Source: Gallionella sp.
Lineage (GTDB): Bacteria > Pseudomonadota > Gammaproteobacteria > Burkholderiales > Gallionellaceae
Length of the DNA: 36,466 nucleotides
Assembly (NCBI GenBank): GCA_013044075.1
Contig: JABEVG010000029.1
Coordinates: forward strand, 1 to 36,466
Direction of reading: 5' to 3'
Shown here: positions 1-36,466 of the stretch, piece after piece
Position numbering within the stretch: position 1 is the stretch's first letter
Layout of the letters: each line of letters opens with the position of its first letter
Position numbers and translations under genes: made by a program
Notes under the pieces: model-generated
What the model was told of the DNA's origin: nothing
Database searches by the model: none
What the model saw: the letters and a program-made list of their open reading frames with translations, nothing else

Positions 1-5
1 AAAAG

Positions 6-97
6 TGTTCACGTTCGAGCAGAATCGGTGTTCACGTTCCTTCAGAATGACTGTTCACGTTCGCCCAGAATGGGTGTTCACGTTGCCCCAGAATATG
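6..97. repeat. Four 23-bp direct repeats, IS21-end-like
   Basis: Four head-to-tail copies start at 6, 29, 52 and 75, with a period of exactly 23 bp. Each has the core TGTTCACGTT, then 3-4 variable bases, then CAGAAT and about three variable bases. The fixed period and conserved TGTTCACG start resemble the multiple transposase-binding repeats at IS21-family ends. No istA/istB gene follows, so this would be a remnant or the edge of an element lying outside the window. Replication iterons are an alternative, but no replication gene is near. The repeat itself is certain; the IS21 link is inference. Confidence 0.7.
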
Positions 98-122
98 CAA
101 CCTGCGTAAAAACGCCAGCCTT

Positions 123-187
123 GCGGGTGTAATTCAATGGTAGAACGGCAGCTTCCCAAGCTCCTTTACCAGTTAACTATACCCGCT
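123..187 (+). pseudogene. Degenerate tRNA-Gly (CCC)
   Basis: The first 40 bases follow a tRNA-Gly closely. The acceptor strand is GCGGGTG (123-129), the D-arm ends GGTAGAAC, and the anticodon loop is TTCCCAA (153-159), giving anticodon CCC. The 3' acceptor strand TACCCGC with discriminator T (180-187) still pairs with 123-129. Only about 15 bases (165-179) remain between the anticodon stem and the acceptor, so the T-arm is destroyed. The anticodon stem also has one C-C mismatch (149/163) and the D-stem an A-C mismatch. No CCA follows. It is very unlikely to be a working tRNA. Confidence 0.7.
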
Positions 188-464
188 GTAAATCTCCTGC
201 CTCCGCCGTTCCTCGACAATCTCCTATACAGTTTCATCGCTGTCATTTCATTGTGTCTCGACCGATACCGATACAATTCTGGACACAGTAAACACGGTTC
301 CTCACCGTCACACTGTCCCCCGAACTGCCTTTCCGACCGAATAAATCGACAAAATCAGCCCAAGGATGTCAGATCATGTTTTGATGGCATAAAGTTTGCC
401 CTTACCTGTCCGGTCAAAACAATCCCATAATGAAAACCTGACAATTAACGCTGGGGAGAAAATC
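188..464. other. Non-coding stretch before the lipoprotein gene
   Basis: I see no convincing gene here. Open frames through this stretch lack a ribosome-binding site and recognisable protein content. It presumably carries the promoter of the lipoprotein gene that starts at 465, but no strong -35/-10 pair stands out. Confidence 0.5.
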
Positions 465-1550
465 ATGTCACGCAATCTTCTGTGTATTGTTGTTTTGGTC
501 ACCATTGCAGGATGCACCACAAAACCGGTTGAGGTCGCAGATACCACACCGCTCCACCCCACTGCCGTCATAGAGCGACAGGTCATCAACAACGGGATCA
601 AGGGCTTCTTCCCCTCAGAGAGCACTGACCGACATTATGTGCGCACGGATATGCGTCGCGACGAATCGATTTTCAAGGGTACGGGTACATTTTCCGGCTA
701 TCTGATCGGCACTCGGACCGAAACGAAAATATCCCGGATTGACCGCGATCTGCAATGGACGCTTAACCCGGACAAAGGCGAGTACACCGAATGTCCTTTG
801 CGCGGGTGCGTAGAACCATCACAGCATCCATCCGCCAAACAGGGGGATGCCAAGCCGCCGGAAGCACAGCATGAATCCGGCTGCACCATGAGCATTGCGC
901 GCACCAACTTCACGGTCAAAGCAACCGGCCAGAAGAAATCCATCAATGGCTTCGACACCGACGAATATCAAATCGCCTGGATAGTCACCCTGCGCGACAA
1001 AGCGGCGCGCAATACGACCAGCACCTTGGACATGGATATCTGGACTACGCCGATGACCCAGTCGATGCGTGAAACGTTGAGTATGGAAGAAAGTTATGCG
1101 CGCGCGTTGTCCGGTGCTGTTGCAGACACGAACAAACCGCAAATACTTCCGTCAGAGGCGACCAAACTGATCTCGGCTTATCTCGCCAACTCGCTGAGCG
1201 CGAGTGCCCGTAACGCATTCCTCGACGCGGGAAAACAAATGGAAAAGATTAAGGGATACCCCATTTCAACCCACCTTGCATGGAATATGGAAGGCAATGC
1301 CTGTGCGGCCAAGGACGCGAAGCCGACAGAGGGATCAACCAGCAGAAGTTCACCTCCCGACAGCTCGGGAGGCCTTGTCTCCGGCCTCGTCGGAATGTTC
1401 GCCAAGAAGAAAACGGATGAGGCGGTAAAAGAATCCGAGGGTGAGCCGCTGTTGTCGTTTACCCTCGAAGTCAAGTCGATCAGGATCGAACCGTTGCACG
1501 ACAGTATATTTACCGTACCGAAAGATTACCGGCTGATATCGCGGCAATAG
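465..1550 (+). CDS. Putative outer-membrane lipoprotein, unknown function
   Basis: The protein has 361 residues from the ATG at 465, which is preceded by the Shine-Dalgarno sequence GGGGAGA. A longer frame is open from 396 but lacks a ribosome site and would bury the signal peptide. Residues 1-17 form a lipoprotein signal: two polar residues and an arginine, a hydrophobic stretch, then the lipobox IAGC with Cys17 as the lipidation site. The mature part is hydrophilic, with a Ser/Gly-rich GLVSGLVGMF segment near residue 305 and a beta-rich tail that includes the motif EPLHDSIFTVP. I recognise no catalytic domain. The tail recalls conserved uncharacterised periplasmic proteins, but I assign no function. 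It stands alone, convergent with the next gene. Confidence 0.75.
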   Translation: MSRNLLCIVVLVTIAGCTTKPVEVADTTPLHPTAVIERQVINNGIKGFFPSESTDRHYVRTDMRRDESIFKGTGTFSGYLIGTRTETKISRIDRDLQWTLNPDKGEYTECPLRGCVEPSQHPSAKQGDAKPPEAQHESGCTMSIARTNFTVKATGQKKSINGFDTDEYQIAWIVTLRDKAARNTTSTLDMDIWTTPMTQSMRETLSMEESYARALSGAVADTNKPQILPSEATKLISAYLANSLSASARNAFLDAGKQMEKIKGYPISTHLAWNMEGNACAAKDAKPTEGSTSRSSPPDSSGGLVSGLVGMFAKKKTDEAVKESEGEPLLSFTLEVKSIRIEPLHDSIFTVPKDYRLISRQ

Positions 1551-1570
1551 GCGAAATCAGCCGGGTTAAG

Positions 1571-1599
1571 TGGGTGTGATGCCCGTTCCTGCACACCCA
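1571..1599. terminator. Hairpin between convergent genes, possible terminator
   Basis: An 8-bp perfect inverted repeat, TGGGTGTG (1571-1578) and CACACCCA (1592-1599), encloses a 13-base loop. It lies between two convergent genes, a natural place for a shared terminator. Neither strand has a T-tract after it, so it is not a textbook intrinsic terminator. Confidence 0.35.
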
Positions 1600-1672
1600 T
1601 GCCCCGGCAAACCTATACCCGCCGCACTTTGTGTTTATTCTATGGACGCATGGTGCGGCGAGGGCTTCCGTC

Positions 1673-2239
1673 TCATGGCATCGGGTGCATATGCATGTGA
1701 CGCATCTTGTTGCGTAATTCCTTCAGGGTCGCAAGTTGCGCGGGAGTCAGAACGGCTTCGATGTTGTTTTGCGCATCCAGATAAGTTTCGATCATCTGGC
1801 GTTTCAAATCGAAAATTTTCTGGTATTCCTTGCCGATGGCGGCAGGGTCGCGTTTGTCGGCTTCATAAAGATCGCGCAGCTTCGCCGTTTCATCGTTGAT
1901 CAAACCCTGCTTTGCCCAATTATCGTGCATCAGTTGATCGGAAAACTGCCTGATTCTGGACTGCTGTTCCGCACTCAGCGTAAGCGCGCTGAGCATGGTC
2001 ACGTTAGGCTCCATCATCACTTCGGCCCCCTGTTCGCCCATCACACCATATCCTTTATGCGCGCCCATTCCCTGGTCGTCACCACAACTTTTCTTGTCGG
2101 CCATCATGCCGTGACCGGACTTATGGTGAGTCGGTGGCGCGGCAGGTGTTTTGTTGGCGGGAGCAGCTGAAACATCATCGGCAAACGATGGGGTCGCAAA
2201 TGCCACGGAGAGTAATGCAACAGCAATGATTTTTTTCAT
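1673..2239 (-). CDS. Spy/CpxP-like LTXXQ periplasmic protein
   Basis: The 188-residue protein has a classical signal peptide (residues 1-20, cleavage after FATPSFA). Two LTxxQ-type motifs characteristic of the Spy/CpxP family lie at residues 86-92 (LTLSAEQ) and 164-168 (LTPAQ) and frame a helical region. In this family they mark a cradle-shaped helical dimer that acts as a periplasmic chaperone or envelope-stress adaptor. Residues 38-76 and the tail HMHMHPMP are rich in His and Met, which suggests copper or other metal binding, as in CnrX/ZraP relatives; that part is inference. The start has the strong ribosome site GAGGAA. No two-component system is adjacent. Confidence 0.8.
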   Translation of the reverse strand: MKKIIAVALLSVAFATPSFADDVSAAPANKTPAAPPTHHKSGHGMMADKKSCGDDQGMGAHKGYGVMGEQGAEVMMEPNVTMLSALTLSAEQQSRIRQFSDQLMHDNWAKQGLINDETAKLRDLYEADKRDPAAIGKEYQKIFDLKRQMIETYLDAQNNIEAVLTPAQLATLKELRNKMRHMHMHPMP

Positions 2240-2382
2240 GGTTCGGTTCCTCGAGATAAATTAGGCCAATTCACTTTTGTGCGGGGATGGGTTGTCGCTA
2301 TCCAACCGCCAGAGGCCACCATGGCGCGACGACCCCCTCGACGGCGGAGATTACAACGTCCGGTATCTGCCCGCAATACCGC

Positions 2383-3663
2383 CTAGGCTCGGGTCTCTGA
2401 ATATTGCCCACCGACAATCCGAACTTCGCGCTGCGGAAAGGGAATCTCGATTCCCGCTTCCTGGAATTTACGCCAGATCTCCAAGTTGATCTCCGAGCGC
2501 AAGCCAAGCTCCCCCGCTTCCGGGTCGCTGATCCAAATGCCCAGCTCCAAATCGATGCCGTTGTCGCCAAATGACTTGAGATAGGTTTTCGGTTCGGGGT
2601 CATGCAACACTCTGGGCCGGTTCATCGCCGCCTGCTTCATGATCTCCATCGCACGCTGAAGGTCGCTCTGGTAACCGACTTGCACGGCGATGCCGATGCG
2701 CACTTGGCGGTTGGTGTAGGAATGGTTGATGACGGTCGAGCTGACCAGTGTCTCGTTGGGAATGATCGCCTCGGTGCCATCGTTGCCTTGCAATACCAGG
2801 TAACGCGTGGTTAATTGCGCGACTTTGCCAAAGCGTCCATCCACCGTCAGCACATCGCCCGGATGGATGGAACGGTCGAGCAGGATGATGAACCCGCTGA
2901 TGTAGTTGCTGGCGATCTTCTGTAAACCGAAGCCGATGCCCACCCCCAGTGCACCGCCGAATATAGACAGCACGGTGATATCTATCCCCGCCAAAGGTAG
3001 CGCGATTAAAACACCCAAGACAACGAGTGCCGCACGGATCAGTTTCGACAACACCACCCGCAGGTTCATGTCCAGATGTTCCGTGATCATCACCTTGCGC
3101 TCCAGTGTCTGCCCGATCCACATCACGACTAACATGGTAGCGAGGATGGAGACGATACCGCTCAGGACAATGAGGAGTGAGATACGCTGCTTTCCGATGT
3201 TAAAACTGAGGTAATCCATCGCTTCAAGCAGCTCGGGAAGCAACCCGGTAAGGTGCAGGGCAAACCCCGCCCAAATCGCCAGAACGATAAATCGTTCGGA
3301 ACCGTGCAGCCAACGACTGGTGGCAAAGGTCTGGCGCAACGCATAGACGAGCAGGCGGATCAGCATCAGTGCAAACAGCAGCGGCACGACGATATTCAGC
3401 AGGTTGACAGAATGCCAGTTTTTGAGGATCGCCCGACCGATCAAAACCGCCAACAACGTCATGAGCGGAAAGGCCACCCGGGCCATGCCACCCCTGCCGA
3501 CGTTTGACATGCCTTTCGAGCTGGGCAGCGTGCCCAGCATCAAGCGGCTTGCCAGCCCCCCGAACGCCAGACCCAATACCAGCACGGCAATCTGCCAAAG
3601 GATGGTGGTCTGTTCCAGATCGAAGAGAAAATTCGCGAGCAAGTTATGGGGTGCGCCGGGCAT
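2383..3663 (-). CDS. MscS-family mechanosensitive channel with extra membrane helices
   Basis: This 426-residue inner-membrane protein has about five hydrophobic segments before the MscS core, more than the three of small MscS. The pore-lining helix is clear: the Gly/Ala-rich segment GGALGVGIGFGLQKIASN is followed by ISGFIILLDRSI, and then the beta domain VDGRFGKVAQL and the sequence IPNETLVSSTV. The C-terminal alpha/beta domain ends with FPQREVRIV, typical of this family. Such channels open under membrane tension and release solutes during osmotic downshock. Length and topology resemble the YbdG/YnaI-like medium-size MscS group. It reads away from the fermentation cassette and appears monocistronic; the Shine-Dalgarno is weak. 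Confidence 0.88.
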   Translation of the reverse strand: MPGAPHNLLANFLFDLEQTTILWQIAVLVLGLAFGGLASRLMLGTLPSSKGMSNVGRGGMARVAFPLMTLLAVLIGRAILKNWHSVNLLNIVVPLLFALMLIRLLVYALRQTFATSRWLHGSERFIVLAIWAGFALHLTGLLPELLEAMDYLSFNIGKQRISLLIVLSGIVSILATMLVVMWIGQTLERKVMITEHLDMNLRVVLSKLIRAALVVLGVLIALPLAGIDITVLSIFGGALGVGIGFGLQKIASNYISGFIILLDRSIHPGDVLTVDGRFGKVAQLTTRYLVLQGNDGTEAIIPNETLVSSTVINHSYTNRQVRIGIAVQVGYQSDLQRAMEIMKQAAMNRPRVLHDPEPKTYLKSFGDNGIDLELGIWISDPEAGELGLRSEINLEIWRKFQEAGIEIPFPQREVRIVGGQYSETRA

Positions 3664-3737
3664 ATACCGAAATCCGTGTCAGCAAAACAGGCCGGATTTT
3701 AACACCCGGTCACGGGGCGTTATTGCATAAATCAATT

Positions 3738-4067
3738 ATGCAGCGAGCCTCTCGCAAAACTTATAGCAACACAACACCGGCGGATGTGCTGGTCCTTTTT
3801 GGCGTAACGGGCGATTTTGCCCACAAGATGATTGTTCCGGCACTCGACGCGTTGGCTGTTGGCGTAGCTCAAATCCGGCACTCTTTCGCGGCGCAACCCG
3901 ACCAATTGCGCATCAGCATCCTGCGCACACTTCCATCGATGCCGTGCAGCGCACGCAGTCCGGTGATTACGCTACGTCTTGAGTGCGGTAACGAACAGAC
4001 CTGCCGTTACGCAGCGGGTACTTTGACCCACACGCACACGACTCCTGGTGTGTTCGTGCATGTTTAG
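3738..4067 (+). pseudogene. zwf: Glucose-6-phosphate dehydrogenase N-terminal remnant
   Basis: The reading frame from the ATG at 3738 begins like glucose-6-phosphate dehydrogenase. Residues about 13-39 contain ADVLVLFGVTGDFAHKMIVP, which holds the NADP-binding GxTGDxA fingerprint and the following KMIxPAL helix. From about residue 40 the family similarity stops and the frame runs on into unrelated, Thr/His-rich sequence until 4067. The whole ORF is 109 residues, against about 480-500 for intact Zwf, so the substrate-binding and dimer domains are gone. It lies directly upstream of two more truncated genes. The enzyme would have carried out the first step of the oxidative pentose phosphate pathway. 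Confidence 0.7.
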
Positions 4068-4108
4068 CGCACGCGACATTCGCACCATTAACCGATTGAG
4101 AATATCCG

Positions 4109-4318
4109 ATGATCAACTACGAATTGCGACACGACGAAGGCATCCTCGTGCTGCACCCAGATGGGCCGCTTGAAACGGCAGACTTCACGACGCTGGCGGG
4201 GCAGATCGACGCTTATCTGGAGAGGCGTGGGAAGCTGCGTGGAGTATTGATACGGGCAAAGTGGCCAAATAATCCGGGTTTGCAATTCGCGCACCATGCA
4301 TTCAAGCAGGCAATAGTC
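4109..4318 (+). pseudogene. Truncated SpoIIAA/STAS-like domain, fused to transketolase remnant
   Basis: The first 50 or so residues match the start of SpoIIAA-like (STAS-fold) proteins: MINYELRHDEG, then ILVLHPDGPLETADF, then LRGVLIRAK. Intact members are about 120 residues and continue with a conserved FPGW-type segment. Here the similarity ends at about 4258, and the frame passes without a stop into the transketolase remnant at 4319. The two are therefore translated as one 161-residue chimera unless the internal ATG is used. Small SpoIIAA-like proteins are otherwise of unclear role. This copy appears broken by the deletion that damaged its neighbours. Confidence 0.55.
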
Positions 4319-4594
4319 ATGTCTGTCGAACTCGAACAGCAATGCATCAATACCGTTCGACTCCTGTCGGTGAACATGGTGCAAAAGGCCAACAGCGGGC
4401 ATCCTGGGCTGCCGCTCGGTGCTGCGGCTATGAGCTACGTGCTATGGATGCGCTGGCTCAAGCACAACCCGAAAAATCCGCACTGGTTCAATCGCGCATT
4501 GCTGCGCGAATATGGTTTTACCGTCGACAATGTCTGCATGCGGGCCAAAGCTTTGTTGGTGAGTTCACTGGTTTCTGCGGACGCTCAATCATGA
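4319..4594 (+). pseudogene. tkt: Internally deleted transketolase (N-terminus joined to C-terminus)
   Basis: From the ATG at 4319, residues 1-60 match the start of transketolase, including the thiamine-diphosphate region motif NSGHPGLPLG (25-34) and LKHNPKNPHW. The sequence then jumps at about 4499 to the last residues of the same family: REYGFTVDNVCMRAKALL (63-80). About 570 of the usual 650-690 residues are missing, including the pyrophosphate-binding GDG motif and the pyrimidine-binding domain. The join is in frame, so a 91-residue protein could still be made, but it cannot be active. Its TGA stop overlaps the ATG of the decarboxylase gene (ATGA at 4591-4594), suggesting the two were once co-translated. 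Confidence 0.82.
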
Positions 4595-6258
4595 CAAGCC
4601 CAAAGATTACCGTTGCCGAATACCTGTTGATCCGCCTGAAACAAATCGGAGTGGATCATCTGTTTGGCGTGCCGGGAGATTTTGTTCTCGGTTTCTTCAA
4701 TCAGGTGCTGAACAGCGAAGTGAAATACGTCGGCACCTGCAACGAGCTCAACGCGGCCTATGCCGCTGACGGTTACGCGCGCATCCGGGGGATAGGTGCT
4801 TTTGCCACCACCTTCGGCGTCGGGGAGCTGAGTGCGATCAATGGCGTGGCGGGAGCATACGCAGAAAGAGTGCCGATCGTAGTGATAACCGGCTCGCCCG
4901 CGACGATCAATTTCCGCACTCGCCCCCTGTTGCACCACACCTTGGGCGATTACCAGATTCCACTGAGAATGTACGAGAAGATTACCGCTGCCTCCACTCA
5001 GCTCTCTTCGGGAGCAACTGCGCCTGATGAAATCGACCGAGTGTTGTCGACGTGCCTTTATTACCAGCTGCCGGTTTACATCAGCATTCCTTCTGACGTG
5101 GTAATAATGAAATGTAATCTGCCTGACGCTTTCCCTTTTCCAGTACACGCTCCCAGCGATCCAGGCGCTCTCGATGAGGCGATCAATGAAGCACTGGTCA
5201 TGCTGGCTAAGGCGCAGAGGCCAGTGGTGATAGGTGGTGTGGAGTTGATACGCTTCAAGCTGCAAAATGAATTTGCCGAATTTCTTGATAAAACCGGTTT
5301 TCCCTACGTCACCATGATGCTGGGAAAGACCATCCTGTCGGAGCAACACCCGCAATTCATCGGTCTGTTTGAGGGTGATCGGAGTCGCGATTATGTGCGC
5401 GAGCGGGTTGAATCGGCAGACTGCATCCTGCAACTCGGTGAATTGATGACCGACTTTAATACGGGCGGTTTCACCACCAATCTTGACGACTCCAAAACGA
5501 TTAGTGCCAACATCCGTACCGTCAAGATCAAACACCATTTTTTTGAGAACGTTTACTTGCGTGATTTTATTCTTGGACTGACCGCAAAGCTGATGCGGCG
5601 CGATCCTGCAACGCTGGAGATTCAACGCGCCATCGATGGCTGCGTACACCGGCATACCGAGCCGTACCGACCCGACGCACAGAAACTGCTGACCATCAAG
5701 CGCTTCTTCGACCGCATGAGTCATTTGGTCGAAAAAGATGCAATCGTCATCGCCGAAACAGGCGTGTCTTTGTTCAGTGCCGCAGAGATGCTCATGCCGG
5801 AAGGTGCGACCTTCATCGGACAGACGTTTTACGGGTCGATCGGCTATACGGTCGGTGCCACTCTGGGTGTTTGCATGGCCGCACAAGACCGCAGAGTCGT
5901 GTTGTTCGTGGGGGACGGTGCTTTTCAGGTGACCTGCCAGGACCTCTCGACCATGATCCGCTACGGCCTCAAGCCCACCATTTTTCTTCTCAACAATGAC
6001 GGCTACACCATCGAACGGGTGATCGTTGACCGGCCCTACAACGACATCCAACCCTGGAACTATCACAAGCTGGCGGAGGTGTTCGGCGGCGGTCTGGGTC
6101 TTGATGTGCGCACGGAAGGGGAGCTTGAAGATGCGCTGGATCAAGCCGCCATGGCGGATGGTCTAGTGTTCATTGAGATTCATACGGGGCGGCTGGATTG
6201 TCCCGAGGCACTGCGCAGTGCGGGCCGGTCAATGGCAAAGACAAATCACCTTGTTTAA
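4591..6258 (+). CDS. Thiamine-dependent pyruvate (or indolepyruvate) decarboxylase
   Basis: The 555-residue enzyme converts a 2-oxo acid, most likely pyruvate, to the aldehyde and CO2 non-oxidatively. All catalytic residues of the pyruvate decarboxylase family are visible: Asp30 in FGVPGDF, Glu52 in CNELNAAYAADGYAR (activates the cofactor), the His115-His116 pair in LLHHTLGDYQ, the diphosphate-binding motif Gly441-Asp442-Gly443 through Asn468-Asn469, and Glu475 in NNDGYTIE. The His-His pair separates it from acetolactate synthase. Pyruvate is favoured over indolepyruvate because an aldehyde dehydrogenase and an alcohol dehydrogenase follow directly. The ATG at 4591 is chosen because the family begins at this point; the frame is open further upstream only as a shadow of the transketolase remnant. 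Confidence 0.88.
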   Translation: MTSPKITVAEYLLIRLKQIGVDHLFGVPGDFVLGFFNQVLNSEVKYVGTCNELNAAYAADGYARIRGIGAFATTFGVGELSAINGVAGAYAERVPIVVITGSPATINFRTRPLLHHTLGDYQIPLRMYEKITAASTQLSSGATAPDEIDRVLSTCLYYQLPVYISIPSDVVIMKCNLPDAFPFPVHAPSDPGALDEAINEALVMLAKAQRPVVIGGVELIRFKLQNEFAEFLDKTGFPYVTMMLGKTILSEQHPQFIGLFEGDRSRDYVRERVESADCILQLGELMTDFNTGGFTTNLDDSKTISANIRTVKIKHHFFENVYLRDFILGLTAKLMRRDPATLEIQRAIDGCVHRHTEPYRPDAQKLLTIKRFFDRMSHLVEKDAIVIAETGVSLFSAAEMLMPEGATFIGQTFYGSIGYTVGATLGVCMAAQDRRVVLFVGDGAFQVTCQDLSTMIRYGLKPTIFLLNNDGYTIERVIVDRPYNDIQPWNYHKLAEVFGGGLGLDVRTEGELEDALDQAAMADGLVFIEIHTGRLDCPEALRSAGRSMAKTNHLV

Positions 6259-6280
6259 TGCTGCGAATTGGAATGGAGAC

Positions 6281-7663
6281 ATGATGACAAGGATTGATAA
6301 AGGGAATTGCGAATCTCGCGTTAAGACCAACGCTGAGCAGGTCATCTTCGCCACAGTCGATGCTGCCGTCCGCGCCGCAACTCAAGCGCAGCAAGTTTTC
6401 CAAGATCACAGTCTAGAAGTGCGACGCACCGTCATCAAAGCCATACGCGAGACTTCCATCGTCAATGCGGAACGATGGGGGTGCATGGCGGTTGAAGAGA
6501 CGAAGATGGGGCGTGCCGACGACAAGACGCAGAAGAATATTCTTTGCGCTACTCGTACACCCGGGGTGGAGGACATGCATTCGCGAGCCTACACCGGCGA
6601 TGAAGGTCTGACCTTGGTGGAATATGCTCCCTTCGGTGTGGTGGCGGCGGTAACCCCCTCCAACAACCCCGCCGCGACCATCATATCCAACGCTATCGGC
6701 ATACTGGCTGCAGGAAATTCCGTGGTCTTCGCCCCGCATCCTTCCGCAGTCAAGGTTTGTCAGGACGTGATGCGTACCCTGTCTTCGGCGATGGTCGCTG
6801 CCGGTGCTCCGGCGGGTTTGATCACCACGATTTCTCCGGTTACCCAAGAGATGACCAAGGCACTCCTGTCCCATCCTGGGATTAGCCTCAACTTGGTGAC
6901 CGGAGGTTCCGCGATCGTGAAGGTGGCGATGAGCACGGGCAAGATATGTAAGACCATTGCAGCCGGACCCGGAAACCCGCCTGTGGTCGTCGATGAAACC
7001 GCCATTTTTCCCAAATGTGTCGAGGACATCATTTTCGGTGCGAGCTTCGACAACAACGTGCTGTGCATCGCGGAAAAAGAAGTCATCGTAGTCGAGGCGG
7101 CCAAGGCGCGTTTTCTGGAGTGCATGCGTGTGGATCCGCGAGCCTTTGAGCTAACTGACTCTCAAATGGACGCATTAGCCGAGCTTGTCATCAAGACAAA
7201 CAAGGACGGCAAAGAACCGTTCATGAACCGCGACTATGTGGGGCGCGATGCGTCTGTCATTGCCAAAGGTATCGGCCTTGATGTTCCTTCTGCCACACGT
7301 CTGTTGTGGGGAGCCGTATCCAACGATCACCCTTTCATATGGGTCGAACAGCTCATGCCTATCCTGCCCGTCACCTTCGCGCAAGACGTGGACTCGGCCA
7401 TCGAGTTGGCTTATCGCGCTGAAGCGGGCAACCATCATTCCGCCGCCATGTATTCGACACACGTCGGGAATCTGTCCCGCATGGGGCGACGCTTGCAGTG
7501 CTCTATTTTTGTCAAGAATGCTCCTACGCTTTATGGACTGGGCATGGGCGAGGGGTATGCATCCATGTCCATCGGAACTCCGACCGGAGATGGCCTCACC
7601 AAGCCTTCGAATTTTGTCAGGCCGTTGCATTGCTGCCTCGTCGGATATTTCAGAATTGCGTGA
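6281..7663 (+). CDS. CoA-acylating aldehyde dehydrogenase (EutE/PduP type)
   Basis: The protein has about 460 residues, starting at ATGATG (6281 or 6284) after the ribosome site TGGAG. It resembles EutE/PduP enzymes, which interconvert aldehyde plus CoA and NAD+ with acyl-CoA and NADH. Family marks are EYAPFGVVAAVTPSNNP in the Rossmann region, GGSAIVKVAM, AAGPGNPPVVVDETA, and the catalytic Cys262 in FDNNVLCIAEKEV. The C-terminus (PTGDGLTKPSNFVRP) also matches. I see no microcompartment targeting helix and no shell protein genes nearby. It starts 22 bases after the decarboxylase, so acetaldehyde is the likely substrate, giving acetyl-CoA. Exact chain-length preference cannot be read from sequence. 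Confidence 0.88.
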   Translation: MMTRIDKGNCESRVKTNAEQVIFATVDAAVRAATQAQQVFQDHSLEVRRTVIKAIRETSIVNAERWGCMAVEETKMGRADDKTQKNILCATRTPGVEDMHSRAYTGDEGLTLVEYAPFGVVAAVTPSNNPAATIISNAIGILAAGNSVVFAPHPSAVKVCQDVMRTLSSAMVAAGAPAGLITTISPVTQEMTKALLSHPGISLNLVTGGSAIVKVAMSTGKICKTIAAGPGNPPVVVDETAIFPKCVEDIIFGASFDNNVLCIAEKEVIVVEAAKARFLECMRVDPRAFELTDSQMDALAELVIKTNKDGKEPFMNRDYVGRDASVIAKGIGLDVPSATRLLWGAVSNDHPFIWVEQLMPILPVTFAQDVDSAIELAYRAEAGNHHSAAMYSTHVGNLSRMGRRLQCSIFVKNAPTLYGLGMGEGYASMSIGTPTGDGLTKPSNFVRPLHCCLVGYFRIA

Positions 7664-7699
7664 AAAAATGCAAAAGCTCTATTACCGGAATAAATTGCC

Positions 7700-8791
7700 A
7701 TGAAAAAACCTGCTCACGACATCAATGCATCGGTCACGATGCAAGCACTGGTCTTCCACGGGGTGAATACCCTGGTGCTGGAGGAACGGCCCAAGCCAGT
7801 GATCAAAGAGGCAACGGACGCTATCGTGCGCATCACCACGACCACCATCTGCGGAACCGATCTGCACATACTCAAGGGCGATGTACCGACAATTTCAGAC
7901 GGTCGTATTCTTGGCCATGAAGGCGTGGGGATTATCGAGGAAGCGGGGAAAGGTGTGCTGAATTATCACCGGGGAGACAAAGTGCTCATTTCCCTGATTA
8001 CTTCCTGCGGCAGGTGCGGCTTCTGCAAGAAAGCAATGTATTCCCATTGCAGTCATGGCGGTTGGCTGCTGGGCAACAGCATTGACGGCACACAAGCCGA
8101 ATACGTCAGAATTCCCTATGCCGATACCGGGCTGTACCGTCTATCCCCCGAAGTCGATGAAGAGGCTGCAGTCATGCTCAGTTGCATTCTGCCCACAGGC
8201 TTGGAATGCGGGACGTTGAACGGCCAGGTGAAGCCGGGAGACATCGTGGCGATCATCGGTGCCGGTCCGGTCGGTCTGGCAGCAATGCTGACCGCGCAGC
8301 TCTATTCCCCTGCCGAAATCATCATGATTGATCTGGACGATAACCGGTTGGAGGTGGCGCGCACATTCGGTGCGACACAGGTCGTAAACAGCGCGGATGG
8401 CAAGGCGGCGCAACGGGTCATGGCACTGACGCAGGATGCCGGTGTGGACGTGGCTATCGAAGCAGTCGGTACTGCGGTGACCTTCGACATCTGCCAGGCG
8501 ATCATCGCCCCCGGCGGACGTATTGCCAACGTGGGCGTGCATGGCAAGCCGGTCGAACTGCACCTTGAGAAACTTTGGAGTTCCAATATCACGTTAACTA
8601 CGCGTCTGGTCGATGCGGGCACAACAACCATGTTGCTCAACATGGTTGAGTCGGGACGACTTGATGCAAAAAAACTCGTGAGCCACCGCTTCAAATTATC
8701 GGAAATCCTGAAAGCGTATGACACGTTCGCCAATGCGGCGCAGCAACATGCGGTAAAAGTGGTGGTCACAATCGGTGATGACGCCAAGTGA
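7700..8791 (+). CDS. Zinc-dependent alcohol dehydrogenase (MDR family)
   Basis: This 363-residue medium-chain dehydrogenase probably reduces acetaldehyde to ethanol or the reverse. Catalytic zinc ligands are Cys51 (TICGTDLH) and His73 with Glu74 (GHEGVG). The structural zinc lobe is complete, with Cys104, Cys107, Cys110 and Cys118. The nucleotide-binding Rossmann motif is GAGPVGLAA, followed by an acidic residue in IMIDLDDNR, which suggests NAD(H) rather than NADP(H). An internal Met14 begins the conserved MQALVFHG, so the true start could be at 7739. It lies 36 bases after the aldehyde dehydrogenase and overlaps the next gene by four bases. Threonine- or sorbitol-type dehydrogenase activity is an alternative that context makes less likely. 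Confidence 0.87.
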
Positions 8792-9573
8792 AGCGCGTTC
8801 AGCAAAGCACGATCGGACAGATCGTTCTTTTGCGGCATGGGGAAAGCGTCTGGAACAAGGAGAATCTCTTTACCGGATGGACGGATGTTGATTTGTCCGA
8901 GCACGGCAAAACAGAAGCAATCGAGGCCGGACGGGTCATGCAAGCGCATGGGCTTGTCTTCGACATGGCGTTCACTTCCGTGTTGAAGCGCGCGATATGG
9001 ACGCTGTGGCTGGTTCTGGACCAGATGGAACTGATGTGGATTCCCGTGCAGCGGGACTGGCGCTTGAACGAGCGGCATTATGGTGCGCTGCAGGGGCTGA
9101 ACAAATCCGAGACGGTCAGAAAATTCGGTGAGGCACAGGTCAAGCTCTGGCGGCGCAGCTATGACACCCGTCCACCCGCCCTCGACAAGAACGATCCGCG
9201 ACATCCACGGCATGATGCGCGTTACAGTGCGCTCAGCCAGAGTGAAATACCGGGTACGGAATGTTTGAAGGATACCCTGGAGCGTTTTTTGCCATGTTGG
9301 CAAGATCTCATCATGCCGGCAGTGCGTTCAGGAAAGCGCGTGTTGATCGTGGCTCATGGCAACAGCCTGCGTGCCTTGGTCAAGTATCTGGACGGTGTGT
9401 CGGATGCCGATATTGTCGAGATGAATATCCCCACCGGCATCCCGCTGGTGTATGAACTGGACGGGGAGACAAAACCGATTCGCCACTATTATCTCGGGGA
9501 TGCCGAACGAGTGCGAACGGCGATGCAAACAAGTGCCGATCACGTTTCACTGACGCATCAGAGGTGGACGTGA
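8788..9573 (+). CDS. gpmA: 2,3-bisphosphoglycerate-dependent phosphoglycerate mutase
   Basis: The 261-residue enzyme interconverts 3- and 2-phosphoglycerate in glycolysis. The phospho-accepting histidine is His17 in [10 protein letters not shown]; the family motif [15 protein letters not shown] follows. [16 protein letters not shown] carries the catalytic glutamate, and [14 protein letters not shown] carries the second histidine. The start is GTG at 8788, overlapping the preceding TGA as GTGA, so translation is probably coupled to the alcohol dehydrogenase. One oddity is the sequence RAIWTLW, where the family usually has RAIRTLW-like residues; the effect is unknown. A mutase inside a fermentation operon fits flow of triose phosphate to pyruvate and then to the decarboxylase. 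Confidence 0.9.
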
Positions 9574-9853
9574 TTATGAACGAACAGGCGAGCACCATAT
9601 ATTTGAAGCACAGGTGTATCTCGACGACGTTGATCCTGAGGCGGTGCGGGTCGAACTTTATGCGGAGGGGGTCGCTCCGGAGCGGGTGGAAATGATGCGT
9701 GTGAGGCAATTAGTGGGCGCAATCAACGGCTACGTTTATCGCGCGGTCGTACCGGTGGATCGTCCGGCGACGGACTATACGGCGCGGCTTATTCCACACC
9801 GCAATGGCGTTTCCGTTCCGCTCGAAACCGTACATATTCTATGGCAACGGTGA
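9574..9853 (+). pseudogene. glgP: Alpha-glucan phosphorylase C-terminal remnant
   Basis: The open frame after the mutase gives about 93 residues that match only the extreme C-terminus of the long alpha-glucan (glycogen/maltodextrin) phosphorylases: FEAQVYLDDVDPEAVRVELY, then ATDYTARLIPH and a final PLETVHILWQR. Intact enzymes are about 830-860 residues, so some 90 percent, with the whole catalytic and pyridoxal-phosphate part, is missing. No plausible start codon with ribosome site precedes it; a GTG at 9614 would give 79 residues. It is a left-over of a gene that once stood between the mutase and slipin genes and would have released glucose-1-phosphate from glycogen. Confidence 0.65.
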
Positions 9854-9969
9854 TTCGATTGGGACTTTAACCATTGCCTGGTTGTGTGCGTTGGTGCGGC
9901 ACCGCACAGAAATAGCCGGCAATGTCGGGTAGTTTCGAAAACCGCAACCAAACACAGGGAATAACACCC

Positions 9970-10854
9970 ATGAATCCAATCACGTCATTTCTGGTTTTCG
10001 TTCTTACCATCGCGGGCCTTGCTGCCGGCAACTGGGTGAGTTCTTATCTGGCACTCGCGTTTTTCGCAGCTGCAGCAATCATCTCGATGTCACTGAAAAT
10101 GGCCAACACCTGGCAGAAGTTTGTCATCCTGAGGATGGGGAAGCTGCAAAGTGTCCAGGGAGCCGGCATGTTCGTCATCATCCCGATCATCGACAACGTG
10201 ATTGCAGTCATCGATGAGCGCATACAGACCACGGGCTTCAACGCCGAACAGGCACTGACCAAGGACACGGTTCCGGTCAATGTCGATGCAATCATATTCT
10301 GGCACGTGCATGATGCTGAAAAAGCAGCGTTGGCCATCACCAATTATCGCGCAGCCATCGACCAGGTTGCACAAACCTCGCTGCGCGAGATGATAGGGTC
10401 TTCGATGCTGGCGGCATTGCTATCCGATCGCAAGGATGCCGACGAGCAGCTGAAAAACGAGATAGGCGCGAAGACTGCTCCATGGGGCATAACGGTGGGT
10501 TCGGTGGAGATTCGCGATGTCGCCCTCCCCGAAGCGTTGCAGGATGCCATGTCGCGCCAGGCCCAAGCCGAGCGCGAGAAGCAGGCACGGGTAATACTCG
10601 GGGCCGCCGAAGCTGCAATCGCGGGCAAGTTTGTCGAAGCTGCCGAAATTTATGCCGGCCATCCCGCCGCACTCCAACTCAGAGCCATGAACATTATTTA
10701 CGAGACCACCAAGGAACGCGGAGCCACGATCCTGATCCCGAGTTCGATGGTCGACAGTCTGAATCCTTCGGTAACGAGTCTGGCACTTTCGCTCGCCACC
10801 AAAGAATTGGCTGTTCCAGAGGTCGTCCCACACAAAGTTGCAGCCGCAGAATAA
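9970..10854 (+). CDS. SPFH/band-7 membrane protein (slipin)
   Basis: The 294-residue protein has an N-terminal hydrophobic hairpin (about residues 5-45), then the band-7/stomatin domain: ANTWQKFVILRMGKLQSV, GMFVIIPIIDNV, the segment TKDTVPVNVDAIIFWHV, and a helical tail with AQAEREKQARVILGAAEA, the hallmark of slipins. Slipins form membrane-bound oligomers thought to scaffold or regulate membrane proteins, often paired with a NfeD-type protease. No NfeD gene is adjacent; an HdeD-like protein follows 12 bases later instead. The ATG at 9970 has the ribosome site AGGGA. A longer frame from 9922 is open but lacks a ribosome site. Confidence 0.87.
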   Translation: MNPITSFLVFVLTIAGLAAGNWVSSYLALAFFAAAAIISMSLKMANTWQKFVILRMGKLQSVQGAGMFVIIPIIDNVIAVIDERIQTTGFNAEQALTKDTVPVNVDAIIFWHVHDAEKAALAITNYRAAIDQVAQTSLREMIGSSMLAALLSDRKDADEQLKNEIGAKTAPWGITVGSVEIRDVALPEALQDAMSRQAQAEREKQARVILGAAEAAIAGKFVEAAEIYAGHPAALQLRAMNIIYETTKERGATILIPSSMVDSLNPSVTSLALSLATKELAVPEVVPHKVAAAE

Positions 10855-10866
10855 TCCAGGAGAAAA

Positions 10867-11418
10867 ATGATGAGCGTTCTAACCGTAGACAAAAAAATCC
10901 TTAATCAATTCGGGCCATATACCTTGATCACTGGAATCCTGCTGATCGTGCTGGGTACGGGAGGTATTTTACTGCCGGGTGTAATGTCCCTGAGTACCGT
11001 GCTCTTTGTCGGCTGGCTATTGCTGGTCGGCGGAAGTTTATGGGCCATTCACACCTATAGATATAGCCCGAAGAGTGTCATGGGCTGGATCAAACCCGCC
11101 CTGCTGTTCATCATCGGTGGCCTGATGCTGTTCTATCCTGTATCAGGCGTGGAAGTGGTCGGGTTGTTGCTAGCCGTTTATCTGTTATTGGATGCGATGC
11201 ACAGCTTCACCATCGCACAGTCTATCCATCCAGCCAAGGGCTGGGGTTGGATGGCATTCAATGGTGTTGTCTCGATCCTGTTGGCTTCGCTGTTTGTGCT
11301 CGGGTGGCCAGTCAATTCCCTGTGGCTCGTGGGTCTATATGTCAGCATCAGTCTGCTGCTTGATGGCTGGGCACTGATTGCTATCGGCTGGATGTTACGC
11401 AAAGGCAAGTCATCTTGA
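10867..11418 (+). CDS. HdeD-like (DUF308) membrane protein
   Basis: The 183-residue integral membrane protein has six hydrophobic segments in three hairpins, the layout of the HdeD/DUF308 family: ITGILLIVLGTGGILLPG near the start, then FIIGGLMLFYPVSG, then FNGVVSILLASLFVLGWP. In enterobacteria HdeD contributes to acid resistance at high cell density. The gene follows the slipin by 12 bases with a good AGGAG site, and two ATGs at 10867/10870 are both possible starts. Its position before acetate kinase and phosphoketolase suggests a role in tolerating organic acids; that is inference from context. Confidence 0.82.
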   Translation: MMSVLTVDKKILNQFGPYTLITGILLIVLGTGGILLPGVMSLSTVLFVGWLLLVGGSLWAIHTYRYSPKSVMGWIKPALLFIIGGLMLFYPVSGVEVVGLLLAVYLLLDAMHSFTIAQSIHPAKGWGWMAFNGVVSILLASLFVLGWPVNSLWLVGLYVSISLLLDGWALIAIGWMLRKGKSS

Positions 11419-11582
11419 CAAAGCATTGGCCCGCGCGGAGGCTTGCCGGACTGGGCAGAGACGAACAGAAGGCAACCTGCCTGTCTGTCCAATGAAGACG
11501 AACCGCGCGCGCTTTACCTGATGTTCGATTCCGGCAATGCTGGCTAGCCGCGTATTCCAGTTCGCCAACAGTTGGAAATATC

Positions 11583-12812
11583 ATGACGAAGGCATCCATG
11601 AAATCCGCTAGTTCACGCATCCTGACCATCAACGGCGGCTCGTCAAGCATCAAGTTCGCGCTGTTCGAGGCCGGTGATTCCCTGCAGCGGATTCTGGAGG
11701 GCGGGATCGAGCGGATCGGTTTGCCGGGGGCGGGCTTGCGGGTGCGAGGCATTAATCCGGCGGACAATTTTTCGCAGTCTGTGGAAGCACCCGATCACAC
11801 TGCGGCGGTGGAAGTGCTGATGGACTGGGTAGAGCAACGCAACAGCCATGAGGTTTTGACTGCGGTGGGACACCGCGTGGTGCATGGCGGGCCGAAGTTC
11901 AGCGAGCCGCAACGCATCACTGCGGAAATGATAGCGGAGCTGCACCGCCTCAGCCCATTCGATCCCGAACATCTGCCGGAGGAGATTCTGCTCACCGAGG
12001 CATTTCAGTGCCGCTTTCCCAATCTGAACCAGGTGGCGTGTTTCGACACGGCTTTCCATCATGACCTTCCCAGCGTCGCTCGGTTGTTGGCGATCCCGCG
12101 CCGCTACGAGGCGCAGGGCATAAGGCGGTACGGGTTTCACGGCTTGTCATATGAATTCCTGATGGCGGAACTCTCCCGCCTCGGCGATCCGGCTGCAGGC
12201 AAGGGACGCGTGATCCTCGCCCACCTTGGCAATGGCGCGAGCTTGGCGGCGGTGCACGACGGCAAGAGCATCGACACCAGCATGGGTTTCACCCCGACTG
12301 CCGGCCTGACCATGAGCACCCGCTCCGGCGACCTTGATCCGGGACTGGCCTGGTATCTGGCGCGCAGCGAAAACATGAGCGCGCAGCAATTCAATGAGAT
12401 GGTCAATACCCAGTCCGGGTTGCTCGGACTGTCGGAGACCAGTTCCGACATGCGCGACCTGCTCGATAACGAGGCGCATGACGTGCGCGCGGCTGAAGCG
12501 GTGGAGCTGTTTTGCTACCAGGCCAAGAAGTGGATAGGCGGCTACGCGGCGGCACTGGGCGGACTAGACACGCTGGTGTTCACCGGCGGCATCGGCGAAA
12601 ACGCGCCGGCGATTCGCGCCCGAATCTGCACAGGCCTGGAGTTTCTTGGCATAGAGATCGATGAAAAACACAACGCGGCGAACGATGGCCTGATTTCTGC
12701 GCCGGACGGACGGGTCTCGGTCCGTGTCATGCATGCCGACGAAGCGCAGATGATAGCCAAGGCGGTCTGCCGTGTTCTCAATCTTGACAAAAGAAGAAGG
12801 ATAGAAAAATGA
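11583..12812 (+). CDS. ackA: Acetate kinase
   Basis: The 409-residue enzyme makes ATP and acetate from acetyl phosphate. Family motifs run in order: [14 protein letters not shown] (N-terminal phosphate loop), [60 protein letters not shown] and [11 protein letters not shown]. Length is normal. An alternative start at 11601 has the better ribosome site AAGG; 11583 adds six residues. It is preceded by a 164-base gap that may carry its own promoter, and its TGA overlaps the phosphoketolase ATG (ATGA at 12809). The coupling to phosphoketolase shows that its acetyl phosphate comes from sugar phosphates rather than only from acetyl-CoA. Confidence 0.95.
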
Positions 12813-15181
12813 AAACTCTTTCCCCGGACCATCTGCACAAGATCGATGCCTACTGGCGCGCTGCGAACTATCTGTCGGTCGGCCAGATTTATCTGTACGA
12901 CAATCCGCTGTTGAAGCGTCCGCTGACGCTCGCGGATGTGAAGAAGATGCTGCTGGGTCACTGGGGCACGACACCGGGACAGAACTTCATCTACGCGCAC
13001 CTGAACCGGATCATCAAGAAATATGACCTCGACATGATCTACGTCTCCGGCCCCGGGCACGGCGGACCGGCCGTCGTGGCCAACACTTATCTCGAAGGCA
13101 CCTACAGTGAGATCTATCCCGACATCAGCCAGGACGAGGCCGGGCTGCAGAAACTCTTCAAGCAGTTTTCGTTCCCAGGTGGCATTCCCAGCCACGCGTC
13201 GCCGGAGTGCCCGGGCTCGATCCACGAGGGCGGCGAGCTGGGCTATTCGCTCAGCCATTCCTTTGGCGCGGTGTTCGACAATCCCGATCTGATCGTCGCC
13301 TGCGTGGTCGGGGATGGCGAAGCGGAGACGGGGCCGCTGGCCACTGCCTGGCATTCCAACAAGTTCCTTGATCCGGTCAACGACGGCGCGGTGTTGCCTA
13401 TCTTGCATCTCAACGGCTACAAGATTGCCAATCCGACCATTTTCGCGCGCATTGAACCGGAGGAACTGGAGCAGTTCCTGCGCGGCTGCGGCTGGATGCC
13501 TTATTTCGTCGAGGGCGATGAGCCGGCACTGATGCACGAGGCGATGGCGGCGACGCTCGACACGGTAGTGGAGCAGATCAGGAGCATCCAGCACGACGCC
13601 CGAATCAACGGCAACCTCACGCGTCCGCGCTGGCCGATGATAGTCCTCAAGTCGCCCAAGGGCTGGACGGGACCGAAGATGGTCGATGGCCTGCCAAATG
13701 AAGGCACTTTCCGCGCCCATCAGGTGCCGCTCGCCGTGGATGCCGAGCATCCCGAACATCTGGCCATGCTGGAAAACTGGATGAAGCACTACCGCCCGGA
13801 GGAACTTTTTGACGCACAGGGCCGCCTGCAACCTGAGCTGGCCGAACTGGCACCCAACGGCGAACGACGCATGGGTGCCAATCCGCACGCCAACGGCGGC
13901 ATGCTGCTGCGCGACCTGGTCATGCCGGACTTTCGCAACTACGCGGTGAAGGTCCCGTCACCCGGTGCTGTGATGGCGGCCGACACGCACGAACTCGGCG
14001 TGTTCCTGCGCGATGTGGCAAAGCTCAACCGGGAACAACGCAATTTCCGCATCTTTGGTCCGGACGAAACACTTTCCAATCGTTTGAATGCCGTTTTTGA
14101 GGTTACCAACCGGCAGTGGGAAGCACGCACGCAGGTCAACGATGAATTCCTCGCCCTGGATGGGCGGGTCATGGAGATGCTGAGTGAGCATCAGTGCCAG
14201 GGCTGGCTCGAAGGTTATCTGCTTACCGGACGGCACGGGCTGTTCAACAGCTACGAGTCGTTCATCCACATCATTGATTCGATGTTCAACCAGCACGCCA
14301 AATGGCTGAAGGTCACGGCTGAACTGCCGTGGCGGCGGAAAATAGCATCGCTGAATTACCTGCTGGCCTCCCACGTCTGGCAGCAGATGCATAACGGCTT
14401 TACCCACCAGGACCCAGGCTTCATCGATCACGTGACCAACAAGAAGGCTTCCATCGTGCGCGTTTATCTGCCGCCGGATGCCAACTGTCTGCTCTCGGTC
14501 TGGGATCATTGCCTGCGCAGCCGCCATTATGTCAACGTGGTGATTGCAGGCAAGTATCGGGCACCTCAGTGGCTGACGATGGACGCCGCCGTCAAGCACT
14601 GCACAGAAGGTATCGGCATCTGGCAATGGGCCAGCAACGGCCAGTTGGTTGCACCCGACGTGGTGATGGCCTGCTGCGGCGACGTGCCCACGCTGGAGAC
14701 GCTGGCCGCCGTATCTATCCTGCGTGAACATCTGTCCGAACTGAATATCCGCGTGATCAACGTCGTCGACCTGATGAAGCTGCAGCAGCAGATCGAGCAC
14801 CCGCACGGTTTGAGCGACATGGACTTCGACGAGTTGTTTACCCGTGACAAGCCGGTAATTTTCGCCTTTCATGGCTACCCGTGGCTGATCCACCGTCTCA
14901 CCTACCGCCGTACTAACCACGACAACTTCCACGTGCGCGGCTACAAGGAAGAGGGCACCATCACCACGCCGTTTGACATGACGGTGCTAAACGATCTGGA
15001 CCGCTTCCATCTGGCGATGGATGCTATCGACCGTCTGCCGCAGACCGGCGACAAGGGCATCGTCCTGAAGCAGCAGCTCAAGGACAAACTCATCAAACAC
15101 AAGCAGTACATCAACAAGCACGGCCAGGACATGCCGGAAATCCGCAATTGGAAATGGGGTGCGCCTAATGAATGCGCTTGA
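12809..15181 (+). CDS. xfp: Xylulose-5-phosphate/fructose-6-phosphate phosphoketolase
   Basis: The 790-residue thiamine-diphosphate enzyme splits xylulose-5-phosphate or fructose-6-phosphate with phosphate into acetyl phosphate plus glyceraldehyde-3-phosphate or erythrose-4-phosphate. Full length for the family. Diagnostic motifs are [39 protein letters not shown], the cofactor motif [16 protein letters not shown] with Asn in HLNGYKI, and the later ETYPWLIH-type segment [15 protein letters not shown]. The ribosome site AGAAGG precedes the ATG at 12809, which overlaps the ackA stop. Together with AckA it forms an ATP-yielding phosphoketolase shunt. Substrate preference (single or dual) cannot be decided from the sequence. 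Confidence 0.96.
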
Positions 15182-15182
15182 G

Positions 15183-15293
15183 ATGGTAGACACCGCGAGG
15201 ATACTGGTCGCCACCAACCAGGGACTGCTGGCGCGGCCTAATCGGACCCGGTACAACCGGGCGGGGAGCTTGGGAAAATACAGTGCGCGATGA
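15183..15293 (+). other. Short open frame between xfp and the ATPase, unassigned
   Basis: A 36-codon frame starts with ATG two bases after the xfp stop and begins MVDTARILVATNQGLLARPN. It has a protein-like first half and an arginine-rich second half. It could be the head of another deleted gene, given the remnants nearby, or chance. No ribosome site precedes it beyond the xfp tail. The rest of the 190-base gap holds the AAGGA ribosome site of the ATPase and nothing else I can name. Confidence 0.2.
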
Positions 15294-15371
15294 AAAACAC
15301 CTTAGCCTGACAACAAGAATTCCGCGATTCACAAAATTTTCAACGGCGTAAAAACGTAAGGAATATTCACC

Positions 15372-18173
15372 ATGAAAATCAATGCCGACTCGACCCAGGC
15401 TCCTGAATCGAAGCCAGAAGCGAAACCCGATTCCGAGTCGGCGAGCACCTCTAACGATAACCGGACCAACGGACTGACGAGCGACGAGGCCCGCCGCCTG
15501 CTGGCGAAGTTCGGCCCCAACACGATGCCGGATACGAGCATGCACCCGCTGCGCATGGCACTGGAAAAATTCTGGGCACCGGTTCCGTGGATGCTCGAAG
15601 CCGCCGTTGTGCTGGAACTGGTACTCGGCAAATATGTCGAGGCCGCGATCATCGCCGGACTGCTGGTGTTCAACGCGGCACTCGGACTGCTCCAGGAAAG
15701 CCGCGCCCAAGCGACGCTCACCGCACTGAAGTCGCGGCTTGCGCTGAGTGCGTCCGCCCGGCGCGACGGCGCGTGGGAAACCGTACCCGCGGCCGAGCTG
15801 GTGCCGGGCGACGTGGTGAAGCTCTCGCTCGGCGGCGTGGTGGCCGCGGATGTGCACATCACTGGCGGTGACGTTTTGCTCGACCAATCTATGCTTACCG
15901 GAGAATCGGTACCCATCGAAGCCGGCGCGGGCGTGCAAACCTTTGCCGGTGCGCTGGTGCGTCGGGGCGAGGCGGTGGCGGAGGTCACGGCGACCGGCGT
16001 GCGCACCAAGTTCGGCCGTACCGCAGAGCTGGTCCGCACCGCTCACGTCGTCAGTTCCCAGCAGAAGGCGGTGCTGCGCGTGGTGCGCAATCTCTCCGCG
16101 TTCAACGGTGTCGTCATCGTGGTGCTCGTGGCCTATGCCTACGTTCTCAAGATGCCGATGGCGGAGATCATCCCCCTCATCCTGACGGCGGTGCTGGCGA
16201 CAATACCGGTTGCACTGCCGGCCTCGTTCACCCTCGCGGCTGCACTCGGCGCGCGCGCCCTGGCAAAGCTGGGTGTCCTTCCGACCCGTCTGTCTGCGGT
16301 GGATGAGGCGGGAACGACGGATGTGTTGTGCGCCGACAAGACCGGCACGCTGACCCAAAATGCGCTGACAGTAACGACTGTTCATCCCATGCCCGGCTTC
16401 GACGAAGCCCATGTTTTGACGCTGGCCGCGCTGGCGAGCGCGGATGGCGGGCAGGACCCGGTGGATGCAGCCATACGCGCGGCCGCATCGAGCAAAGATG
16501 TCTCCGACGCGCCGACCTTGGTTAAGTTTGCGCCCTTCGATCCGGCGAAAAAGACATCCGAGGCGACCGCGACGGATGCGACCGGCGGCACGCAACGTAT
16601 CGTGAAGGGTGCCTTTGCCGTGGTCATCGGCCTCGCACAACCGTCGCCGACCGCGACCGCCGCAGCGGACAAACTCGAGGCGCAGGGCTTCCGCGTTCTG
16701 GCAGTGGCGGTGGGGCCGCCGACGGCAATGAATCTGGCGGGACTCATTGCGCTGAGCGACCCGCCGCGTTCAGACTCGGCGGCACTCATTACCGAATTGC
16801 ATGAGCTGGGCGTTCGCACCGTGATGGTGACGGGCGACGCGCCAGCGACTGCGGCTATCGTGGCTCGTGCGGTGGGCCTAGATGGTGCCGTCTGTCCGCC
16901 CGGTCCGATCCCCGACAACGTCCAGCCCGGGCAATTCGCGGTTTTCGCCGGTGTCCTCCCGGAGGACAAATACAATCTGGTCAAGGCATTCCAGAAGGAA
17001 AACCATACCGTCGGCATGTGCGGTGACGGTGCCAATGACGCGCCGGCACTGCGCCAGGCGCAAATCGGCATCGCGGTCTCGACGGCAACCGACGTCGCCA
17101 AATCGGCCGCCGGCATGGTGCTGACCGAGCCCGGACTCGCTGGCATCGTCGCCGCTGTCAAGGAAGGGCGAATAACGTTCCAGCGCATCCTCACCTACAC
17201 GCTGAATACCATCGCCAAGAAGGTCGTGACGGTGCTGTTCCTGATCGTCGGCCTAATCATGACAGGTCACGCGATCCTGACGCCGCTGCTGATGGTCATT
17301 GTGATGATCACCGGCGACTTCCTCTCCATGTCATTGACGACGGATAACGTGCGGCCCTCGCCGATGCCGAATGTGTGGCGCATCGGCAGCCTGACGATAG
17401 CCGGCGTCACCATGGGTATCTGCCTGCTCGCCTTCTGCACCGGTGTCCTGACCATCGGAAAATTTGGCATGAATCTGGGAATAGAGCCGCTGCGAACCCT
17501 GGCCTTCGTCGTCGTCGTGTTCGGCAACCAGGCGATGCTCTATGCCATTCGCGAACGCCGGCACTTGTGGGGCACTCGTCCCAGCCTCTGGCTTGTTGTG
17601 TCGTCCGTTGCCGATATCGTAATCACTTCGACATTGGCCGTCGGCGGAATCGCCATGACACCCTTGCCACCCTTGATGGTGACGGGCACGCTGGCGGCGG
17701 CGGTGGTGTTCGCATTTGTTTTGGACTTGGTGAAGGTTCCGGTATTCATTCGTCTCGGGATCGCCGATCGCCCGCACGAGCACCCCTTGACTCGTGTCGG
17801 CATAGCAAAGACGGAAGGAATACCCACGATGGAAACCAATGCCGAGCAACCCAAGGCTTCCGACTCAAAGCCTGATGCCAACCAAGCATCATCCGATTTG
17901 ACGACGCAGATTGCCAAGCGATCCTATGAACTTTACGAGGAGCGAGGTCGTCAGGACGGTCGAGCGGCTCAGGACTGGGAAAAGGCAGAACGGGAGATTC
18001 GGAAAGCCGAACCCGAGACCAAGCCCGAAGCCAAGGCACCGTCCGATTTGACGCCGGAACTCGTCAAGCGAGTGCATGAACTCTACGAGGCACTGGGGCG
18101 CAAAGACGTTCAAGCAGTCGAAGAACTGGAGAAGGCGGAGCGCGAGAGGCGGAAAGATGAACCCGGAAAATAA
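15372..18173 (+). CDS. P3A-type proton-exporting ATPase with C-terminal tandem DUF2934 repeats
   Basis: The 933-residue protein comprises a P-type ATPase (about 1-815) and an unusual tail. Motifs are LTGESVP in the actuator domain, IPVALPASF in the ion-binding helix, the phosphorylated Asp322 in CADKTGTLTQN, MVTGDAPAT, and GDGANDAPAL in the hinge. The short loops and PVALP motif fit plasma-membrane H+-ATPases rather than Ca2+ or heavy-metal pumps. No metal-binding domain is present. The first 35 residues are hydrophilic (KPEAKPDSES). Residues 820-933 hold two DUF2934-like units (from 841 and 891), each with a YELYE/HELYE helix and EKAERE. Near residue 820 an in-frame ATG copies the gene's own start region. 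The pump probably exports protons during acid-producing metabolism (inference). Confidence 0.9.
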   Translation: MKINADSTQAPESKPEAKPDSESASTSNDNRTNGLTSDEARRLLAKFGPNTMPDTSMHPLRMALEKFWAPVPWMLEAAVVLELVLGKYVEAAIIAGLLVFNAALGLLQESRAQATLTALKSRLALSASARRDGAWETVPAAELVPGDVVKLSLGGVVAADVHITGGDVLLDQSMLTGESVPIEAGAGVQTFAGALVRRGEAVAEVTATGVRTKFGRTAELVRTAHVVSSQQKAVLRVVRNLSAFNGVVIVVLVAYAYVLKMPMAEIIPLILTAVLATIPVALPASFTLAAALGARALAKLGVLPTRLSAVDEAGTTDVLCADKTGTLTQNALTVTTVHPMPGFDEAHVLTLAALASADGGQDPVDAAIRAAASSKDVSDAPTLVKFAPFDPAKKTSEATATDATGGTQRIVKGAFAVVIGLAQPSPTATAAADKLEAQGFRVLAVAVGPPTAMNLAGLIALSDPPRSDSAALITELHELGVRTVMVTGDAPATAAIVARAVGLDGAVCPPGPIPDNVQPGQFAVFAGVLPEDKYNLVKAFQKENHTVGMCGDGANDAPALRQAQIGIAVSTATDVAKSAAGMVLTEPGLAGIVAAVKEGRITFQRILTYTLNTIAKKVVTVLFLIVGLIMTGHAILTPLLMVIVMITGDFLSMSLTTDNVRPSPMPNVWRIGSLTIAGVTMGICLLAFCTGVLTIGKFGMNLGIEPLRTLAFVVVVFGNQAMLYAIRERRHLWGTRPSLWLVVSSVADIVITSTLAVGGIAMTPLPPLMVTGTLAAAVVFAFVLDLVKVPVFIRLGIADRPHEHPLTRVGIAKTEGIPTMETNAEQPKASDSKPDANQASSDLTTQIAKRSYELYEERGRQDGRAAQDWEKAEREIRKAEPETKPEAKAPSDLTPELVKRVHELYEALGRKDVQAVEELEKAERERRKDEPGK
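17829..18173 (+). other. Possible internally started 114-residue DUF2934 protein
   Basis: The in-frame ATG at 17829 is preceded by GGAAGGAATACCCACG, a good ribosome site. The stretch from AAGGAATA onward parallels the ATPase start at 15360-15372 almost base for base, and the encoded heads are alike (MKINADSTQAPESKPEA versus METNAEQPKASDSKPDA). This suggests the tail was once a separate gene made from, or giving rise to, the ATPase leader, and that it may still be translated on its own. Whether the short form exists needs protein data. Confidence 0.4.
17892..18170 (+). repeat. Tandem 150-bp coding repeat (two DUF2934-like units)
   Basis: The 12-base string TCCGATTTGACG occurs at 17892 and again at 18042, exactly 150 bp (50 codons) apart. 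The flanking codons stay similar: SDLTTQIAKRSYELYEERGR against SDLTPELVKRVHELYEALGR. The period in whole codons and retained DNA identity point to an in-frame tandem duplication of one domain. The second unit has lost the conserved aromatic residues of the DWEKAERE part (it reads ELEKAERE). Confidence 0.75.
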
Positions 18174-18189
18174 GCAGCGAAGGGGTTAG

Positions 18190-18381
18190 ATGCTTTGGTT
18201 CGGCATAGTGTACCTGCTGTTTTCGAACATCGGGAACTGGGGAGACCGTTACCGTTCGCACCAGAAACATGACTCACGGTCACTGAAAACGGGGCTCGAT
18301 ATTCTCAACGAGAGAGATGCCCGAGGAGAGGTAAGCCGCGAGGAATACGGGCAAATGAAGTCCGATATGTCCGGAAAATAG
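18190..18381 (+). CDS. Small SHOCT-domain protein
   Basis: The 63-residue protein has a short hydrophobic N-terminus (LWFGIVYLLF) and a C-terminal SHOCT-like motif: DILNERDARGEVSREEYGQM. SHOCT segments are found at the ends of many small membrane proteins and are thought to mediate oligomerisation; no function can be assigned. It begins 16 bases after the ATPase with the ribosome site AAGGGG and probably belongs to the same transcript. Confidence 0.65.
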   Translation: MLWFGIVYLLFSNIGNWGDRYRSHQKHDSRSLKTGLDILNERDARGEVSREEYGQMKSDMSGK

Positions 18382-18522
18382 TGGACATCGATTCGCTGGT
18401 TGCCGGGGAATCACCCTCCCGTCAGTGTCCCAAACGACAGTTGACCACCGTGGAGAAGGTGGGCGCAATCTATGCCTATTTATTTGCGGGCTGCAACAAG
18501 CTTGCAGCGACTCGACGCAGGG

Positions 18523-18551
18523 TTGAGTAATGTAGACAACCCACGTAAAAT
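18523..18551 (+). promoter_or_regulatory. Candidate sigma-70 promoter before tRNA remnant and thiS
   Basis: TTGAGT (18523-18528) and TAAAAT (18546-18551) are separated by exactly 17 bases, close to the sigma-70 consensus. Transcription would begin near 18558, just before the tRNA-Gly-like sequence, so it may be an old tRNA promoter now serving thiS-thiG. The preceding 18490-18508 holds a 7-bp hairpin (GCTGCAA/TTGCAGC). No thiamine-riboswitch core is visible between here and thiS. Confidence 0.4.
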
Positions 18552-18561
18552 CGCGGCATTC

Positions 18562-18630
18562 GCGGCTGGGGTTCGACGGTAGAACGGCAGCTTGCCAGCC
18601 CGCATGCGGGGTTGATTTTTCGCATTTTTC
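18562..18630 (+). pseudogene. Degenerate tRNA-Gly (GCC)
   Basis: The sequence has a tRNA-Gly layout at its 5' side: GCGGCTG, then a D-arm GTTC...GAAC with GGTA in the loop, then GCAGCTTGCCAG with anticodon GCC. The anticodon loop lacks one A, a T-arm-like GGGGTTGATTTTT has lost a base of the invariant TTCGA, and no acceptor 3' strand complementary to GCGGCTG is present. It shares the 16-base string GGTAGAACGGCAGCTT with the remnant at 123-187. It cannot be a working tRNA. It marks the right edge of the accessory block. Confidence 0.6.
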
Positions 18631-18667
18631 CCGGAGTGTTTTTCCCCAACCGAGCATCCAACCCAAA

Positions 18668-18871
18668 GTGATTACCCTAAGTATCAATGGCGAGACTCGC
18701 CGATTCACCGCCCCGCTCAATGTCGCCGAACTGGTCGAACAATTGGCTTATACCGGCAAGCGCATCGCGCTCGAACGCAACGGTGAGATCGTGCCGCGCA
18801 GCACCTTCACCCACGTCCGACTGGCCGATGGCGATAAGATCGAAGTCGTGGTGGCGGTCGGTGGTGGCTGA
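18668..18871 (+). CDS. thiS: Sulfur carrier protein ThiS
   Basis: The 67-residue ubiquitin-fold protein carries sulfur as a C-terminal thiocarboxylate for synthesis of the thiazole half of thiamine. It starts with GTG at 18668 and reads MITLSINGE at the first beta strand, with VAELVEQL in the helix and the required C-terminal Gly-Gly (AVGGG) at the end. The sulfur is handed to ThiG, encoded 76 bases downstream. Length and ending are normal. Confidence 0.93.
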   Translation: MITLSINGETRRFTAPLNVAELVEQLAYTGKRIALERNGEIVPRSTFTHVRLADGDKIEVVVAVGGG

Positions 18872-18947
18872 CATAACAACGCATCACTCAACTGGATTCC
18901 CGCCCTCGCAGTGATGAGGCCGATTTTGATCCAATAGGTAATTCATC

Positions 18948-19742
18948 ATGAACGACAAATTAGTTATCGCAGGTAAAACCTACAGTTCGCGCCTCCTGGT
19001 CGGCACGGGAAAATACCAAGACTTCACCGAAACCCGCGCTGCACTGGATGCCAGCGGTGCCGAGATCGTCACGGTGGCGATACGCCGTACCAATCTCGGA
19101 CAGAACCCGAACGAACCCAGTCTGCTCGATGCCGTGCCAATGTCGAAGTTCACTTATCTGCCCAACACAGCCGGTTGCTATACCGCTGACGATGCGGTAC
19201 GCACCCTGCGTCTGGCGCGCGAATTATTGGATGGGCATGCGCTGGTCAAACTCGAGGTGCTGGGTGACCCGCAATCGTTGTATCCCAATGTTATCGAGAC
19301 ACTCGCCGCGGCGAAAACACTGGTTGCGGAAGGCTTTCAGGTGATGGTGTATACCTCGGACGATCCCATCATCGCCAGACAACTGGAAGACATCGGCTGC
19401 GTGGCGATCATGCCGCTGGCCTCGCTGATCGGTTCAGGCATGGGCATCTTGAACCCGTGGAATCTGCAACTCATCATGGACCGCGTGAGCGTTCCCGTCA
19501 TCGTCGATGCGGGTGTGGGCACGGCATCCGATGCCGCCATCGCCATGGAACTCGGCTGCGCGGGCGTGTTGATGAACACCGCCATCGCGGGTGCCAAGAA
19601 TCCTGTGCTGATGGCGAGAGCGATGAAGAAAGCGGTGGAAGCCGGACGCGATGCGTTCCTCGCGGGACGTATGCCGAAGAAGCTCTACAGCGGCAGCCCC
19701 AGCTCGCCGACAGCAGGCATCATCGCTTCGACACGCGGCTGA
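18948..19742 (+). CDS. thiG: Thiazole synthase ThiG
   Basis: The 264-residue TIM-barrel enzyme condenses 1-deoxyxylulose-5-phosphate, dehydroglycine and ThiS thiocarboxylate into thiazole phosphate. The family start ([19 protein letters not shown]) is present, with [30 protein letters not shown], the lysine that forms the imine in [10 protein letters not shown], and the phosphate-binding regions [12 protein letters not shown] and [12 protein letters not shown]. The conserved C-terminus SSPTAGII follows. It forms an operon with thiS. No thiE or thiO gene is adjacent. Confidence 0.96.
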
Positions 19743-19759
19743 TTTCTATCCAGCTGATA

Positions 19760-19823
19760 CTTCGGCAGGCTTGGGGCGGACGACGATACAAAAATCTTCC
19801 CATTCGCTCCAAACCTGCCGAAG
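19760..19823. repeat. Long imperfect inverted repeat between thiG and trmB
   Basis: CTTCGGCAGG (19760-19769) pairs perfectly with CCTGCCGAAG (19814-19823), and the inner flanks add more pairing (TTGG...GCG against CGCTCCAA). The structure covers most of the gap and ends 24 bases before the trmB start. It lacks a T-run, so it is not a simple terminator. It could be an mRNA-stabilising or attenuating hairpin, or a small mobile palindrome. Confidence 0.55.
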
Positions 19824-19847
19824 GAACGAACGAAAAACATTGCGCAT

Positions 19848-20537
19848 ATGACCGACACAACTGAACAACCTAATCGACACATCCGCAGCTTCGTGCGCCG
19901 TCAGGGACGCGTCTCGCCGGCGCAAAGCCGCGCGGTCGAAACGTTGTTGCCACGCTTCGGCATCCCTTATGCCGCGCAATCTTTAGACCTGGAGCAGGCG
20001 TTCGGTCGCAGCGCACCCAAGATGCTGGAGATCGGTTTCGGCATGGGCGACAGCACGGCGGTTATCGCACTGGCCCATCCCGGGAACGACTACCTGTGTC
20101 TGGAGGTGCACACCCCCGGCGTGGGCAATTTGCTCAAACTCATCGACGCGCAAAGCATTTCCAACATCCGCATCATCCAGCATGACGCGGTCGAGGTATT
20201 GCGTGACATGCTGGGGGACGACACGCTAAATGGCGTGCATATCTTTTTTCCAGACCCCTGGCACAAGGCGCGCCACAATAAACGCCGCCTGATCCAAGCC
20301 CCGTTCATCACCCGTCTGGTGCAAAAAATCAAACCGGGCGGGTATATCCATGTCGCCACCGATTGGCAGGACTATGCCGAGCAGGTGCTGCGTGTATTGA
20401 GCGAAGAACCGCTATTGCAAAACACCGCAGCCGATTACGCCCCGCGTCCGGCGTATCGCCCGCTCACCAAGTTCGAGAAACGCGGGCTCAATCTCGGACA
20501 CGGCGTGTGGGATCTGGTATTCAAAAAGCTCGTATAG
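19848..20537 (+). CDS. trmB: tRNA (guanine-46-N7)-methyltransferase
   Basis: The 229-residue S-adenosylmethionine enzyme makes m7G46 in the variable loop of tRNAs. Signature elements are [14 protein letters not shown] near the N-terminus, the cofactor-binding [12 protein letters not shown], and the family-specific [15 protein letters not shown] that holds the catalytic Asp and tRNA contacts. The C-terminus contains [19 protein letters not shown], also typical. Length is standard. It follows the thiamine genes but is functionally separate. Confidence 0.95.
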
Positions 20538-20564
20538 TGCTGCACTGACCGGGAGAAATTCGCC

Positions 20565-20909
20565 ATGATCTACCAGGGAAGCTGTCACTGCGGACACATC
20601 GCGTTTGAAGTCGAAGGCGACCTGCACAGCGTGAAAGAATGCAATTGCTCGATCTGCCGCAGACTGGGTGCGTTGCGCTGGTTCGTGCCGCGCGCGCAAG
20701 TCCGCTTCACCACACCCGAGAGCAATCTCTCCACTTATCAATTCGGCAAGAGGCAGATCAAGCACCACTTCTGCGCGCTGTGCGGTTGTGCGCCGCTGGG
20801 GACGGGCGCACACAACGGGGTCGAGATGTTCAGTATCAACGTGCGCTGTCTGGAGGATGTGGATCTGTCCGCGCTCAAGATCAAGCCGGTGGACGGACGC
20901 AGCTGGTAA
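20565..20909 (+). CDS. GFA/CENP-V family zinc protein
   Basis: The 114-residue protein belongs to the glutathione-dependent formaldehyde-activating (GFA) fold. Zinc-binding cysteines appear as GSCHCGHIAFEVEG at the start, ECNCSICRRLG in the middle and HFCALCGC towards the end. The namesake activity is S-hydroxymethyl-glutathione formation, but most family members have no proven role, so I assign only the fold. The start has a GGGAGAAA ribosome site. It lies 27 bases after trmB and could be co-transcribed. Confidence 0.85.
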   Translation: MIYQGSCHCGHIAFEVEGDLHSVKECNCSICRRLGALRWFVPRAQVRFTTPESNLSTYQFGKRQIKHHFCALCGCAPLGTGAHNGVEMFSINVRCLEDVDLSALKIKPVDGRSW

Positions 20910-21034
20910 TGAGTTGACTGCGTTGCCGGAACTGAATCGTTGCTTCCCTAAATAATATCTAGGCCGCCGCAATGCTTGAGTTGCGGTTTTTCGTGGTGCT
21001 AGACTGGGCCTCGTGTTTTTCTGAGGTCACGGTT

Positions 21035-21550
21035 ATGAAATGTTCATGGTGGGTTCTGCAATGCCTGATTCTGTCTCTGTCGACTACGGCTTGGGCTGCC
21101 GCCGACAGCCAGAACTGCGAAGCCAAGTCCCAGCAAATCAAGGGCGAAGCCCGCAATCAGTTCTTGATTTCCTGTTTGGCGCGAGCCAGCTCGCCGGAAA
21201 ATGTCAAAACCGTGGCGGCGCAGAAAAAACGCGCACTCTGCGAGCAAAATTCCAAAAACATGAGACTGGAAGGCGGCAAAAAATCCGGCTACATCAACGA
21301 CTGCATGAACAAGGATGAGGCGGCCAGTGTGGCCAACAGGATCAACACCCGCGCACCCGCGCTGGTGCAGGCAAAACCCGCAATCCGTAATAACACGGTT
21401 GCGACCGGCAGTCACAGTACCGCTCCCAAAAAAGCTGTCACAAAACAAAATACGGCCGGCAACAAACAATCCTGTTCCAGTCAGGCCAAACAAAAAGGTC
21501 TGAAGGATGAAGCCCGCAAAAAATTCCTGCGCGACTGCCGTAAAACTTGA
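21035..21550 (+). CDS. Secreted PsiF-repeat protein
   Basis: The 171-residue protein starts at the ATG 21035, where a signal peptide begins (cleavage near TTAWA-AD). Three PsiF-type units follow, each with a Cys, a basic/Lys-rich helix and a closing Cys: NCEAKSQQIKGEARNQFLISC, a diverged middle unit starting ALCEQNS, and SCSSQAKQKGLKDEARKKFL at the end. The linker between units two and three is Lys/Thr/Ala-rich. PsiF in enterobacteria is phosphate-starvation inducible, but its function is unknown. An earlier in-frame ATG at 20972 is unlikely since it would bury the signal peptide. Confidence 0.78.
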   Translation: MKCSWWVLQCLILSLSTTAWAAADSQNCEAKSQQIKGEARNQFLISCLARASSPENVKTVAAQKKRALCEQNSKNMRLEGGKKSGYINDCMNKDEAASVANRINTRAPALVQAKPAIRNNTVATGSHSTAPKKAVTKQNTAGNKQSCSSQAKQKGLKDEARKKFLRDCRKT

Positions 21551-21590
21551 TACGCATCGTTCCCGTGCGATCGTGCGGGTCATTGCCCCG

Positions 21591-22790
21591 TTATTTTTTG
21601 TCCGCCAGAAATATCTCCAGCAAATCATTCAAAAAGCGTTGCCCCATAGGCGTGGGCGCGATGCGTTGATAATCCCGGTATAGCAGCCCGCGCTGCTGCG
21701 CCTCATTCAATTCGCGCTGAATATCCAGCAGGGACAAACTGGTACGCTCGGCGAACAACGTCGCATCGAAACCCGCATTCAGGCGCAGCGCATTGAGCAT
21801 GAATTCAAACGCCAACTCTTCCCGCGTCACCTGGATTTCGGTTTGTATCGCCGCGCCTTTGGCGACTTGCTGCATATAAGCCTGCGGCTGTTTATAGCGC
21901 ACTTGGCGCAGGATCTTGTCGGGGAAACTCAGCTTGCTGTGTGCCCCCGCACCTATGCCCAGATAGTCGCCGAACTTCCAGTAATTGAGATTGTGTCGTG
22001 CTGCGCGGTTCGGCTGCGCGAAAGCGGAGGTCTCATAATGCTCATAGCCGTGCGAGGCCAGCAACTCCTCGATGTGCTGCTGCATCTCGCCGCTCGCGTC
22101 ATCGTCCGGCAGGGGCGGCGGATCGCGGTGAAACAGCGTGTTAGGTTCAAGTGTGAGGTGATAGCAGGACAGGTGATCAGGGGCGAATGACAACGCGGTC
22201 CGCACATCCAGCAATGCCTCGTCCAGGGTTTGTTCGGGCAGCGCGTACATCAGGTCGAGATTGAAATTATCGAAATGCCGTTGCGCGACTTCGATAGCAC
22301 GGCGCGCCTCATCCGCCGAATGGATACGCCCCAAGGCTCGCAGATGTGCATCGTTGAAACTCTGTATGCCCATCGACAGGCGGTTCACACCCGCATCGCG
22401 GAAAGCCGCGAATTTACCGGATTCCACCGTGCCCGGATTGGCCTCCAGCGTAATCTCCGCACCACCGCTCAACGGCAACAGCATGCGCACGTTGCGCAAG
22501 ATCCCCGTGATCGCGTCGCCGCTCAACAGGCTGGGCGTCCCGCCGCCGAAGAACACCGTGTGCACCTTGCGTCCCCAGATTTGCGGCAAAGCCATTTCCA
22601 GGTCGCGCACCAGGGCGGCAACATATTCTTGCTCCGGGAAAGTACCGCGCGCCTCGTGCGAATTGAAATCGCAATACGGACATTTACGAACACACCAGGG
22701 GATGTGGATATACAGCGACAACGGCGGCAATGCCCTGAAATGCACAGCTTGCGATTTCGTGGCGACGGGTTGCAGGGGATGGATAATCAT
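21591..22790 (-). CDS. hemW: Radical SAM heme chaperone HemW
   Basis: The 399-residue radical S-adenosylmethionine protein resembles coproporphyrinogen III dehydrogenase but belongs to the HemW group, which binds heme and delivers it to respiratory enzymes. The iron-sulfur motif is Cys33-x3-Cys37-x2-Cys40 in WCVRKCPYCDF, followed by FFGGGTPSLL, RLSMGIQSFND and the HemW-typical HNLNYWKFGDYLGIGAGAHS. In many betaproteobacteria the gene sits immediately after rdgB; here two genes lie between them. Older annotation would call it HemN; the CPYCDF motif supports HemW. Confidence 0.92.
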   Translation of the reverse strand: MIIHPLQPVATKSQAVHFRALPPLSLYIHIPWCVRKCPYCDFNSHEARGTFPEQEYVAALVRDLEMALPQIWGRKVHTVFFGGGTPSLLSGDAITGILRNVRMLLPLSGGAEITLEANPGTVESGKFAAFRDAGVNRLSMGIQSFNDAHLRALGRIHSADEARRAIEVAQRHFDNFNLDLMYALPEQTLDEALLDVRTALSFAPDHLSCYHLTLEPNTLFHRDPPPLPDDDASGEMQQHIEELLASHGYEHYETSAFAQPNRAARHNLNYWKFGDYLGIGAGAHSKLSFPDKILRQVRYKQPQAYMQQVAKGAAIQTEIQVTREELAFEFMLNALRLNAGFDATLFAERTSLSLLDIQRELNEAQQRGLLYRDYQRIAPTPMGQRFLNDLLEIFLADKK

Positions 22791-23044
22791 GTGTCTCTTG
22801 ATACTGGGCAGATCGGAATGACGCTGTCGTCAGTCCGTACAAAATGTCGCGGGGTCGCACCCTACCAAGCCCGAACGCATCGGGCAAGCCCTTGCAGAAG
22901 CCGGACGTGAAAACGGGTCGGTTTTATTTGTTTACAAGATCGTGTGCGCCAGCAAATGTTGCTTGCCTTACAATACCCCGTCCGACGCCCGCGCCGGCGC
23001 GTCGCGGATACGCCATTCGAGATTAACCGCACGAAGGTAATGAC

Positions 23045-24004
23045 ATGACCAGCACTCCAGAGACGCTTAAAGTACTGCGATCGGCCTCCTTATTTCATGG
23101 GATACCCGATCATCTGCTCACGAGTTATTTGCGGCAGTCCAGACTGGAACATGTCACCTCCGGGCATACCCTGCTGACACCCGGCCAACCCAACGACACG
23201 ATCTATCTGATTCTTTCCGGACGGCTGCGTATCCAGGCAAAAGAATTTTCAGTCGAACCGATCGCAATCCTCGGTGCGGGGGAATGCGTCGGTGAAATGT
23301 CGATGCTGGGGGGCGCGCCGGTTTCGGCGTATGCCATCGCCGCCACGGACTGCAAACTGCTTGCCATCAACCATACGACAATGTGGGAGTTGATCAACGA
23401 TTCCCATGCGGCCGCACACAACATGTTGAACATCCTGACCAGCCGTATTCGCAGCACCAACCAGCTCGCCGCACTGAGTCTCGAACGGCAGCATGGATTT
23501 TCGGCGCGAGGCTTGGTTGACGAGCTGACCGGGCTGTACAGCCAGCACGGGATGCGCGAGAAAGTTGAACGCCATTTGCAGCGCAGTATCGCGGGGGGAG
23601 AGCCGGGGTGCCTGCTGCTGCTGGAAATAGACAGCCTCAGTGAATTCAGCGAGCAATACGGGCAGCTGGGTGGCGATCAGGCACTGCGCAACCTCACCTA
23701 CCTCGTACTCTCCTGTCTGCGCCCGCATGACGAGGCGGGACGGAACAGCAGTGAAAGTTTTGCGGTCTTTATGCCAAACACCTCACTGCCTCATGCCGGC
23801 ACTGCAGCAGAAAGACTGAAGGCTCGCATCGCCCAGTCTGCGGTCGTGCTGCCCAGTGGTGATGCCTTGCCGGCCATCACCATATCCATCGGTATCAGCC
23901 AGACGCGCCCCGCCGACACGCTGGAAAACTTGTTCGCGCGCGCCGGCGAATCGTTACAGCTGGCCAAGGACAGCGGCGGCAACTGCATCAGATCGATGCC
24001 GTAA
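23045..24004 (+). CDS. Cyclic-nucleotide-binding domain fused to a degenerate GGDEF domain
   Basis: The 319-residue protein starts with a CRP-like cyclic-nucleotide-binding domain (about 8-130; hallmarks PNDTIYLILSGRLRI and LGAGECVGEMSMLGG). A helical linker follows, then a GGDEF-type domain (about 160-319; DELTGLYSQHGM at its start, ISIGISQTR near its end). The signature that should be GG(D/E)EF reads Ser235-Ser-Glu-Ser-Phe239, so diguanylate cyclase activity is very unlikely. It may act as a sensor or c-di-GMP/nucleotide-responsive adaptor. It is divergent from hemW and convergent with the PEBP gene, in the middle of an otherwise conserved gene set. Confidence 0.85.
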   Translation: MTSTPETLKVLRSASLFHGIPDHLLTSYLRQSRLEHVTSGHTLLTPGQPNDTIYLILSGRLRIQAKEFSVEPIAILGAGECVGEMSMLGGAPVSAYAIAATDCKLLAINHTTMWELINDSHAAAHNMLNILTSRIRSTNQLAALSLERQHGFSARGLVDELTGLYSQHGMREKVERHLQRSIAGGEPGCLLLLEIDSLSEFSEQYGQLGGDQALRNLTYLVLSCLRPHDEAGRNSSESFAVFMPNTSLPHAGTAAERLKARIAQSAVVLPSGDALPAITISIGISQTRPADTLENLFARAGESLQLAKDSGGNCIRSMP

Positions 24005-24031
24005 CCATCAGACGCCGCACACCCCTGCAGA

Positions 24032-24586
24032 CTATTTGGCGCGCCCGTATCTGGCGGTGAAGGCAGCCTTGCCGATTGCATTGGCCCTGATCATAAAACC
24101 CGTCAGCGCGGCAGTCGCATCGGCGGGCACGTCAAGTTTTTCTGTCTTCAACGCGTAAACCGTAAAAATGTAGCGATGCGGTTTGTCACCTTTGGGGGGG
24201 CAGGTGCCACCCCAGGCTGCCATACCGTAATCGATACGGTTCTGCACCGCCCCGTTCGGCAGCATCGTACTGTTCAGATCGCCCGCACCCGCCGCCAACT
24301 CGCGCACGTCCGCCGGGATATTGATCACCATCCAATGCCACCAGCCCGAACCCGTGGGTGCGTCCGGGTCATACACCGTCACAGCGAAACTCTTGGTGGC
24401 TTGCGGCGCGCCGCTCCACTTGAGCGCGGGAGACCTGTTCAAACCGGAACACCCGAATCCGTTGAACTCAAAACTTTTGGGGATACTGCTATTGGCCTTG
24501 ATTTCCGGGCTGGTGAGCTTGAAGCCGGAGGCAAATGTCGAGGCGGACACAGCGGCCAAAATCATCGTCAAAAAAATGCGCTTCAT
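24032..24586 (-). CDS. PEBP/YbhB-family periplasmic protein
   Basis: The 184-residue protein has a signal peptide (about residues 1-19) and the phosphatidylethanolamine-binding-protein fold of the YbhB/YbcL type. The ligand-pocket motifs are SPALKWSGAPQATKSFAVTVYDPDAP, GWWHWMVINIP and the loop WGGTCPPKGDKPHRY, with a conserved C-terminal helix. Bacterial members bind small anionic ligands; most have no defined role. The ribosome site GGAGA precedes the ATG. It is separated from rdgB by 97 bases, with no obvious functional link. Confidence 0.9.
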   Translation of the reverse strand: MKRIFLTMILAAVSASTFASGFKLTSPEIKANSSIPKSFEFNGFGCSGLNRSPALKWSGAPQATKSFAVTVYDPDAPTGSGWWHWMVINIPADVRELAAGAGDLNSTMLPNGAVQNRIDYGMAAWGGTCPPKGDKPHRYIFTVYALKTEKLDVPADATAALTGFMIRANAIGKAAFTARYGRAK

Positions 24587-24683
24587 AAAAATTCTCCGTC
24601 GATAAAGGAATGGGATGGCGATTCTATAGCTGAAACCACAAGACTGTTTGAATTACGCAACGTCGGAATCGCGCTATACGTAA

Positions 24684-25271
24684 TCAACGCATCCGCAATT
24701 TCTCCAGCAGCACCTTCATCGCGCGCCCCCGGTGGCTGATGGCTTGTTTCTCGTCGCGCGACAATTCCGCGCTGGTCTTGCCCAACTCCGGCAACCAGAA
24801 CAGCGGGTCGTAACCGAAGCCGCCGCTGCCGCGCGGTTCGAGCGTGATCTCGCCGTGCCATTCACCTTCGGCGATCAGGGGTTGCGGGTCGCCCGCCGAA
24901 CGCGTCAACAACAACACGCAGTAATAATGCGCTTTGCGGTTGGTGTGCGTTCTCATCGCGCCCAGCAAGGTTTGATTATTACGCGCATCAGAAAGCGGCA
25001 AGCCGGCGTAGCGCGCGGAAATCACGCCGGGCATACCGCCCAGCGCATCCACACAAATGCCGGAATCATCCGCCAGCGCGGGCAAGCCGCTTTGACGGCT
25101 GACATGACGCGCTTTCGCCAGGGCGTTCTCGATAAAAGTCAGATGCGGCTCTTCGGCTTCTTTGATACCGAGTTGCCCCTGGGTCACGACCTCGATGCCA
25201 AGCGGCGAGAGCAATATTTGGAATTCGGCGAGCTTGCCCGGATTGCTGGAGGCGATGACGAGTTTTTTCAT
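24684..25271 (-). CDS. rdgB: XTP/dITP pyrophosphatase (RdgB/HAM1)
   Basis: The 195-residue enzyme hydrolyses non-canonical purine nucleoside triphosphates (ITP, dITP, XTP) to monophosphates so that they are not built into nucleic acids. Family motifs are VIASSNPGKLAEFQ at the N-terminus, ENALAKARH, ADDSGICVDAL, PGVISARYAG and the C-terminal SHRGRAMK. It follows rph in the same direction after 127 bases that contain a palindromic repeat; the pair is a common arrangement. Confidence 0.95.
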   Translation of the reverse strand: MKKLVIASSNPGKLAEFQILLSPLGIEVVTQGQLGIKEAEEPHLTFIENALAKARHVSRQSGLPALADDSGICVDALGGMPGVISARYAGLPLSDARNNQTLLGAMRTHTNRKAHYYCVLLLTRSAGDPQPLIAEGEWHGEITLEPRGSGGFGYDPLFWLPELGKTSAELSRDEKQAISHRGRAMKVLLEKLRMR

Positions 25272-25312
25272 GGATAGAAATTAAATGCAGCAGCAGTTGC
25301 TCCGCACACATT

Positions 25313-25390
25313 CCCTCACCCTCAATCCCTCTCCCGGCAGGAGAGGGAAGAAAAGCACCTCGCCCAACGGGAGAGGGGGTGGGGTGAGGG
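25313..25390. repeat. REP-like intergenic palindrome
   Basis: CCCTCACC (25313-25320) pairs with GGTGAGGG (25383-25390), and the adjacent CCCTCTCCC at 25327-25335 can pair either with GGAGAGGG just downstream (25340-25347) or with GGGAGAGGG at 25369-25377. The result is a large, G/C-rich cruciform or alternative hairpin. Palindromes with CCCTCACCC...GGGTGAGGG ends recur between genes in many proteobacteria. It separates rph and rdgB and may stabilise or end the upstream message. Confidence 0.75.
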
Positions 25391-25398
25391 GGCGCAGG

Positions 25399-26118
25399 TT
25401 AATCATGCGCCAGCACTGCCTTCTGTATCGCGATCAGCTCGGCAATGCCGCTTTGCGCCAGCCCCAGCAGCTCATCCATCTCGGCACGGCTAAACGCGTG
25501 TCCCTCTGCCGTCCCCTGTACTTCGACGAAATGGCCGCTACCCAGCATCACCACGTTCATGTCGGTGTCGCAGGCGGAATCTTCGACATAGTCCAGATCC
25601 AGCACGGGTGTGCCCTGATAGATACCGACCGAGATCGCGGCAATGAAATCGTTGAGCGGCGTTTCCTTGACCAATCCTTTGCCGAGCAAGCCGCTCACCG
25701 CATCATGCAGCGCGACGAACGCGCCGGTGATGCTGGCGGTGCGCGTGCCGCCGTCGGCCTGTATCACATCGCAGTCGATCTGGATGGTGCGCTCGCCCAA
25801 CTTCTTCAGGTCGACCACGGCGCGCAGGCTGCGCCCAATCAAACGCTGGATCTCCTGGGTGCGCCCGGACTGTTTGCCTTTGGCGGCTTCTCGGCCCATG
25901 CGCTCGCCGGTGGAACGCGGCAGCATGCCGTATTCCGCCGTGACCCAGCCTTCGCCGCTGCCTTTCTTGTGCTGCGGTACGCGCTCTTCCACGCTGGCGG
26001 TACAAATGACTTTGGTGTCACCGCACTCGATCAGCACCGAGCCTTCGGCGTGCTTGGTGTAATGGCGGGTGATATTGATGGGTCGAAGCTGATCGGGAAG
26101 TCTGGAACTGGGGCGCAT
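25399..26118 (-). CDS. rph: Ribonuclease PH
   Basis: The 239-residue phosphorolytic exonuclease trims the 3' end of tRNA precursors. Motifs include [14 protein letters not shown] at the start, [20 protein letters not shown], the segment [32 protein letters not shown] and [15 protein letters not shown], which carry the RNA- and phosphate-binding residues. Length is standard. Unlike the broken rph of E. coli K-12 it appears complete. Confidence 0.96.
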
Positions 26119-26155
26119 GATGGAAGTATGAAAAGTGAAAACGGAAAGTGGAATG

Positions 26156-26947
26156 TCAGCCGATCTCTAGCGCGTGACTGACGGTATGTTCGGTGACGTG
26201 ATCGTGCTCATCTTCGCCCCAAGCCACGGCAAGGCCGGTGATATTGTCGGCATGGCCAGATTCGCGCTCGTAGGCGCGCACCATCAAGTTGTCCAGCGAC
26301 TTTGCCAAGGGCAGCAGCGCGAAGGATTCGGCGAGTTCCTGATCGCTGAACGGCCCCCACAAACCATCGCTGCCCAACAGCAGGATATCGCCTTGTCGCA
26401 GTTCGAGCGGGGTGGCAGATTCTACATAGAACATATCCTCGATGCCGCCGAGACAATTGGTGATCTGGTTGCGCCTGGGGTGGATACGCGCCTCTTCCTC
26501 GGAGATCACGCCCCAGTCGAACCACTGTTGCACCATGGAATGATCGCGGGTGCGGCTCAACACGGCCTGCTCGCGCAACACGTACAGGCGCGAATCCCCG
26601 GCGTGCGCGACGTAGACAGTTCCGTTCTGGATCAACGCTACCACGCAAGTCGTACCGGGAAAACCGACATCTTTGTCGTGTGGCAACTGCATAATGCGCT
26701 GGTGGGCGTGACGCATCGCGTCGGTCAAAAAAGCCTGCGGGTCGGCGAACGTCGCATCGAGATGCTGCACGAACAGTTCCATACAAGACTCGACCGCCAT
26801 GGCGGCAGCCAACTCACCATGCAAATGCCCGCCCATCCCGTCCGCCAATACCAGCAACAGTGCATCATTGCTGTAAGCGTAGGCGACGCGGTCCTGGTTG
26901 TATTTGCGGTCGCCAATGAGGCTGGCTTGGTGAACGGAGAATTTCAT
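26156..26947 (-). CDS. PP2C-type serine/threonine protein phosphatase
   Basis: The 263-residue metal-dependent phosphatase removes phosphate from Ser/Thr residues of proteins. The ATG at 26947 is preferred over an upstream in-frame TTG at 26959 because the family begins MKFSVHQ. Metal-binding and catalytic motifs are visible: [38 protein letters not shown] and [13 protein letters not shown]. In related genomes a eukaryotic-type Ser/Thr kinase often neighbours it; none is present here, so its partner must lie elsewhere. It is divergent from yicC. Confidence 0.9.
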
Positions 26948-26996
26948 GGGAACGGCCAAGTGTCACGTAGCAAATCGATTAAGGCCGCAATCGTAA

Positions 26997-27002
26997 TATA
27001 AT
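26997..27002 (+). promoter_or_regulatory. yicC: Candidate -10 box for yicC
   Basis: A perfect TATAAT sits at 26997-27002 in the gap between the divergent phosphatase and yicC genes, about 50 bases before the yicC start. The matching -35 element is weak (TCGATT at 26975-26980 with a 16-base spacer). It would direct the transcript yicC and perhaps the genes after it. Confidence 0.4.
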
Positions 27003-27054
27003 GCGCGCCCGCCGCCCAGCCCTTTATTCTCGCGTCACGATTTTGGAGCCCCCT

Positions 27055-27933
27055 ATGATTCTCAGCATGACAGGCTATGCCAACACCAGCGCGGACTTCG
27101 CCAGCGGCTCACTGAACCTGGAATTGCGCGCGGTGAATCACCGCTATCTGGACATACAGATGCGTATGCCAGACGAGTTGCGCGGCTTTGAAGGCGCGCT
27201 GCGCGAGACAATCAGCGCGCAACTGCAACGCGGGAAAGTGGAGTGCCGCATCAATTATGCGGCGCGCAATCCGCAAAATCGCACCCAACTGAACCACTCT
27301 CTGTTATTGCAACTGGCGGCGTGGAACCGGCAGGTACAGACCACCATACCCGGTTCCGCCAGCTTGAGCGTGGCCGATGTGTTGCGCTGGAACGGTGTGC
27401 TGGAAACACCGGACGATGCGGGCGATGAATTGCGCACGACGTTGTTCGACCTGCTAAAGCAGGCCTTGCAAGACTTCTCCGCCAGTCGCGCCAGAGAGGG
27501 CGAGAAACTCAAAGCGTTTTTGCTGCAACGCGTGGAAAAGATCGAGGCACTGCGCATCGCCGTCATACCCCACGTCCCCGCCGCCATCGCCGCTTATGAG
27601 CAGAAGCTCATCATGCGTTTGCGCGATGCCCTGCAGAACACCGCGTCGCAGGATATATGGGATGAGCGGGTGCGCCAGGAGATCGTGCTGTACGCCAGCA
27701 AGATCGACGTGGACGAAGAACTGTCCAGGCTGTCCAGCCATCTGGTCGAGATGCGCCGTATCCTCACCCTGGGCGGTGCGGCGGGAAAACGGTTGGACTT
27801 TTTGATGCAGGAGTTGAACCGCGAAGCCAACACACTGGGCTCGAAATCAGTGGACGCGGAAGTCTCGCGCAGCGCGATGGAAATGAAAATACTCATCGAG
27901 CAGATGCGAGAACAGATCCAGAACTTGGAATAA
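27055..27933 (+). CDS. yicC: YicC-family endoribonuclease
   Basis: The 292-residue protein begins with the family signature MILSMTGYANTS (ATG at 27055, site TGGAG). Other marks are LELRAVNHRYLDIQMRMP, the segment QRGKVECRIN and the C-terminal REANTLGSKSVDAEVSRSAMEMKILIEQMREQIQN. YicC proteins are now described as endoribonucleases that act on small RNAs in enterobacteria. In many betaproteobacteria it stands right before gmk; here an RND pump gene is inserted between them. The longer frame from 27001 is open but has no family similarity. Confidence 0.94.
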   Translation: MILSMTGYANTSADFASGSLNLELRAVNHRYLDIQMRMPDELRGFEGALRETISAQLQRGKVECRINYAARNPQNRTQLNHSLLLQLAAWNRQVQTTIPGSASLSVADVLRWNGVLETPDDAGDELRTTLFDLLKQALQDFSASRAREGEKLKAFLLQRVEKIEALRIAVIPHVPAAIAAYEQKLIMRLRDALQNTASQDIWDERVRQEIVLYASKIDVDEELSRLSSHLVEMRRILTLGGAAGKRLDFLMQELNREANTLGSKSVDAEVSRSAMEMKILIEQMREQIQNLE

Positions 27934-27945
27934 CCCCCTCCCTTG

Positions 27946-30900
27946 ATGAAACCCTACAACCTGTCCGCCTGGGCACTCAAACATCGGACGATACTGCTGT
28001 ACGCGCTGTGCGCGCTGCTGCTGGCCGGATGGTTCTCGTACAGCCAGCTGGGGCAAAAAGAAGATCCCGATTTTACCTTCAAAGTAATGACCGTCACGCT
28101 GCGCTGGCCTGGTGCATCGGCCAGCGAGATCGAACAGCAGGTGGTCGACCGTATCGAGCGCAAGCTGCAGGAAACACCCTGGCTGGATAATGTAAGCAGT
28201 TATTCCAAAGCGGGTGAGGCGGCGATCTTTGTCACGCTCAAGGACGGCATGCCGCCCGCCGAGCTGGATCGCTCCTGGTATCGCGTGCGCAAAATCCTCG
28301 CGGATTTGCGCGGCACGCTGCCCGACGGCGTGTCAGATCCCGTCATCGATGACGATGTCGGCAATACCGCTGCGGCAATCTACGCCTTCACTTCGGACTC
28401 TCTGGATTACGCCGGCCTGGCCGCGCATGTGGTGAACGCTCGCGAGGCCTTGCTCAGGGTCGCCAATGTCAGCAAAGTGGCCATGCTGGGCGCACAACCG
28501 GAAAAGATCTATATCGAATTCTCCAGCCGGAAACTGGCTGCACTGAACATCGATCCGCTGCGCGTGGCTGCTGCTCTCAAGGCGCAGAATGCCATGGAAC
28601 CCGCCGGCGCAGTGCTATCGCATGACGACATTACCCGGCTGCGCGTGAGCGGGGATTTCACCTCGCTCAAAAGTATCCAGGACATCGGCATCCGAACGGG
28701 CGACCGTATACATCGGCTGGGCGACATCTGCCATGTCTATCGCGGCTATGCCGACCCAGCCTCGTTCAAGATCCATAGCATGGGCAAAGAGGCCATCGTA
28801 CTGGCGGTGTCGATGTCCGAACAGGGCAATGTGACGCAACTGGGCAAAGATCTGGCACACCAGATCGCGCACATCAAAACCCTGTTACCCCCCGGCATCA
28901 GCATTCGCCAAGTGTCCGACCAATCGGCGGTGGTACAGAAATCCATATCCGAATTCATGCGCGCGCTGCTGGAAGCCTTGGCCATCGTGCTGGCAGTGAG
29001 CTTTCTCAGTCTGGGGCTGCGCGCGGGCTTGGTGGTCGGCTTGTCGATCCCGCTGGTATTGGCCGGCACGTTTTTGATGATGAATGTGTTCGGCATCGCG
29101 CTGCATCGCGTGTCGCTGGGCGCGCTCATCATCGCGCTGGGTTTGCTGGTCGACGACGCAATGATCGCGGTCGAAATGATGCAGGTCAAACTTGCGCAGG
29201 GCTGGAGCAAATTGAAAGCCGCCTCGTTCGCTTACTCCAGCACGGCCTTCCCAATGCTCACCGGCACGCTGGTCACGGCAGCGGCGTTTCTGCCGGTGGG
29301 CTTGGCCAAGTCGGCCGCGGGTGAATACACTTTTTCGATCTGCGCCGTGGTCACTATCGCGCTGGTGGTATCGTGGCTGGTGGCGGTGATTTTTACCCCT
29401 TTTCTGGGGCATCGCTTGCTGCACGACAGCAACCGGGAGCTGGCTGACGACCATTATCAGCAAGGTTTCTATAAGCACTTCCGCACTCTGGTGCGCGGGT
29501 GTCTGTACCGCAAAAAAAGCGTGGTCGGCCTGACGCTGGCGGTATTTCTAGTGGCTCTGGCGGGCTTTGCCAAAGTGGACCAGGAGTTCTTCCCGCCTTC
29601 CGAACGTCCCGAGTTATTGATGGATGTCTGGCTACCCGAGGGCAGCACTTTCGCTGCCACCGAAGAGCTGGCCACTGCTCTGGAAAAGAAACTGGGCGGT
29701 TATCCCGGCATCGTCAATTACACCAGCTACATCGGCGGCAGCACACCGCGCTTTTATCTGCCGTTGGACCTGAACCTGCCCACGCCAAATTACGCGCAAC
29801 TGGTGATCACCACCCGCGACATGGTGGCGCGCGAGGCCGTTTTGCAAAGCGTGCGCAAGATGCTGGATGACGATTTCCCAAATCGGGGCATACGCGTCTC
29901 CCGTTTGGAGAACGGTCCGCCGGTTGGATATCCGGTGCAATTCCGCATATTTGGTGCGGATCCTGAAACATTGCGCGGCATCGCCGAAGTGGTCGCGGCG
30001 CACGTCAGACAGAATCCGCACACGCAAAACGTCAGCCTGGATTCCAACGAAAAAGTTCGCGTGTTCAACATCACGGTCGACCAGGAAAAAGCCCGGTCAT
30101 TGGGCTTATCCTCGCAGATCATCTCGAGGAATCTGCAATCGCTATTGTCGGGGCTGACCGTGTCGAATTTGCGTGAAGGCGGGAAGCGCGTCGAGATCAT
30201 CGCCAGAACCGATGCGGCGGACCGCAACAACCCCGATACCCTGGCACGCCTGAACATCTACACCGCGAACGGGAAGTCCGTTCCGCTGGGTGAGATCGCC
30301 ACCATCAAACCGTCACTGGAGGACAGCATCATCTGGCGCATGAATTGCCTGCCGGTGGTCACAGTTCGTGCCGATGTTCCCGATGACATCAGTGCGCCCG
30401 ATGTCGGTCTCGCCATTGATCGCCAGCTTGCCGCTTTGCGCGCCACTCTGCCCGCCGGTTATCGCATCGAGGCGGGCGGCGCGATGGAAGGCAACGATCA
30501 GGCAACCGATTCCATCATCGCGGTGTTGCCACTGATGGGCTTTATCATCGTCACCCTGCTGATGCTGCAACTGCACCGCTTCAGCCTGGTGACTATGGCC
30601 CTGCTCACCGCCCCGCTGGGCATCATCGGCGTGACGGCATCTTTGCTGCTGTTCCGTGTGCCGTTCGGTTTTGTGGCGATGCTGGGCATGATTTCGCTGA
30701 GCGGGATGATCATGCGCAACTCGGTCGTCCTGCTCGACCAGATCAATCAGGACATGGCGGCGGGCATGAGCCGCCACGATGCCATCGTCGAATCCACGGT
30801 GCGACGCTTCCGCCCCATCATGCTCACCGCCGCCGCCGCGATTCTGGCGATGATCCCGCTCACGCGCAGTGTGTTCTGGGGGCCGCTGGCCATCGTCATC

Positions 30901-31017
30901 ATGGGCGGATTACTGGTGGCGACCTTTTTGACTTTGCTGTATTTGCCCGCGCTGTATGCCTTATGGTACAAGGTGAAACAGCCGCAAGCCACACCGCCGT
31001 CGGCAACCATTATTTAA
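27946..31017 (+). CDS. RND-superfamily efflux permease, adaptor gene absent
   Basis: The 1023-residue inner-membrane pump has the standard RND plan: a first helix near residues 15-35, a periplasmic porter region starting LGQKEDPDFTFK, eleven more helices and a second porter region. The proton-relay Asp pair is Asp403-Asp404 in GLLVDDAMIAVE, matching AcrB Asp407-408. The sequence fits the HAE-1/AcrB-like group more than CzcA. No membrane-fusion protein or outer-membrane factor gene is adjacent, which is unusual because these are normally co-transcribed. A start at TTG 27943 is possible; ATG 27946 is preferred. It starts 12 bases after yicC without a clear ribosome site, so coupling is possible. 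Confidence 0.9.
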   Translation: MKPYNLSAWALKHRTILLYALCALLLAGWFSYSQLGQKEDPDFTFKVMTVTLRWPGASASEIEQQVVDRIERKLQETPWLDNVSSYSKAGEAAIFVTLKDGMPPAELDRSWYRVRKILADLRGTLPDGVSDPVIDDDVGNTAAAIYAFTSDSLDYAGLAAHVVNAREALLRVANVSKVAMLGAQPEKIYIEFSSRKLAALNIDPLRVAAALKAQNAMEPAGAVLSHDDITRLRVSGDFTSLKSIQDIGIRTGDRIHRLGDICHVYRGYADPASFKIHSMGKEAIVLAVSMSEQGNVTQLGKDLAHQIAHIKTLLPPGISIRQVSDQSAVVQKSISEFMRALLEALAIVLAVSFLSLGLRAGLVVGLSIPLVLAGTFLMMNVFGIALHRVSLGALIIALGLLVDDAMIAVEMMQVKLAQGWSKLKAASFAYSSTAFPMLTGTLVTAAAFLPVGLAKSAAGEYTFSICAVVTIALVVSWLVAVIFTPFLGHRLLHDSNRELADDHYQQGFYKHFRTLVRGCLYRKKSVVGLTLAVFLVALAGFAKVDQEFFPPSERPELLMDVWLPEGSTFAATEELATALEKKLGGYPGIVNYTSYIGGSTPRFYLPLDLNLPTPNYAQLVITTRDMVAREAVLQSVRKMLDDDFPNRGIRVSRLENGPPVGYPVQFRIFGADPETLRGIAEVVAAHVRQNPHTQNVSLDSNEKVRVFNITVDQEKARSLGLSSQIISRNLQSLLSGLTVSNLREGGKRVEIIARTDAADRNNPDTLARLNIYTANGKSVPLGEIATIKPSLEDSIIWRMNCLPVVTVRADVPDDISAPDVGLAIDRQLAALRATLPAGYRIEAGGAMEGNDQATDSIIAVLPLMGFIIVTLLMLQLHRFSLVTMALLTAPLGIIGVTASLLLFRVPFGFVAMLGMISLSGMIMRNSVVLLDQINQDMAAGMSRHDAIVESTVRRFRPIMLTAAAAILAMIPLTRSVFWGPLAIVIMGGLLVATFLTLLYLPALYALWYKVKQPQATPPSATII

Positions 31018-31035
31018 TCTTTTATTCGGGGTTTT

Positions 31036-31653
31036 ATGTCGGGAAATCTGTTCATCATCAGCGCGCCTTCCGGCGCGGGCAAGACCAGTTTGGTACATGC
31101 CCTGCTCAACATCAACCCGCAGATCGACCTGTCGGTTTCCTACACCACCCGCGCGCCGCGCGCCGGGGAAGTGGACGGCAAGGCTTATCACTTCGTGAGC
31201 CGAGAAACATTCATCGAGATGCAAAAGCGCGGCGAATTCCTTGAGAGTGCCGAGGTATACGGTAACTTTTACGGCACCTCGCAAACCTGGATCACCGGCG
31301 AGAACACAAAGGGGCGCGACATTCTGCTGGAGATCGACTGGCAGGGTGCCGAACAAGTGCGGCGGAAATTTCCCAGTGCCATCAGCATCTTCATTCTGCC
31401 GCCGTCGCTAGAAGCACTCAGACTGCGCCTGACCGGGCGGGGCACCGACCACGCCGATGTGATCGCACGCCGGTTGGCGGCGGCCAGAGTCGATGTCGCC
31501 CACGTCGCGGAATTCGATTATGTTATTATCAACGATGATTTGAACGTGGCATTGCGCGAACTGAATGCTGTCGTACTGAGCGCGAAGCTCACCTGCACCA
31601 GGCAACTGTCCCGTTATCAAACGCTTATCAATCAACTACAGAAACCGGAGTAA
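31036..31653 (+). CDS. gmk: Guanylate kinase
   Basis: The 205-residue enzyme phosphorylates GMP to GDP. The ATP-binding P-loop is SAPSGAGKTSLV (about residues 9-20), followed by SYTTRAPRAGEVDGKAYHFV, which binds GMP, and by FLESAEVYGNFYGT and LLEIDWQGAEQVR. It opens the gmk-rpoZ-spoT group, which links guanine nucleotide supply to (p)ppGpp. Normal length. Confidence 0.96.
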   Translation: MSGNLFIISAPSGAGKTSLVHALLNINPQIDLSVSYTTRAPRAGEVDGKAYHFVSRETFIEMQKRGEFLESAEVYGNFYGTSQTWITGENTKGRDILLEIDWQGAEQVRRKFPSAISIFILPPSLEALRLRLTGRGTDHADVIARRLAAARVDVAHVAEFDYVIINDDLNVALRELNAVVLSAKLTCTRQLSRYQTLINQLQKPE

Positions 31654-31656
31654 ATC

Positions 31657-31863
31657 ATGGCACGTATCACCGTCGAAGAATGTCTGTCGCAAATCCCCAA
31701 TCGCTTTGAGCTGACGCTTGCCGCGGCCTATCGCGCACGGCAGCTGGCAAATGGCGCGACACACTTGGTGGAAGAAAGCAAAGACAAACCCACCGTGGTT
31801 GCCCTGCGCGAGATCAGCGAAGGCAAGGTCGGCAAAGAAATCCTGAACCGAGGCATGGCTTAA
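31657..31863 (+). CDS. rpoZ: RNA polymerase omega subunit
   Basis: The 68-residue protein is the omega subunit that helps beta' fold and carries part of a ppGpp site. The start [10 protein letters not shown] and the core [18 protein letters not shown] are diagnostic, and the C-terminal [15 protein letters not shown] is conserved. It starts three bases after the gmk stop with the ribosome site CGGAG, so the two are almost certainly co-translated. Confidence 0.96.
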
Positions 31864-31888
31864 CCGACCGAGCACAATAGAGCAATGA

Positions 31889-33997
31889 ATGGCAGACGCA
31901 GAACTACTTCTGGAGGAAGTCACCACCTACCTTAAAGCGCAGGATGTGGAACACATCCGTGCCGCCATCGAATTCAGCCGTGTAGCGCATCAGGGGCAGA
32001 TGCGCCATTCCGGCGACGCGTATGTCAGCCACCCGATCGCGGTGGCACGCATCCTCACCCCGCTGCATCTCGACGTGCAGGCCATCATCGCCGCCCTGCT
32101 GCACGATGTCATCGAAGACACACCCATCACCGCCGCAGAGGTCGCGCAACGCTTCGGCACGCCCGTCGCCGAACTCGTCGAGGGTCTGAGCAAACTGGAC
32201 AAAATCCAGTTCGAGACACGCGAGGATGCGCAGGCAGAAAACTTCCGCAAGATGCTGTTGGCGATGGCGCGGGATGTGCGCGTCATCCTCATCAAGCTGG
32301 CGGACCGTTTGCACAACATGCGCACGCTGGGTGCGATGGCGCGTGAGAAATGCGAACGCATCGCGCGCGAGACCATGGAGATCTACGCGCCCATCGCCAA
32401 TCGTCTGGGCTTGAATGACATCCACCACGAGTTGCAGGATCTGAGTTTCAAGCACCTGCATCCCAACCGCTACTCGGTGTTGGCCAAAGCCCTGAAAGTC
32501 GCACGCGGCAACCGCCGCGAGGTGGTCAACAAGATACTGCATGCCCTGCGTCAACGCCTGGCGGAATGGCATGTCGAGGCCGATGTGACGGGGCGCGAAA
32601 AAGACATCTACAGCATTTATAAAAAGATGCAGAGCAAGTCGCTGGCTTTCTCCGAAGTGTTGGACATCTACGGATTCCGCGTGCTGGTCAACGACCCCGG
32701 CAGTTGCTATGTCGCGATGGGCGCGCTGCACGGGCTGTACAACCCGATCCCCGGCAAGTTCAAAGACTACATCGCCATCCCGAAGTTAAACGGCTACCAG
32801 TCGCTGCACACTACGTTGTTCGGCCCGTTCGGCACGCCGATCGAGATCCAGATACGCACCCACGAGATGCACAAGATCGCCGATGCGGGCGTGGCCTCGC
32901 ATTGGTTGTACAAGAGCGGTCACGACAACATCAACGAGCTGCACAAGAAAACCCACCAATGGTTGCAAGACTTGCTGGAGAGCCTGAGCCAGAGCAGCGA
33001 TTCGGCGGAGTTCTTGGAACACCTCAAAGTCGACCTGTTCCCCGACGAGGTGTATGTGTTCACGCCGAAGGGGAGAATTCTTTCGCTGCCGCGCGGCGCG
33101 ACGGCGGTGGATTTCGCCTACAGCGTGCACACCGACATCGGCAACCGTTGCGTCGCGGTGAAGGTCAATTTCGAGCTGGTGCCTTTGCGCAGCGAATTGA
33201 AGAACGGCGACCGCGTGGAGATCATCACCGCAGCTCATGCCAAACCCAATCCGGCCTGGTTGAGCTACGTCACAACCAGCAAGGCGCGCGGTCATATCCG
33301 CCACTTTCTGAAAACCATGCAATCGGGTGAATCGGCACAGCTGGGAGAGCGGCTGCTCAGTCAGGCCATGCACACGCTGGGATTGAAGCTGCAGGACATA
33401 GACGATGCGCATTGGCAAAAATTACTGCGCGATACCGGTGTGAAATCGCGCCAGGATATGCTCGCCGACATCGGTCTGGGTCGTCGCCTCAACATGGTGG
33501 TGGCACGCCAGCTCGCGCATGTGGGCGACACGCAACACGGTGAACCGGCCAGCACATCGGTCATCACCATCCAGGGCACGGAAGGTATGGCAGTACAGTT
33601 CGCCAAATGCTGCCGCCCCATCCCCGGCGACCCCATCATCGGCGTGATCAAGAACGGACAAGGTCTGGTGGTTCACACACATGACTGCCCGACTTTGCGC
33701 CGGGGACGCAGCGGCGAACAATGGCTGGATGTGGCGTGGGACAAGAACATCAACCGCAGTTTTGTGGTCGGCATCAAATTGTTGGTCGCCAACCAGCGCG
33801 GTGTGTTGGCCAAGGTCGCCGCCGCGATCTCGGAAGCCGAATCCAACATCGAGAACGTCAACTTCAACAATGAAGGCGAATACACCGCGTTGTATTTCAC
33901 ACTCGAAGTCAGCCACCGAGCCCATCTCGCCAATGTCATTCGCAGCCTGCGCAAGATACCGGAAGTGGTGAGGATCATCCGGGTCAAGAACACCTGA
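31889..33997 (+). CDS. spoT: Bifunctional (p)ppGpp synthetase/hydrolase
   Basis: The 702-residue RelA/SpoT homologue makes and breaks the alarmone (p)ppGpp. The hydrolase HD domain is intact (His72-Asp73 with Glu76-Asp77 in HDVIEDT), so it is the bifunctional SpoT type rather than RelA. The synthetase domain (about 230-340) holds DIYGFRVLV, the GKFKDYIAIPKLNGYQSLHT segment and IEIQIRT. A TGS domain with VYVFTPKGRILSLP lies near 390, and an ACT/RRM-type domain ends the protein. Its place after gmk and rpoZ is classical for spoT. The ATG at 31889 is close behind rpoZ; the gene is convergent with pabB. Confidence 0.95.
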   Translation: MADAELLLEEVTTYLKAQDVEHIRAAIEFSRVAHQGQMRHSGDAYVSHPIAVARILTPLHLDVQAIIAALLHDVIEDTPITAAEVAQRFGTPVAELVEGLSKLDKIQFETREDAQAENFRKMLLAMARDVRVILIKLADRLHNMRTLGAMAREKCERIARETMEIYAPIANRLGLNDIHHELQDLSFKHLHPNRYSVLAKALKVARGNRREVVNKILHALRQRLAEWHVEADVTGREKDIYSIYKKMQSKSLAFSEVLDIYGFRVLVNDPGSCYVAMGALHGLYNPIPGKFKDYIAIPKLNGYQSLHTTLFGPFGTPIEIQIRTHEMHKIADAGVASHWLYKSGHDNINELHKKTHQWLQDLLESLSQSSDSAEFLEHLKVDLFPDEVYVFTPKGRILSLPRGATAVDFAYSVHTDIGNRCVAVKVNFELVPLRSELKNGDRVEIITAAHAKPNPAWLSYVTTSKARGHIRHFLKTMQSGESAQLGERLLSQAMHTLGLKLQDIDDAHWQKLLRDTGVKSRQDMLADIGLGRRLNMVVARQLAHVGDTQHGEPASTSVITIQGTEGMAVQFAKCCRPIPGDPIIGVIKNGQGLVVHTHDCPTLRRGRSGEQWLDVAWDKNINRSFVVGIKLLVANQRGVLAKVAAAISEAESNIENVNFNNEGEYTALYFTLEVSHRAHLANVIRSLRKIPEVVRIIRVKNT

Positions 33998-34038
33998 TAA
34001 GAAACAATGCCCGCGCTTTGCTTCCGGTCACCCAGTCC

Positions 34039-35382
34039 TCAATCGTTTTTCCCAGCGACATATTTCCCACCAAACTGCCGCAATACACTGAGCATCGCCG
34101 AAGCCTTATCCAACGTTTCCTGATATTCCTCCGCACATTGCGAATCGGCGACGATGCCGCCCCCCGCCCAGCAGCGTATTTCACCACCGCCATACACCAG
34201 CGTACGGATGACGATGTTGGTATCCATGTTGCCGTCGAAGCCGACATAGCCTATCGCGCCGCAATACACGCCGCGCCGGTTGGGTTCCAGCTGTTCGATG
34301 ATGTGCATGGCCCGTTGTTTGGGCGCGCCGGTGATGGATCCACCGGGAAAACAATCGCGCAATACTGTCAGCGCGCCGCATCCGCTAGCAAGTTTTCCTT
34401 GCACGGTACTGACCAGGTGGTGCACGTTGGCGTAACTCTCGACCTCGAACAGTCTGGGTACGCGCACCGAGCCGGGTACACAGCTCTTGCCCAGATCGTT
34501 GCGCAACAGATCGACGATCATCAGATTCTCCGCGCGGTCTTTGGGATGCTGTGCCAGCTCGGCGGCTAGCTGCCTGTCCATCACAACATCACTGCTGCGC
34601 GGACGGGTCCCTTTGATGGGTTTAGTTTCGACGATGCCGTTTTTCACACTCAAGAATCGTTCCGGCGAGGCGCACAATATCTGCACGTCCGGCAAGTTTA
34701 AAAAGGCGGAATAAGGCGCGGGACTGAGTTTGCGCAACTGCAGATAAGCACCGAACGCATCGCCCGTCGCCCTCGCGCTGAAGCGTTGCGCGAGATTGAT
34801 CTGATAGCAGTCACCCGCCTGCAAATAATCTTGCACTTGCTGATAAGCGCGCTCGTAACCGGTGCGCGTGAAATTGGAATCGACCTTGGCATGCACGATG
34901 AATTTTTCGCGCGAGGAGGTTGGTGGATGACTTAGGCGCGGTTGGATCTCTTGTAGCAATGAAGAGGTTTCCGGGTAGCGCAGATGCGAAACCAGCCGTG
35001 TTCGCCGTTGTTGATGATCGATGAGCAAAGCCCAGTCGTACATGCCTATCGCCATGCGCGGCAGGCGTTCCGCATCGGCGGCGATGTCCGGCACGCTGAA
35101 CATTTCGCGCGCCAAGTCATAGCTCCAATAGCCCAGCGCGCCGCCCGCGAACGGGGCATCGTCTATCGCCGACACGACTTCGCCCAACTCGTCACGCAGC
35201 CAATCGAACGCATCGCGCTCGTTGTTGTTCAATATCAGGCTGTGATGCGGTGCCGCACTGAGTATGTCGTAGCGCGCCATGCCCCCGCTATCCAGCCATA
35301 CCGCGTTCGGCAGATCGACCAGTGCGGCATAGTAATGCGCGGCATCGTTGATGTAGGGCAGATCTACAGAATGGAATGTCAA
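34039..35382 (-). CDS. pabB: Aminodeoxychorismate synthase component I
   Basis: The 447-residue enzyme turns chorismate and ammonia into 4-amino-4-deoxychorismate for folate synthesis. The C-terminal chorismate-binding domain has CYQINLAQRF, CASPERFL, RAENLMIVDLLRNDLGK and GSITGAPK. The key mark is Lys257 in PIKGTRPR: PabB has this Lys, while anthranilate synthase TrpE has Ala at the same position. The start is TTG at 35382, the only in-frame option that keeps the conserved FHSVDLPY head; an in-frame stop lies nine bases before it and no clear ribosome site is visible. The glutaminase partner pabA is not in the window. Confidence 0.9.
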   Translation of the reverse strand: MTFHSVDLPYINDAAHYYAALVDLPNAVWLDSGGMARYDILSAAPHHSLILNNNERDAFDWLRDELGEVVSAIDDAPFAGGALGYWSYDLAREMFSVPDIAADAERLPRMAIGMYDWALLIDHQQRRTRLVSHLRYPETSSLLQEIQPRLSHPPTSSREKFIVHAKVDSNFTRTGYERAYQQVQDYLQAGDCYQINLAQRFSARATGDAFGAYLQLRKLSPAPYSAFLNLPDVQILCASPERFLSVKNGIVETKPIKGTRPRSSDVVMDRQLAAELAQHPKDRAENLMIVDLLRNDLGKSCVPGSVRVPRLFEVESYANVHHLVSTVQGKLASGCGALTVLRDCFPGGSITGAPKQRAMHIIEQLEPNRRGVYCGAIGYVGFDGNMDTNIVIRTLVYGGGEIRCWAGGGIVADSQCAEEYQETLDKASAMLSVLRQFGGKYVAGKND

Positions 35383-35449
35383 GGAGGTTCAATCTCGCGT
35401 TAATCGGGGATAATGCCGGTCTTGCAAACACTCCCCGAAAGATACATAC

Positions 35450-36025
35450 ATGACCACGATAGTCGCTGTCAGAAAAAACGGCGTTGCCACCATCGCCGCT
35501 GATACCCTCACCACGTTTGGCAACACACGATTGCCGTCGCACCTGGATGCATCGCATGACAAGATATTGCATATCGGCGACAGTTATGTGGGCGTGTGCG
35601 GCAGCGCGGCGCATCACTTGGTGTTGGCGAATCTACTGGCCAGGACACCTGACGTGCAGCTTAACAGCAAGGCTCAGATTTATGAAACGTTTCGCAAGCT
35701 GCATCCCATCCTGAAAGATGAGTGCTTCTTAAATCCAAAAGAAGATGAAGAAGACCCTTACGAATCGAGCCAGATCACCGCTCTCATCGCCAATGCCAAT
35801 GGCATATTCGGCATTTATTCTATGCGCGAGGTCTTTGAGTACACCCAATATTGGGCGATAGGTTCAGGGCACGAATTCGCACTAGGCGCGCTCCATCAGG
35901 CCTACAACCACTTTCAAAATGCGGCGGAAATAGCACTGGCGGGGGTGGAAGCGGGAATCGCTTTGGACAAAAACAGCGCAGCACCAATCACGCATTACAG
36001 CACTCGTTTATCAAGTAACTGCTAG
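35450..36025 (+). CDS. Proteasome-beta-like N-terminal-nucleophile peptidase (BPH-like)
   Basis: The 191-residue protein has the proteasome beta/HslV fold. The predicted nucleophile is Thr2, exposed by removal of Met1 (MTTIVAVRKNG); Asp18 in IAADTL and Lys38 in DKILHIG complete the catalytic set, and GVCGSAAH provides the usual Gly-Ser loop. Compared with HslV the tail is longer (SSQITALIAN, GSGHEFALGAL) and no hslU ATPase gene is next to it. This fits the betaproteobacterial proteasome homologue BPH, known as a double-ring particle without identified ATPase partner. A GATAAT box at 35409-35414 may serve as promoter. It is divergent from pabB. Confidence 0.8.
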   Translation: MTTIVAVRKNGVATIAADTLTTFGNTRLPSHLDASHDKILHIGDSYVGVCGSAAHHLVLANLLARTPDVQLNSKAQIYETFRKLHPILKDECFLNPKEDEEDPYESSQITALIANANGIFGIYSMREVFEYTQYWAIGSGHEFALGALHQAYNHFQNAAEIALAGVEAGIALDKNSAAPITHYSTRLSSNC

Positions 36026-36099
36026 GGCACAAAACACACGCCTGAAACGTTGCGTTTCTGATGCGAACAAAAAGACCGCACAGCGAAGAAAGTGCAATC

Positions 36100-36128
36100 A
36101 AAAAGGCGCACGCACCGGGTAGTGCGCC
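36100..36128 (-). terminator. Intrinsic terminator of the histone-like gene
   Basis: Read on the minus strand, GGCGCAC (36128-36122) and GTGCGCC (36111-36105) form a 7-bp perfect G/C-rich stem with a 10-base loop, followed at once by TTTTT (36104-36100). It lies 70 bases after the stop codon of the lysine-rich gene. Another inverted repeat, AGCCCCT (36138-36144)/AGGGGCT (36174-36180), lies between. Confidence 0.75.
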
Positions 36129-36196
36129 AATAAGTGCAAGCCCCTAGGATGGGCCCCCTCTGCCTAAGCAATCAGGGGCTACCCCCAACGCCCTGA

Positions 36197-36466
36197 TCAG
36201 TTCGGCTTACCGATTCCAGGTGTCGGAAAAGGCCAAGATGCAGCTGGACGAACAGGTGCCGGTGCAGAAGGAGCCGGAGCGGGTTTGCTAACGACAGCAG
36301 CAGGTGCTGCTGGTTTAGCTGCTGCCGGTTTTGCTGCTGCCGGTTTTGCGACTGCGGGCTTCTTCGTTACCACTGCTTTTTTAGCTGCGGGCTTCTTGGC
36401 TGCAACGGCCTTCTTGGCGACGGGCTTCTTCGCTACCACTGCCTTTTTAGCTGCGGGCTTCTTGGC
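36197..36466 (-). CDS. Histone H1-like Lys/Ala/Pro-rich protein (5' end outside window)
   Basis: The frame enters from the right edge and has no start inside the window; a GTG at 36439 lies inside the repeats and is not the likely start. The visible 89 residues are repeats of the AKKPAAKKAV type, then AKPAAAKPAA repeats, and a short non-repetitive tail ending WPFPTPGIGKPN. Proteins of this composition bind DNA non-specifically, like histone H1 tails or AlgP of Pseudomonas, and are common in betaproteobacteria. The repeats make the gene prone to length change by slippage. Exact role unknown. Confidence 0.8.
   Translation of the reverse strand, partial: AKKPAAKKAVVAKKPVAKKAVAAKKPAAKKAVVTKKPAVAKPAAAKPAAAKPAAPAAVVSKPAPAPSAPAPVRPAASWPFPTPGIGKPN

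Follow-up and report, generated by a model that had tools for sequence, protein, structure and literature searches.

The window (the whole stretch of DNA analyzed here, 36,466 nucleotides from a Gallionella assembly) is contig 109 of a 2.2-Mb, 124-contig genome whose host, an iron bacterium, is probably acid loving. Positions 15372 to 18173 form a reading frame, open throughout, for a 933-aa protein that joins P-type ATPase domains to DUF2934. Pfam reported Cation_ATPase_N, E1-E2_ATPase, Hydrolase, and DUF2934 on this product. Genes for an SPFH protein, a DUF308 protein, acetate kinase, and phosphoketolase all lie upstream of the pump gene (Table 1).

Table 1. Features of the pump gene and its surroundings, in window coordinates
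Feature	Position	Strand	Remarks
SPFH/Band 7 protein	9922..10854	+	HflK match below cutoff
DUF308 membrane protein	10867..11418	+	Pfam
Acetate kinase	11583..12812	+	Pfam
Phosphoketolase	12809..15181	+	Pfam
Leader block, copy 1	15350..15424	+	Ribosome-like site, ATG (15372), and first pump codons; direct repeat
N-terminal leader peptide	15372..15467	+	Residues 1-32; weakly constrained
P3A-type ATPase core	15468..17765	+	Residues 33-798; tail-less orthologues stop at the same point
Join/linker	17766..17894	+	Residues 799-841; disordered in low-confidence model
Leader block, copy 2	17807..17881	+	Resembles other pump genes' 5' leaders
Internal ribosome-site-like sequence and ATG	17815..17831	+	Not conserved in relatives
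DUF2934 unit 1	17895..18011	+	Residues 842-880; two helices in low-confidence model; strongly constrained
DUF2934-like unit 2, diverged	18045..18161	+	Residues 892-930; repeat of unit 1; no Pfam report
Small ORF	18190..18381	+	Subthreshold SHOCT match

The best-scoring NCBIfam family of the pump was TIGR01647 (594.6 bits, below the equivalog cutoff of 615.5). Its best PDB matches were 5ksd, 1mhs, and 7vh5, and its closest solved relatives are AHA2 and Pma1. The P-type motifs DKTGT, TGES, TGD, and GDGxNDxP were all present in the pump; we take them to be the positions D322 to T326, T176 to S179, T487 to D489, and G551 to G553 with N555 to P558, respectively, which were invariant among 29 aligned sequences. 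The acidic residue of TM6, D649, was likewise invariant in the alignment and paired with the aspartate of ILNDG in 5ksd. In AHA2 the role of TM6 acidic residue falls to Asp-684 (PMC10654040, in the portion of the text available). In TM5, the arginine of ITIR (AHA2 Arg655) aligned to a valine near residue 619, with K616 and K617 nearby. The window pump is probably a proton-exporting P3A-type ATPase. Its genome holds two further P3A-like matches (C48 and C3; 41 to 46% identity), in neither of which a genome scan found DUF2934.

In tail-less orthologues (among others from Acetobacteraceae, Xanthobacteraceae, Rhodanobacter, and Acidobacteriota), the protein ends after an (R/Y)(L/F).I. motif, which places the natural C-terminus of the pump near residue 798; an earlier reading made from the sequence only had set it too late, at about residue 815. 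Residue 798 is followed by a 43-residue join and then by a DUF2934 unit that a short linker connects to a diverged second one, 135 residues in total. Unit 1 matched Pfam DUF2934 (PF11154) over residues 844 to 877 (E = 2.3 × 10−10; 40.4 bits against a cutoff of 22) and scored 45.5 bits for DUF2934 in the genome scan. The sequence-only reading had described two DUF2934-like units, and for the first of these Pfam bears it out. The second is a repeat of the first in DNA (70% identical over 130 nt, 17886 to 18015 against 18036 to 18165) and in protein (55% identical over 33 residues) that scores below the Pfam gathering threshold, a single stretch being reported at E up to 1. Both units were helical in AlphaFold models of poor confidence (mean pLDDT of 48.6 and 54.1), and a PDB search with the tail by itself returned nothing better than E = 0.081.

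The fusion of pump and DUF2934, as proposed from the sequence, is genuine. It was present in five assemblies, the window's and LL2.bin39, FK4.bin2, SKS1.bin120, and ShG14-8, three of the four others being Gallionella. Across the 76 genomes of the genus, a pump at least 84% identical occurred in four, and all four carried the unit. We collected 36 window-type loci and excluded the 7 cut by contig ends; one other, L136, has an internal stop beyond which reading was continued, and it was placed in the tail-less group. The sequence-only reading had suggested counting how many such pumps bear a Pfam DUF2934 tail: 4 of the 29 loci readable to the C-terminus had a C-terminal unit (LL2.bin39, SKS1.bin120, FK4.bin2, and ShG14-8), 1 had a relic (Ferrovum myxofaciens P3G), 2 Myxococcota had an N-terminal unit (palsa_1114 and YP4.bin102; 26.5 and 17.9 bits against the Pfam cutoff of 22, the second thus below it), and 22 had no DUF2934 at all, so the unit is not needed for pumping. 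The Ferrovum relic consists of 38 bases that match window unit 2 (89%, E = 3 × 10−8), out of frame and shortly past the end of the pump. Because four other assemblies carry the same fusion and Ferrovum keeps this decayed relic, we rejected a sequencing or assembly error, the artifact by which the sequence-only reading had thought the fusion might fall. Unit 1 was kept in five of five fused orthologues and unit 2 was absent from FK4.bin2 and SKS1.bin120; the length of the linker varied greatly.

The join itself contains a copy of the start of the pump gene. The two leader blocks were identical at 55 of 75 nt (best ungapped score, 35; 300 shuffles, mean 8.7 and maximum 16). This repeat had been noticed between 15359 to 15390 and 17815 to 17846; the copy is real and longer than described, and the register was off by one base, since 15358 to 15389 pairs with 17815 to 17846 (26 of 32 nt). 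The join copy also resembled the P3A leaders of SKS1.bin120 (80% over 81 nt), of G256, a different P3A clade from another family of the order (78% over 67 nt), and of Methylocapsa (75% over 76 nt), and the likeness to the leaders of other pump genes extended upstream of the start. Because it resembles the leaders of several pump genes, we take the join for what looks like the fossil of such a leader. The earlier suggestion that the tail was once a separate unit, now read through, agrees with a tail that begins with a copied pump-gene leader. A product initiated at the ATG at 17829 would have 114 aa, the size previously given for a free tail protein. The internal ATG with its ribosome-like site was kept in two of the five fused orthologues (window and FK4.bin2); SKS1.bin120 has TTG with a weaker site, and in LL2.bin39 and ShG14-8 the start is deleted. 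A conserved internal start was rejected on these grounds.

Pairwise comparison of the five fused orthologues gave dN/dS of 0.025 to 0.215 for unit 1 in nine pairs and 0.150 to 0.236 for the core, unit 1 being lower in eight of the nine usable pairs; in the tenth, the window against FK4.bin2, unit 1 dS was saturated. The join reached a dN/dS of 0.88 and was not more constrained than the core, and the leader peptide ranged from 0.10 to 0.73 in ten pairs. Only three pairs allowed a comparison of unit 2, and these showed few changes. In 10 of 10 pairs unit 1 dS exceeded core dS, as expected if unit 1 had been exchanged with diverged copies.

A search of 158 family genomes (E up to 0.01; 27 matches in 20 genomes) turned up no intact free orthologue of the tail. 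The 17 matches at E = 3 × 10−8 or better all lay in pump or AtpF frames, among them a truncated P3A fragment (G897) and a frame cut by a contig end (G046). The 10 weaker ones included N-terminal P1B units (G045 and G041), free proteins of another subtype (G886, G877, G116, and G106), and short units of the pump-like subtype in G849 and G856, each with an internal stop and with no pump frame in the part that was read; this sorting leaves out G839 and G906:807673. On their sequence, the G849 and G856 units are decayed. Within these genomes, then, relatives in which the tail is always a separate gene, which would have spoken against the sequence-only reading, did not appear, and its search for a free orthologue ended in two decayed, detached-looking units. 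Plasmid records held no match to the 114-aa tail at 1 × 10−5. The 40-aa unit of G234 matched 345 plasmid records, 280 of them from Sinorhizobium or Rhizobium, and two of the others, one from Microvirga and one from Azospirillum, were free DUF2934 genes. Free DUF2934 resembling the pump units (51 to 61% identity) is common on rhizobial plasmids, and a free one occurs in G778. Among the matches listed for a phylum sample of 398 genomes, two lay in frames longer than 600 aa, one from the window and the other from G778, the latter a small free DUF2934 gene inside a long chance frame. Since the free rhizobial and G778 proteins resemble pump units, the subtype is not confined to pumps.

DUF2934 was common as a family, with a match in 68 of the 76 genomes of the genus, 134 of 399 from the order, and 88 of 398 from the phylum. 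Its occurrences in long reading frames from the genus and the order were read gene by gene and checked with Pfam and NCBIfam; a home-made DUF2934 HMM had been seeded with some units that it later found, and Pfam scores were relied on instead. C-terminal units above the Pfam cutoff occurred in P3A pumps from two more clades (G022, G228, and G906; G234 and G256), and thus on three separate P3A clades. Copper-type P1B pumps adjoining the P3A gene in G234 and G256 also bore a C-terminal unit, and P1B pumps of G045 and G041 bore an N-terminal one (G041 is cut by a contig end); the P1B units of both kinds scored above the Pfam cutoff. AtpF, subunit B of the alternate F1F0 ATPase, had a C-terminal unit above both the Pfam and the NCBIfam cutoffs in seven genomes (G050, G022, G055, G103, G041, G228, and G897); an eighth such AtpF, in G046, is cut by a contig end and was not scanned by itself. 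PAS-GGDEF proteins carry the domain as well. Leaving out the second units, the C-terminal units of P3A, P1B, and AtpF proteins shared 48 to 97% of residues. The N-terminal P1B units were distant (21 to 42% identity); therefore, the pump-borne units are not all of one subtype.

A tree of 43 P3A cores required four changes of the C-terminal state, three of them forced by well-supported branches, and one change for the N-terminal form; these changes may be gains or losses, and they carry a long-branch warning, to which odd composition is added for the tailed row L105. The tree omits three same-genus duplicates, two P1B frames, two other P-type frames, the partial L136, and L009, L010, G906, and G111. 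The AtpF unit of G103 was divided in its resemblance. Its first 48 nt were 85 to 94% identical to four AtpF units and 75 to 83% identical to Gallionella-lineage P3A first units, including those of G010 and SKS1.bin120. Its last 51 nt were 65 to 75% identical to AtpF, 84 to 90% identical to the P3A units of the window, G050, G110, and SKS1.bin120, and 71 to 82% identical to those of G010 and G022. This unit looks as if it had been exchanged between pump genes, on stretches of 48 and 51 nt that carry no significance figure. The P3A and P1B units of G234 were 87% identical in DNA.

Homologues of the SPFH gene lie near the DUF2934-tailed P3A genes of G234, G228, and G906, and DUF308 homologues lie near those of G234 and G228. 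Both recur although the pumps of these genomes belong to other clades. The G228 DUF308 protein had a weak match to the acid-resistance family HdeD (45.4 bits against a cutoff of 189); the window's own gave no match to the HdeD model at 1 × 10−10. The small SHOCT-like ORF has a counterpart with a longer N-terminus in "Ca. G. acididurans." PPK2 was found near tailed P3A genes in at least 6 of 10 loci, near the N-terminal type in 2 of 2 (43 to 48% identity), and near tail-less genes in at least 9 of 22, these counts being lower bounds from loci of varying length; in the window's genome, PPK2 above the cutoff sits on a different contig. PPK2 was dropped as a candidate partner of the tail because it is not tail specific and also occurs near tail-less pumps. 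FNR-type boxes, considered as an indication of low-oxygen control, were likewise dropped (4 found against 3.84 expected). The island presumably serves acid or energy stress.

In the origin that we propose, loss of the pump's stop codon would have let translation continue across a spacer into the unit behind it and through that unit's 5' leader. The second unit would have consisted of a pump-type leader and DUF2934, perhaps as the remains of a tandem pump gene that kept its two ends and lost its core. We infer such a tandem-gene origin for the extension, and the join is probably former spacer and leader sequence now read through. The resulting linker of about 43 residues, which looks flexible, would carry two helical units of the DUF2934 kind in the cytoplasm, where a unit could serve as a docking or regulatory tag. 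During acid or energy stress, binding of this tag to a common partner may recruit or control ATP-driven cation pumps. We prefer to see the tail as a docking or regulatory element for such a shared cytoplasmic partner, and we would give this nearly an even chance. It is preferred over an inhibitor of one pump because one kind of tag occurs on three unrelated pump architectures (P3A, P1B, and the F1F0 stalk). More tentatively, this DUF2934 subtype as a whole may be a transferable pump tag, repeatedly attached, mostly at the C-terminus, exchanged by recombination, and addressed to a single shared cytoplasmic partner.

The tail could instead be an autoinhibitory domain of this one pump, comparable to the R domains of plant and fungal pumps and independently evolved. 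It stands at the same end of the same class of pump, its 135 residues are similar in length to the roughly 100 of the plant R domain (PMC9708826, in the part available), and unit 1 is strongly constrained. The accessible portion of PMC10654040 describes the C-terminal regulatory domains of plant and fungal pumps as lacking mutual homology, so a third independent one is conceivable. However, P1B pumps and the F1F0 stalk carry similar units, and the distant unit of the Myxococcota P3A pumps is N-terminal and could not make the same contacts with the P3A core. Moreover, the pump's matches to plant and fungal pumps end at query residues 746 to 756, before the tail, in which PDB sequence alignments revealed no homology to the C-terminus of AHA2 or Pma1. 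We consider autoinhibition somewhat unlikely. By analogy with Pma1, which forms hexamers (PMC8575881, as far as its text was available), the helical units might oligomerize and pack pumps into arrays. Short helical units in tandem behind a flexible-looking linker, albeit in a low-confidence model, would suit such clustering, as would an SPFH gene close to the pump in the window and in G234, G228, and G906; AtpF, already part of a defined rotary complex, would have no obvious gain from it, and we think this explanation doubtful.

The 114-residue tail might also be made as a free protein from 17829 and act in trans, given that in the window an ATG and a ribosome-like site have been copied there from the real start. 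The losses of that site among the fused orthologues and the lack of an intact free counterpart in the family genomes leave this improbable. Finally, the tail could be a neutral passenger, read through after the decay of a neighboring unit. A join like a fossil leader, very uneven linker lengths, the missing unit 2 of FK4.bin2 and SKS1.bin120, the near-complete loss of the Ferrovum tail, and the decayed units of G849 and G856 are all what such decay might leave behind. Selection disfavors this account, as unit 1 persists in every fused orthologue with dN/dS below that of the core in nearly all usable pairs, and other pumps bear similar units; we regard it as very improbable. Docking to a shared partner remains the reading that we favor.

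In the open-access literature, DUF2934 is named in four papers, and the one of these that also mentions an ATPase gives it as an entry in a protein list. The available text of a paper on an acidophilic Sideroxydans (PMC5178258) mentions a P-type ATPase only in a reference title on Kdp. Prokaryotic P3A pumps have been contrasted with those of fungi and plants, which have extended regulatory termini (PMC10654040, available portion). The bacterial P3A pumps described here are extended too, but by another kind of domain, and units like it recur on other classes of pump. DUF2934, listed in Pfam with function unknown, thereby gains a testable role and offers a route by which a regulator or scaffold shared by the ion pumps of these bacteria could be sought.

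The window pump has in common with plant AHA2 and fungal Pma1 its catalytic core, its motifs, and the TM6 aspartate, whereas their C-termini are unrelated in sequence to its tail. The alternate F1F0 ATPase (N-ATPase) offers a second comparison: its subunit B (TIGR03321), which is absent from the window, is a rotary stalk protein unrelated to P-type pumps, yet in relatives it ends in a similar C-terminal DUF2934 and has a tail rich in lysine, glutamate, and proline. Within the DUF2934 family, most of the matches listed for genus, order, and phylum lie in frames under 300 aa, whereas the window's unit is part of an ion pump. The C-terminal pump units follow the pattern RAYELYEQ.GR.DGH..QDW..AEREI, in contrast to the AAYF.AERRGF type of the free genus proteins examined; the free rhizobial DUF2934 resembles these pump units.

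The DUF2934 unit was also found at the C-terminus of AtpF, subunit B (a stalk protein) of the alternate F1F0 ATPase, at eight loci, often with KPEAK-type tails as well. Four copper-type P1B ATPases carried it too, two at the C-terminus and two at the N-terminus.

Features located in the window and at other loci read (L handles)
Feature	Locus	Position
AtpF with C-terminal DUF2934	L062	16518-17786
AtpF with C-terminal DUF2934	L066	6060-7289
AtpF with C-terminal DUF2934	L070	7136-8431
AtpF with C-terminal DUF2934	L071	7220-8566
AtpF with C-terminal DUF2934	L074	667-1662
AtpF with C-terminal DUF2934	L075	
AtpF with C-terminal DUF2934	L169	16055-17146
AtpF with C-terminal DUF2934	L170	8163-9401
P1B ATPase with DUF2934	L105	9424-11550
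P1B ATPase with DUF2934	L106	10947-13154
P1B ATPase with DUF2934	L068	9146-11323
P1B ATPase with DUF2934	L072	6942-8599
Small ORF, weak SHOCT match	window	18190-18381
TPP-family decarboxylase, acylating-type aldehyde dehydrogenase, alcohol dehydrogenase, phosphoglycerate mutase	window, upstream of pump	4342-9573

Low-complexity KPEAK-type tails also terminate AtpD-like frames (L170, L169) and an AtpA-like frame (L169). In the Ca. G. acididurans pump (L062:6517-9546), the linker that separates one DUF2934 unit from the other has grown to many KPEA repeats. The other DUF2934 subtype stands at the N-terminus of PAS-GGDEF-like proteins (L069:6749-8392, L073:156-1385), and in the second DUF2934 gene of the window's genome (L001:856-1626; G000:C8) a long lysine/alanine-rich, histone-H1-like stretch precedes the unit.

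Two genomes of the family, G849 and G856 (L160, L161), hold short DUF2934 units of the pump-like subtype. These units are decayed, each carrying an internal stop, and no pump frame adjoined them within the stretch read. In G897, the DUF2934-tailed P3A pump is present in open frame only as a C-terminal fragment (L169:4660-5220).

Among the pump's neighbors, the SHOCT-like ORF looks shortened in the window, judging from its Ca. Gallionella acididurans counterpart, which has a longer N-terminus. The upstream gene set is fermentation-like. Elsewhere, a PPK2 polyphosphate kinase directly follows the P3A pump (L174:6004-9198, L113:1853-5455), an order seen with and without the DUF2934 tail, including on a Rhizobium rhizogenes plasmid. 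Finally, the 5' leader of a Methylocapsa P3A gene (L142:1624-1900) resembles the leader found in another P3A clade, which points to recombination of these pump genes at their 5' ends.
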